A DNA stretch of 49,394 bases from contig SVPM01000008.1 of NCBI GenBank assembly GCA_015065865.1, positions 1-49,394 on the forward strand, in the 5' to 3' direction. The stretch's first letter is position 1, and each line of letters begins with the position of its first letter. A program made the position numbers and the translations under genes. This stretch comes from Oscillospiraceae bacterium (lineage in GTDB: Bacteria; Bacillota; Clostridia; Oscillospirales; Acutalibacteraceae). The notes beneath the pieces are model-generated. The model saw only the letters and a program-made list of their open reading frames with translations, was not told where the DNA came from and ran no database searches. Shown in pieces: positions 1-49,394 of the stretch.

Positions 1-334
1 GTGCTTCTCGTATCACCGACACCAACGAAGAAAGATAGGGTTCATAAGTTTCATACATACCGCTTAAGGAACTAACCTGTTGAACTGTGATTATATCCCA
101 TTTTTCAAGCTCTAATGCTTCTGCAATACTGATTTTTCGTTCACCGCCGCCTCCGTTAAGTTCTAAATCATAGTTGGCGTTATTTTCTTCAGCATTTTTC
201 CAGTGCGTTTCTAAACTGCACCCACCAATACAAAGGTTTGTTGTTTCCAATTTAATGCCGTTATCCTTTGCCAATTTGTGTAGCCATTTGTGTGCATCCT
301 GTGAAAAACTGTTGCCGATAGATAAAATTTTCAT
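1..334 (-). CDS. DUF4886-type SGNH-like protein (partial)
   Basis: The frame starts at the ATG on 332-334 and runs off the left edge, giving about 111 N-terminal residues. It opens MKILSIGNSFSQDAHKWL, the block-I GNSFS signature of DUF4886/SGNH-hydrolase-like proteins, with the Ser as the likely nucleophile (family knowledge). A WDIITVQQVS stretch near residue 85 fits the second conserved block. A good Shine-Dalgarno (AGGTG, six bases before ATG) overlaps the stop region of the upstream 69-aa frame, so the two are probably translated together. No signal peptide is seen. The substrate is unknown, and the catalytic Asp/His at the C-terminus lies outside the window. AT-rich composition matches the neighbouring block to 1.9 kb. 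Confidence 0.72.
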   Translation of the reverse strand, partial: MKILSIGNSFSQDAHKWLHKLAKDNGIKLETTNLCIGGCSLETHWKNAEENNANYDLELNGGGGERKISIAEALELEKWDIITVQQVSSLSGMYETYEPYLSSLVSVIREA

Positions 335-339
335 TACAA

Positions 340-549
340 TCACCTGTTTATAAATTCTGTTGCAAGCTTACCGAGTACACTTTCGCCATTTTGGTCTGCA
401 GCACCTACATAGGCGCAGTGCGTGCCGTTCATGACCTTTAATTGCACTTTTTCGAAGTGACCAAAGTGCTTAAGGGTAGAAACCAAAAACATTGTTTGCT
501 CATATCTGTTTTGCATATCATTATCAGACACATCAAATACTGTTTTCAC
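340..549 (-). CDS. 69-aa alpha/beta-hydrolase C-terminal-like fragment
   Basis: A short frame with a GTG start (547-549), preceded by AAGGAG at eight bases and overlapping the SemiSWEET stop (GTGA). It should be translated. The sequence (SDNDMQNRYEQTMFLVSTLKHFGH, then NGTHCAYV) resembles the C-terminal end of esterase/prolyl-oligopeptidase-type alpha/beta hydrolases, where the GTH His would be the triad base. The nucleophile half is absent, so on its own it cannot be a working hydrolase. It is either the tail of a decayed gene kept as a coupled small frame or a small protein of unknown role. The family match is from memory of the motif pattern only. Confidence 0.5.
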   Translation of the reverse strand: MKTVFDVSDNDMQNRYEQTMFLVSTLKHFGHFEKVQLKVMNGTHCAYVGAADQNGESVLGKLATEFINR

Positions 550-842
550 CTTGCATTCTCCTTGTCGAGCCTATAATTTCTGACATAAAGGCATAAATCC
601 ATTCCAACCATAATTAAATTCAATACATAAAAGAAAAGCACATACCACTTTGAAGAAAATGACATCATATATGCCTCATTCAAAAGCTTGGAAATTATAC
701 CTGCAATATAACCAAAAAAAATAAGACATAAAAAAGCAAGACTTTTTCCTTTAGTTGTTCTCGCTTTATAGGACTTAATAACATTAAGCGGCCACGAGGC
801 TCCAAAGCTCATAATCATAATTACTTCTAAAATTTCAGCCAT
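546..842 (-). CDS. SemiSWEET/PQ-loop-type small membrane transporter
   Basis: A 98-residue protein starting MAEILEVIMIMSFGASWPLN. The ATG at 840-842 was chosen because AAAGGGGA lies about seven bases upstream; an upstream in-frame Met lacks this. Three hydrophobic segments (about residues 4-22, 36-54 and 64-88) with a SWPLNVIKSYKARTTKGKS loop match the SemiSWEET/PQ-loop fold, a three-helix unit that dimerises to move small sugars (family knowledge). It is the first gene of a tightly coupled trio with the hydrolase-like fragment and the DUF4886 protein, divergent from a LysR regulator that is the obvious candidate controller. The substrate is unknown. Confidence 0.68.
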   Translation of the reverse strand: MAEILEVIMIMSFGASWPLNVIKSYKARTTKGKSLAFLCLIFFGYIAGIISKLLNEAYMMSFSSKWYVLFFYVLNLIMVGMDLCLYVRNYRLDKENAR

Positions 843-973
843 AATTAATCCCCTTTCGTAATTCAATATTACAACAATTTTACTGTAATGTAAATCATTA
901 AATCAGTTATGATACTATAACTTGAAAGTTAAAGCATTGTGTAATATAATGATAAGGAAAGGAAGTGTTTATT

Positions 974-1810
974 ATGGAGATATTACAGCTAAAATATTTT
1001 TGCGATGCCGCAAAAACGCAAAATTTTTCTAAAACAGCGAAAAATTTTTTAGTTCCACCATCAAATATTTCACAAACCATAAAACGCCTTGAAAAAGAGC
1101 TTGAAACACCTCTGTTTGAAAGACAGGCCAATAAAATCAAGCTGAATGATTCGGGATTACTGTTTTACAGAAACGCAAAATCTGCTTTGGATCTGCTTGA
1201 AAACGCAGAGAACTCTTTGAAAAAATCATCGGAAATCAAAACAATTAAAATAAATATACACATAACCCGTCGTGTCGTTATGGAAGTAATTGAAAATTAC
1301 AGAAAGCTACACCCTGAAATTTCTTTTATAACCGTACACAGCACCGATGAAATGTCCGACGAATTTGACATTATAGTAACCGATAAAGAATTGGATTTAC
1401 CATATTTAAAAACAAAGGCAGCAGAAGAAAATTTTTTATTAGCTTATAATAAAACTATATTTGTGCTTAATGACAACATAACTTCATTTGAGCTTAAAAA
1501 TTTGCCATTCATTACCATGGGTGAAAGTAGTAGTATTTATGAACACACTCTCAGAATTTGCAACCGTTTAGGCTTCCCCCCTAACATCGTCCTGCAAAGT
1601 GAAGATCCGTTTTATATAAGAAAATGTGTTGAATTGGGACTTGGAATAGCAATTATTCCGGAACTTTCATGGCGTGGGCAGTTTTCAGAAGAGATAGCTC
1701 TAAAAAACATTGGAGAAAGCAAAAGAAAAATCTATGTATATAAAAAATACAGTATGAACGAAGATATTAATGAATTTTTTGCTATGCTGATAGAAAAATT
1801 TTCTTCATAG
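974..1810 (+). CDS. LysR-family transcriptional regulator
   Basis: A 278-residue protein. The ATG at 974 was preferred over an in-frame GTG at 965 because GGAAAGGAAG sits about eight bases before it. The N-terminus (MEILQLKYFCDAAKTQNFSKTAKNF..., then SNISQTIKRLEKEL and PLFER) is the LysR winged helix-turn-helix with its dimerisation helix. The rest fits the periplasmic-binding-like effector domain, including a GLGIAIIPE motif near residue 230. It is divergent from the SemiSWEET/hydrolase/DUF4886 genes across about 130 bp, the usual layout for LysR control of a neighbour. AT-rich codon use sets it apart from the GC-rich genes after 2.4 kb, which suggests transfer. The effector is unknown. Confidence 0.9.
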   Translation: MEILQLKYFCDAAKTQNFSKTAKNFLVPPSNISQTIKRLEKELETPLFERQANKIKLNDSGLLFYRNAKSALDLLENAENSLKKSSEIKTIKINIHITRRVVMEVIENYRKLHPEISFITVHSTDEMSDEFDIIVTDKELDLPYLKTKAAEENFLLAYNKTIFVLNDNITSFELKNLPFITMGESSSIYEHTLRICNRLGFPPNIVLQSEDPFYIRKCVELGLGIAIIPELSWRGQFSEEIALKNIGESKRKIYVYKKYSMNEDINEFFAMLIEKFSS

Positions 1811-1904
1811 ATATCTCATCGAAATACACTTTGTTTGTAAAAACAACTTACCACTTGATTATCGGTTTTGTCCCTATTGTGTCTCAACCATACTATAGTT
1901 TTTA

Positions 1905-2100
1905 GTGAAGTGCAAGGCTTCTGATTTTAAGTGAAGTTGCGGCATTGCCGCAGTGAAGTTATGGCTTACGCCATAGTGAAGTATTTCGCTAACGCACAAA
2001 GTGAAGTTAAGTGTGCCACCCACGCCCGCAGGCGCTTCACTTGCCGAAGGCATACTTCACGCACCGAGGGTGTACTTATCGTGCCGTTAGCCACACTTAG
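1905..2100. repeat. Hairpin-cassette repeat, copy 1 (GTGAAGT-punctuated)
   Basis: GTGAAGT occurs at 1905, 1931, 1953, 1976 and 2001 (22-26 bp apart). After a centre near 2020 the complement (GCTTCAC/ACTTCAC) appears at 2034 and 2054, so the array is an imperfect large inverted repeat. Between the punctuation marks sit small palindromes such as TGCGGCATTGCCGCA and TATGGCTTACGCCATA. Outer arms AAGTGTG (2009-2015) and CACACTT (2092-2098) pair. The element abuts the tRNA-Tyr terminator. A second copy lies at 26923-27093. Small open frames here give arginine- and histidine-rich proteins that are best regarded as spurious. The stretch 1811-1904 shows nothing recognisable. Confidence 0.8.
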
Positions 2101-2102
2101 TT

Positions 2103-2140
2103 GCAAAAAGAGCCTTGTCTTTCGACAAGGCTCTTTTTGC
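2103..2140 (-). terminator. Terminator of tRNA-Tyr
   Basis: A perfect 17-bp stem (2103-2119 with 2124-2140) and a TTTC/GAAA tetraloop. The T-run of its minus-strand arm lies inside the stem. It begins directly after the encoded CCA end of tRNA-Tyr. Confidence 0.85.
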
Positions 2141-2225
2141 TGGTGGGAGAGGGTGGATTCGAACCACCGAAGTCAGAGACAACAGATTTACAGTCTGCCC
2201 CCTTTGGCCACTCGGGAACTCTCCC
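2141..2225 (-). tRNA. tRNA-Tyr (GTA)
   Basis: The reverse strand folds as an 85-nt class II tRNA with acceptor GGGAGAG/CTCTCCC, T arm GGTTCGAATCC, a long variable arm and an encoded CCA. The anticodon loop CTGTAAA puts GTA at 2189-2191. A consensus promoter lies upstream at 2245-2273. Confidence 0.96.
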
Positions 2226-2244
2226 ATATCAAGCGACAGGCATT

Positions 2245-2273
2245 ATAATACCACGAAGGGGAAAGAATGTCAA
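2245..2273 (-). promoter_or_regulatory. Promoter of tRNA-Tyr
   Basis: On the minus strand, TTGACA (2268-2273), a 17-bp spacer and TATTAT (2245-2250), about 20 bases before the tRNA 5' end. Confidence 0.8.
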
Positions 2274-2326
2274 GTGCTTTTTTGAAAAAATTCCAATTTC
2301 TTTTGCAGAAAATGGGCGGTTGTATC

Positions 2327-2355
2327 TTGTGCTTTTTTGAAGGATATGATATACT
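2327..2355 (+). promoter_or_regulatory. Promoter of the asnB operon
   Basis: TTGTGC (2327-2332), a 17-bp spacer and TATACT (2350-2355), about 50 bp before the asnB start. It likely drives asnB-typA-comEC-holA-rnmV. Confidence 0.65.
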
Positions 2356-2403
2356 ATATATTGGTGTAATTTGTAAAAGGCATACCTTTGGGAGGTGCAC
2401 AAT

Positions 2404-4236
2404 ATGTGCGGATTTTGCGGATTTACCGGCGAGGTGATCCATCGTGATGCGGTGTTGAAAGAAATGACCGCACGCATCACCCACCGCGGCCCCGATTCGG
2501 ACGGGTTCTTCACCGACGAGCGGGTGGCGATGGGCTTTCGCCGTTTGAGTATTATTGACCTCGAAGCAGGGCATCAGCCGCTGTATAACGAGGATAAGAC
2601 GTTGGTGCTTACTTTTAACGGTGAGATCTACAATTACCGTGATCTGCGGGAAGAATTGCTCGCAGCAGGGCACGGGTTTGCCACGCAGTCGGACAGCGAG
2701 GTGTTGCTGCACGGTTTTGAAGAGTGGGGCGTGGATATGCTGCCTCGCTTGCGCGGTATGTTTGGTTTTGCGATCTATAACACCCAAAGCGGTGCGCTGT
2801 TTATCGCGCGTGACCGTTTTGGCATCAAACCGATGCATTACACCCGCTTGGATGACGGGCGCGTGGTGTACGGTTCGGAGATCAAGTCGTTGTTGGCTCA
2901 CCCCGATGTGACAGCAGAGTTTAATGAAGAGGCGCTGGACGGCTATCTCTCCTTCCAGTATGTCGTGCCGCCCGCCACCTTCTTTAAAGGCATCTACTGT
3001 CTGCCGCCTGCACACTATATGTGGGTAAAGGACGGCGAGATCACGGTGGAGCGGTATTGGGAGCCGATGTTTACTCCCGATGAATCGATGACCGAAGAAG
3101 AAGCGATCGACCGTATTGACCGCGTGTTCACCGAATCGGTGGAAGCGCACCGTATCAGCGACGTGGAGGTGGGCTGCTTCCTGTCGGGCGGTGTGGATTC
3201 CTGTTGGGTGGCTTCTTATTTCGGAGGACAAAAGGCGTTTACCGTGGCGTTCGACAACGGCGGACACTACGATGAGAGCACCTATGCCGCCGAGCTGGCG
3301 AAGACGGTGGGTATCGACCACACGGTACACAAGATCGGCGAGGACGAATATTGGGAAGCACTGCCCCACGTGCAGTATTATCTCGACCAGCCGCTGGCGG
3401 ACCCCTCTTGTGTGGCACTCTATTTTGTGGCAAAACTTGCCGCCGAAAAGGTGAAAGTGGTGTTGTCGGGCGAGGGCGCGGACGAGCTGTTCGGCGGCTA
3501 TCGCATTTATCACGAGCCGCTCTCGCTTGCGAAATATCAAAAGTTACCGCGCTTTTTGCGGCGCGCGGCGGCAGCACTGGTTCGGCCGTTGCCGGAATTT
3601 AAGGGGCGTTCTTTCCTTCTGCGCGGTGCACAGACGTTGGAAGAGCGGTTTATCGGCAACGCCTATATGTTCCGTCAAAAAGAGAAGGCGCGCCTTCTCA
3701 AACGCGTTAAAGCGACCGATCCGGCACGTCTTACAACGGAGTATTACGCGAAAAGCCGTGGGTTGGACGATATTTCCCGCATGCAACTGCTGGATATCAA
3801 TCGCTGGATGGTGGGGGATATTCTCCTGAAAGCGGACCGTATGAGTATGGCCCATTCGTTGGAGTTGCGCGTGCCCTTCCTCGATAAGGAAGTGTTTGCG
3901 GTGGCGGCGACCGTTCCCGCGAAATACCGTGTGGCACACGGTACCACAAAATATGCGATGCGGCAGGCGGCGGCACGGCATTTGCCGCCCGAGGACACCG
4001 CTCGTCCAAAACTTGGGTTTCCCGTGCCGGTGCGCGTGTGGTTGCGTGAAGAAAAGTATTACCGCACGGTGCGCGAGGCGTTTACCTCTGCCACGGCGGA
4101 CAAGTTCTTTAACACGGCGGAACTTTTGAAACTGTTAGACCGTCATTACGCCGGCAAGGCGGACAATTCGCGCAAGATCTGGACAGTGTATATGTTCCTT
4201 GTGTGGTACGGTGTGTATTTTGAAGGAAAGAGATGA
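2404..4236 (+). CDS. asnB: Glutamine-hydrolysing asparagine synthetase
   Basis: A 610-residue class II amidotransferase making asparagine from aspartate, glutamine and ATP in the cytosol. The start at 2404 is fixed by MCGFCGF, which exposes the N-terminal Cys nucleophile after Met removal; GGGAGG lies eight bases upstream. RGPDSDG, NGEIYN and a synthetase PP-loop (FLSGGVDS near residue 260) are all present. The C-terminal half carries the usual LELRVPFLDKE and KLGFPVPVRVW motifs. Length is normal for the family. The stop overlaps the typA start by four bases (ATGA), so the two are translationally coupled. Confidence 0.93.
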   Translation: MCGFCGFTGEVIHRDAVLKEMTARITHRGPDSDGFFTDERVAMGFRRLSIIDLEAGHQPLYNEDKTLVLTFNGEIYNYRDLREELLAAGHGFATQSDSEVLLHGFEEWGVDMLPRLRGMFGFAIYNTQSGALFIARDRFGIKPMHYTRLDDGRVVYGSEIKSLLAHPDVTAEFNEEALDGYLSFQYVVPPATFFKGIYCLPPAHYMWVKDGEITVERYWEPMFTPDESMTEEEAIDRIDRVFTESVEAHRISDVEVGCFLSGGVDSCWVASYFGGQKAFTVAFDNGGHYDESTYAAELAKTVGIDHTVHKIGEDEYWEALPHVQYYLDQPLADPSCVALYFVAKLAAEKVKVVLSGEGADELFGGYRIYHEPLSLAKYQKLPRFLRRAAAALVRPLPEFKGRSFLLRGAQTLEERFIGNAYMFRQKEKARLLKRVKATDPARLTTEYYAKSRGLDDISRMQLLDINRWMVGDILLKADRMSMAHSLELRVPFLDKEVFAVAATVPAKYRVAHGTTKYAMRQAAARHLPPEDTARPKLGFPVPVRVWLREEKYYRTVREAFTSATADKFFNTAELLKLLDRHYAGKADNSRKIWTVYMFLVWYGVYFEGKR

Positions 4237-6071
4237 CACGGCAAATGGCAAAACGAGAGAATTTACGCAATATTGCGATCATCGCGCACGTTGACCACGG
4301 TAAGACCACTCTGGTGGATCAGCTGTTGCGCCAAAGCGGCGTGTTCCGTGTGAACGAGCAGGTCGCGGAACGCGTGATGGATTCGAACGATCTGGAACGC
4401 GAGCGCGGCATTACCATTCTGGCCAAAAACACCGCCGTGATGTACGGTGACACCAAGATCAACATTGTGGACACCCCCGGTCACGCGGATTTCGGCGGCG
4501 AAGTGGAGCGTATCTTGCTGATGGTAGACGGCGTTTTGCTGTTGGTGGATGCGTTTGAGGGATGTATGCCGCAGACGCGTTTTGTGCTGAAAAAAGCGCT
4601 TGGGCTCGGCAAGAAACCGGTTGTGGTGGTGAACAAGATCGACCGCGACGGCGCACGTCCGGCCGAAGTGATCGATGAGTTGTTGGATCTGTTTATTGAA
4701 CTGGGTGCAGATGAAGACCAACTGGAATTCCCCGTGGTGTACGCTTCGGGGCGTGACGGCTATGCTTCGCTGGATCCCGCGGTGCGCGGTGAGGATATGA
4801 CACCGCTGTTTGAGACCATTTTGAAAGAAGTGCCCCCTCCCGAAGGATCGTCGGAGGCACCGTTGCAGTTGCTGTTTTCCAATATTGACTACGACGATTA
4901 CGTCGGACGTATCGGTGTGGGACGTGTGGAACGCGGCTCGGTGAAAAACGGACAAGCCGTGACCATCTGCCGTGCCGACGGCAGTACGGCAAACGCCCGA
5001 ATCGGCAAACTGTTCCAGTTTGAGGGGTTGCAGCGTGTGGAACACGAAACCGCCACGGTGGGCGATATCGTTGCGGTAACGGGCATTACCGATCTGAACA
5101 TCGGTGAGACGGCGTGCGATCCCGAACATCCCGAGGCACTGCCGTTTGTACGTATTGATGAGCCGACCATTTCCATGGTGTTTATGGTGAATAACAGCCC
5201 CTTTGCCGGACAGGAGGGTAAGTTCGTTACCAGCCGCAATTTGCGTGACCGCCTGTTTAAAGAGGTGGAGACCAACGTGAGTATGCGTGTGGAAGAAACC
5301 GATACTACCGATGCGTTTAAGGTGTCGGGGCGCGGTGAGTTGCACCTGTCTATCTTGATCGAAACCATGCGGCGGCAAGGTTATGAATTTGCGGTGAGCC
5401 GCCCGCAGGTGATCTATAAAAAGGATGCGGACGGCACCCTGTTAGAACCGATGGAACTGTTGATGGTGGAGGTGCCCGAAGCGTATGTCGGTGCGGTGAT
5501 GGAAAAGATCGGCTCGCGCAAGGCGGAGATCGTGGATATGGGCACGCGCGACACGGGTATGAGCCATTTGGAATTCCGCATTCCCGCCCGCGGCTTGATG
5601 GGATATCGTCAACAGTTTTTGACCGATACCAACGGCAACGGCATCATGAACAGCGTGTTCGACGGGTATGAACCGTTTAAAGGCGATATTCCCCAGCGCG
5701 TGCAGGGTTCGCTCATTTCGTTTGAAAGCGGCGAGACCAGCAGTTACGGTCTGTTTAACGCGCAAGAACGCGGTGTGATGTTCGTGGGTGCGGGTGTGCC
5801 GGTATATGAAGGTATGATCGTGGGCGAATCCCCGAAAAACGAAGATATCGTGGTGAACGTGTGCAAGAAAAAGCACGTTACCAATATGCGTGCGGCAGGT
5901 TCGGACGAAGCACTTCGCCTCACACCGCCGACGGTACTTTCGCTTGAACAGTCGTTGGAATTTATCAATGATGACGAGTTGGTGGAGGTCACCCCCAAAA
6001 CTATTCGTTTGCGTAAACGCATCTTGTCCCGTGAGTTGCGAATGAAAGACGCGGCAAAGAAAAAAGGATGA
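4233..6071 (+). CDS. typA: Ribosome-associated GTPase TypA/BipA
   Basis: A 612-residue translational GTPase that binds ribosomes and helps assembly and growth under stress (family knowledge). G1 [10 protein letters not shown]3 [14 protein letters not shown] and G4 NKIDR are intact, followed by EF-Tu domain II, two EF-G-like domains and the TypA C-terminal domain ([17 protein letters not shown]). The ATG at 4233 overlaps the asnB stop and has GGAAAGAG before it; an internal ATG at 4245 would give the more common MAKREN start, so the first four residues are uncertain. It overlaps comEC by four bases. Confidence 0.95.
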
Positions 6072-8122
6072 TCAAAGCTTTGAAGCGCCCGCTGTACGTG
6101 GTGGGTATGAGCTTCGCCTTGTCGTTGCTCGCCGCCACGGTGATGGGATATCACACGGCATTTATGGCGGCGGTGCTGTGTGCACTGTTGTTTTTGCCGA
6201 TGCTGGCGGTGAAACGACTCCGACAGTATGAGGGAGTAACGGCGGCACTGCTGGCAGCATGTGCCGCCTTTGCTGTGTTCACGGGATGGGAGTATCTGAC
6301 GGTGCAACCACTCCAACGTATGGACGGCGAAACGGTGGAACTCACCCTTTGGACCGAAGAGGCGGTGGGTGAGACCGACCGCTCGCTCACCTATTTTGCA
6401 CGGGTGCGTGACGGTGCGTTGCCCCGCGATACCCGCGTGCTGTTGCGGGTAACGAACAGCGCTAAAGCACCGCAGTTGTATGATCGGGTGCAGGCCGCAG
6501 TGCGCTTGGAAGCCACCGATGAATGGCGTGCACAAAACGTATTCCTTACGGTGTGGGTGAACGATTGCACCGTTTCGGTCAGCGATGAACGTCCGCGGGG
6601 GTATGCTTTGCAGAATCGGCGGACGCACTTGCTCAGCAAATTGGAAACCAAGGCGGACGGTGACGTTGCTGCTCTGCTGCGTGCGATTTGTTTCGGCGAT
6701 AAATCCACACTGAGCGATGCGGTTCGCGATAATTTCGCCGCGGCGGGTATCTCCCACATTACGGCGGTTTCGGGCTTTCATATGAACATCATATCGCTGG
6801 GTGTGTTCTCCCTGCTGTGTTTTCTGGGATTGCGTCGGCGCTGGGCGGCATTGTGTTCGATGCCGATCCCGTTTCTGTTCGCCGCACTCACAGGATTCTC
6901 GTATTCCGCCATGCGCGCCGGTGTGATGGCGTGTTTGATGTTGGCGGCTGCGGTGTTTCGCCGTGAAGCCGAAGGATGTAACTCGTTGGGCGGTGCGGTG
7001 ATCGGTATACTGGCGTTGGATATTACCGCCATTTATGATATCGGATTTCAACTGTCGGTGGCCGCAACGTGGGGTATTTTGCTGGCGAGCCGTTTGCAAC
7101 CGCAGGGAAAGACGACCGTGTGGCGCACCATGGGACGCGGCTTGCAACTCACGGCCGCCGCTGTGATGGCAACCTTGCCGTTGTCCGCTTTACATTTCGG
7201 CGAGATATCCGCGCTTTCGCCGTTGACCAATCTGGTGGCACAACCGCTGGCTTCGGTGGTGGTGAGCGTAGGATGTGTCGGTACGTTGTTGCTCGGTGTA
7301 CCGTTCCTCGGCTTTGTGGGCGCGCCTTGTGTTTTGATCGCCGGTATAGCGGCACGCGGATTGCTCGCGATCGGTGAGATCGCGGCCGCACTGCCGTTTG
7401 CGGCGTTGCGGCTGCAGGAGCCGTATCTTGTGATATGGGCACTTTCGGTCCCCTTTGCACTGCTCTTGGGATGGCGGTTGTTGCGTGGACGCGGGTTGCG
7501 TATTACCGCGATGCTGTTGGTGATCGTCTTTTGCCTATCCACGTTGGTGTTTCGCCTCGGTATGCGCGGTGTAACCGTGCTTTCGGCGGTCAACGTGAGC
7601 GGCGGCACGATCGTGGTGTTGGAGCGGGACGGACGGCACGCCGCGGTGATGGCGGGGGATCCTTCGCTGTGGCAGGCACGAAACGCGTTGACGGCACGGC
7701 ATATTACGCAACTGGATGCGGTGTTGTTTGCCGCGGACGATACCGCCGCCGTGCAAACGGCGGTGGACGTTGGTACGTTTGCGCTGTCGCGTGCGGCTGA
7801 CCGTTCGCCCGACGGCATGACGATCACACTGTGGGAGGATACCGTGATATGGTGGCAGGACGGTTGGTGCCGTGTGACGGTGGGTGAACACACCGTGCTG
7901 ATCGCACCGTGCGGCGGTGAGGTGCATAAGTTGCCTGCCGCCTATCGAACTGCCGATATCGCCGTGTTCGACCGTACACCGCCGCAGAATGCAGCGGAAT
8001 TGGCGGTCGGTGAGGCGATGCTTTGTTGTGGTAAAGACGATCCGGCATCAGCCGATACGCTGTTGGGGGTTGCGTATCCCATCACCGTGACGGACGATAC
8101 GGTGACGGTAAAAGTAAGATGA
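6068..8122 (+). CDS. comEC: ComEC/Rec2-type DNA-uptake channel with degenerate C-terminal domain
   Basis: A 684-residue polytopic membrane protein. An N-terminal soluble region precedes the competence domain, recognisable from ICFGDKSTLSDAVRDNFAAAGISHITAVSG-like sequence (about residues 200-235) and many hydrophobic helices to residue 495. ComEC forms the inner-membrane channel for single-stranded DNA in transformation. The last 180 residues align in order with the metallo-beta-lactamase-like nuclease domain (VTVLSAVNVSGGTIVV) but lack the HxHxDH zinc motif; AADDTAAV occupies its place. It may still act as a channel without this nuclease. It overlaps typA by four bases. Other com genes are not in the window, so competence is unproven. 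Confidence 0.85.
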   Translation: MIKALKRPLYVVGMSFALSLLAATVMGYHTAFMAAVLCALLFLPMLAVKRLRQYEGVTAALLAACAAFAVFTGWEYLTVQPLQRMDGETVELTLWTEEAVGETDRSLTYFARVRDGALPRDTRVLLRVTNSAKAPQLYDRVQAAVRLEATDEWRAQNVFLTVWVNDCTVSVSDERPRGYALQNRRTHLLSKLETKADGDVAALLRAICFGDKSTLSDAVRDNFAAAGISHITAVSGFHMNIISLGVFSLLCFLGLRRRWAALCSMPIPFLFAALTGFSYSAMRAGVMACLMLAAAVFRREAEGCNSLGGAVIGILALDITAIYDIGFQLSVAATWGILLASRLQPQGKTTVWRTMGRGLQLTAAAVMATLPLSALHFGEISALSPLTNLVAQPLASVVVSVGCVGTLLLGVPFLGFVGAPCVLIAGIAARGLLAIGEIAAALPFAALRLQEPYLVIWALSVPFALLLGWRLLRGRGLRITAMLLVIVFCLSTLVFRLGMRGVTVLSAVNVSGGTIVVLERDGRHAAVMAGDPSLWQARNALTARHITQLDAVLFAADDTAAVQTAVDVGTFALSRAADRSPDGMTITLWEDTVIWWQDGWCRVTVGEHTVLIAPCGGEVHKLPAAYRTADIAVFDRTPPQNAAELAVGEAMLCCGKDDPASADTLLGVAYPITVTDDTVTVKVR

Positions 8123-8136
8123 TTTGAGGTGAGGAT

Positions 8137-9183
8137 ATGGCGTGGAATGAAGAAACCTTGAAACAACATATAAAAAACGAAGAACTGTTACCGGTATACG
8201 TTTTGTACGGGGAGGAATCCTATCTGGTGGGACAGTATGCGAGCAAACTGTGCCGCCGTGCAATGGACGGCGAGGATGAACTCGATTCCTTCAACCTGCA
8301 CCGTTTCGACGGATTGAAATGCGATTTTAACGAGATCGAAGAAGCGGCGGAAGCACTGCCGCTGATGGCGGAGCGTACCTGCGTGACCGTGCGGGATTAC
8401 GACGTCGGCACGGGGGACGGACACGAACGTTTATTGACACTTTTACAAGAGCCGAACGAGAGTTGTGTGCTGATCTTTTATTATGATGCCATGAAGGTGT
8501 CCGCTGCCAAAAACGAGCGCTGGAAGACCTTCCTTGCCGCGGCGGAAAAGAGCGGCGCCGTGGTAAAGTTGGATAAACGCACCCCCGAAGAGGTGGCGCG
8601 AATGCTGGTGAGCGGTGCGACTCGCCGCGGATGTTCGATGAAGACCGATACCGCGCGCCTGCTTTTGGAATGGTGCGGAAACGATCTGAATCTTTTAATG
8701 TGTGAATTGGATAAGTTGGCGGCATTGGCCGACGGTGGCGAGATCGACCGTGGGTTGGTGGAAAGGGCGGCAACACGGAATTTGGAATCGCGTGTGTTTG
8801 AACTGTCCAAAGCAATTTTGAAGGGGCAGTATACCGCCGCGTATGAGGTGTTGCACGCGCTGTTTGCCCAAAAGGAAGACCCGATCATGATCAACGGTGT
8901 GTTGGCTTCGGCGTGGGCCGACCTTTATCGTGTAAAGACCGCGGAGGCGGCAGGGCAACAACCCACGGCGGTGGCGGCGGTGTATGCCGGATATAAGGGG
9001 AAGGAATTTCGCTTGCGAAACGCCGCGCGGGATGCATCGCGTTTGTCGGCGGCTACCTTGCGCGAAGGGCTTGAAGTGTTGGCCGAGGCGGACCGACGGC
9101 TGAAATTCACTCCCGCCGACAACCACGTTGTGTTGGAAGAAACGGCTGCCCGCTTGATTTTGCTTACGCGGCGGGGGAATTGA
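8137..9183 (+). CDS. holA: DNA polymerase III delta subunit
   Basis: A 348-residue clamp-loader delta subunit that opens the beta clamp during replication. The LPVYVLYGEESYLV start with a P-loop-like but ATP-inactive AAA+ fold, the RTCVTVRDYDVG stretch and a helical collar with LESRVFELSKAILKG match HolA. The order comEC-holA is the common Firmicutes arrangement. GAGGTGAGG lies just before the ATG at 8137. It sits 14 bp after comEC and three bases before rnmV, so it is part of the same operon. Confidence 0.93.
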   Translation: MAWNEETLKQHIKNEELLPVYVLYGEESYLVGQYASKLCRRAMDGEDELDSFNLHRFDGLKCDFNEIEEAAEALPLMAERTCVTVRDYDVGTGDGHERLLTLLQEPNESCVLIFYYDAMKVSAAKNERWKTFLAAAEKSGAVVKLDKRTPEEVARMLVSGATRRGCSMKTDTARLLLEWCGNDLNLLMCELDKLAALADGGEIDRGLVERAATRNLESRVFELSKAILKGQYTAAYEVLHALFAQKEDPIMINGVLASAWADLYRVKTAEAAGQQPTAVAAVYAGYKGKEFRLRNAARDASRLSAATLREGLEVLAEADRRLKFTPADNHVVLEETAARLILLTRRGN

Positions 9184-9186
9184 GCG

Positions 9187-9774
9187 ATGTTGCGGTTGCG
9201 TGAGGCCGTGGTGGTGGAAGGCAAACACGATGCGGTGCGGCTGGCACAGATCGTGGATGCTCCGATCGTTGCTACCAACGGATTTCGAATTTTTAAGGAT
9301 GCCGAACAAATGGCGTATCTGCGCCGTTTGGCGGCGGTGCGGGGTCTTGTGATCCTGACCGACAGTGATGCGGCAGGTTTTGTGATACGCCGCCATTTGA
9401 GCGGCAGCATTCCGCCCGAGCAGATAAAGCAGGCGTATGCCCCTTGTATTGCGGGGAAAGAGCGGCGTAAGGCCCACCCCTCCAAAGAAGGGTTGCTCGG
9501 TGTGGAGGGGATCGATCCCGCCGTATTGGAAGAGGCGCTTCGCCGTGCCGGCGTGACGGTCGAGGGGGAGGAGAGTGTTCCTTGCTCGCCGTGGATGACC
9601 AAAGCGCGTCTGTTTTCAGACGGACTGAGCGGGAGTGAGGACAGTGCCCGCCGCCGCGCGGCACTGCTCGCGGCACTGCAACTGCCGCCGTATCTTTCGG
9701 CCAACCGTTTAATGGAGGTACTCAATCTCACGATAAGTGAAGAAGAGTATGCGGCATTGCTCAAAAACATATAA
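9187..9774 (+). CDS. rnmV: Ribonuclease M5
   Basis: A 195-residue Toprim-domain endonuclease that matures the 5S rRNA precursor together with L18 (family knowledge). The Toprim acidic motifs are visible: VVVEGKHDAVRL (Glu near residue 11) and TDSDAAGFVIRR (DxD near residue 57). KAHPSKEGLLGVEG is a typical RNase M5 stretch before the C-terminal RNA-binding part. It follows holA by three bases. Its stop codon (9772-9774) overlaps a candidate SigE-type -35 for the next gene, sigK. Confidence 0.93.
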   Translation: MLRLREAVVVEGKHDAVRLAQIVDAPIVATNGFRIFKDAEQMAYLRRLAAVRGLVILTDSDAAGFVIRRHLSGSIPPEQIKQAYAPCIAGKERRKAHPSKEGLLGVEGIDPAVLEEALRRAGVTVEGEESVPCSPWMTKARLFSDGLSGSEDSARRRAALLAALQLPPYLSANRLMEVLNLTISEEEYAALLKNI

Positions 9775-9795
9775 AAAGTCACCTCTGCATACAGT
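9767..9795 (+). promoter_or_regulatory. Candidate SigE-type sporulation promoter of sigK
   Basis: ACATATA (9767-9773), 14 bp, then CATACAGT (9788-9795) resembles the SigE pattern KMATATT-N14-CATACAHT, with two -35 mismatches and one -10 mismatch. The -10 lies within the hairpin that precedes sigK, so a start near 9801 would drop the 5' arm. SigE control of sigK is known in Bacillus; use here is inferred. Confidence 0.5.
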
Positions 9796-9813
9796 ATGCC
9801 GAGGTGATTTTTT
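9779..9813 (+). terminator. Terminator after rnmV whose 3' arm holds the sigK Shine-Dalgarno
   Basis: TCACCTC-T-GCATAC (9779-9792) pairs with GTATGC-C-GAGGTGA (9794-9807), followed by six T residues that run directly into the sigK ATG at 9814. The GAGGTGA arm is also the only good ribosome-binding site for sigK. Confidence 0.8.
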
Positions 9814-10509
9814 ATGTGGATGACGTTGTTGTCCTCTCTGTCAAACTTACTGTTTTGGGCTTTGCACATCGTGAATCCCGGCACCTTTCCGCGTCCGCTG
9901 TCGGCGGCGGATGAACGGGAAGCGTTGGTGGCGTGGCGGGAACACGGCGACCGTGCGGCACGAACGAAGTTGATCGAGCACAACCTGCGTTTGGTGGCGC
10001 ATATCATCAAGAAATATTACAGCAATACCGACGAAGCGGACGATCTGATCTCCATCGGTACGATCGGTCTTATCAAGGCGGTGGACACCTTTGACCATAC
10101 CAAAAACGTGCGGTTGGTGACCTACGCTTCACGCTGTGTGGAAAACGAGATACTGATGCATTTCCGTGCAAAACGCCGCCGTGCCGCCGACGTTTCCTTT
10201 TCGGATCCGATCGAAACCGATCGGGACGGCAATGAACTGACGTTGATGGACGTGGTGGCGGGGGAGGACACCTTGGCCGAAGAACTCGAAACCAAGATCA
10301 ACGGGGAGAAGATACACCGCTACTTGTATGAGGAACTGGATGAACGCGAGCGGGAGATCATCGTTATGCGTTACGGCTTGGCCGCAGACCCGCTTCCGCA
10401 GCGGGAGGTGGCAAAAAAACTGAACATATCCCGCTCTTACGTTTCGCGCATTGAAAAACGAGCGCTCGAAAAGTTGCACACACGGTTTGAACGCGGGGAC
10501 GGCGCTTAA
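9814..10509 (+). CDS. sigK: Sporulation sigma factor SigK with pro-sequence
   Basis: A 231-residue sigma-70-family factor controlling late mother-cell genes. A hydrophobic N-terminus (MWMTLLSSLSNLLFWALHIV) followed by FPRPLS matches the inhibitory pro-sequence of pro-SigK, cut by the SpoIVFB protease in known spore formers. Region 2 (EHNLRLVAHIIKK, DDLISIGTIGLIKAV) and region 4 (QREVAKKLNISRSYVSRIEKR) are complete. The reading frame is uninterrupted, so there is no skin-type prophage inside it. It has its own terminator-overlapped start and a small palindromic element right after the stop codon. It indicates the organism can sporulate. Confidence 0.95.
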   Translation: MWMTLLSSLSNLLFWALHIVNPGTFPRPLSAADEREALVAWREHGDRAARTKLIEHNLRLVAHIIKKYYSNTDEADDLISIGTIGLIKAVDTFDHTKNVRLVTYASRCVENEILMHFRAKRRRAADVSFSDPIETDRDGNELTLMDVVAGEDTLAEELETKINGEKIHRYLYEELDEREREIIVMRYGLAADPLPQREVAKKLNISRSYVSRIEKRALEKLHTRFERGDGA

Positions 10510-10579
10510 GTAGAGGAGGCGTATCCAAACACGCCGGAAGTATACCGTTTTAGGCGTGTTTGGATGCGCCTCCTTTGTT
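10509..10579. mobile_element. Short palindromic MITE-like element C, acting as sigK terminator
   Basis: A 71-bp element flanked by TA on both sides (10507-10508 and 10580-10581). Its arms 10509-10535 and 10553-10579 pair at 23 of 27 positions, with a 17-nt loop, and the right end is T-rich (TTTGTTT), so it can end sigK transcription. Its right 44 bp match the right 44 bp of element B (24479-24522) at 36 positions, which makes it a probable internal-deletion derivative of that family. The left TA is part of the sigK TAA stop; removal of the element leaves the same stop. Confidence 0.75.
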
Positions 10580-10635
10580 TAACAAAAAGAAGGAAGACGG
10601 CTCCTTGCGAAGCATCTCCCTCGAAAAGCGATGGA

Positions 10636-10875
10636 TCAGGTGTCGAGTTCTTGTTCGATTTTTTGAACGACGACACTCATTTTAATATCCAGCGCGCAGC
10701 AAATTCTGAAAAGTGTTTCTAAGGTCGGTTTTCGCTCTCCGCGCTCTATAGCGCTTAAATGACTTCTGCCAATGTCCGCCAACCCGCTGAGAACTTCTTG
10801 TGAAATACCTTTTTCTTTTCTGTAAAAAGCAATCGCTTTTCCAACAACTACCGAATCAAGCATAGGAATATACAT
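10636..10875 (-). CDS. XRE/Cro-type helix-turn-helix regulator
   Basis: A 79-residue single-domain DNA-binding protein. The start at 10875 (MYIPMLDSVVVGKAIAFY) is set by GAGGTG six bases upstream. The helix-turn-helix (GISQEVLSGLADIGRSHLSAIERGERKPTLETLFRICCAL) is a classic XRE pattern. It has no partner domain or toxin-like neighbour. It is divergent from the zinc-ribbon/TM2 gene, with the palindrome ATTCTT-TTCG-AAGAAT (10905-10920) between them as a possible operator. The target and trigger are unknown. Confidence 0.85.
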   Translation of the reverse strand: MYIPMLDSVVVGKAIAFYRKEKGISQEVLSGLADIGRSHLSAIERGERKPTLETLFRICCALDIKMSVVVQKIEQELDT

Positions 10876-10904
10876 GTGGTTCACCTCATATATATTTTAT
10901 GTCG

Positions 10905-10920
10905 ATTCTTTTCGAAGAAT
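10905..10920. promoter_or_regulatory. Palindrome between XRE gene and TM2 gene, candidate operator
   Basis: ATTCTT and AAGAAT arms with a TTCG centre, lying 30 bp upstream of the XRE start and just upstream of the TM2-gene promoter. Operator function is inferred from position and symmetry. Confidence 0.4.
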
Positions 10921-10931
10921 GAATACATATG

Positions 10932-10960
10932 TTGACAAATGAACACTTATGTGTTAAAAT
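10932..10960 (+). promoter_or_regulatory. Promoter of the zinc-ribbon/TM2 gene
   Basis: TTGACA (10932-10937), 17-bp spacer and TAAAAT (10955-10960), 30 bp before the start codon. Confidence 0.8.
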
Positions 10961-10989
10961 GTGCATAAAATTATGAGGAGGAAGAAAAG

Positions 10990-11388
10990 ATGGATACACA
11001 AAACGCGGTACAAGCGGTTGAAAAAACCAAGTTTTGTAAGCATTGCGGAGCAAAGATTCCGGAAGATGCGGTACTTTGCACCGCCTGCGGAAGACAAGTG
11101 GAAGAAATAAACGGCGGTGCGGCTAACCCTAACATTGTGATCAACAATACGAACACCAATTCTAACGTCAATACCAATCAGATCGGGGTCGTCGCAGGGC
11201 GCCCCAAGAACAAATGGGTCGCTTTGGCACTGTGCTTTTTCCTTGGCTTTTTCGGAGCGCACAAATTCTACGAAGGCAAGGGCGGGATGGGTGTCTTGTA
11301 TATCCTCACGGCCGGCCTGTTTGGAATCGGTGTGTTTTTTGACTTTTTCTCGCTGTTGTTCAAACCGAATCCGTACTATGTGAGATAA
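10990..11388 (+). CDS. Zinc-ribbon plus TM2-domain membrane protein
   Basis: A 132-residue protein. Residues 16-33 form a zinc ribbon (CKHCG...CTACG). An Asn/Thr-rich linker (NTNTNSNVNTNQ) follows, then a C-terminal TM2 domain with two hydrophobic hairpin segments (WVALALCFFLGFFGAHKFYEG, then GVLYILTAGLFGIGVFFDFF). TM2 proteins are widespread membrane proteins without a settled function; the G-H-K-FY motif is their signature. GAGGAGG precedes the ATG at 10990. It has its own promoter and terminator, so it is a single-gene unit facing the XRE regulator. Confidence 0.85.
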   Translation: MDTQNAVQAVEKTKFCKHCGAKIPEDAVLCTACGRQVEEINGGAANPNIVINNTNTNSNVNTNQIGVVAGRPKNKWVALALCFFLGFFGAHKFYEGKGGMGVLYILTAGLFGIGVFFDFFSLLFKPNPYYVR

Positions 11389-11390
11389 AC

Positions 11391-11425
11391 AAAAATTGCA
11401 GTCCCGCGGGGACTGCAATTTTTTT
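11391..11425. terminator. Bidirectional terminator between the TM2 gene and the spoVB-like gene
   Basis: ATTGCAGTCCC-GCG-GGGACTGCAAT stem flanked by A5 on the left and T7 on the right, so it can serve both converging genes. Confidence 0.88.
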
Positions 11426-11439
11426 GTGCGAGAAGATAT

Positions 11440-13089
11440 TTACGGTTGGTAAACGTGCAGTTTTTCCAACAAATGCACGATCTTGCCGCCCATCGGCAGG
11501 GCGGCCATCTCCTCTTTGGTAAACACACGTGAGAGGAGCAACATCGCGGCGTATACCGCGACACCGACAACGACCGCTGCCACGGTGGCAACGGCATTGC
11601 CTGCCGCACCGCAGAGTAAGCGGTGTGTGCCGAACACGGCGCCGCCCATCACGCCGCTGCAGAGGAGCGGTTTGAACAGGTGTTTCCACAGCCGCAGTTG
11701 CAACGGCAGGCGATGGCGCAGAGCGTTGAACACCAGCAGGAACACCACGATATCGCATACGATGGAACTGATGACCGCACCGTATACGTTGATGGACGGT
11801 TCGCGAATGAGCAACCAGTTGAGCACCAGCTTGATCACCGCACCGACCGCGAGAGAGGCGGCTGGCAGACGAACTTCCCCGAGACCGTACAACCCACCGT
11901 TGATGATGCAGGTGAGTGCCAAGAAGATGAGCGGCACGGTGGAAAGTGCCAGCAGGCCGGCACCGTCCGACACGGTGGGATACAGCATTTGCAACACGGG
12001 GGAAGCCAGCACGGCAAGACCCACCGCGCAAGGAAGCACGATCACCAACGAGGCAAACAGAGAGAAGGTGATCTTCTCACCGGCCAATTTACGGTCGTGT
12101 TTCGCAACTGCCGCGGAAATGGCGGGTACCAGCGCTGTGGAGAACGCGGTGTTGAGTGCCAGCGGCAGGTTGATGATGGTGCTTACCTTGCTCAGCAAGC
12201 CCGCCGCCGAGGCCGCCATGGCTTCCAGTTCCTTTTCACTTTGTGCAACCGCGGCATAGGCGGTTTGAATGCAGTTGGTGATGGTGAAGGAATCAATAAA
12301 ATCGTTCAGTGCGGAAATGAGGGAACCGACCGCCATCGGAATGGAGAGGGCCAGTACAATATGCAAGAGTTCGCGGGTGGAGTGTGTTTCGGCGGGGACG
12401 GTCTGTTCTTCGCAGCCGCGGCGAATATCCCGCCGACGGCGCAGGTAAAAGAACACCAAATACAAAAAGGCGATCGCGACCGAAGCACTGGTGGAAACGT
12501 TTCCTGCCGCCGCCATCACGGCCGAACCGCGCCCGATACAAAGGTACACGAACACGATGGAGAGCACACAGTTGAAAAATTGTTCCACCACCTGTGAGGT
12601 GCTGGTGGCTTTGAGCGAACCGCGCCCCGAAAAATAGCCGCGGAGCACCGCCGCCGCCGAAGCGAAGAACACGGCGGGGGCCAACGCTTTCATGGTGTAC
12701 GCCACGTCGGGCACGTCCAAGATGACCGAGGCGATGAAATCCGCACCGAAAAACAAAAGGCAGGCGGAAGCAAAACTGATGGATAAGAACAGCCCGAAGC
12801 ATACTTTTAAGATGCGTTGTGAGCCGCGGTGGTCACCGGCCGCGAGCCGTTCGGAGATCAGTTTGGCAATTACGTTCGGCACACCGATGGAAGAAAGGGT
12901 GAGCAACACCGAATAGATGGTATAGCCGATGGAATAATAGCCGTTACCCTCGTTTCCGAAGCCGTCGATATTGATAATGACGATGCGGTAGATGAGCCCC
13001 ATCACCTTGGTGATGAACTGTGCACCCATCAGCATCATAACGTTTTTGGCGAGTGACGTATTCTTTTCGCGTTCCAAACGATCAGACAT
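11440..13089 (-). CDS. SpoVB/MurJ-type polysaccharide or lipid-II flippase
   Basis: A 549-residue, roughly 14-helix membrane protein of the MOP (MATE-like) superfamily. The start at 13087-13089 (MSDRLEREKNTSLAKNVMMLMGAQFITKVMGLIYRI) is preceded by AGGAAGGAGG. The family moves undecaprenyl-linked sugar intermediates across the membrane; SpoVB paralogues are needed for spore cortex. SpoVB and other members cannot be told apart by eye, so no symbol is given. Its start overlaps the hemW stop by eight bases (ATGTCTGA), placing it as the last gene of lepA-hemW-spoVB-like. Confidence 0.85.
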   Translation of the reverse strand: MSDRLEREKNTSLAKNVMMLMGAQFITKVMGLIYRIVIINIDGFGNEGNGYYSIGYTIYSVLLTLSSIGVPNVIAKLISERLAAGDHRGSQRILKVCFGLFLSISFASACLLFFGADFIASVILDVPDVAYTMKALAPAVFFASAAAVLRGYFSGRGSLKATSTSQVVEQFFNCVLSIVFVYLCIGRGSAVMAAAGNVSTSASVAIAFLYLVFFYLRRRRDIRRGCEEQTVPAETHSTRELLHIVLALSIPMAVGSLISALNDFIDSFTITNCIQTAYAAVAQSEKELEAMAASAAGLLSKVSTIINLPLALNTAFSTALVPAISAAVAKHDRKLAGEKITFSLFASLVIVLPCAVGLAVLASPVLQMLYPTVSDGAGLLALSTVPLIFLALTCIINGGLYGLGEVRLPAASLAVGAVIKLVLNWLLIREPSINVYGAVISSIVCDIVVFLLVFNALRHRLPLQLRLWKHLFKPLLCSGVMGGAVFGTHRLLCGAAGNAVATVAAVVVGVAVYAAMLLLSRVFTKEEMAALPMGGKIVHLLEKLHVYQP

Positions 13090-14206
13090 ACGATCCTCCT
13101 TCCTGCAATATACGTGCAACTAATGGATTTTCGAGCAAAAACCCTTCCCGTGTAAGACGGATGCCGTCCTCATCACACGTCACCAGTTGCGGCGGCAGTG
13201 CCGCGGCGGCGTTCCGCCACGCGGGGGGGATGGCCGCACCGAAACGGGCACGGTAATCCTGCTCACGTAACCCTGCGACAAGGCGCAGGCGTAACATAGC
13301 GTATTCTGTGGGGGAGGCATCCTGCACGGCGGTGGCGTTTTGTTCTGCCACGGGCGGCTCACCGCGTAAAAAGGCGGCAAGGTCGCGTGGGTATTCCCAG
13401 CGTACCCCGCTTAAAAAGGAGTGTGCGGCGGGTCCTAACCCCAAGTAGTCGTCGCCGCTCCAATATTTTAAATTGTGACGGCTTTCGTATCCCTCACAGG
13501 CAAAATTCGAGATCTCGTATTGTGAAAAACCCGCCCGTTCCAACTGCTCGCACGCGAACAGATAGCGATCGGCGGCGGTGTCGTCGTCGGGCAGTGCCAG
13601 CGTATCCCGCTGTGCAAAAAACGGGGTGTGCGGCTCAACCTTTAACAGATAGGCCGATACGTGGCGAGCGCCCAGTTCGCGGCATACCTCCACCGCCTTT
13701 GAAACCGAACGGTCGGTTTGTTTCGGGGTCGCCAGCATTAGATCGAGTGAAAGATTGGCGATGCCCGCCCGTGCCGCATCTTCTGCCGTGCGGTAAAGAT
13801 CTTGCATACGGTGGCGGCGGCCGAGCGCTCCCAGTTCCGTGTCGTTCGCTGCTTGCATACCGAGCGAAAGACGGTTACCGCCCGCCGCGGCAAAGGCGGC
13901 AAGCGTATCGGCAAGGTCGTCGGCGGGGTTGGCTTCCAACGTGATCTCTGCCCCCTGCAAGCCAAAACGCGCCGCCGCGTGTTCGATCAAACGTGTCAGA
14001 CGTTTTCCGCCGAGCAGGGAGGGGGTGCCGCCCCCGAAATACAAAGTGTCGGCCGCACCGTACGCGTTTTCCGTGCGATCCATTGCGGCGCACAAGGTCT
14101 CCGCGTAACGGTCGAGCAGTGTGTCGTCAAACGCGGCGGTGGAGTAAAAGTCGCAATACGGGCACTTAACTTTGCAAAAGGGGACGTGAAGGTAAAGACC
14201 AAGCAT
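13082..14206 (-). CDS. hemW: Heme chaperone HemW (radical SAM)
   Basis: A 374-residue radical SAM protein. CKVKCPYCDF near residue 11 is the CxxxCxxC iron-sulfur motif with the extra HemW-type residues; YFGGGTPSLL and a HemN_C-like C-terminal domain follow. HemW proteins, long misnamed oxygen-independent coproporphyrinogen oxidase, bind and deliver heme rather than oxidise coproporphyrinogen (family knowledge). It directly follows lepA (TGATG junction, one shared base) as in Bacillus. The start at 14206 was chosen over a TTG one codon upstream because of this coupling. Confidence 0.92.
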   Translation of the reverse strand: MLGLYLHVPFCKVKCPYCDFYSTAAFDDTLLDRYAETLCAAMDRTENAYGAADTLYFGGGTPSLLGGKRLTRLIEHAAARFGLQGAEITLEANPADDLADTLAAFAAAGGNRLSLGMQAANDTELGALGRRHRMQDLYRTAEDAARAGIANLSLDLMLATPKQTDRSVSKAVEVCRELGARHVSAYLLKVEPHTPFFAQRDTLALPDDDTAADRYLFACEQLERAGFSQYEISNFACEGYESRHNLKYWSGDDYLGLGPAAHSFLSGVRWEYPRDLAAFLRGEPPVAEQNATAVQDASPTEYAMLRLRLVAGLREQDYRARFGAAIPPAWRNAAAALPPQLVTCDEDGIRLTREGFLLENPLVARILQEGGSYV

Positions 14207-16017
14207 CAATCGTCACCCAATTTAAGCACCGACATAAACGCCTCTTGCGGCACTTCCACCGAACCGAGTTGGCGCATACGCTTTTTGCCTTCTTTTTGCT
14301 TTTCCAGCAGTTTCTTCTTACGGGTAATATCACCGCCGTAGCACTTTGCCAACACGTCTTTACGCATGGCACGCACCGTTTCACGGGCGATGACCTTGCC
14401 GCCGATGGCTGCTTGGATGGGCACTTCAAACATCTGGCGCGGAATATTATCCTTCAACCGCTCGCACAAGCGGCGCGCACGGGAATAGGCGTTTTCCTCA
14501 AACACGATGAAGGAGAGCGCATCCACGATGTCGCCGTTGAGCAGAACGTCCAGTTTCACCAGTTTGGAGGGGACGTATCCCTTCATTTCGTAGTCGAAAC
14601 TGGCGTAACCTTTGGTGCGCGATTTGAGGGCGTCAAAGAAATCGTAAATGATCTCACCGAGCGGAAGTTCGTAGTGGATATCCACACGGGTGGGATCGAG
14701 ATAGGTCATATCTTTGAAGATACCGCGGCGTTCTTGGCACAACTCCATAATGTTGCCGACGTAATCGGTGGGGGAGAAGATGTGAGCATCGGCGATCGGT
14801 TCTTCCGCCGCCGTGATGCTGCCGGGATCGGGGTAATTGGTGGGGTTGTCGATATATTGTACACTGCCGTCACTCATGGTCAAACGGTAGATGACCGACG
14901 GGGCGGTAGTAATGATGTCGAGGTCGTATTCGCGTTCCAAGCGTTCTTGAATGATCTCCATATGCAAAAGGCCCAAGAACCCGCAACGGAATCCGAAACC
15001 GAGCGCCACCGACGTTTCGGGTTCAAAAGTGAGGGACGCATCGTTCAATTGCAAGCGCTCAAGCGCTTCGCGCAAGTCGGGATAACGGGCGGAGTCGGCG
15101 GGGAAGATGCCGGAGAACACCATCGGGTTGACTTTGCGATAACCGGGCAGCGGTTCGGCGGCGGGACGGGCGGCCAGTGTCACGGTATCGCCCACGCGCG
15201 CATCGCTCACCGTTTTGATGGAGGCGGCGATATAGCCGACTTCACCCGCACGCAGAATGCCGGTCGGTTCGAGTTTGCCGGGACGCATAATGCCGGTTTC
15301 GACCACCAAGAATTCTGCACCGGTCGCCATCATACGAATGGTATCGCCGTTCTTTACGGTGCCTTCTTTGATACGCAGATATACGATAACACCTTTGTAA
15401 CTGTCGTAATAACTATCGAAGATCAGCGCCTGTAAGGGGGCGTTGTCATCCCCCACGGGAGAGGGCATCTTTTGCACGATGGCCTCGAGCACCGCTTCGA
15501 TGTTGATGCCGTTTTTGGCGGAAATGCGCGGCGCATCTTCCGCTTCGATGCCGATGATATCCTCCACCTCACGGCAAGCGCGGTCGGGGTCGGCGGCAGG
15601 CAGATCGATCTTGTTGATGACCGGTACGATCTCAAGGTCGTGTTCCAATGCCAGATAGGTGTTGGCGAGCGTTTGTGCCTCCACACCTTGGGAAGCATCC
15701 ACGATCAACACCGCACCTTCGCACGCGGCGAGCGAGCGGGACACTTCGTAGTTAAAGTCAACGTGACCGGGCGTGTCGATCAAATTGAACAGATAGGTCT
15801 CCCCGTCCTGCGCTTTGTAGGACAAGGTGATGGCGTGAGCCTTGATGGTGATGCCGCGCTCACGCTCGAGATCCATGCTGTCGAGCAACTGGTCTTCCAT
15901 ATCGCGCATAGCGACCGTGTTGGTCTTTTCAAGCAGACGGTCGGCCAGCGTGGATTTGCCGTGGTCGATATGGGCAATGATGCAGAAATTGCGAATATGG
16001 TCACGGGGAAAGGACAT
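14206..16017 (-). CDS. lepA: Elongation factor 4 (LepA)
   Basis: A 603-residue translational GTPase that acts on stalled or mispositioned ribosomes. The N-terminus [28 protein letters not shown] has an intact G1; DTPGHVDF (G3) and NKIDLP (G4) follow. The C-terminal domain specific to LepA ends [26 protein letters not shown]. Length is normal. GAGGTG lies upstream of the ATG and a good promoter sits at 16061-16090. It is the first gene of lepA-hemW-spoVB-like. Confidence 0.97.
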
Positions 16018-16060
16018 AAAAACACCTCATGGTTGAAATTTTAACACAAACAGATAGTAT

Positions 16061-16090
16061 ATTATAACACATTATGAGGGTGGATTGCAA
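16061..16090 (-). promoter_or_regulatory. Promoter of lepA-hemW-spoVB-like
   Basis: Minus strand TTGCAA (16085-16090), 18-bp spacer and TATAAT (16061-16066). Confidence 0.75.
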
Positions 16091-16118
16091 GGGGTAAAAA
16101 GACGATCACGGCAAAGCA

Positions 16119-16167
16119 AAACAGCACAAACGGAAGAATGCACGGCTTTCTTCCGTTTGTGCTGTTT
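16119..16167 (-). terminator. Terminator of the ADP-ribosylglycohydrolase gene
   Basis: A 20-bp perfect stem (16119-16138 with 16148-16167) directly after the stop codon; the minus-strand trailer is T-rich (GTTTTGCTTT). Confidence 0.8.
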
Positions 16168-16168
16168 A

Positions 16169-17515
16169 TTATGTGGTTATGTGTTTCAGCGTAAGGGTGG
16201 CACACTCGCTGATCTTAACTTTCTGTACACCGAAAATTTCGGTGTACAAGGTGTCGTGCAACGGTTCACTCCACGCGGCGGGAATGCTGTTTGATCCGTG
16301 TGCCATTCCGAGTACCGAGCCGACGGTCGCGCCGTTGCAGTCGGTGTCAAATCCCGTTTCCACCGCCATACAGACGGAACGTTCAAAATCCCCTTCGCCA
16401 TACAGCAGAGCGGCGGCAACGATCATCGCGTTCGGAATGGTGTGACACCAGCCGTGGTCGGTGTACTCGTCCCACTTTGCGTGGATACGAGCAAAACAAT
16501 CCTCTTGCGTAACGCGGTTTTGCCAATCAATGAGCACGCTGTTCAATGCCTCATACAAACGGGAAGTGTGAGGGATCTCTGCCATACCGCCGCAAACAAT
16601 ATCTTCAATGTCGTTCGTTTCGGCGGCAACGGCAAGCATCGCGCCAACAAACATTTCACCGTAAATGCCGTTCTTCACATGAGAAACCGAGGCGTCCCGC
16701 CACGCCATTTCGGCGGCAAGAGCGGGATTTCCGGGGTTGATATATCCGAAATAGTCACCGCGGATCTGTGCACCGATCCATTCGCGGTAGGGGTTTTGAT
16801 GAATTGCCGATGTCGGCGGCACATACCCGTTTACGAAGTTACGGTATGCGACTCGTTCGGCAGTGCAATAGGCATCTTTCGGTTGATACCACAGCCACGT
16901 GCGTGACACGTCGAGCGGTGTGAAATCACGTCCGTAGCGTTGCACCATTTGCTGATACATCACGGTGTAATTGGTGTCGTCATCGGCAGGAGCACCGTCG
17001 CCGTCGTCTACGTAGCACTGCCACTTGAAAGGAAAACTGTATTTCTGAAGTGTCGCCTCGGTCACGTCACTTCGCAGGATATAGCGGTGTAGGGGGAAGT
17101 TTCCCGTATCTTTCAAAAAAGGAATCAACTCGTTCGTGCGGATACCTTCCACCGTTTTTCCGAGCATGCACCCGCACACCCGCCCGAGCCACGCACCGTG
17201 CACGCGGTCGGCGAGCGGTGCGCCTGCCTTTTTGGCATACGTGTGCGGACGGCGCAATGCTTGAATAGCGGGAAGGTCGGACGGTTCGTTATAGGGATAG
17301 TCTGCCCGCACGGAGGCGTTTTGCACGGCACGGAACAGCAGGTCGCCGAACGCCTTCTTTTCCTCGCCTTTCGGCAGACGGGAAACGGCGGCAAACAGGT
17401 CTTTGTATGCCGAAAGTTTCAGCCCTTCTTCGGTGGATTGGGCGTATTCCGTTGCCAAGTTTGATGCATAAAATTCCCAGTCGTGCATCGTTTCGTATTG
17501 GGGTTTCAGCGGCAT
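16169..17515 (-). CDS. ADP-ribosylglycohydrolase-family protein
   Basis: A 448-residue protein. After a helical N-terminal extension of about 100 residues, an ADP-ribosylglycohydrolase domain starts at DRVHGAWLGRVCGCMLGKTVEG. The dinuclear metal site is visible as DDDTNYT near residue 180 and GFDTDCNGATVGSVLGM near residue 405. Family members remove ADP-ribose from proteins or DNA, but many gut-bacterial copies sit in sugar-use loci with unknown substrates. It lies downstream of a beta-helix protein, beside rhamnose genes. AAGGAG lies about nine bases before the ATG. The real substrate cannot be assigned. Confidence 0.85.
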   Translation of the reverse strand: MPLKPQYETMHDWEFYASNLATEYAQSTEEGLKLSAYKDLFAAVSRLPKGEEKKAFGDLLFRAVQNASVRADYPYNEPSDLPAIQALRRPHTYAKKAGAPLADRVHGAWLGRVCGCMLGKTVEGIRTNELIPFLKDTGNFPLHRYILRSDVTEATLQKYSFPFKWQCYVDDGDGAPADDDTNYTVMYQQMVQRYGRDFTPLDVSRTWLWYQPKDAYCTAERVAYRNFVNGYVPPTSAIHQNPYREWIGAQIRGDYFGYINPGNPALAAEMAWRDASVSHVKNGIYGEMFVGAMLAVAAETNDIEDIVCGGMAEIPHTSRLYEALNSVLIDWQNRVTQEDCFARIHAKWDEYTDHGWCHTIPNAMIVAAALLYGEGDFERSVCMAVETGFDTDCNGATVGSVLGMAHGSNSIPAAWSEPLHDTLYTEIFGVQKVKISECATLTLKHITT

Positions 17516-17532
17516 GGTGACATCTCCTTTTC

Positions 17533-17567
17533 AAAAACCGCCTCCCTCGCTTGAGAGAGGCGGTTTT
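17533..17567 (-). terminator. Terminator of the pectate-lyase-like gene
   Basis: AAAACCGCCTC and GAGGCGGTTTT arms (17534-17544 with 17557-17567), three bases after the stop, with T5 on the minus strand. Confidence 0.85.
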
Positions 17568-17569
17568 GG

Positions 17570-20128
17570 TCAGAACAGGTTCCAGTTGTATTTTGCGGTG
17601 TATTCGCCGCCCGTCACGTCTTCAATGAGGTCGGCGGGACGCTCGATGTCGAAACGGTTGGTGTCGTAATACGAGAAGTTGCCGATCACGTCGAGTTTGC
17701 CGCCGCGCATCACCACGTGGGGCACGCGCTCGCGGAAGTAGTTGCCCACAAGCTCGTTGTTGCCGCCTTCCACCGTGAAGTAGGTGCGGTTGCCGCGGTT
17801 CAGGTTGGTCTGCTGCACGTGCAGGTCGCCGCCCTTCAAAATGTAGCCGTAATGGGTGGGACCCCACATCAGCGAGTTGTAGATCCGCATCTTGCCCGCG
17901 GCATTCGGCTCGGACAGAATGTACATACGGTCTTTCGGTGATTCCATCGCCACCAGTTCGGTGTTCACGAGGTCCACGTCATCGCAGCCGATGTAGTGCA
18001 GACTGATCTCGGCACCGTCGGTGCCGTGGCCGATGATCTTGCCGCGTGTGCCCTTACCGTCTTGCAACATGAACTTGATGCCGACGCGTGAGCCGAACAC
18101 AAAGGTGCCGAGCACGTGTTCGTTCGCACAATAACCGAACACTAAGGCATCGAGCAGGTCGATCTGTTTGTGCCAGTGGATGCGCCACTCCTCGCCTTTC
18201 GGGCGGTTTTCAAAGTTGGAGCGCGGCCAGTAGTGGGTGTTGTATTGAATGTTTTCCACCCAGCCTTCACCCGCGCAGTTACCCACAAACACACCGCAAC
18301 GGATGGGTGCACCGCCGAGATAGGAGATGTAGTGCCCATCGGACGGATAGGTGCCGAAATCGAGGCCGAGCCACGAGTTCACGAACACCACGTCGATGGC
18401 ATAGACGTTCTTGCCGCGACTTTGCACGGCCCACGGATAGGGAACGGGCTCGTTGAAATTCTGATGCGGGTGTTGAATGACGAAGCCGCGAATACCCGCA
18501 CTTTCGCCCATCGTGATGAACGGTGCGGCATCTTCGTTGCCGTGACCGTGGGTGGTACGCAGTACCGAGCCGCCGCCCACCGTGTGAGAGGGGACTTCAA
18601 ACACGCCGCGAAGCTCCACCCCGTCGGGAATGTGGAGGGTGCCGTCCACACGGTACCAACCGCCGGGCAGATACACCACACCGCCGGTTTTACCGGCTGC
18701 ATCCAGCGCCGCCTGCAGGGCGGCGGTATTATCGACGTCGGGATTGGTGGTCACGCCGAAATCGGGGGCGTAGTAGAGCGCGTCCACCGCCGGACGGCAG
18801 GGGGTGGGTTTGTATTTGTGACCGCCGCGCGGAGCCACGGGCAGGTTCAAAGGTTCATCCGAGAACTGCACCTGTGCTGTAACCGCGTCGGGGGTTGCGA
18901 TCTTTGCGCCACCCTTGAAGGTGTTGCCGAGGATCTGTGCCGAGAGAATTTCGTCGGTCATCGTGATATGATCGCCTTCGCCGAACGCACACTGCATCAG
19001 CGTGATGCCGCCGTTGCGTTGGAAGATCGCCGTATCGGTCCAACCGTTGAAGGAGCAATTGGTAAACGAGAGCCAACCGGGACCGTCTATAACCACGTCG
19101 TAGGGATAGGGCCCTTCGATATCTACACCGTTGAACATCGCCACCGTGTCAAAGCGTGTTTCGCTTTGGATCGCGGCATAAAGACCTTTGATATCCGCCG
19201 TGATGCGACAATCCGACATCGCAAGGCCCACACCGTTCATCTTGTGCAAACGCAGACCGACGAAACAGTTGTGCAGATGCATCGAGCTGAACTGTGCGTT
19301 GGCGGCGCCCGAGGGGGAATCCACCACCGCAAAACCGGTGTGACAGTATTCAATATGAACGTTATACACGTATTCCCAGTCGGAACGCGCCATCAAGACA
19401 CCCGTCACGTGATTGAGCATATGCCCGCGCAACCCGCGCTGTGCGCGGTCGCTGAGCGGCTTGCTTTCGGGCGTGAGGGTGAACTCTGCCCAGTATTTCG
19501 GGCCGATATACAGATCTTGCAGACGGCCGATATCGGTGGTGCGATCCATAAAGAATCCCACGTTTACGGGGGTGATGTATACGTTTTTAAGGGTGTGTAA
19601 TTCGTTCCCTTCCGGCCCGCACTGGCCGCCGCGCCACGGGTTGACCAACGTAACGTTTTCGAGTGTGATGCTGTCGGTGCTGTGTTGGTTGCGCTGACGG
19701 AAGGTGGGAGAGTAGGGAAAGCGCGCCGTAAGGTTTTGCTCGGGATAGAACACGTAGAGGTTTTTCAAACCCGAACATGCGTGCATAGTGATCTGCTCTT
19801 GTCCATCGGGGTCGTTTTTACCGTAGTACGCGCAAAGAATGGTGCCGCGACCTTGGTTGGGGGCGGCGTTCGGCACCCATTCGCCGCGCAGTGTGACGGC
19901 AGGCGGGATGGATAAGTTGCTGTGTAATGCGTACCGTCCTTCGGGCAGATACACCGTGCCGCCGCCGATCTCATGGCAGTGGTCAAGCGCCTCCTGAATG
20001 GCGGGAGCGGCATCTTCGGCACCGGTGGGATCGGGTGCGTAATCTTGGGCGTTGACGGCCACGATACACAGATCGCCCGTGTCAAAGACAGGTTCTAAAA
20101 TATACGGACATTTACTTACATTGCTCAT
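17570..20128 (-). CDS. Two-domain pectate-lyase-superfamily beta-helix protein
   Basis: An 852-residue protein made of two related right-handed beta-helix domains. The first begins DYAPDPTGAEDAAPAIQEAL...GGGTVYLPEGRY (about residue 30) and the second DFGVTTNPDVDNTAALQAAL...GGVVYLPGGWY (about residue 460); both are Pectate_lyase_3-type N-caps followed by helix coils. No signal peptide or membrane segment is seen, so it should be cytoplasmic unless exported by another route. Such proteins cleave or bind uronic-acid or rhamnose-containing glycans, but the catalytic residues cannot be fixed by eye. It is divergent from rhaBAD across about 300 bp, which supports a role in rhamnose-containing glycans. 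AAAGGAGG precedes the ATG. Confidence 0.75.
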   Translation of the reverse strand: MSNVSKCPYILEPVFDTGDLCIVAVNAQDYAPDPTGAEDAAPAIQEALDHCHEIGGGTVYLPEGRYALHSNLSIPPAVTLRGEWVPNAAPNQGRGTILCAYYGKNDPDGQEQITMHACSGLKNLYVFYPEQNLTARFPYSPTFRQRNQHSTDSITLENVTLVNPWRGGQCGPEGNELHTLKNVYITPVNVGFFMDRTTDIGRLQDLYIGPKYWAEFTLTPESKPLSDRAQRGLRGHMLNHVTGVLMARSDWEYVYNVHIEYCHTGFAVVDSPSGAANAQFSSMHLHNCFVGLRLHKMNGVGLAMSDCRITADIKGLYAAIQSETRFDTVAMFNGVDIEGPYPYDVVIDGPGWLSFTNCSFNGWTDTAIFQRNGGITLMQCAFGEGDHITMTDEILSAQILGNTFKGGAKIATPDAVTAQVQFSDEPLNLPVAPRGGHKYKPTPCRPAVDALYYAPDFGVTTNPDVDNTAALQAALDAAGKTGGVVYLPGGWYRVDGTLHIPDGVELRGVFEVPSHTVGGGSVLRTTHGHGNEDAAPFITMGESAGIRGFVIQHPHQNFNEPVPYPWAVQSRGKNVYAIDVVFVNSWLGLDFGTYPSDGHYISYLGGAPIRCGVFVGNCAGEGWVENIQYNTHYWPRSNFENRPKGEEWRIHWHKQIDLLDALVFGYCANEHVLGTFVFGSRVGIKFMLQDGKGTRGKIIGHGTDGAEISLHYIGCDDVDLVNTELVAMESPKDRMYILSEPNAAGKMRIYNSLMWGPTHYGYILKGGDLHVQQTNLNRGNRTYFTVEGGNNELVGNYFRERVPHVVMRGGKLDVIGNFSYYDTNRFDIERPADLIEDVTGGEYTAKYNWNLF

Positions 20129-20189
20129 AACGAACAGCCTCCTTTAGTGCCGGAGAGGCATACTTTTGCGCGCTTCCCTGCGCGAGGTT

Positions 20190-20219
20190 AGCGTACCACA
20201 GTCTGCTATGAAAAGTCAA
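20190..20219 (-). promoter_or_regulatory. Promoter of the pectate-lyase-like gene
   Basis: Minus strand TTGACT (20214-20219), 18-bp spacer and TACGCT (20190-20195). Confidence 0.6.
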
Positions 20220-20340
20220 TAGAAAACGCAAAAAAACAAACATATTTTTTGGCAAATTGCAAAGGCTGATCTCTCGTCGGAAGATACTAATGGCACAAAG
20301 GCAGGGCGAGCGGCGATGGGTTTACGTTTTATCTTCATAA

Positions 20341-20365
20341 TTTTAGTTTTTTAGCCGTTTTTTAG
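20341..20365 (+). promoter_or_regulatory. Phased direct repeats upstream of the rhaB promoter
   Basis: TTTTTTAG occurs at 20347-20354 and 20358-20365, 11 bp apart, with a partial TTTTAG at 20341. They lie just upstream of the -35 and could be an activator site, or simply a T-rich UP-like element. No regulator gene adjoins. Confidence 0.3.
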
Positions 20366-20376
20366 AAAAGAAGGTA

Positions 20377-20405
20377 TTGCAACGACACGGTTTTTATGGT
20401 ATCCT
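20377..20405 (+). promoter_or_regulatory. Promoter of rhaBAD
   Basis: TTGCAA (20377-20382), 17-bp spacer and TATCCT (20400-20405), 39 bp before the rhaB start. Confidence 0.65.
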
Positions 20406-20444
20406 GTAAAGAGGAATATTGTGGAATGAGGGAGGTTATTGCCT

Positions 20445-21815
20445 ATGCCTTGTTGTTTGGCAATTGATATCGGTGCTTCCAGCGGACGTCATTTGTTAGG
20501 GGAACTCAAAGACGGCCGTTTGGTGACCGAAGAGATCTACCGTTTTGAAAACGGTATGCAACCGCAGGACGGTATGCTGACGTGGGATATCGATGCCTTG
20601 TTTAAAAACGTGGTGGCGGGTATTGCCCGTTGCAAAGAACTCGGGAAGATCCCCGATTCGATGGCGATCGATACGTGGGGTGTGGACTACGTGCTGCTGG
20701 ATGCTGCGGGCAACGAGATCCGCCCGTGTATGGCGTATCGTGACAGCCGCACGGCGGGTGTGCCCGCCGAAGTGTTCGAGATCGTGAGCCGTGAGGAGTT
20801 GTATTCCAAGACGGGTATTCAACAGCAGGATTTCAACACGGTGTATCAGCTCTACTGCGATAAAAAGAGTGGAAAGCTCGACGGTGCCGCGCACTTCTTG
20901 ATGATGCCCGATTATTTGGCATACAAACTGACGGGTGTGCGCCGTAACGAGTATACCAACGCGACCACCACCAATCTTTTGAACGCCGAGACCAAGCAGT
21001 GGGATGCCGATATTTTGAATAAACTGGGGATCCCGACCGCGATCTTTGAAACCCCGTCCGTTCCCGGTACGGTGGTGGGGGGCTTCCTGCCCGAGATTCA
21101 AGCCGAAGTCGGGTTTGACTGCACGGTGCGTTTGTGCCCGTCGCACGATACCGCATCGGCAGTGGCGGCGTGCCCCATCGATGAAAAGAGCGTCTTTATC
21201 TCCTCGGGCACGTGGAGTCTGGTGGGGACGGAAAACCTTTACCCCGTGACCACTCCGGCGGCGATGGATGCGAACCTCGCCAACGAAGGCGGCATTGAAT
21301 ACCGTTTCCGTTTCCTCAAGAACATTATGGGTATGTGGCTGTTCCAGAACATTCGCCGTGATTTGGATAAGAAATACACCTACGACGAAATGATGGAAAT
21401 GGCGATGGCGAGTAACTTTACCGAGACCATCGATCCGACCGACGAAGCGTTCTTGGCGCCCGAGAATATGATCGAAGCCATCCGTACCTATTTGGGAAGG
21501 CCCGAACTGCCGCTCGGCGACGTGCTGAGTTGCGTTTATCACTCGCTTGCGGCGAGTTACAAAAAGACTGTGGAAGAGATCGAGCGGGTGGCCGGTAAAA
21601 CGGTGGATAAGATCGCGATCGTGGGCGGCGGTTGTAAAGACCGTTATCTCAACCGCTTGACTAAAGAGTACACCGACCGCCGCGTGACGGCAGGCCCCGT
21701 GGAGGGGACCGCCACCGGCAACATCCTCTCGCAGATGATGGCGATGGATGAAACGCTTACCTTGCAAGATGCACGGAACATTGTGGTCCGTACCTTGGAT
21801 ATTCAAGAAGTTTGA
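20445..21815 (+). CDS. rhaB: L-rhamnulokinase
   Basis: A 456-residue FGGY-family kinase phosphorylating L-rhamnulose to rhamnulose-1-phosphate. AIDIGASSGRHLLGEL (the sugar-kinase N-terminal ATP loop), DTWGVDYVL and the C-terminal AIVGGGCKD motif identify it; the rhaA and rhaD neighbours fix the substrate. The ATG at 20445 with GGGAGG nine bases upstream was preferred over an in-frame TTG at 20439. It is the first gene of rhaB-rhaA-rhaD. No mutarotase or transporter gene adjoins. Confidence 0.94.
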   Translation: MPCCLAIDIGASSGRHLLGELKDGRLVTEEIYRFENGMQPQDGMLTWDIDALFKNVVAGIARCKELGKIPDSMAIDTWGVDYVLLDAAGNEIRPCMAYRDSRTAGVPAEVFEIVSREELYSKTGIQQQDFNTVYQLYCDKKSGKLDGAAHFLMMPDYLAYKLTGVRRNEYTNATTTNLLNAETKQWDADILNKLGIPTAIFETPSVPGTVVGGFLPEIQAEVGFDCTVRLCPSHDTASAVAACPIDEKSVFISSGTWSLVGTENLYPVTTPAAMDANLANEGGIEYRFRFLKNIMGMWLFQNIRRDLDKKYTYDEMMEMAMASNFTETIDPTDEAFLAPENMIEAIRTYLGRPELPLGDVLSCVYHSLAASYKKTVEEIERVAGKTVDKIAIVGGGCKDRYLNRLTKEYTDRRVTAGPVEGTATGNILSQMMAMDETLTLQDARNIVVRTLDIQEV

Positions 21816-21829
21816 AAGGAGTTTTTGTT

Positions 21830-23071
21830 ATGAGCAGATACATGGAAGCTATGAAGATGTACGAAGCGTTGGGCGTGGATACCGAAGCGGCGCTGAACAC
21901 CTTGAAAGACATCACCGTGTCGGTGCATTGCTGGCAGGGGGACGACGTGGTTGGTTTCGACAGCAAGGAGGCGCTGTCGGGCGGTATTCAGACCACCGGC
22001 AACTATCCCGGCAAGGCAACCACTCCCGCCGAGCTGATGGCCGACTTTGACAAGGCACTGTCACTGATGCCCGGCAAAAAGAAACTCAACCTGCACGCGA
22101 GTTATGCGATCTTTGAGGACGGCGAGTATGCCGACCGTGATAAGATCGAGCCGAAGCACTTTGCCAAGTGGGTCGCGTTCGCAAAAGAGCGCGGTATGGG
22201 TCTCGATTTCAATCCCACCTATTTCTCTCACCCGATGGTGAAGGACGGCTTGACCCTGTCCTCCCCCGATGAGGAAGTGCGCGCGTTCTGGGTGGAACAC
22301 GGCCGTGCGTGCATCCGCATTGCGGAATACTTTGCGGAAGAAACGGGCGTTCCGACCGTTATGAACATCTGGATTCCCGACGGTTACAAAGATATCCCCG
22401 GCGATCGCTTGGGCCCGCGTGCGCGCTTTAAGAAGTCGCTCGACGAGATCCTTTCGATTCCCTACGACAAGTCGAAGGTGTACATTACGCTGGAATCCAA
22501 AGTGTTCGGTATCGGTGTGGAATCCTACACCGTCGGTTCGGCAGAGTTCACCCTGTCCTACTCCACCGCGAACGGGCTTACCCCGTTGATGGATAACGGC
22601 CACTATCATCCCACCGAAGTGGTGTCGGATAAGATCTCCTCGTTGCTTTTGTTCAATGAGAAGATCGCCCTGCACGTGACACGTCCCGTGCGTTGGGATT
22701 CCGACCACGTGGTGCTGTTTGATGATGAGACCCGTGAGATCGCAAAAGAGATCGTGCGTAACGATGCACTGGATCGCGTGTTTATTGCAACCGACTATTT
22801 CGATGCATCCATCAACCGTGTGTCGGCGTGGGTGACGGGCGTGCGTAACGTGTCTAAGGCGTTGCTGTTTGCGTTGCTGCAGCCGAACGCCAAACTGAAG
22901 GCGTTGCAGGAAGCGGGCAATATGACCGAACTGATGGTGTTGCAGGAAGAATTGAAGACCGCACCGTTCGGCGACGTGTGGGATGAGTTCCTGCGCCGTG
23001 AGGGTGTGCCGGCGGATTACATCACCGCTGTGCGCGACTACGAAAAAACTGTGTTGGAGGCAAGAGCATGA
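21830..23071 (+). CDS. rhaA: L-rhamnose isomerase
   Basis: A 413-residue metal-dependent isomerase converting L-rhamnose to L-rhamnulose. The start MSRYMEAMKMYEALGVD at 21830 has AAGGAG nine bases upstream. HCWQGDDV near residue 35, FNPTYFSHP, WIPDGYKD and MDNGHYHPTE are conserved RhaA stretches carrying metal ligands. Length matches the family. It lies 14 bp after rhaB and overlaps rhaD by four bases (ATGA). Confidence 0.96.
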   Translation: MSRYMEAMKMYEALGVDTEAALNTLKDITVSVHCWQGDDVVGFDSKEALSGGIQTTGNYPGKATTPAELMADFDKALSLMPGKKKLNLHASYAIFEDGEYADRDKIEPKHFAKWVAFAKERGMGLDFNPTYFSHPMVKDGLTLSSPDEEVRAFWVEHGRACIRIAEYFAEETGVPTVMNIWIPDGYKDIPGDRLGPRARFKKSLDEILSIPYDKSKVYITLESKVFGIGVESYTVGSAEFTLSYSTANGLTPLMDNGHYHPTEVVSDKISSLLLFNEKIALHVTRPVRWDSDHVVLFDDETREIAKEIVRNDALDRVFIATDYFDASINRVSAWVTGVRNVSKALLFALLQPNAKLKALQEAGNMTELMVLQEELKTAPFGDVWDEFLRREGVPADYITAVRDYEKTVLEARA

Positions 23072-23883
23072 AAGACATTTTGACCGCTCCTTTTGTGGAG
23101 GAAATGAAACGGACCACCGCGAATATGTACCGTCAGGGCTGGGACGAGCGTAACGGCGGCAACATCAGTTATATGCTGGAAGAAGCCGAAGTGGCGGAAT
23201 ACTTGGATCTGAACAACGTGATCCGCACCATCCCCACCGGCTTTGATGCTACCGACCTTATCGGCAAGATCTTCATCGTGACCGGTACGGGCAAGTATTT
23301 CAAGAACGTGGAAGTGGATCCCGAGACCAATCTCGGTATCATCCGTATTGCCAAAGACGGCACCACGGCGGAACTGCTGTGGGGTTACAAGGACGGCGGC
23401 CGCTTCACCAGCGAACTGCCCGCTCACTTGATGAGCCATATGGTGCGTTTGAAGAAGGATCCGAACCACCGCGTGGTGATGCACACTCACCCGACCTACA
23501 CCCTCGCGATGACCCATATTCACGAGTTGGACGATAAGAAGTTCACCCACACCATTTGGGAAATGTGCACCGAGTGCATCGTGGTGTTCCCCGACGGTAT
23601 CGGCGTGCTGCCGTGGATGGTCTGCGGTAACAACGAGATCGGTGAAGCCACCGCGAAGAAGATGGAAGAATACCGCTTGGTGGTCTGGGGCTTGCACGGC
23701 ATCTACGGCGCCGGCAAGGATATGGACGAGACCTTCGGCTTGATCGAAACGGTGGAAAAGGCGGCTCAGCTGTATATGCTGACGGCACATATGCCGCACG
23801 TCAACACCATTCTGGATCCCGAACTCAAGGCGGTTGCCGATGCGTTCGGCCTTGACTATCGCAAGGATTTTCTGAACCTGTAA
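23068..23883 (+). CDS. rhaD: Rhamnulose-1-phosphate aldolase
   Basis: A 271-residue class II aldolase of the AraD/FucA/RhaD family, splitting rhamnulose-1-phosphate into dihydroxyacetone phosphate and lactaldehyde. ERNGGNISYML is the phosphate-binding loop; HTHPTYTLAMTH carries two zinc His, and HGIYGAGKDMDETFG supplies the third. Its start overlaps the rhaA stop, and a terminator follows. A route for lactaldehyde is not seen in the window. Confidence 0.95.
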   Translation: MKDILTAPFVEEMKRTTANMYRQGWDERNGGNISYMLEEAEVAEYLDLNNVIRTIPTGFDATDLIGKIFIVTGTGKYFKNVEVDPETNLGIIRIAKDGTTAELLWGYKDGGRFTSELPAHLMSHMVRLKKDPNHRVVMHTHPTYTLAMTHIHELDDKKFTHTIWEMCTECIVVFPDGIGVLPWMVCGNNEIGEATAKKMEEYRLVVWGLHGIYGAGKDMDETFGLIETVEKAAQLYMLTAHMPHVNTILDPELKAVADAFGLDYRKDFLNL

Positions 23884-23895
23884 CAGAATAAACGC

Positions 23896-23934
23896 AAGGC
23901 ACACCTCCCCAACGGAGCGTGTGCCTTATGTTTT
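23896..23934 (+). terminator. Terminator of rhaBAD
   Basis: AAGGCACAC (23896-23904) pairs with GTGTGCCTT (23919-23927), then ATGTTTT. Confidence 0.8.
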
Positions 23935-23976
23935 AAAAAGGAGTGAGTACTGTGAAATTTTTGATCGTCGTGGATA

Positions 23977-24250
23977 AGGCTGGCGAGAGTTGAACCCCTT
24001 TGCGGTTTCGCTCGCCGCCTTTCCCGTGCGGCTTTGCGCTCATTTTTGCAAGGCGACAGCCTTGCGGCAAATTCACGCTTTCCCGCACAAATAAATTCGG
24101 CGGCAGAAACTCTCCGACCTGCAAAAATAAAAATTTTCGTGTGAGAGGAAGCCGACAAAACGCAGGAATACTCCCGTATTTCTAGTTTTGAGGCAAACTA
24201 TCACCGAAAATTTTCTTTTGCAGGCGCAAAGAGTTCGACTCTCGCCAGCT
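23977..24250. mobile_element. MITE-like element A
   Basis: A 274-bp element with imperfect terminal inverted repeats of about 20 bp (left AGGCTGGCGAGAGTTGAACC; right end reads AGCTGGCGAGAGTCGAAC on the other strand), flanked by TA at 23975-23976 and 24251-24252. It has no coding capacity. The interior contains several short inverted repeats. TA flanks suggest mobilisation by an IS630/Tc1-mariner-type transposase, which is not in this window. Confidence 0.8.
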
Positions 24251-24252
24251 TA

Positions 24253-24522
24253 AGCAGAGGAGTCACATCCGAACCCGATTTTAACGGGCCGATTTCCCCC
24301 TCGGCTTTGTCAAAATACTCGTAAATCCGCAAGGATTTACTGCGTTTTTTCCTTGCCGATGTAAAAATCGGCTCCGTTCAAATTCTTCGACCTAAAACGA
24401 GTAGAATTTCGTGCAATTTTTGGTGCGGAGAAGGTGGTGAGGCTGTCGCCTGCCACCGCCGACAAGCCGAAAAGCGTCGGAATTCTACCGGTTTAGGCGT
24501 GTTCGGATGTGCCTTCTCTGCT
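24253..24522. mobile_element. MITE-like element B
   Basis: A 270-bp element with 22-bp terminal inverted repeats (19 of 22 matching; left begins AGCAGAGGAGTCACATCC), flanked by TA at 24251-24252 and 24523-24524 and sharing the left TA with element A. The interior has a perfect GTAAATCC-GCAA-GGATTTAC hairpin and GCCGAT/ATCGGC arms, and no gene. The right end matches the right end of element C after sigK. Confidence 0.8.
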
Positions 24523-24702
24523 TATGCAAGAGGATTTTGTGCGCGGAGCGCTCGGTAGTGCGGCGGCGGAGGCAATCGTGCCCTGCGTGGTCGAAAAGGT
24601 GAGGAATTTCGACGGCACCTGCTCGGCCGGTGTGAGCGAGGAAAGCCACCGCACCGCACTCCAAGCAATGCGTGCGGTGCAGATCGAAGTTATCGAATAA
24701 TC

Positions 24703-24731
24703 TTTACAAACTCTACACCATCTGGTATAAT
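24703..24731 (+). promoter_or_regulatory. Promoter of the MocR-type regulator
   Basis: TTTACA (24703-24708), 17-bp spacer and TATAAT (24726-24731). Confidence 0.8.
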
Positions 24732-24771
24732 CAACTTGACTGAAATTCGGAAAGTTGGTAATATCAGATGG
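24718..24771. promoter_or_regulatory. 54-bp dyad over the promoter and start codon of the MocR-type gene
   Basis: CCATCTG (24718-24724) mirrors CAGATGG (24765-24771) and CAACTT (24732-24737) mirrors AAGTTG (24752-24757), all about one centre; the intervening TAT/ATA bases also match. The dyad spans the -10 and reaches the ATG, which lacks a clear Shine-Dalgarno. It is a candidate autoregulatory operator or RNA hairpin. Confidence 0.5.
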
Positions 24772-25847
24772 CGTATCGTTTGGATAAACACGCAAAAAAG
24801 AGTGCGTATATACAGTTGTATGAACAGTTGCGGCGGGATATCACCGCGGGGGTGTACCCTTACGGTAAAAAGATGCCTTCCAAACGTCTGCTTTCGGAGG
24901 AGGCGGGGGTCAGCGTGGTGACGGCGGAACACGCCTATGCACTGCTTTCGGAGGAAGGATACATCGAAGCACGTGAGCGCAGTGGGTATTTCGTCATTTA
25001 CCGTGCAGACGATTTTTTGCCGATGCGTGCGGTGACGCCCTTTGCGGCAGTGACTCCGACCGTGCATAAGACGACGGCATTTCCCTTTTCGGTGCTGGCA
25101 CGTACCATGCGGCGGGTGCTCGCCGAACGAGGTGAGGATATATTGGTGAAATCCCCGAACCACGGTTGTGCCGAACTGCGGGCGGCGGTGGCGGAGTATC
25201 TCCAGCGGCGGCACGGTATGGCGGTCACGCCGCGACAGATCATCATCGGCTCGGGTGCGGAGTATCTTTACAGTTTGCTGTGCCAAATGTTTCGCGGGTG
25301 CACGTTTGCACTGGAAGACCCGTCCTATGATAAGATTCGGCGGGTATATGAGGCGAGCGGTATTCCTTGCGACCTGCTTCGTATGGAGGCGGACGGTATT
25401 GCTTCGGTCGCGCTGGCCGAAACGGCGGCGGGGGTTCTTCACGTGACCCCGTTTAACAGTTACCCCAGCGGGGTAACGGCAAGCGCTTCCAAACGGGCGG
25501 AATATCTGCGATGGGCCGAACGGCGCGACGGCTATATCGTGGAGGATAACTACGATTCCGAACTCACCGTTTCCACCAAGAATGAAGACCCGCTGTTTTC
25601 GCTGTGCACCACCGACCGCGTGATCTATCTGAACACCTTCTCTCGCACGGTCGCACCGGCGATGCGTGTGGGATATATGGTGTTGCCGTCCTCTTTGCTA
25701 TCGCGGTTTGAGGAGGCGGTGGGGTTTTATTCCTGCACGGTGCCGGTATTTGAACAGTATGTGTTGGCACAACTCATAAATAGCGGCGATTTTGAACGTC
25801 ACATTCACCGTGTGCGCCGCGCACGGCGGCGAGAACTGGTCATATAA
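24768..25847 (+). CDS. MocR/PdxR-type GntR regulator lacking the PLP lysine
   Basis: A 359-residue fusion of a GntR winged helix (about residues 10-75; YIQLYEQLRRDITAG, MPSKRLLSEEAGVS) and a fold-type I aminotransferase-like domain. It fits MocR regulators that sense pyridoxal phosphate, and it precedes a pyridoxal kinase gene. Two oddities: the Schiff-base Lys of the usual TFSKT motif is Arg293 (TFSRTVAPAMRVGYMVLP), and the protein ends after FERHIHRVRRARRRELVI, roughly 90-100 residues earlier than full-length GabR/PdxR. PLP may bind non-covalently or not at all. It may still repress or activate pdxK, inferred from position. Confidence 0.82.
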   Translation: MAYRLDKHAKKSAYIQLYEQLRRDITAGVYPYGKKMPSKRLLSEEAGVSVVTAEHAYALLSEEGYIEARERSGYFVIYRADDFLPMRAVTPFAAVTPTVHKTTAFPFSVLARTMRRVLAERGEDILVKSPNHGCAELRAAVAEYLQRRHGMAVTPRQIIIGSGAEYLYSLLCQMFRGCTFALEDPSYDKIRRVYEASGIPCDLLRMEADGIASVALAETAAGVLHVTPFNSYPSGVTASASKRAEYLRWAERRDGYIVEDNYDSELTVSTKNEDPLFSLCTTDRVIYLNTFSRTVAPAMRVGYMVLPSSLLSRFEEAVGFYSCTVPVFEQYVLAQLINSGDFERHIHRVRRARRRELVI

Positions 25848-25866
25848 AAATATATCATTCTGAACA

Positions 25867-25895
25867 TTTACTTATTACCAAAAAAGGCGTATAGT
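25867..25895 (+). promoter_or_regulatory. Promoter of the pyridoxal kinase gene
   Basis: TTTACT (25867-25872), 17-bp spacer and TATAGT (25890-25895). Confidence 0.65.
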
Positions 25896-25918
25896 GGCGT
25901 ACAAAGGATGTGAGTGTT

Positions 25919-26749
25919 ATGGATTATAAGAGAGTATTAACGGTGCAGGATATCTCCTGTGTGGGGCAGTGTTCGCTCACGGTGGCGTTGCCTATCATTT
26001 CGGCGTGCGGGGTGGAAACCTGCGTTCTGCCGTCGGCGGTGCTGTCCACCCATACGGCGGGATTCAGCGGGTTTACCTTCCGCGATCTGACGGAGGATAT
26101 GCCGGCTATTGCCGCCCATTGGCAAAAAGAAAACATCGCGTTTGACGCCATCTACACGGGGTATCTCGGCAGTACCGAGCAGATCGACTATGTAAAAGCG
26201 CTGTTCGATACCGTGCTGAAAGCAGGCGGTGTGCGGGTGGTAGACCCTGCGATGGCGGATAACGGAAAGCTCTATCCGTTGTTTGATATGGCATTTGTTG
26301 AGGCAATGAAGGGCTTGTGCGGTATGGCGGACGTGGTAGTGCCGAACCTCACCGAAGCCTGTTTCTTGACCGATACCCCGTATACCGAGCAGTATGACCG
26401 TGCATTCATTGATACGTTGGTTCAAAAACTGCACGCACTGGGGGCCGCAACGGTGGTGTTCACGGGCGTGTCGTTCGCCGAAGGGAGCACGGGTGTGTTG
26501 GTGAGTGAAAACGGTGTGTCGCATTACTACGAGCATCCGAAACGCCAAAACAGTTGTCACGGCACGGGGGACGTTTATGCCTCGGCGTTCGTGGGCTCAC
26601 TGGTGCGCGGCAAAACGGCGGTGGACGCCGCCCGCATTGCGGCGGATTACACGGTGGCGTGCATCGATGCCACTGCCAAACTCGACAATCACTGGTACGG
26701 TGCGGCGTTTGAGCCGGTGTTGGGCGAATTGATCGATATGTTGAAATAA
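25919..26749 (+). CDS. pdxK: Pyridoxal/pyridoxamine kinase
   Basis: A 276-residue ribokinase-fold enzyme phosphorylating pyridoxal, pyridoxine or pyridoxamine in vitamin B6 salvage. VGQCSLTVALPIISACGV, LPSAVLSTHTAGF and the anion-hole/catalytic-base motif CHGTGDVYASAFVG identify it as PdxK/PdxY-like. The ATG at 25919 was chosen over a GTG at 25910 because AAAGGA sits ten bases from the ATG but only one from the GTG. It has its own promoter just after the MocR-type gene, whose product likely regulates it. Confidence 0.9.
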   Translation: MDYKRVLTVQDISCVGQCSLTVALPIISACGVETCVLPSAVLSTHTAGFSGFTFRDLTEDMPAIAAHWQKENIAFDAIYTGYLGSTEQIDYVKALFDTVLKAGGVRVVDPAMADNGKLYPLFDMAFVEAMKGLCGMADVVVPNLTEACFLTDTPYTEQYDRAFIDTLVQKLHALGAATVVFTGVSFAEGSTGVLVSENGVSHYYEHPKRQNSCHGTGDVYASAFVGSLVRGKTAVDAARIAADYTVACIDATAKLDNHWYGAAFEPVLGELIDMLK

Positions 26750-26761
26750 ACAAAAGGTGCG

Positions 26762-26804
26762 CGAGAGAGACACTTCGTAGAGAAGTTGTCTCTCTCGGTT
26801 TTTA
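26762..26804 (+). terminator. Terminator of pdxK
   Basis: CGAGAGAGACA (26762-26772) pairs with TGTCTCTCTCG (26787-26797), followed by GGTTTTTAT. Confidence 0.85.
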
Positions 26805-26814
26805 TCCCTACAAA

Positions 26815-26920
26815 ACAAATGACACTTTACACAAAGGTTGTGAAAGTGTCATAGTGGGTTATATACTTTGAGAAAGGTAATACCCGCCGAAAAATTAGAT
26901 ATTTAGTTTTTCGGCTCGTT
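26815..26920. repeat. Hairpin cluster preceding repeat copy 2
   Basis: ATGACACTTT...AAAGTGTCAT (26819-26852, 10-bp stem plus five more with one bulge) and GCCGAAAAA...TTTTTCGGC (about 26886-26914). There is no gene. It may be part of the same inserted unit as the GTGAAGT array, but copy 1 lacks it. Confidence 0.5.
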
Positions 26921-26922
26921 AT

Positions 26923-27093
26923 GTGAAGTTTTTGCTTAAGCAAAAGTGAAGTTGCTCGTTTTACTCGCAGTGCAGTATGGACTTTCGCCCAAGTGAAGTT
27001 AAGTTTGCCCACTTCGTCGTAGGCGAAACTTCACTGTCCGGAGGACAACTTCACTATCGAAGATAACTTCACTTGCCCAAAAGGGCAAACTTA
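26923..27093. repeat. Hairpin-cassette repeat, copy 2 (GTGAAGT-punctuated)
   Basis: GTGAAGT at 26923, 26946 and 26993 (with GTGCAGT between), then ACTTCAC at 27028, 27048 and 27066, with palindromic cassettes between them (TTGCTTAAGCAA, GTCCGGAGGAC, GCCCAAAAGGGC). Outer arms AAGTTTG (27001-27007) and CAAACTT (27086-27092) differ from copy 1 by a paired change, and both copies end ACTTAGTTG. No coding potential is supported. Confidence 0.8.
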
Positions 27094-27159
27094 GTTGAGG
27101 CGTACTTCCTTACGGAGTGCGCCTCGATGGCGCACCTTTTGTTTTTGCGAAAAAATGTC

Positions 27160-27188
27160 TTTACAAATGCGATGGTTTTCGGTATACT
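27160..27188 (+). promoter_or_regulatory. Promoter of prfB
   Basis: TTTACA (27160-27165), 17-bp spacer and TATACT (27183-27188). Confidence 0.75.
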
Positions 27189-27224
27189 ATTATAGATAAT
27201 GATGTTAGTGCAAAGGAGCATACT

Positions 27225-28349
27225 ATGCTGGCATTTGAAGAGTTGACGTTAAAGCTGGAAGGTCTGTGGCCGGAAATCGACGATCTGCAACACGCGATCG
27301 GTCTTCGCCAGATGCGTACCGAGGCGGAAGAATTGGATATGCGTGCGGCAGAGGACGGCTTTTGGGATAATATGGAACGTGCACAGGAAGTGACGCAGCG
27401 TGCGGCACGACTGAAGGGGAAGATCGAGGCCTATGAAACGTTGGTGGCCTCGTATCACGATACCATTACGTTGATCGAACTGGCAAACGAAGAAGAGGAC
27501 GAGTCGCTTTTGGAGGAATGTGCGGCGGCGGTGGACGGCATTGCCGCTTCACTGGAACAACAGCGTCTGGCCACCCTGCTTACGGGCGAATATGACAGCC
27601 GCAATGCGATCTTGTCTTTCCACGCGGGCGCCGGCGGCACCGAAGCACAGGATTGGGCTTCGATGTTGTACCGTATGTATACCCACTGGGCGGAAAGCCA
27701 CGGTTACAATTACAAACTGCTCGATTATGTGGACGGCGATCCGGCCGGTCTTAAGAGCGCGAGCATTATGATCGAAGGCGAAAACGTTTATGGTTTCTTG
27801 AAAGGTGAGGCAGGTGTGCACCGTTTGGTGCGTGTATCGCCGTTTGATGCTTCGGGGCGTCGCCACACCTCTTTTGCGGCGGTGGAAGTGATGCCGGAAC
27901 TTGACGATACCATTCAGGTGGATATCCGCCCCGAGGACGTGAAGATGGACGTGTTCCGTTCGTCCGGCGCCGGCGGTCAGCACATCAACAAGACGTCGTC
28001 TGCCGTGCGTTTGACACACATTCCCACCGGTATCGTGGTGGCGTGTCAGACCGAACGCAGTCAGTTCCAAAACCGCGATACGGCAATGAATATGTTGAAA
28101 GCAAAATTGCTCGAGATCAAAGAGCGCGAGCATTTGGATAAGATCGACGATATCAAAGGAACGCAGGCCCAGATCGAGTGGGGCAGCCAGATCCGTTCCT
28201 ACGTCTTTATGCCGTATACCATGGCGAAAGACCACCGCACGGGCTTTGAAATGGGCAATATCAACGCGGTGATGGACGGAGACTTGGATGGGTTCGTCAA
28301 CGCCTATTTGAAAGCATCTGCCAACGGCACGCTCGGTTATAAGGAATAA
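27225..28349 (+). CDS. prfB: Peptide chain release factor 2
   Basis: A 374-residue RF2 that reads UGA and UAA stops and triggers peptide release. SPF at residues 205-207 is the RF2 stop-recognition tripeptide, and GGQ at 250-252 enters the peptidyl-transferase centre; both positions equal those of E. coli RF2. The start MLAFEELTLKLEGLW at 27225 has AAAGGAG upstream, and the whole protein lies in one frame, so the autoregulatory +1 frameshift (in-frame UGA near codon 25) found in many species is absent. It is a single-gene unit with promoter and terminator. Confidence 0.97.
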   Translation: MLAFEELTLKLEGLWPEIDDLQHAIGLRQMRTEAEELDMRAAEDGFWDNMERAQEVTQRAARLKGKIEAYETLVASYHDTITLIELANEEEDESLLEECAAAVDGIAASLEQQRLATLLTGEYDSRNAILSFHAGAGGTEAQDWASMLYRMYTHWAESHGYNYKLLDYVDGDPAGLKSASIMIEGENVYGFLKGEAGVHRLVRVSPFDASGRRHTSFAAVEVMPELDDTIQVDIRPEDVKMDVFRSSGAGGQHINKTSSAVRLTHIPTGIVVACQTERSQFQNRDTAMNMLKAKLLEIKEREHLDKIDDIKGTQAQIEWGSQIRSYVFMPYTMAKDHRTGFEMGNINAVMDGDLDGFVNAYLKASANGTLGYKE

Positions 28350-28353
28350 TGAG

Positions 28354-28390
28354 AGAAGCGGAAGATCATCGGATCTTCCGCTTCTTATTT
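28354..28390. terminator. Bidirectional terminator between prfB and the LacI gene
   Basis: AGAAGCGGAAGATC (28354-28367) pairs with GATCTTCCGCTTCT (28372-28385), then TATTT. It overlaps the stop of the converging LacI gene. Confidence 0.82.
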
Positions 28391-29317
28391 CGTTGTATTG
28401 CGTTCGATAAAGCGGGAGGACACGCACCGATGGCGCGGGGTCACCCGCTTTTGTTGCAGGTCGGCTATTACGTCGCGTACCACCTCTTGAAATACGTCGC
28501 CGTAGTCAAACGATACCGCCGATACACCGTCGTGTACCCAACGGGAGGCGTAACTGTTATTGATAGCGATCACTTCGGTATCGTGCGGGATCACCACGCC
28601 GTGATCGGTCAAGTGCGCGATCAAACCGTAAGCGATCTCGTCATAGGTGCAGATGATGAGGTCGGGCAACGAGGGCCGTTTCAGCAACTGTGCGGCGGCA
28701 TCCGCACCCGCTTGGTCGTATCGTCCGCGGCCGATGATCTCATCGCACGGAAGCCACGACTGTATCTGTCGGCGATAATTGCGGGTGAGTTGTTCCCCCG
28801 CAACGACAGTGGAGATGCCGTCGTATTTATCGCGAATGGCAGACAGCGCGCTGTCGAGATCGATGTGGACGGTGGAACACGTGGGGGAGGCTTGTTCACT
28901 AAAGACGACCACAGGGACGGTGGCGGTAAAGTTGCGTAACTCTGCCAGCGAGAGCACCGCATCGATGCGCGGATCGTCCACACACGCCCGTGCGATCGCG
29001 TGCACCTCCTCTTGGTCGAAACCGGTGTTGTAAATAACGGTGTTGCATCCGGCATTCTTGACAGCCGCTGCGATTTCCTGCACCGCCGCGGAATAACGCG
29101 GACTGATCACTTCGGGGCAAAGCACGGCGAACGTCCACCCGTTGGGACGGTGATTTTCCGCGGTCACTTTCTTTTTTTCATGAAAATAGCCCAGTGCTTG
29201 TGCCGCTTCCACTACACGCAGACGTGTGGATTCCGACACGTCGAAGGAGTTTCGCAACGCTTTGGAGGCAGTGGAGACCGATACGTTGGCGCGCTTGGCG
29301 ACGTCTTTTAAGGTCAT
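28385..29317 (-). CDS. LacI-family transcriptional regulator
   Basis: A 310-residue protein. The N-terminal LacI helix-turn-helix and hinge (MTLKDVAKRANVSVSTASKALRNS...ALGYFHEKKK) is followed by a periplasmic-binding-like sugar domain (TFAVLCPEVISPRYSAAVQEI, DLIICTYDEIAYGLIAHL). It overlaps the upstream MFS transporter gene by four bases (ATGA), so it is co-transcribed with, and probably controls, that gene. A candidate operator lies at 30720-30734. The effector is likely a sugar or nucleoside, not identifiable from the sequence. Confidence 0.92.
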   Translation of the reverse strand: MTLKDVAKRANVSVSTASKALRNSFDVSESTRLRVVEAAQALGYFHEKKKVTAENHRPNGWTFAVLCPEVISPRYSAAVQEIAAAVKNAGCNTVIYNTGFDQEEVHAIARACVDDPRIDAVLSLAELRNFTATVPVVVFSEQASPTCSTVHIDLDSALSAIRDKYDGISTVVAGEQLTRNYRRQIQSWLPCDEIIGRGRYDQAGADAAAQLLKRPSLPDLIICTYDEIAYGLIAHLTDHGVVIPHDTEVIAINNSYASRWVHDGVSAVSFDYGDVFQEVVRDVIADLQQKRVTPRHRCVSSRFIERNTTK

Positions 29318-30654
29318 ACGGTCACCGCCTTTTGATTGCGGATCATACCGAAATAGAGGAATGCCGCCACCGCCAGCGTGAGTATCAACGCCAGCGCGGA
29401 GGTGACCTGTTGGGCGTAAACGGTCATTCCGAGAAAGCCGTTGGCGTTCCCTTGAATATACGTGATCAAGGGACTGACCGCCAGAGCGGCGAAGAAGCCG
29501 CCGAGCCCATATACCGTGCGCTGCAGGGCCAGTGCTTCGCTGCGTAGATCGTTCGGTGCATAATCGAACACAAGATTAATAAGCGCACTGTTGATGCCCG
29601 CGTTGGCCACGGCGCACAGCACGGTATACACCGTGAACAGCACGTAACCGTTTTGCGGCACGGTGAACATCATCACACCGAAACTGCCGCCCATCAACAG
29701 CATACACAACAGCATCATATCGGCAAACGAGTGACGGTCGGCAAAGCGCCCCATACCGCGAGAGAAAAGGGCACGCACCACCGAACTGATCACGCCGAGT
29801 ATCGCCACGAAGGAGAGGGAAAACCCGAGTTCGTTGATCTGATAGGTCGCATAAAACGGGGTGGCGCAATGGGTGGCGACGTTCCACAGCACGCCTACGG
29901 CCACCGCTTTTATGTACAAACGGTTTTTGAGCAAGGTGCGAACTTTCGGCCCGAACGCGGTGGCATCCGCGGCATCCTCCTGCGGCTTTTCTTTGGAAAA
30001 TACAAAGGTAAGGGTGTGGCCGACCATCAGCGCAAACAGGGTGATACCGCACACGATAAACCCGCCGCGCAGGTTGCCTGCCGCTTCAAACCGATCCATA
30101 ACATTTCCCATCACGGTGGTGAATATCATACCGCCTATGAGCGAGATGATCTCCTTATTAGCGGTGAACACACCGCGTTTGCGGTCATCCACCAGCGACA
30201 TATACCAACCGATCTTGGGGGAGTTGAACATCTGGTGGATAATGTTTGCGGCCATCATGCACACCATAAACACCACCGTTTTTCCGCCGGAAGAAAGCGG
30301 CACGAAAGGGGTGAGATAGATGGCGGCAAAGAGCAGTTCGTTGATGACGGAAGCGGTGATCACCATACGTTTCACGCCGCTTTTACGGCTCAAAAAGATG
30401 GAGAGCATTTGAAAACTGCATCCCAGTGACACAAAGGCGGTGATAACACCCGTGAGGCTGTCCGAAATGCCGAGATGGGTGGACACCTTAGCCAAAAATG
30501 CGCCGCTGACCAACAAAGAGACGAAATATTCCAGCGCCGCTTCAATGATGTACAGCGTGCGGCTGGTCTTATAAATATCGCGCGTGCAGGAAGGCACCGC
30601 CTTGTGGCGGCGACGGTACTGCAAATAATGGTAATATGCGCGGATGCGATGCAT
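29314..30654 (-). CDS. MFS transporter
   Basis: A 446-residue protein with about 12 hydrophobic helices typical of the major facilitator superfamily. The start MHRIRAYYHYLQYRRRHKAVP at 30654 was chosen because GGGAG lies eight bases upstream, over a longer frame starting 30 codons earlier that would run into the promoter. RSGVKRM-like loops between helices 2 and 3 and GRFADRHSFADMM between helices 8 and 9 fit the superfamily. It is co-transcribed with a LacI regulator, suggesting a regulated sugar or related uptake or efflux function. The substrate is unknown. Confidence 0.88.
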   Translation of the reverse strand: MHRIRAYYHYLQYRRRHKAVPSCTRDIYKTSRTLYIIEAALEYFVSLLVSGAFLAKVSTHLGISDSLTGVITAFVSLGCSFQMLSIFLSRKSGVKRMVITASVINELLFAAIYLTPFVPLSSGGKTVVFMVCMMAANIIHQMFNSPKIGWYMSLVDDRKRGVFTANKEIISLIGGMIFTTVMGNVMDRFEAAGNLRGGFIVCGITLFALMVGHTLTFVFSKEKPQEDAADATAFGPKVRTLLKNRLYIKAVAVGVLWNVATHCATPFYATYQINELGFSLSFVAILGVISSVVRALFSRGMGRFADRHSFADMMLLCMLLMGGSFGVMMFTVPQNGYVLFTVYTVLCAVANAGINSALINLVFDYAPNDLRSEALALQRTVYGLGGFFAALAVSPLITYIQGNANGFLGMTVYAQQVTSALALILTLAVAAFLYFGMIRNQKAVTV

Positions 30655-30679
30655 CCAAACCACTCCCTTCCGAGGGTAC

Positions 30680-30708
30680 AGCATACCACAAATATCGTGC
30701 GGTTGCAA
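30680..30708 (-). promoter_or_regulatory. Promoter of the MFS-LacI operon
   Basis: Minus strand TTGCAA (30703-30708), 17-bp spacer and TATGCT (30680-30685). Confidence 0.7.
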
Positions 30709-30719
30709 TCCCGAGAGTA

Positions 30720-30734
30720 TCGAAATTTTTTCGA
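30720..30734. promoter_or_regulatory. Candidate LacI operator
   Basis: Inverted repeat TCGAAA-TTT-TTTCGA, 12 bp upstream of the MFS promoter -35. LacI binding is inferred from operon context only. Confidence 0.35.
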
Positions 30735-30739
30735 AATAA

Positions 30740-30788
30740 AACAAAAAATATCATATCCCGACTTCTTAATGAGAAGGCGGGATATGAT
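30740..30788 (-). terminator. Terminator of the CotH-VTC-DUF4956 operon
   Basis: ATCATATCCCG-A-CTTCT (30750-30766) pairs with AGAAG-G-CGGGATATGAT (30772-30788); on the minus strand it is followed by ATTTTTTGTTTTATTTC. Confidence 0.85.
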
Positions 30789-30802
30789 ACTTTCAGATGA
30801 TC

Positions 30803-31561
30803 TTACATCGGATCGTAAGTGGAATCGGGACGCTTGTTGAGAAGCACCGTCAGGTTACCGTTACGCGTGCGGATCTCATCGATCATGGCTTTCTCGTCCG
30901 CGCCCTGCTTCAAAGTGATGTCATACATCAATTCAAAGAAGGAACCGAGTTCGATAGTCTTCACACGCGCCAGCGTTGCACGGCGGGTGTAGGTCTTTAA
31001 AACGTCTTCAAAAGTCTTATCCCAGCACATATTCTCGGGCACGGTGATCTTCAGCTTGCAACGCGAGCGGGTGGTCTGACGGGTGAGGCCGATCAGATAC
31101 GCCACCACCAAGAAGATCACGAACACACCGGTTGCCGCCGCGGCATAGGCGAGCAACTTGGAACCGCCTGCCAGACCGATCGCCATCGTGAACACCACAC
31201 AGGCGAGATCTTTCGGGTCGGCGGCGATGCTGCGAAAACGCACCATGGTAAAGATACCGGCCATACTGAGCACACCGATGAAACTGTCGCGCGTGAGGTA
31301 GACGAGCATCGCGATGATACCCGGCAACAAAGCGATGGCGATCATAAAATTCCACGAAAGCGGTTCATCCCGTTTGGTGAACCCATACACGGCGGCGGCT
31401 ACACCGCCGAACAGGCAACAGAACACCGCGATCACAATAAAAGCCAAGAACGGGTGGGATGCCACGGCACTGGATTGTCCCGTCACCAACATATTGGCAA
31501 GCGCATCGGCCGATGAGGTGGGGGATGTGGCAAACAGTTCAGCGATCAGATCAAACAACAT
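30803..31561 (-). CDS. DUF4956 membrane protein
   Basis: A 252-residue protein with four to five membrane segments (about residues 36-60, 71-90, 94-107, 119-133 and 135-160) and a cytoplasmic C-terminal domain of about 90 residues. MVRFRSIAADPKDLACVVFTMAIGLAGG (104-133) is the conserved DUF4956 core. No function is established. It is the last gene of an operon with a VTC-domain protein (16 bp upstream) and a CotH lipoprotein, a grouping seen repeatedly in Clostridia. It could be the membrane partner that lets a cytoplasmic VTC enzyme pass its product outward, by analogy with the yeast VTC complex; this is inference. Confidence 0.85.
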   Translation of the reverse strand: MLFDLIAELFATSPTSSADALANMLVTGQSSAVASHPFLAFIVIAVFCCLFGGVAAAVYGFTKRDEPLSWNFMIAIALLPGIIAMLVYLTRDSFIGVLSMAGIFTMVRFRSIAADPKDLACVVFTMAIGLAGGSKLLAYAAAATGVFVIFLVVAYLIGLTRQTTRSRCKLKITVPENMCWDKTFEDVLKTYTRRATLARVKTIELGSFFELMYDITLKQGADEKAMIDEIRTRNGNLTVLLNKRPDSTYDPM

Positions 31562-31577
31562 AATGGGTACCTCCTAA

Positions 31578-32312
31578 TCATTTCGGGATATACATTCCGT
31601 GGGCGTAGTTATTGTGCAAAAACTGGCGGTATTCGTTGCCGTATTTGGAATAGCTGATACGGGAAAGCTGCAATTTTGAAAAGGTGTCTGCCAGCCATAG
31701 GGGATAGGCAGTACTGACCTTCACTTCCATAATGTATTTCTCCCGCGGGAGAATGTAAGCGCCGTAGGTCTCGTGGTCGAAATCCAGTTCGGTACGGCGC
31801 GCGCGCAGGTTGTAATCGAAGGTGATACGCAGATCATCGTCCTGCGGGAGGAAAAAGGCTTGGCGGTCGTAAAACAACGCCACTTTCGGCGTGGGGTCCT
31901 TTTGATCGAGTATGTATTGGATCTCCCCGTTGATCTGGCGGTTCGTTTCCGACGTATCGGGAGATTCGTGCGTTTCAATAAAAGTCATGGCAGAATCAAA
32001 ATCCGTCTTGACCCGCCGCTTGTTTACGCGGCGGTTGATCTTCTTCTTGATTTCAAAAAACAGGGCGGATTGATTGCCCGTCTCACCGTAACAACGCAGA
32101 CGAAGTTTTTCCTTGTATCGCGGTTTTTGCAAAGAATCGCGGATGAACCAATCGTCCTCGGTGTCAAGATACAGATTGTTGACCAGATAAAATCCGTCGC
32201 CCGTGCTGTATTTATCCGGCACCATATACTCATACAGTTGTTCGCGCACACGGCGATAGGTATCTTCATCCAGCAGATACTTCTTTTCGAACCGGTTGAA
32301 AACCTGTCCCAT
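31578..32312 (-). CDS. VTC-domain protein, polyphosphate-polymerase-like
   Basis: A 244-residue protein consisting of one VTC domain, the tunnel fold of yeast Vtc4 that makes polyphosphate from ATP. Tunnel residues expected from the family are present: RFEKKYLL (7-14), KLRLRCYG (69-76), FEIKKKI (86-92), YDRQAF (148-153), RITFDYN (162-168), IMEVKV (194-199) and the YSKYGNEY end (221-228). No membrane segment is seen, so it should be cytosolic or bound to the DUF4956 partner. It sits 14 bp after cotH-like and 16 bp before DUF4956. Polyphosphate synthesis is the best guess, but other tunnel-fold nucleotide chemistry is possible. Confidence 0.87.
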   Translation of the reverse strand: MGQVFNRFEKKYLLDEDTYRRVREQLYEYMVPDKYSTGDGFYLVNNLYLDTEDDWFIRDSLQKPRYKEKLRLRCYGETGNQSALFFEIKKKINRRVNKRRVKTDFDSAMTFIETHESPDTSETNRQINGEIQYILDQKDPTPKVALFYDRQAFFLPQDDDLRITFDYNLRARRTELDFDHETYGAYILPREKYIMEVKVSTAYPLWLADTFSKLQLSRISYSKYGNEYRQFLHNNYAHGMYIPK

Positions 32313-32326
32313 AGTACCGTCCTTTC

Positions 32327-34318
32327 TTACAGGGTGGAATAGAAAGCGTTCAACGCCGTTTTGCGTTCGGCCAGATAATTCTTCAAATAGGCAACCTGTT
32401 TATCGTAGGTGTCTGCCTTGGCAACGGCCGCGGGTTGCCCCGTGAGCGCCGTGCCGAGGATCTTCCAACGAGTGAAGTTGAGGGCGGCGGCGTTCTTTAA
32501 TGAGGCGGCGGTATCATCGATCACCTTGTTGATACCGTCGGTCACGCCTTTCATCGCCGCCCAACGGGTGCGAAGCACGGCTTTGGCTTCGGGCATCTTA
32601 AACAGATAGGAGAACCAACCGTCTTTGCTGTCGAACAACGGATGTGCCGTGGCGGAGGCGGTTTCGTTATGGTTGCCCGCACAGTTGTCCAAGTCCCACA
32701 GCGGACCGAGTTTCAACTTGCCGCCCACGTCGATGTACATATAGACACTGCTTTCCATAGCCGTGTCGGTATTGTTTAAATACTCCATAATGAGATACCA
32801 ATTGACAAAGGATTCCACGTCCATCCATTTGGATACGGTGGTCCAATCGCCTGTTTTTAAGGCGTTTGCGGCGGTTTCCACCACCAGTGCAATGTAGGTT
32901 ACGTGTTCGGCGGTGAGGTTTTTGGCGTTGGTGGTACGCACCGTCAGCCAGTGGCCGCCGAGCGCTTCGGAATAGAAGAACACTTCGTTGGTGGCGGCAT
33001 CGTAAAAGCCTTTGCCGAGCACTGTCCACTTCTTGCGGTCGGCTTCGGTGGTGTTGTTGTACAAGTGCTTGTCAAACTCCAACAGATACCCCATCTGGTT
33101 TACGGGAACGGCAGGGGAAACGTAGTCGGTGATATCCACGCGGGCGGGTTCCACTTCGATCTTTTCCACCAGTGCATAGACACCTTGGTACTGTCCGTTC
33201 AGCCACAGGTCCACAAAGGCGGAACCCATCGTGAATTCCAACCCCATATTCTTGCTCAAATATTCGCCCAAACGATACCGCATCAACGTGCGGTCGGCGT
33301 GCAGAGCGAGCAGGACGTAGTTTTTGCTTTCCCGCAGGCCAAGCAGTGAATACTTGGTGTCAAAACGCAGGGTGTAACCCTTCTTATCATACGTCCACGT
33401 GGTGTTACCACGGCCTTTGACCGAGCAATCCGCGCCTTTAACGGTGGATTTGGCATCGCCGACCGAGAAGTTGGCGGCTTTGTAGTCCACCGTGTTGTTG
33501 ATGGCGGAGTAACCCGAAGTGGAAAGGGTGAAGGAGGGCAGGCCGCTTCCGATCTTTTCAATGTGGACCGTGACGGTGCGGGTGGAGCCGTTGTTGGCCT
33601 TCAACGTCAGCGTGACGTCTTTCGACAGATCCATCACGGTGGAACGCGAGGTCAGCACCGCGCCGTTATACAGCACGCTGTGACCGTAATATGTGAAGTT
33701 GGGTTTCAACGCCGCAAGATTGGCGTTGGCGGGGAGCAGTGCGGTGATGCGGTCCTCCGTTACGTGGCACGCCACGTTAAACGGCAGGTCTTTGTTATCC
33801 GATGTGGTAAACAAGAACCGCCCGAACTGCTTGGTGTCGGCTTTAACGGTTACCGCTTTGTCTTGCGGGGCGCGTGCCAACGTGGCAAAGGACGTGCCCG
33901 CTTCGGCCGAGGAGGGCAGGATACCTGCAGGGGTGGCGGGGGTATCGGTAACGCCGCCCGCCGCGGTGGTCGGTCTGCTCGTCGGAGTGCCGTTCCCGAC
34001 CGCAGTGGTGCCGCCGCCCGACGGCGTGTTGCCGCTGTGAGAGGGATCGGAACCCGAACCGCTTGCCGTGGTAGACCCGTTTTGGGTAACGGTATTTCCG
34101 TTTGCATCGGTCACGACCGTACCGTCCGCCGTGGTAGTCTCACCTATCGCGCTCGTCACGGCGGCGCCGTTTGCATCGGTGACGACCGACTGTGTGGTGG
34201 TTGCTTGTTTCGCCGTCGTGGTATTGGTGGGAAGATCGTTTCCCTGCGGTTTACAGCCGCCGAGCAGCGTCAGCACACAGGCGGCAACAGCGCATAACGC
34301 CGTCAATCGAGAAAACAC
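32327..34318 (-). CDS. CotH-family surface lipoprotein kinase
   Basis: A 663-residue protein with a GTG start at 34318. LTLLGGC (Cys22) is a lipobox, so it should be anchored outside the membrane. A Thr/Ser/Gly-rich linker (30-140) includes a repeated VVTDANG unit. Residues 150-255 look like cadherin-type beta-sandwich repeats. The CotH domain spans about 260-660: KGRGNTTWTYDKKGYTLRF (301-319), DRTLMRYRLGEYL, LWLNGQYQGVYALVEKIE (371-388) and GPLWDLDNCAGNHN (538-551). CotH proteins are secretory-pathway kinase-like; B. subtilis CotH phosphorylates spore-coat proteins. Here the lipobox points to the cell surface, not the spore. It is the first gene of CotH-VTC-DUF4956. Confidence 0.9.
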   Translation of the reverse strand: MFSRLTALCAVAACVLTLLGGCKPQGNDLPTNTTTAKQATTTQSVVTDANGAAVTSAIGETTTADGTVVTDANGNTVTQNGSTTASGSGSDPSHSGNTPSGGGTTAVGNGTPTSRPTTAAGGVTDTPATPAGILPSSAEAGTSFATLARAPQDKAVTVKADTKQFGRFLFTTSDNKDLPFNVACHVTEDRITALLPANANLAALKPNFTYYGHSVLYNGAVLTSRSTVMDLSKDVTLTLKANNGSTRTVTVHIEKIGSGLPSFTLSTSGYSAINNTVDYKAANFSVGDAKSTVKGADCSVKGRGNTTWTYDKKGYTLRFDTKYSLLGLRESKNYVLLALHADRTLMRYRLGEYLSKNMGLEFTMGSAFVDLWLNGQYQGVYALVEKIEVEPARVDITDYVSPAVPVNQMGYLLEFDKHLYNNTTEADRKKWTVLGKGFYDAATNEVFFYSEALGGHWLTVRTTNAKNLTAEHVTYIALVVETAANALKTGDWTTVSKWMDVESFVNWYLIMEYLNNTDTAMESSVYMYIDVGGKLKLGPLWDLDNCAGNHNETASATAHPLFDSKDGWFSYLFKMPEAKAVLRTRWAAMKGVTDGINKVIDDTAASLKNAAALNFTRWKILGTALTGQPAAVAKADTYDKQVAYLKNYLAERKTALNAFYSTL

Positions 34319-34355
34319 GGCAACACCCCCAAAAAATCACAAAATACACATAAGT

Positions 34356-34384
34356 ATCTTATCATAGAACACATGCCTTGTCAA
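34356..34384 (-). promoter_or_regulatory. Promoter of the CotH-VTC-DUF4956 operon
   Basis: Minus strand TTGACA (34379-34384), 17-bp spacer and TAAGAT (34356-34361), about 38 bp before the GTG start. Confidence 0.8.
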
Positions 34385-34419
34385 CATTTGCTTATACGCA
34401 TATAGCGTGCCGACCTAAA

Positions 34420-34447
34420 CAAAAAAACGGTCGGCAGATGCCGACCG
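34420..34447 (-). terminator. Terminator of the DUF5685-DnaJ-membrane operon
   Basis: CGGTCGGCA-GA-TGCCGACCG stem (34428-34447) with T7 on the minus strand. Confidence 0.88.
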
Positions 34448-34453
34448 ATCTTC

Positions 34454-34984
34454 TCAGACACGAAATATACGCGCCAAGCGGGGGTGTACTGCTAGCATAT
34501 ACCATTCCCACAAACGGGAAAGGCATAGGTCGTAGAGCAGGAAGGTGACGTTGCCGAGTGCCAACAGTACGAGCGGCATATTTACTCCGAACAGTTCAAA
34601 CGAATTGTCTTCCAACCCAAACAGGTGAAGCATCAGCCAGTAGGCCACTACCACCGTGGCGTTGAACAGCAAAAATTTCAACGGCCACGTTATCACGGGC
34701 GGCAGAGGGTCGAGCGACAGTTTCAAGAGGGGATAATATCCCAAAAATGCGACAAACAGCACTTTTGCTTCCATTGAGGGGGTAAGCAACAAGTTCAATA
34801 TTGCGATCGCCGCAAAAGCGAGCCATCCCCACCGCCGTCCGGTTTCGATCGCCACGGGTACAAGCAATAATCCTGCCACAGCGGGAAGGGCAAAGGTGGC
34901 GTAAGGGAACACGGTGCCGAGCAGACACACTACTGCAAGTGACCCGAACACACCGCCGAGCGCTACTTTTCCACTGGTTTTCAT
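34454..34984 (-). CDS. Small integral membrane protein, unrecognised
   Basis: A 176-residue protein starting MKTSGKVALGGVFGSLAVVCL at 34984; GGAGGG lies six bases upstream. A longer open frame reaching 35242 only shadows the J-domain gene and was discarded. It has about five hydrophobic helices and ends WEWYMLAVHPRLARIFRV. I do not recognise a family; the pattern resembles small Clostridia membrane proteins encoded beside DUF5685 and DnaJ-like genes. It follows the J-domain gene by 13 bp and is the last gene of that operon. Confidence 0.75.
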   Translation of the reverse strand: MKTSGKVALGGVFGSLAVVCLLGTVFPYATFALPAVAGLLLVPVAIETGRRWGWLAFAAIAILNLLLTPSMEAKVLFVAFLGYYPLLKLSLDPLPPVITWPLKFLLFNATVVVAYWLMLHLFGLEDNSFELFGVNMPLVLLALGNVTFLLYDLCLSRLWEWYMLAVHPRLARIFRV

Positions 34985-34997
34985 GCGATTCCCTCCA

Positions 34998-35585
34998 TCA
35001 GCAACAGTGAATGAGGTCGCCGCCCATACATTCACAGCAGCAATCCGCGCAGATAAGGGTGTTGCACACATCGCAAGCCGAGCAACCGCCGCCGACGGGC
35101 GTGGTGGTATAGGTGCCGGTCTGGCGTCCGCGTGACATTTGATTGAACGCCGCGCGGTATTCCGCGTTGGTCGGGTCCATACGGCAGGCGGTGGAGAAAT
35201 GACGGAACGCATCCTCCAGCCAGCCGCGTTTATACAACACACTGCCTTTTAAGAAATGCCATTCCGCATCGCGCGTGACGGCAGGAATACCGTTTAAGAG
35301 GGTGTCGGCATCTTCGATGCGTCCCTCACTCACCATGCGGCGGATATCGGCATAGCGACCGCCGTGGCTGTAGTTGTTGCCGGCGCGGCCGCCCTCTTTA
35401 CGCATACGCACGATGGTGTCGTAGGCTTCGTTGATCTCTTGCATTTTTTCTTGTGCAAGATCCGAAAGCGGATTGTCGCCGAATTGGTCGGGATGATATT
35501 TGCGCGCCATTTCACGGTAGGCGGCTTTGACTTGGTCATCGGTGGCGTCGGGCGAAATGCCGAGCACTTTATACGGATCGGTCAT
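34998..35585 (-). CDS. J-domain protein with Cys-rich tail
   Basis: A 195-residue protein. The J domain covers residues 3-65 with the HPD motif at 31-33 (KYHPDQF), which stimulates DnaK-type Hsp70 ATPase. A TPR-like helical pair follows (about 110-150, AEWHFLKGSVLYKRGWLEDAFRHFS). The tail has ten Cys in the last 30 residues (CSACDVCNTLICADCCCECMGG), unlike the zinc fingers of true DnaJ. It is therefore a specialised co-chaperone, perhaps for a metal-binding client. It lies between DUF5685 (6 bp upstream) and a small membrane protein. Confidence 0.88.
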   Translation of the reverse strand: MTDPYKVLGISPDATDDQVKAAYREMARKYHPDQFGDNPLSDLAQEKMQEINEAYDTIVRMRKEGGRAGNNYSHGGRYADIRRMVSEGRIEDADTLLNGIPAVTRDAEWHFLKGSVLYKRGWLEDAFRHFSTACRMDPTNAEYRAAFNQMSRGRQTGTYTTTPVGGGCSACDVCNTLICADCCCECMGGDLIHCC

Positions 35586-35591
35586 ATTGTG

Positions 35592-36440
35592 TTACCTTTC
35601 TTCGCCGTTTGGCGGCGCGGTCACCCGCGCGATGGCGGCGGGCATACCGTATTGTAGGATGTTTTGTAATATAGCGTCGAATTGGTGACGGGTGAGCAGA
35701 TGCCACGCAGTCAAGCATTCCGCAAGCGAGGAGTTGAGCGCTTCGCGCATACGGACGTTGGGCTTTTTGCCGTTTTCATCCGCGGGGAAGGGGTTAAATC
35801 CGCCGTTGCGGCGGTCATCCTCCCAGTCGTCGGCAGCATCCGCGAAATAGATCCACCGCCCGAGGCAGTAACCGAAGCGGGCGCGTGCATCACGTTCTTC
35901 TCCTGCGGCTGTGTCGCGCACGGTCAACGCCGCCATCAAAGTGGCGGTGGGGTGCGCCGCCGCATCGGGGGAGGCATTTTCCCGTTCGGCTGTTTGCTGT
36001 GCCGCGTAATACCCCGCCATACTTTCCGCAACCGCGGGATTCAGCCGCGCGGCACGCCGCTTCAGCGGTGCGACGAGCCACAGCAACGGACGACGGCTCA
36101 ACCGCTTTAAAAATCGCCCGTCGGTCACGTCGTCTTTCAACTTATAGTAAGAAAGCAGTACCGCCGCATCCGCTGCAAAGGCCAGCGCATCGTCACCGTG
36201 ACAGCGGCGACACTTTTTCAGCGGGTTAAACGGGCAACGCCCCTTCGAAAAAGTGACGGGCGCGCAGGTCAGTGCCATGTGAAAGAGTGCCAGCACGGTG
36301 AAATCGTAATTGAGCAGGAAACGGGCGCCCACGCCGTAACGCTTGCCGAGTGCACGGCAAAGCGAGCAATACGCCCCACGGTAGTCTTCCCATTCACGTA
36401 CCTTCAATTCGGGCTGAAATACCCTCACGTAACCAAACAC
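35592..36440 (-). CDS. DUF5685-family helical protein
   Basis: A 282-residue protein beginning MFGYVRVFQPELKVREWEDYRGAYCSLCRALGKRYG, the opening I associate with DUF5685. The start is a GTG at 36440. CxxC (25-28) and a CPFNPLKKCRRC cluster (about 89-100) may bind metal. The Asp-rich stretches YKLKDDVTDGR and FADAADDWEDDRR are reminiscent of the metal-binding helices of isoprenoid synthases, but the equivalence is uncertain. It is the first gene of an operon with the Cys-rich J-domain protein and a membrane protein. Function is unknown. Confidence 0.8.
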   Translation of the reverse strand: MFGYVRVFQPELKVREWEDYRGAYCSLCRALGKRYGVGARFLLNYDFTVLALFHMALTCAPVTFSKGRCPFNPLKKCRRCHGDDALAFAADAAVLLSYYKLKDDVTDGRFLKRLSRRPLLWLVAPLKRRAARLNPAVAESMAGYYAAQQTAERENASPDAAAHPTATLMAALTVRDTAAGEERDARARFGYCLGRWIYFADAADDWEDDRRNGGFNPFPADENGKKPNVRMREALNSSLAECLTAWHLLTRHQFDAILQNILQYGMPAAIARVTAPPNGEER

Positions 36441-36570
36441 ACACTCACACCCTTCTTGACGGGATTATCATACTATACTTCCGTGAAAAGAGTATGAAAG
36501 AATTGTAAATTTAGCGGGGGGGACGTTTTAAGAGGTACAGTCGTGGCTGGAAAGAGCGTATGACAAATCA

Positions 36571-36603
36571 AACGAGGCTGTCGCACTTAACGCGACAGCC
36601 TCG
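36571..36603 (-). terminator. Terminator of uvrB-uvrA-trxB
   Basis: CGAGGCTGTCGC (36573-36584) pairs with GCGACAGCCTCG (36592-36603), five bases after the trxB stop; the minus-strand trailer is TTTGATTTG. Confidence 0.8.
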
Positions 36604-36608
36604 CTATA

Positions 36609-37508
36609 CTATATTTCGTTTAGATACCGTTCGATCGCACTCATGGCCGCGGCACCGTCGCCGGCGGCGGTGATGAGTTGGCGGCATTTTTTCGCACGGA
36701 TGTCACCGGCTACGAAAATACCGGCAGTAGGGGAGATGCCATCCTCGTCTGCGACCAAAAACCCCTGCTCATCGCGGGGCAGATCGGCGAACAGAGCGTT
36801 GTTGGGTATCACGCCCACCGCCACGAACACGCCGTCTGCTGTCAAGTGGTTTTCCTTGCCGTCGGTGAGCAAAGAAAGGCCGCTCATACGGCTGTCGCCC
36901 ACCACCTCTTGCACGGTGGTGTTCCAAACGGGGGTGATGTTTTCGGAAGCAAAAACTTGTTCTTGCAGTGCACGGGAGGCGCGCAGTGTGTTGCGGCGAT
37001 GAATGAGATAGACCTGTTTGCATAGGCGCGAAAGATACAATGCATCCTCCACGGCGGTGTTGCCGCCGCCCACGACCGCTACCGTTTTGTCTTTGTAGAA
37101 CCGTCCGTCGCAGGTGGCGCAATAACTGACGCCTTTCCCGCGATACAAGTCTTCTCCCTTTACACCCAGAGGGCGATGGGTAGCACCTGCGGCGATCAGC
37201 AGCGCGCGTGAATGCAACGTTTCGTTGGCGGTTTGTACCGCAAAACCGTTTTCGGTCTTTTCCCATGCGACTACATCGGCCGTGCGAATATCTGCCCCCA
37301 AGTCTTTCGCCTGCTCAGCGATCAAGTTCGAAAGGGTGATGCCATCCGTGTGCGGGACAGCAGGATAGTTTTCAATTTCGGGGGTCTCCAGTGCTTGTCC
37401 GCCGGGGAATGCACGTTCAAGCACCACGGCGTCCAAACGGGCGCGTGCGGCGTAAATGGCGGCGGTCATACCCGCCACACCGCCGCCGATGATGATAACA
37501 TCCAACAT
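36609..37508 (-). CDS. trxB: Thioredoxin-disulfide reductase
   Basis: A 299-residue flavoprotein reducing thioredoxin. GGGVAGMTAAIYAARA (8-23) binds FAD, CATC (Cys130, Cys133) is the redox pair, VGGGNTAVEDALYLSR binds NADPH, and GIFVAGDIR is the second FAD motif. An NADPH donor is assumed from the HRRNTLRASR stretch. It lies five bases after the uvrA stop with GAAAGGAG in between, so it is the distal gene of the uvrB-uvrA transcript. Confidence 0.94.
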   Translation of the reverse strand: MLDVIIIGGGVAGMTAAIYAARARLDAVVLERAFPGGQALETPEIENYPAVPHTDGITLSNLIAEQAKDLGADIRTADVVAWEKTENGFAVQTANETLHSRALLIAAGATHRPLGVKGEDLYRGKGVSYCATCDGRFYKDKTVAVVGGGNTAVEDALYLSRLCKQVYLIHRRNTLRASRALQEQVFASENITPVWNTTVQEVVGDSRMSGLSLLTDGKENHLTADGVFVAVGVIPNNALFADLPRDEQGFLVADEDGISPTAGIFVAGDIRAKKCRQLITAAGDGAAAMSAIERYLNEI

Positions 37509-37513
37509 AACGG

Positions 37514-40342
37514 TTACTCCTTTCTAAGCAAGGGGCGAAGATAGCGCCCCGTGTGTGATCTTTCGATTTCGGCGATCTCCTCGGGGGTGCCGACGGCGAT
37601 CACTTCGCCGCCGCGACTGCCGCCCTCGGGACCGAGATCCACAATATAGTCGGCGGTTTTGATAACATCGAGATTGTGTTCGATCACCAGCACGGTGTTG
37701 CCGCCTTCCACCAAACGTTGCAACACGTCGATCAACTGGCGCACGTCGTCGGAATGCAGGCCCGTGGTGGGTTCATCCAGAATATATACCGTGCGCCCCG
37801 TGGCACGGCGGGCGAGTTCGGTGGCGAGTTTTACACGCTGTGCCTCGCCGCCCGAAAGGGTGGTGGCGGGCTGGCCGAGTTTGACGTAGCCGAGCCCCAC
37901 GTCATACAGCGTTTGCAGTTTGCGTGCAATTTTCGGCAGGGGTGCGAAGAAACTGCACGCTTCTTCCACCGTCATATCCAGCACGTCAAAGATACTTTTG
38001 CCTTTATACAGCACCTCCAGCGTTTCACGGTTATAGCGTTTACCCTTGCACACCTCGCACGGCACGTAAATATCCGGCAGGAAGTGCATTTCGATCTTTA
38101 CGATACCGTCCCCTTCACACGCTTCGCATCGTCCGCCTTTTACGTTAAAGGAGAAACGTCCTGCACCGTATCCGCGTGCTTTGGCATCGGGGGTGGAGGC
38201 AAACAGTTCACGGATATCGTTGAACACGCCCGTGTAGGTGGCGGGGTTGGAACGCGGGGTGCGCCCGATGGGCGCTTGATCGATGGCGATCACCTTATCC
38301 AGATGTTCCACCCCTTCCACTGCCCGATGTTTGCCGGGGAAGGTGTGGGCGCGGTTGAGTTTGCCGGCCAGTGTTTTGTATACTATCTCATTTACCAACG
38401 AGGATTTGCCCGAACCGGATACCCCCGTGATAAGGTTCAGTGCGCCGAGTTTAAAAGAAACGTCCACGTTTTTGAGGTTGTTTTCCGAGGCACCGCGCAC
38501 AGTCAGCCGGTGGCCGTTGCCCGCACGCCGCGTGGCAGGCACGGGAATCGAGCGGCGACCGCTCAGATACTCACCTGTCAACGAACGGCGGCTCGCCATC
38601 AATTGCTTGGGAGTACCCGCAAACACCACCTCGCCGCCGTGCACCCCTGCACCCGGCCCGATGTCCACAATGTAGTCGGCGGCGCGCATGGTATCTTCAT
38701 CGTGTTCCACCACGATGAGGGTGTTGCCGAGGTCGCGCAGACGGCGCAGTGTGGCGATCAGCTTTTCGTTATCGCGCTGATGAAGTCCGATGCTCGGTTC
38801 ATCCAGAACATATAAAACACCGGTGAGGGAGGAACCGATCTGCGTTGCAAGGCGGATGCGCTGTGCCTCGCCGCCCGACAGCGTACCTGCCGCACGGGAA
38901 AGGGTGAGGTATTCCAATCCCACATTTTGCAGGAAACCCAAACGAGAACGGATCTCTTTCAGAATTTGATGGGCGATCATTTCCTCGCGCTCGGTCAAGT
39001 TCAACGCGTCCAGCGCTTTCAGTGCCTCTTCCACCGAAAGGTCGCAAAACTCCATAATATTGCGTCCGCCCACCGTTACGGCAAGCGACTCGGGCTTTAA
39101 ACGTCCGCCGTGACAGCCGCCGCAGGGGGATTGGCTCATATAGGTTTCCAATTCTTCGCGCATCCAACTGCTTTTGGTTTCCAGATGGCGGCGGGAGAGA
39201 TTGTTCAAAATACCTTCGAATTCGTGGTGATAGGTGCCGGTACCGTATTCGCCCGTGCGAATCATCTTGATGCGTTCGCCGCGACTGCCGTACATCAAAA
39301 CATCCACCACGTCGTTCGAAAGATCGGCAAACGGTGTGTCCAGCGAAAAGCCGTAGTGCTCGGCCAGACCGTCGTAGTACATCCGCGTGATGGTGGCACC
39401 GGTGCGGTAATCCCATCCGCTGGCGCGGATCGCACCTTCCCGAATGGAGAGCGCACTGTCCCGAATGACCAAACGGGCATCCATCGCCATCTTCACACCC
39501 AAACCCGTGCACTGCGGGCAAGCGCCGAACGGATTGTTGAAGGAAAACATACGCGGTGTGAGTTCCTCCACGCTGATACCGTGTTCTGGGCAAGCATAAT
39601 TCAGCGAAAAGGAAAGTTCCTCACCGCCCACGACGTCCACCGTAAGCAAACCGTCCGAAAGGCCGGTGGCGGTTTCGATGGAATCCGCCAGACGACGTGC
39701 CAGATCGGGTCGAATTACCAAACGGTCTACCACGATCTCAACGGTATGCTTTATATTTTTCTCGAGTTTGGTAAGTTCGGCGAGTTCTTTCAACTCGCCG
39801 TCCACACGGGCACGGACGTAACCGCTTTTGCGTGCCGACTCGAACTCTTTGGCGTATTCCCCTTTTTTGCCGCGTGCGATGGGAGCCAGCAGTTGAATAC
39901 GCGTGCCTTCGGGCAGGGTCAACAAGCGATCCACGATCCGATCCACCGTTTGTTGGCGGATCTCCCGCCCGCAAACGGGACAATGCGGAATGCCGATGCG
40001 TGCGTACAACAGACGGAGATAATCGTAGATCTCGGTGACCGTCCCCACCGTGGAACGGGGGTTTTTAGAGGTGGTCTTTTGGTCGATGGAGATGGCGGGA
40101 GAGAGCCCGTCGATGGAATCCACGTCGGGTTTTTCCATCTGCCCCAAAAACATACGGGCGTAGGAGGACAGACTTTCGATATATCGCCGCTGGCCTTCGG
40201 CGTAGATCGTGTCGAATGCCAGCGAGGATTTGCCCGATCCCGAAAGTCCCGTGAACACCACCAGTTTATCCCGCGGGATGGTGAGGTCGATATCTTTTAG
40301 GTTGTGTACCCGCGCACCGCGGATGATGAGTTTATCGTTCAT
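37514..40342 (-). CDS. uvrA: Excinuclease ABC subunit A
   Basis: A 942-residue damage-recognition ATPase of nucleotide excision repair. Two ABC modules are visible: Walker [15 protein letters not shown] near residue 31 and [13 protein letters not shown] near residue 640, each with an [13 protein letters not shown] signature and a DEP Walker B. Zinc Cys clusters appear at CPVCG (about 121) and CEACEGDG (about 738). It starts at the last base of the uvrB stop (TAATG). Length is normal. Confidence 0.97.
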
Positions 40343-42309
40343 TATTTCACCTTTTTCAGTTCTTCGATCTTATCACGCAATTCCGCTGCCCGCTCGAATT
40401 CCAGCAGGGCGGCGGCGGCGCGCATCTCGCGGGTCAACTCGTCGATCAACCGGCGGCGCTCGGCGGCGTTTAGGCGGCGGAAAGCGGCGGGCTTGGTCTC
40501 CCGCTTTTCCTTGCCCGAAATGTCAATAACGTCGCGCACGTCTTTTTGGATGGTTTGCGGCACGATACCGTGAGCTTCATTGTATGCCTGCTGAATGGAA
40601 CGGCGACGCTCGGTCTCCCGCAGAGCACGTTCCATTGAGGGGGTCACACTGTCGGCATACATAATGACTTCGCCGCCTGCGTTGCGTGCGGCACGGCCGA
40701 TGGTTTGGATCAGTGAAGTTTCCGACCGCAAGAAGCCTTCCTTGTCGGCATCCAGAATTGCCACCAACGACACTTCGGGGATATCCAACCCTTCGCGTAA
40801 CAAGTTGATGCCCACCAACACGTCAAATTCACCGAGACGAAGATCGCGGATGATCTCCATACGCTCCATCGTGTCAATGTCGTGGTGCATATAGCGCACC
40901 TTGACACCCGCGTTTTCAAGGAAAGCGGAAAGGTCTTCCGCCATTTTTTTGGTAAGGGTGGTGACGAGCGTGCGCTCTTTGCGTTCGACCCGTTGGTGGA
41001 TCGCATCCAGCAGATCGTCGATCTGTCCGTCCACGGGGCGAACGCTCACCGCAGGATCCAAAAGCCCCGTGGGACGTATCACCTGTTCCGCCAACACGGC
41101 ACTGCGTTCCCGTTCAAACTCGCCGGGGGTGGCGGAAACGAACACCGCTTGGTGTACGTGGTCATAAAATTCATCAAAATTCAAAGGGCGGTTATCAAAT
41201 GCGCTCGGCAGGCGAAAGCCGAAGTCTACCAAGTTTTCCTTGCGCGCACGGTCGCCGCCGAACATACCGCGCACCTGCGGCAAGGTTACGTGCGATTCGT
41301 CCACAAACAGCAGAAAATCTTCGGGGAAATAGTCGAGCAGGGTATACGGTGTGGAACCGGCAGGGCGCCCCGACAACACACGGGAGTAGTTTTCCACCCC
41401 TTTGCAGATACCGATCTCACGCAGCATTTCCAGATCGTAACGGGTGCGCTGTAAAATGCGCTCCGCTTCAAGCAGTTTGCCTTCGGCGGTGAACTGAGCC
41501 ACCCGTGTTTCCAGTTCGTCCTCGATATTCTTCAGGGCACCTTCCATTTTGTCGGGCGGCACAATGTAGTGAGAAGCGGGGTAGACGGCCGCGTGGGAAA
41601 GGGTGCGGATGGTTTCGCCCGTCAGTGGATGCACTTCTGAAATGCGGTCGATCTCGTCTCCGAAAAATTCCACGCGAATGACACTTTGATCCGCCCCCGA
41701 GGGAAAGAGCTCCACCACGTCGCCCCGCACGCGGAATTTGCCGCGAATGAAGTTGATGTCGTTGCGCTCATACTGCTGTTCCACCAAACGGGCAATGAGC
41801 TCGTCCCGTTCCATCGTCATTGAAGGACGCAGTGAGAGCACCATCTGCCGATAATCCGCCGGATCACCGAGCGAGTAGATGCAGGATACGCTCGCCACGA
41901 TGATAACGTCCCGCCGCTCGGATAACGCCGAGGTGGCAGAGTGCCGCAGGCGGTCGATCTCATCGTTGATGGCCGAATCCTTTTCAATATACGTATCGGT
42001 CGAGGGGATATACGCCTCGGGTTGATAGTAGTCGTAGTAAGATACGAAATATTCTACCGCGTTTTCGGGGAAGAATTCTTTGAACTCCGAGCACAGCTGT
42101 GCCGCGAGAGTTTTATTGTGAGCGAGAACAAGTGTGGGACGGTTGACACGGGCGATGACGTTCGCCATCGTAAAGGTTTTGCCCGAACCGGTGACACCGA
42201 GCAAAGTCTGCTCGCGGTGGCCGTTTTCGATGCTTTGTACCAGTTGTTCGATCGCTTCGGGCTGGTCGCCCGTCGGCGCGTATTTTGACACCAATTTGAA
42301 TGGATTCAC
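40342..42309 (-). CDS. uvrB: Excinuclease ABC subunit B
   Basis: A 655-residue helicase-like repair protein that receives damaged DNA from UvrA and recruits UvrC. Walker [15 protein letters not shown] (about residue 40), the beta-hairpin [21 protein letters not shown] (about 92-112) and a C-terminal UVR motif for UvrC contact are present. The start is GTG at 42309, six bases after GGGAGGGG. A LexA box and a strong promoter lie upstream, so the operon is SOS-controlled. uvrC is not in the window. Confidence 0.97.
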
Positions 42310-42331
42310 CGGTTACCCCTCCCTTAGTTTA

Positions 42332-42343
42332 GAACGGATGTTC
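42332..42343. promoter_or_regulatory. LexA (SOS) box
   Basis: GAAC-GGAT-GTTC, i.e. GAAC-N4-GTTC, the Firmicutes LexA/DinR core. It lies 9 bp downstream of the -10 of the uvrBA promoter. Confidence 0.82.
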
Positions 42344-42352
42344 CTTGGAAAA

Positions 42353-42381
42353 ATTGTACTATATATCCCTTAAAATGTCAA
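42353..42381 (-). promoter_or_regulatory. Promoter of uvrB-uvrA-trxB
   Basis: Minus strand TTGACA (42376-42381), 17-bp spacer and TACAAT (42353-42358). Confidence 0.85.
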
Positions 42382-42434
42382 CCGCTCGTGCCGTATTATT
42401 TTGGCTTGTAATGCGGTAAAAGATACCGTACATA

Positions 42435-42466
42435 AAAAAGGCAAGCGATCATTCGCTTGCCTTTTT
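42435..42466 (-). terminator. Terminator of the deo-dockerin operon
   Basis: AAAAAGGCAAGCG (42435-42447) and CGCTTGCCTTTTT (42454-42466), a perfect 13-bp stem just after the dockerin-protein stop. Confidence 0.88.
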
Positions 42467-42473
42467 ATGCGGT

Positions 42474-44702
42474 TTATGCTGCGGGAAGTTTGTCGATCTT
42501 CTTCACCGCATATTGTAAGATCAAACGCGCATCGGTGGAATCGGTCTTGCTGTCGCCGTTCACGTCTGCCACCGTAAGATCCAGTTGATCCGCCGGAATC
42601 TTCATCACGGCGTATTGCAAGGTCAGACGCGCATCGGTGGAATCCACACGGCCGCTGTCATCCACGTCACCGAGAAGCGTTTTTTGCATCTCACGCACCG
42701 CCCCGCAGATGTTACAATCAGAGTCTAACGGATTGGAATATTTGTGGGTGTCGGTCGTTACGGTCAATGCTTCGCTTACCTCGCCTGCACCGAGCCATTC
42801 GGTTTCGTGATAGCGCTGGTAGAAGGTATACTCTGTTTCACAAAGCAGATTGGTGAAAACAGGAGATGTCTGCCAGTGGATGCCGTCACGGCTGTATTCC
42901 ATTCCGGCAACGGCGGCCAGCGTTACGGTCGTGCTCGTTTTGGCGCTGAACACGGGCGTTTCGGCTTTCTCCTGTGCAAAGGAATAGTTGAAAACGATGG
43001 TAATATCGCCGAATCCGTTGTAGTGTTTGCTGACGTCACGCCAATGGTATTCGTCACCCTCGTAATAGATGGTTTCCAGCGCTTCAAATGCGGTGAAGTC
43101 GATCCAACTTAAGGATTCAATGCTGTCGTGCAGATACAGCGCGGTGAAATTTTCAGCATCCGCGATATTTTGCAGTTCGGTCACGGTGTAATCCCCTATT
43201 TTTTCGGGTATCACCAACGCCTCGTCCGTCTTGTGGCACTCGGTGACGGTAGCGTTGCCGTTTCGCACCGTATAGGCAAAGCCTTCGGCCGCCGCGATGG
43301 GCTTAATGTATACGGGAACGAGAGAGGAATTGCCCATCACCGAAACGGTTGCATAGTAAATTTTATCGGGTTGCCACGTGTTGTCGTGGTTTTGCTGTGT
43401 TTGAATAACGGCACCGTAATGCCGCCCGTTGTAGTCGAAACCGTAGCGGTCGGCTTCGGTGATCGTGCCGTCTTTAAAGACGACTTTGTAATCCAGAAGC
43501 GGTGTTATATCGTATTGCAAGTATTCCACGTGCTTGTTTCCTTCAACATCGTAGGCGAGCGTAGTGGAAGCGTTCATTCCCTGCGGAATCACGATATTGG
43601 CTATCTGCACCGATTCCACGGGATTTTCTTCCACGCGCACCGAAACGGTATACGTTTTTCCACCCACGGCGATCCCCACGCCGTAGGTGTTGCCGACCGT
43701 CCACTTAGTGAACAGCGACTGGGGATCGTTCCATTCAAAATCATAATACGTATCACCCAAACCGATGCCGCTGCCGCTCCCCGTGATCTTTTCACCGTCC
43801 GCGGTGATTGCTTCGTAGGATATGTAAGGCGACCAGATGTATCGAAAATACTCCTCATCCCGTCCAAACTCGGGGTTGTATTGCGAGGCGTACATACCGT
43901 CTGCGTTTTCATACACCACAATATCCTCGAATACCACGTTCTTTATCGGTGTATCGGTGATCGTAACGGGAACATCTACTGAAAAGCCTAACACCTTTAC
44001 ACGGCAGACGTGAGTTTCGCCGGCTTTCCAGTGATTCTGACTGCTTTGGTCATCACTGTATTCAAAGGGGTAGTTTTTGGCGTCGATCATAACGGTGGCG
44101 GCGGTACTCTCGAACGTTTTGCCGTCGTTCAACGTAAGTTTCCACGGCATATCCTCGTACCAGCGGTAAACGCAATATTCGCCCGCACTGCCGACGGCGG
44201 TATCACACTTGGTGCCTTCCAAAATGGTGATGGGTTCGATCTCGAGATCCACCACGGGAGAGGGGACCACCGTGATGGATACGTCACACTCCTCGCCGAG
44301 AATACGCACCCGTTCGGTATACGTATTTCCCACCTCCCAGCACGCATCTCTGTCTTTGTGCGCGTGGGCGGAAAAGAGGTCGTACCGTGCGCCGTCGTAT
44401 CGAAAATAACCTTTCGGTGCCTCAATGACGTCGCCGTTTTTGAGTTCGATGGTGTAACTCAAAAACGCCGTCCAGTTGCAGTAGCAGTAGTACGTTTCGG
44501 ATGCGGCAGACAATTCTTCCCCAAAGGTGTGTTCAAACACAGTGATCGGAGCCACCGTTACGCTCTCTACGTCGGCGTGGGTCAACTTGCCTTCCAATAT
44601 TTCTGCCGAGATCAGCGAGTCTGCCGTTACACACGGCAAGGTGCTCGGGCATAACGACACGGCCATACATACGGCAAGCAGTATCGACAACCATTTTTTC
44701 AT
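42474..44702 (-). CDS. Secreted multi-repeat protein with C-terminal dockerin
   Basis: A 742-residue protein. A signal peptide (MKKWLSILLAVCMAVSLCPS...) is followed by four tandem modules of about 105 residues, each with a V..I.I-x-P/E start, a Y-rich core and a final W..G..Y...V..lG....V.V strand. A BspA-like LRR patch (TALYLHDSIESLSWIDFTAFEALETIYYEG), an Ig-like domain and a DSDCNICGAVREM spacer come next. The end carries two dockerin calcium loops (GDVDDSGRVDSTDARLTLQ; ADVNGDSKTDSTDARLILQ). Dockerins bind cohesins on scaffolds or the cell surface; no cohesin is encoded here. It starts 13 bp after deoA with AAAGGAG, so it may ride on the deo transcript. Confidence 0.85.
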   Translation of the reverse strand: MKKWLSILLAVCMAVSLCPSTLPCVTADSLISAEILEGKLTHADVESVTVAPITVFEHTFGEELSAASETYYCYCNWTAFLSYTIELKNGDVIEAPKGYFRYDGARYDLFSAHAHKDRDACWEVGNTYTERVRILGEECDVSITVVPSPVVDLEIEPITILEGTKCDTAVGSAGEYCVYRWYEDMPWKLTLNDGKTFESTAATVMIDAKNYPFEYSDDQSSQNHWKAGETHVCRVKVLGFSVDVPVTITDTPIKNVVFEDIVVYENADGMYASQYNPEFGRDEEYFRYIWSPYISYEAITADGEKITGSGSGIGLGDTYYDFEWNDPQSLFTKWTVGNTYGVGIAVGGKTYTVSVRVEENPVESVQIANIVIPQGMNASTTLAYDVEGNKHVEYLQYDITPLLDYKVVFKDGTITEADRYGFDYNGRHYGAVIQTQQNHDNTWQPDKIYYATVSVMGNSSLVPVYIKPIAAAEGFAYTVRNGNATVTECHKTDEALVIPEKIGDYTVTELQNIADAENFTALYLHDSIESLSWIDFTAFEALETIYYEGDEYHWRDVSKHYNGFGDITIVFNYSFAQEKAETPVFSAKTSTTVTLAAVAGMEYSRDGIHWQTSPVFTNLLCETEYTFYQRYHETEWLGAGEVSEALTVTTDTHKYSNPLDSDCNICGAVREMQKTLLGDVDDSGRVDSTDARLTLQYAVMKIPADQLDLTVADVNGDSKTDSTDARLILQYAVKKIDKLPAA

Positions 44703-44715
44703 ATCGGTATCTCCT

Positions 44716-46017
44716 TTAATGCAACGTTTGATGAATGAGAGGACGGACGGGCGGAGGGGTTTCTGTAAAAGTCAACGCCTTTACATATAACTCTGCCGCT
44801 TCCGGCAAAATCTCGGCGCGTTCGGTCAGCAAAATGCACAAGGGGTCACCTTTTTGCACGGCATCGCCGCTCTTTTTCTGCAAAAGAATGCCCGCGCCGT
44901 GGTCGATCGTGTCCTCCTTGTTTTCACGACCCGCGCCGAGCAACACCGCCACGCGCCCGATGGCTTCGGTGTCCATTGCGGCAATGTAGCCGTCGTCGGG
45001 TGCGGGGACGGTGAAAGAGTGGGCCGCGCGGTGAAAGAGGGTGGGGTCGTCGATATAGCGGCCGTCACCGCCTTGGGCGACTACCCATTCCCGCATTTTG
45101 GCAAGTGCGGTGCCGTCCTGCAACACTGTGTTGACCCGCGCTTCGGCCTCAGATTCCTCCCAGCCGAAAATGAGGGTGAGCATTTGAGCGGCGAGTGCCA
45201 CGCAGACGGTACGAAGATCGCCGTGCACGTCACCGCGCAGCACGCCGATCGCCTCTTGTATCTCCACGGCATTCCCCACGGCACACCCTAACGGGGCGTT
45301 CATATCGGTGATGAGCGCCGCCATACGCCGCCCGCACAGTTTGCCGATACGCACCATTTCGTCTGCCAGATCGGCAGCGTCTTCGGGCGTTTTCATAAAT
45401 GCGCCGCTACCCACTTTCACATCCAAAACGATGTTTTGCGAGCCTGCCGCCAACTTTTTGCTCATGATGCTGGAAGCGATGAGCGGGATGCTGTCCACCG
45501 TAGCGGTGACGTCCCGCAGTGCATACAGTTTCTTGTCGGCCGGAGCAAGGTCGCCGCTTTGGCCAATGACCGCCATTCCCACCGTTTCCACCTGCCGAAG
45601 GAACTCCGTCGAGGTGAGGGTGGTGCGGAAATCAGGAATGGATTCGAGCTTGTCCACCGTGCCGCCCGTATGCCCGAGTCCGCGCCCCGACATTTTGGTG
45701 ACTTTACCGCCGAGTGCCGCCACGATGGGGGCAACGATGAGGGAGGTTTTATCTCCCACACCGCCGGTGCTGTGTTTGTCGGCCGATAGTGTGCCGAAAC
45801 AGGACAGATCCACCGTATCGCCCGAATGCGCCATCGCTTCGGTGAGAGCGGCGGTTTCGGCGGCGGTCATACCTTTCAGGCAGACGGCCATGGTAAACGC
45901 GGAGGCTTGATAATCGGGAATGCTCCCCTTTGTGTATCCTTCCACAAAAAAGCGTATTTCGGCGGCGGTCAGTTCCTCGCCGTGTTTTTTCTTGTTTAAG
46001 ATATCGTACATCGTCAT
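44716..46017 (-). CDS. deoA: Pyrimidine-nucleoside/thymidine phosphorylase
   Basis: A 433-residue phosphorylase splitting thymidine, and probably uridine and deoxyuridine, into base and (deoxy)ribose-1-phosphate. The start [21 protein letters not shown] at 46017 has GGAGG upstream and overlaps the cdd stop (ATGA). [23 protein letters not shown] is the phosphate-binding glycine-rich motif, followed by [21 protein letters not shown]-like sequence and [22 protein letters not shown]. Firmicutes enzymes of this type are often the broader Pdp; the symbol follows the deo context. Confidence 0.93.
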   Translation of the reverse strand: [433 protein letters not shown]

Positions 46018-46421
46018 AGCGTATCCTCCGCCGAAAAGGCATACGGCAGCAAGTCGGCAAGCGTAACCTTCCGAAAACGGTCGGGGGCTTCCACCAACAG
46101 GATCGGGAAATCGGGCGGGCAGAATTCCGACAGCACTTGGCGGCATACGCCGCAAGGGGGACAAATGCCGTTGATGCGACCGCCTTTTCCGCCGACGATT
46201 GCCAGCATTTTGAAGTCGCGGACCCCTTCACTCACGGCCTTGAATACGGCGGTGCGTTCCGCGCACACGGTGGGGGTGAAAGAGGCGTTTTCTACGTTGC
46301 AACCGGTGTATACCTTCCCATCGGCGGCAAGCAAAGCCGCCCCCACAAAAAAGCCCGAATACGGGGCGTAGGCGTGGTTCATCGCCGCTATCGCTTCTTG
46401 TGCCAGCGTGCGTTCGGTCAT
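46014..46421 (-). CDS. cdd: Cytidine deaminase
   Basis: A 135-residue zinc deaminase converting cytidine and deoxycytidine to uridine and deoxyuridine, feeding deoA. Zinc ligands are Cys53, Cys90 and Cys93 (TVCAER; CPPCGVC) and Glu55 is the proton shuttle. The start MTERTLAQEAIAAM at 46421 overlaps the deoB stop by four bases; AAGGAG lies 11 bases upstream. The small tetrameric type is usual for Firmicutes. Confidence 0.95.
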   Translation of the reverse strand: MTERTLAQEAIAAMNHAYAPYSGFFVGAALLAADGKVYTGCNVENASFTPTVCAERTAVFKAVSEGVRDFKMLAIVGGKGGRINGICPPCGVCRQVLSEFCPPDFPILLVEAPDRFRKVTLADLLPYAFSAEDTL

Positions 46422-47584
46422 GCGTCGGTCAACTCCTTCCAAAAACTTGTGCCGTCCGAAACAAACGGAACGCCCAAAAAGTCCGCCACGGTGGCCGCAA
46501 GGTCGGCAAAGGTGGTGCGTGTGCCGAGGTTTTTCGGATGCACAAGATCGCCTACCGCCAGCAACGGCACGTATTCGCGCGTGTGGTCGGTATGGCTGTC
46601 ACCGGGATCACACCCGTGGTCGGCGGTGATGAACAGCACGTCCTGCGGTTGCATTTTTTCTAAAAAAGAGGGCAGCCAGCGGTCAAACGCCGCGACAGCG
46701 GTGGCGTAGCCGTCCACGTCTTGACGGTGGCCGTACAGCATATCAAAATCCACCAAATTGATAAAACATAAACCTGTAAAGGGCTGTTCTTGAATGGTGA
46801 GCGCCGAGGCCATACCCTCCTCATTCGAATGGGTCAACACCCATTCCCGTATGCCGCGCCCCGCAAAAATGTCGTAGATCTTGCCTACGGAGTGTACCGT
46901 CTGCCCTGCGGCGGACACCGCATCACACAGGGTGGTGCGGGGCGGTGCCAGCGAGAAGTCGCGGCGGTTGGCGGTGCGGGTAAAGTCGGGTGCCGCACCC
47001 ACAAACGGGCGGGCAATGACCCGCCCCACCGCGTGTTGTCCTTTTAAAATACGGCGTGCCGCACGGCAGTAATCGTAGAGCGTTTCGGGCGGTACGATAT
47101 CCTCGTGCGCGGCGATCTGGAACACGCTGTCGGCCGAGGTGTATACGATCAGCCCGCCCGTTTTGAGATGTTCTTCACCGTAATCGCGAATGACCGCCGT
47201 GCCCGAATAGGGACGGTTGCACAGCACGTCGCGCCCCGTAGCTTCACGGAAGGCTTGTATCACGTCGGGTGGAAATCCTTCGGGGTAGGTGGGAAGCGGC
47301 GCTTCGGATACGATGCCCGCGAGTTCCCAGTGCCCGATGGTGGTGTCTTTGCCGGCACTGCGTTCTTGCAAACGTGCCACCGCGGCGCGCGGTGCGGCGG
47401 TCGTGGGCAGGCAGGTCACTCCATCGATATTGCCGAGTCCCAAAGCACATAACGTTTCAGCCCTAAAGGCAGGGGAGGCGGCAATGCGCGCGAGGGTATT
47501 GCAGTTGCCGTCCCCGAAACGGGCGGCATCGGGTGCCTCGCCGATGCCGAAAGAGTCAAGCACGATAATGAAAGCTCGTTTCAT
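46418..47584 (-). CDS. deoB: Phosphopentomutase
   Basis: A 388-residue alkaline-phosphatase-superfamily enzyme converting (deoxy)ribose-1-phosphate to the 5-phosphate. MKRAFIIVLDSFGIGEAPDA carries the first metal Asp; GKDTTIGHWEL has the catalytic Thr; DADHGCDPG-type metal ligands appear in FITADHGCDPGDSHTDHTRE. The start at 47584 follows GGAGA, with the deoD stop one base away. It links the nucleoside phosphorylases to deoC. Confidence 0.96.
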   Translation of the reverse strand: MKRAFIIVLDSFGIGEAPDAARFGDGNCNTLARIAASPAFRAETLCALGLGNIDGVTCLPTTAAPRAAVARLQERSAGKDTTIGHWELAGIVSEAPLPTYPEGFPPDVIQAFREATGRDVLCNRPYSGTAVIRDYGEEHLKTGGLIVYTSADSVFQIAAHEDIVPPETLYDYCRAARRILKGQHAVGRVIARPFVGAAPDFTRTANRRDFSLAPPRTTLCDAVSAAGQTVHSVGKIYDIFAGRGIREWVLTHSNEEGMASALTIQEQPFTGLCFINLVDFDMLYGHRQDVDGYATAVAAFDRWLPSFLEKMQPQDVLFITADHGCDPGDSHTDHTREYVPLLAVGDLVHPKNLGTRTTFADLAATVADFLGVPFVSDGTSFWKELTDA

Positions 47585-47585
47585 A

Positions 47586-48299
47586 TCAATTCTCCATGGC
47601 AACCGCCGTTTTTAACGCCAGTTCCATCATTTGCGTGAACGAGTTCTGCCGCTCCTCGGCGGTGGTGGCTTCTCCCGTGAGAACGTGGTCGGATACGGTG
47701 CAGACGGCCAGTGCATTTTTGCCTGCACGGGCGGCATTCATATACAACGCCGCCGCCTCCATTTCCACCGCGAGAACCCCCATTTTACCCCACGTGGGGG
47801 TGGCGTTGTCATCGGCGTAAAACGTGTCGGAGGAAAGCAGATTGCCCACGGCATACCGCACACCCATCTCTTCCGCAATATCCGCGGCAGTACGCAGCAG
47901 GCGGTAGTTTGCCAGCGGGGCAAAGGTGCCGTTCAGCCCGTATTGTGCGGCGTAATTGGAGTTGGTGCACGCACCTTGCCCCAGCACGATGTCCCGCACC
48001 TGCAGATCGGGGTGCAGTGCGCCGGCGGAACCCACGCGTAAAATGTTTTCCACCTCAAAAAAGTGGAACAGTTCGTAAGAGTAGATACCGATCGACGGCA
48101 TCCCCATGCCGCTGGCCATGACCGATATGCGCGTGCCGTCATAGTAACCGGTATACCCTTGGATGCCGCGCACGTTGTTGACCAGCTTCGCATCGGTCAA
48201 AAAGGTTTCGGCAATGAATTTTGCGCGCAGAGGATCGCCCGGCATCAAGACGGTGCGGGCAAAGTCGGCGGGGGAGGCGTTAATATGCGGTGTTGCCAT
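47586..48299 (-). CDS. deoD: Purine-nucleoside phosphorylase
   Basis: A 237-residue hexameric-type PNP releasing purine bases from (deoxy)nucleosides. [31 protein letters not shown] is the conserved DeoD opening; the phosphate site (RVGSAGALH), [12 protein letters not shown] and a catalytic Asp in CTVSDH follow. The ATG at 48299 (AAAGG nine bases upstream) was chosen over one three codons earlier, which would place the Shine-Dalgarno too close. Its start lies about 20 bp inside the 3' end of deoC. Confidence 0.95.
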
Positions 48300-48960
48300 T
48301 GTGCTCATCCTTTCCTTCTTTGGCAAGTTTTATCAAGCGGCTGGTGCCCAGTCGGTCGGCACCCAACACCAAAAATTCTTCGGCATCCGCCACCGAGGTA
48401 ATGCCGCCGGCGGCTTTGATCTTCACGTGCGGTTGCACGTGGGCGGCAAACAGTGCGATATCCGCCGCTGTAGCCCCGCCGGTGGAAAAACCGGTGGAGG
48501 TCTTGATGTAGTCGGCACCTGCGCGCGAAACCACGCCGCACAGGGCGATCTTTTCTTCTTCGGTGAGCAGGCAAGTTTCAACGATGACCTTGAGGATCTT
48601 GCCGCCGCACGCGGCTTTTACCGCTTCGATCTCGCGTTGTACCGCTTCGAAGTCACCTTCCTTCACCCAACCGAGGTTTATGACCATATCCACCTCGTCC
48701 GCGCCGTTTTGCACCGCATTGGCGGCTTCGAAACATTTGACGGCGGTGGTGGAATAGCCGTTCGGAAACCCGATAACGGTGCACAGCGCCAAACGGTCGC
48801 CGACATAGGCCTTGGCCCTTGCCACGAAAGAGGCAGGGATACACACCGATGCGACGGCGAAACGCATGCCGTCATCGCACAGGGTGCGGATATCCTCCCA
48901 CGTGGCAACGGGGGAGAGTAACGTGTGGTCAACGTGTGTGAGAATGGCGGACATATCCAT
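48280..48960 (-). CDS. deoC: Deoxyribose-phosphate aldolase
   Basis: A 226-residue class I aldolase cleaving 2-deoxyribose-5-phosphate to acetaldehyde and glyceraldehyde-3-phosphate. [31 protein letters not shown] and the Schiff-base Lys153 in [14 protein letters not shown] are all present. AGGAG lies ten bases before the ATG at 48960. It is the first gene of deoC-deoD-deoB-cdd-deoA; no deoR-type regulator adjoins. Confidence 0.96.
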
Positions 48961-48990
48961 AAAGGCAACACTCCTATCGTTTCTGTTTAC

Positions 48991-49019
48991 AGTATATCAC
49001 GAAAAGCCGAAAAAAGAAA
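48991..49019 (-). promoter_or_regulatory. Promoter of the deo operon
   Basis: Minus strand TATACT (48991-48996) with a weak TTTCTT -35 (49014-49019) at 17 bp. A weak -35 would fit an activated or repressed operon. Confidence 0.5.
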
Positions 49020-49042
49020 GAAGAAAAAATAAAAAAGAAGTC

Positions 49043-49071
49043 TTGACAAAAAACGGCAAGAGTGGTATACT
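49043..49071 (+). promoter_or_regulatory. Promoter of rpsF
   Basis: Consensus TTGACA (49043-49048), 17-bp spacer and TATACT (49066-49071), about 113 bp before the rpsF start. Confidence 0.88.
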
Positions 49072-49077
49072 CTGTCG

Positions 49078-49183
49078 GTGGCTGTGTAATATTTTCAACA
49101 CGCCGCAGCGGCTCTGCAACAGAGGCGCTTCCTTGCTCCGTGAACCAAGCGGAGCCATTTGACCGTGAGGAGGTGTAACCGAA
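49078..49183 (+). promoter_or_regulatory. Structured rpsF leader, possible S6:S18 autoregulatory site
   Basis: The roughly 105-nt leader holds CTCTG-CAA-CAGAG (about 49112-49124) and GCTCCG-N9-CGGAGC (49135-49155) hairpins before the AGGAGGTG site. S6:S18 leaders are known upstream of rpsF in many bacteria; the specific bulge motif could not be confirmed by eye. Confidence 0.3.
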
Positions 49184-49394
49184 ATGCCTACAGTTAAAGC
49201 ATCGTACGAGGCTGTCTTCGTGTACTCCATGAAGTTGGGCGAAGATGGCATTGCGGCGATCAAGGAGAAGTTTCAGAACTTGATCGCGCAGAACGCGGAA
49301 CTCGGCGAGGTGGATGAGTGGGGCAAGCGTCGCTTGGCTTATCTCATCGATGACGAGGAAGAGGGCTTCTATGTTCTCTACAACTTCGTCAGCG
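49184..49394 (+). CDS. rpsF: Ribosomal protein S6 (partial)
   Basis: The first 70 residues of S6, a small-subunit protein that pairs with S18. MPTVKASYEAVFVYSMKLGEDG..., EVDEWGKRRLAYLIDDEEEGFYVLYNF is the S6 beta-alpha-beta core. AGGAGGTG lies eight bases before the ATG at 49184. The gene runs off the right edge; ssb and rpsR usually follow it. Confidence 0.95.
   Translation, partial: MPTVKASYEAVFVYSMKLGEDGIAAIKEKFQNLIAQNAELGEVDEWGKRRLAYLIDDEEEGFYVLYNFVS

Follow-up and report, generated by a model that had tools for sequence, protein, structure and literature searches.

The window analysed here, a stretch of 49,394 nucleotides of an Oscillospiraceae genome, carries an operon whose VTC-domain and DUF4956 proteins we interpret, at a probability of about one half, as a polyphosphate synthase-exporter that would serve an exported surface partner, either a CotH-type kinase, as in the window, or the carbohydrate-binding protein Cthe_2159. 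The features of the operon are as follows.

32327..34318, minus strand: CotH-type kinase lipoprotein gene (663 amino acids, GTG start; Pfam CotH, 6.7e-36)
31578..32312, minus strand: VTC-domain protein gene (244 amino acids; Pfam VTC, 3.5e-46)
30803..31561, minus strand: DUF4956 membrane protein gene (252 amino acids; Pfam DUF4956, 1.1e-8)
34356..34384, minus strand: promoter-like site TTGACA-17-TAAGAT (10/12 consensus match, TG-extended -10)
30744..30794, minus strand: intrinsic terminator hairpin with U run (-28.9 kcal/mol, z = -7.6)

An earlier note on this DNA had described a three-gene operon bracketed by one promoter and one terminator, and the coordinates, Pfam matches, spacing and signals bear this out. 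On the minus strand CotH comes first and VTC and DUF4956 follow, the gaps being 14 nt (CotH/VTC) and 16 nt (VTC/DUF4956), each of which contains a ribosome-binding site (AAGGAC and AGGAGG). The promoter-like site is found approximately 37 nt 5' of the CotH start, right behind the preceding gene's own terminator (34447-34428), and the hairpin 3' of DUF4956 closes the operon. As a class, promoter-like sites show no excess over shuffled sequence (6 found, 4.6 expected), so support for the CotH promoter comes from its position and quality. According to Pfam, the flanking genes are unrelated: DnaJ-TPR and DUF5685 genes precede the operon, and genes for an MFS transporter and a LacI regulator follow it. 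The DnaJ-TPR protein (34998-35585, minus strand) has a cysteine-rich C-terminus (CSACDVCNTLICADCCCECMGGDLIHCC), and its gene adjoins the DUF5685 gene and an open reading frame without Pfam match at 34454.

The VTC protein scores 158 bits against the PF09359 profile, for which the curated cut-off is 23, and a profile of 33 VTC relatives retrieves yeast Vtc4 structures as top match (2e-21). It had been claimed that its basic tunnel residues are intact, and this proved correct: K11, R71, R73, K89, K98, R150, K198 and K223 align with Vtc4 K200, R264, R266, K281, K294, R361, K428 and K458, and these eight positions, together with E426 and S457, are kept in 33/33 relatives, the window protein included. 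Among the same 33 sequences Vtc4 K455 is not conserved. Replacing R264, R266 and E426 impairs catalysis by yeast VTC (PMC9911596). Tunnel hydrolases require metal site 2, made of acidic-patch glutamates, whereas the same positions are basic in Vtc4 (PMC4641920). When the window protein is aligned with Vtc4, the positions of Glu-2 and Glu-171 are occupied by the basic residues R7 and K198, and that of Glu-4 by an acidic one, E9, which is kept in 33/33 relatives. With E9 alone acidic, the protein appears nearer to a polymerase than to a hydrolase, although some hydrolase character may persist since E9 is an acidic-patch residue. The AlphaFold2 model (pLDDT 92.6) finds yeast Vtc4 in complex with AppNHp or polyphosphate as its best fold match (3g3r, TM 0.75), noncatalytic Vtc2 ranking below Vtc4, and tunnel hydrolases and cyclases well below. 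Residues and predicted fold support a polymerase-type tunnel enzyme, the product of which would probably be polyphosphate. In open-licence papers, no activity test or product was found for any bacterial VTC protein; a VTC-domain gene of Clostridium thermocellum, Clo1313_1989, shows signs of convergent mutation in ethanol adaptation (PMC10503014).

VTC and DUF4956 are an obligate pair. Of 158 distinct VTC genes, drawn from 60 neighbourhoods within the order of the window genome, 80 named-genome loci and additional retrieved loci, 151 have a co-directional DUF4956 as their immediate 3' neighbour; the median gap is -8 nt and the reading frames mostly overlap. Three of the seven VTC genes lacking such a neighbour end at a contig edge. 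No fused VTC-DUF4956 protein occurs among the loci surveyed. In a sample of 195 genomes of the phylum, DUF4956 was found in 25, every one of which has VTC, and among 14 named control genomes both families are present only in Bacteroides ihuae, Corynebacterium glutamicum and Methanosarcina acetivorans; C. glutamicum has CotH as well. The statement that the grouping recurs in Clostridia was right, even understated. Elsewhere in the order, many loci have a response regulator and a histidine kinase adjoining VTC (L057 8878-10801 and similar loci of clusters c3/c4).

DUF4956 had been put forward as the membrane partner of VTC; its standing as obligate neighbour agrees with this part of the claim, and the conduction of polyphosphate is a conjecture. 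Its model (pLDDT 83.6) places transmembrane helices at approximately 37-157, followed by a cytosolic ACT-like domain at the C-terminus. R108 and R110, invariant across 35 relatives, lie in a membrane helix at the end that is predicted to face the cytosol. In the yeast VTC channel, arginines ring the narrowest point and basic channel residues are required for translocation (PMC9911596); the likeness is one of analogy, not homology, and by this analogy a phosphate polymer might pass through DUF4956. A PDB fold search returned ACT/ferredoxin-like matches to the C-terminal domain only, leaving the membrane part without relative, and no whole-fold relative of known function.

The CotH protein starts with a signal peptide and a lipobox (LLGGC), and a low-complexity linker precedes the kinase domain (residues 301-655, positions 33418-32354). 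A profile of its relatives matches Bacillus cereus CotH (5jd9) at 4e-100; E385, D518, W541 and D542 are conserved, so that the catalytic Asp pair and Trp of PF08757 are present. Exported CotHs retain their catalytic Asp residues. With respect to the adenine-site residues described for Bacillus CotH (PMC12189002), 26 of 35 exported VTC-linked CotHs keep the adenine-stacking Tyr142, which is not a defining feature of PF08757, and all 35 keep Trp245; the window protein has Leu at the Tyr142 position and has apparently lost the Tyr. Since most exported CotHs retain both residues, they speak for a nucleotide donor, and the idea that a lost adenine site would prove polyphosphate to be the donor is ruled out. 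Three further CotH genes, all exported, are found on other contigs of the same genome (L175 7598-10576, L176 9276-11906 and L177 9302-11362); two encode dockerins and one LTD (lamin-tail) and Fn3-associated domains, which suggests that a single VTC-DUF4956 pair serves a group of kinases borne on a scaffold or on the surface.

Exported CotH depends on VTC across genomes. In the order, 201 of 295 genomes carry VTC and 162 carry CotH, with an overlap of 156 (odds ratio 51, p = 2e-33); among 300 genomes of the phylum the respective numbers are 46, 40 and 37 (odds ratio 344, p = 3e-35), both p values ignoring shared ancestry. VTC is also found in 21 of 24 families with CotH, the total number of families being approximate, and in the phylum sample 33 of 55 CotH genes lie less than 6 kb from VTC on the same strand. 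Nearly all VTC-linked CotHs carry a signal peptide, lipobox or membrane anchor, two having unclear start sites, as judged by an N-terminal hydrophobicity scan rather than a trained predictor. When proteins with start-site or contig-end ambiguity are left out, only four full-length CotHs lack a signal segment; these are 352-364 amino acids long and of the Bacillus spore type, and their genomes either lack VTC (two) or have a VTC to which CotH is unlinked (two). Three genomes of the phylum have CotH without VTC, and two of them have only the short, signal-less spore type. Several candidate counter-examples were rejected. G009 has suffered a deletion that took out VTC, DUF4956 and one half of CotH at once, and what is left at the scar (L196 481-2697) is a response regulator and, behind it, a truncated kinase sensor domain joined to CotH's C-terminal half; the CotH of G050 is a fragment of 55 positions only; and those of G418 and G433 are of the spore type. 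Five genomes that are 91-95% complete (G029, G030, G126, G263 and G365) have CotH without VTC and are either real exceptions or incomplete.

Genomes with VTC and no CotH revealed a second surface partner. The commonest gene behind VTC-DUF4956 in the order belongs to the Cthe_2159 family (1e-92 in a scanned example). This family is present in all nine CotH-less VTC genomes of the phylum (chance approximately 0.004), so that each of the 46 VTC genomes has at least one of the two partners. At the level of the order, Cthe_2159 appears within the fetched stretch at 15 of 16 VTC loci without CotH. Bacteroides ihuae obeys the same rule with VTC, DUF4956 and Cthe_2159, and L031, a locus from the window's own family, has VTC, DUF4956, Cthe_2159 and CotH in one row. 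CotH and Cthe_2159 are thus alternative exported partners, and VTC-DUF4956 never occurs without one of them in the survey. The earlier suggestion of CotH as an outside kinase fits with regard to its lipobox, export and tie to VTC, but CotH is one of two alternative partners and its use of the product is conjectural.

That no function has been assigned to the group was correctly stated, but the grouping itself is already in print: cotH, PPP and DUF4956, together with DUF4832, are accessory genes of Gram-positive Pel loci (PMC7112168, PMC12345266), and C. perfringens NELoc-2 comprises VTC, a 'tubulin' membrane protein, CotH, a HEAT protein and a GT2 synthase (PMC2879425). A 2025 paper reported no such synteny of the triad outside Pel loci (PMC12345266); the window and many surveyed loci contradict this confinement. 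The window operon resembles Gram-positive Pel loci in the adjacency of these three families, but differs in gene order, in having neither Pel genes nor DUF4832 beside the operon, and in the absence of PelG from its genome (92.6% complete), where PPK1 and PPK2 gave no match either. It shares with NELoc-2 VTC, CotH and a small membrane protein that would, from its size and position, be DUF4956; NELoc-2 differs in its duplicated VTC pairs and its GT2 synthase, neither of which the window operon has. At four other loci (L036, L037, L078 and L074 2211-10423), VTC-DUF4956-CotH is followed by a protein of approximately 700 amino acids without Pfam match, and at L074, as in NELoc-2, HEAT and GT2 synthase genes are present too. 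What is new here is the comparative evidence, namely the obligate pairing of VTC with DUF4956 and the tie to CotH or Cthe_2159.

In the yeast VTC complex (Vtc4/Vtc3/Vtc1), cytosolic polyphosphate synthesis is coupled to translocation across a membrane. The VTC-DUF4956 pair may be its bacterial counterpart, being alike in a tunnel enzyme of the same fold and catalytic residues and in a membrane partner with conserved arginines. Unlike the yeast complex, the window VTC consists of the VTC domain alone, with neither an SPX domain nor a fused Vtc1-type domain; DUF4956 is a different membrane family; and an exported kinase or Cthe_2159 is added, the proposed target being the outside rather than the vacuole. 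VTC would polymerise the gamma-phosphate of cytosolic ATP to polyphosphate inside its tunnel, and DUF4956 would take up the chain via its two invariant arginines and pass it outside, where CotH would use and, in sister operons, Cthe_2159 would hold the polymer. CotH might then phosphorylate a surface protein or glycan with phosphate derived directly or indirectly from the exported product. The arrangement that had been envisaged, with VTC synthesis inside, DUF4956 in the membrane and CotH outside, is well supported as an architecture; polyphosphate as product, its conduction and its use by CotH are its conjectural elements. The lack of PPK1 and PPK2 matches in the window's genome speaks for this reading. 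The MgtC likeness of DUF4956 counts against it, as does the published account of Streptococcus intermedius deletions, which gives effects on aggregation and Pel level for the DUF4956 and CotH genes but none for the VTC gene (PMC12345266). The narrower proposal that exported polyphosphate serves CotH as phosphate donor where ATP is absent is rather unlikely in our estimation, although it would explain why exported CotH rarely occurs without VTC and why the signal-less spore CotH does. The latter, the Bacillus spore-coat kinase, shares the kinase fold and catalytic Asp pair with the window CotH, which differs in being a surface lipoprotein tied to VTC. In the phylum, PPK1 is found in 12 of 46 VTC genomes; the other 34 may hold an unrecognised polyphosphate pathway. 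VTC as a general replacement for PPK1 is unsupported as a rule, as the two weakly co-occur.

The trio might instead be an accessory regulator that adjusts how a polymer resembling Pel or chitin is made or attached, phosphate transfer serving as signalling. Its presence in streptococcal, clostridial and bifidobacterial Pel loci (PMC7112168) fits this explanation, as do the four loci in which the trio is extended, one with HEAT and GT2 synthase genes as in NELoc-2, and the behaviour of Streptococcus intermedius lacking the DUF4956 or CotH gene, whose aggregation in sputum medium falls by more than half and whose Pel level is altered (PMC12345266). These mutants still make Pel, however; the window operon has no synthase, its genome lacks PelG, and most loci examined have no recurrent attached synthase. 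We regard such a regulatory role as improbable, slightly more so than the polyphosphate-donor proposal.

A route in which VTC-DUF4956 exports a nucleotide or other activated phosphate, with CotH phosphorylating envelope sugars like its Golgi Fam20-type relatives, would account for the adenine-site residues kept in most exported CotHs, for the dockerin, LTD and Fn3-associated domains of the other CotHs of the genome and for carbohydrate binding by Cthe_2159. We consider it less likely again, as the VTC residues fit a polymerase and not a nucleotide carrier, and profile and fold searches found no nucleotide-carrier signature in DUF4956. Least likely of all in our judgement is phosphate homeostasis, in which DUF4956, with its ACT domain, would regulate in the manner of MgtC and VTC would be either a sensor or a tunnel hydrolase. 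The MgtC profile (PF02308) weakly matches 10 of 35 DUF4956 relatives, while the window protein matches DUF4956 only; the ACT-like domain, the retained E9 and the two-component genes adjoining several VTC loci would suit such a role. Two of the three key site-2 glutamate positions are nevertheless basic in VTC (PMC4641920), and the tie to exported CotH or Cthe_2159 would be left unexplained.

The survey corrects the published view of the triad as restricted to Pel loci. If the synthase-exporter reading is true, such a system with a kinase outside would answer the question of where an exported kinase obtains its phosphate, and C. perfringens NELoc-2, the Pel loci, the dockerin-bearing CotHs and Cthe_2159 would be joined in one system. 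An obligate, putatively polymer-making pair with an exported partner makes this long-unexplained group of genes directly testable.
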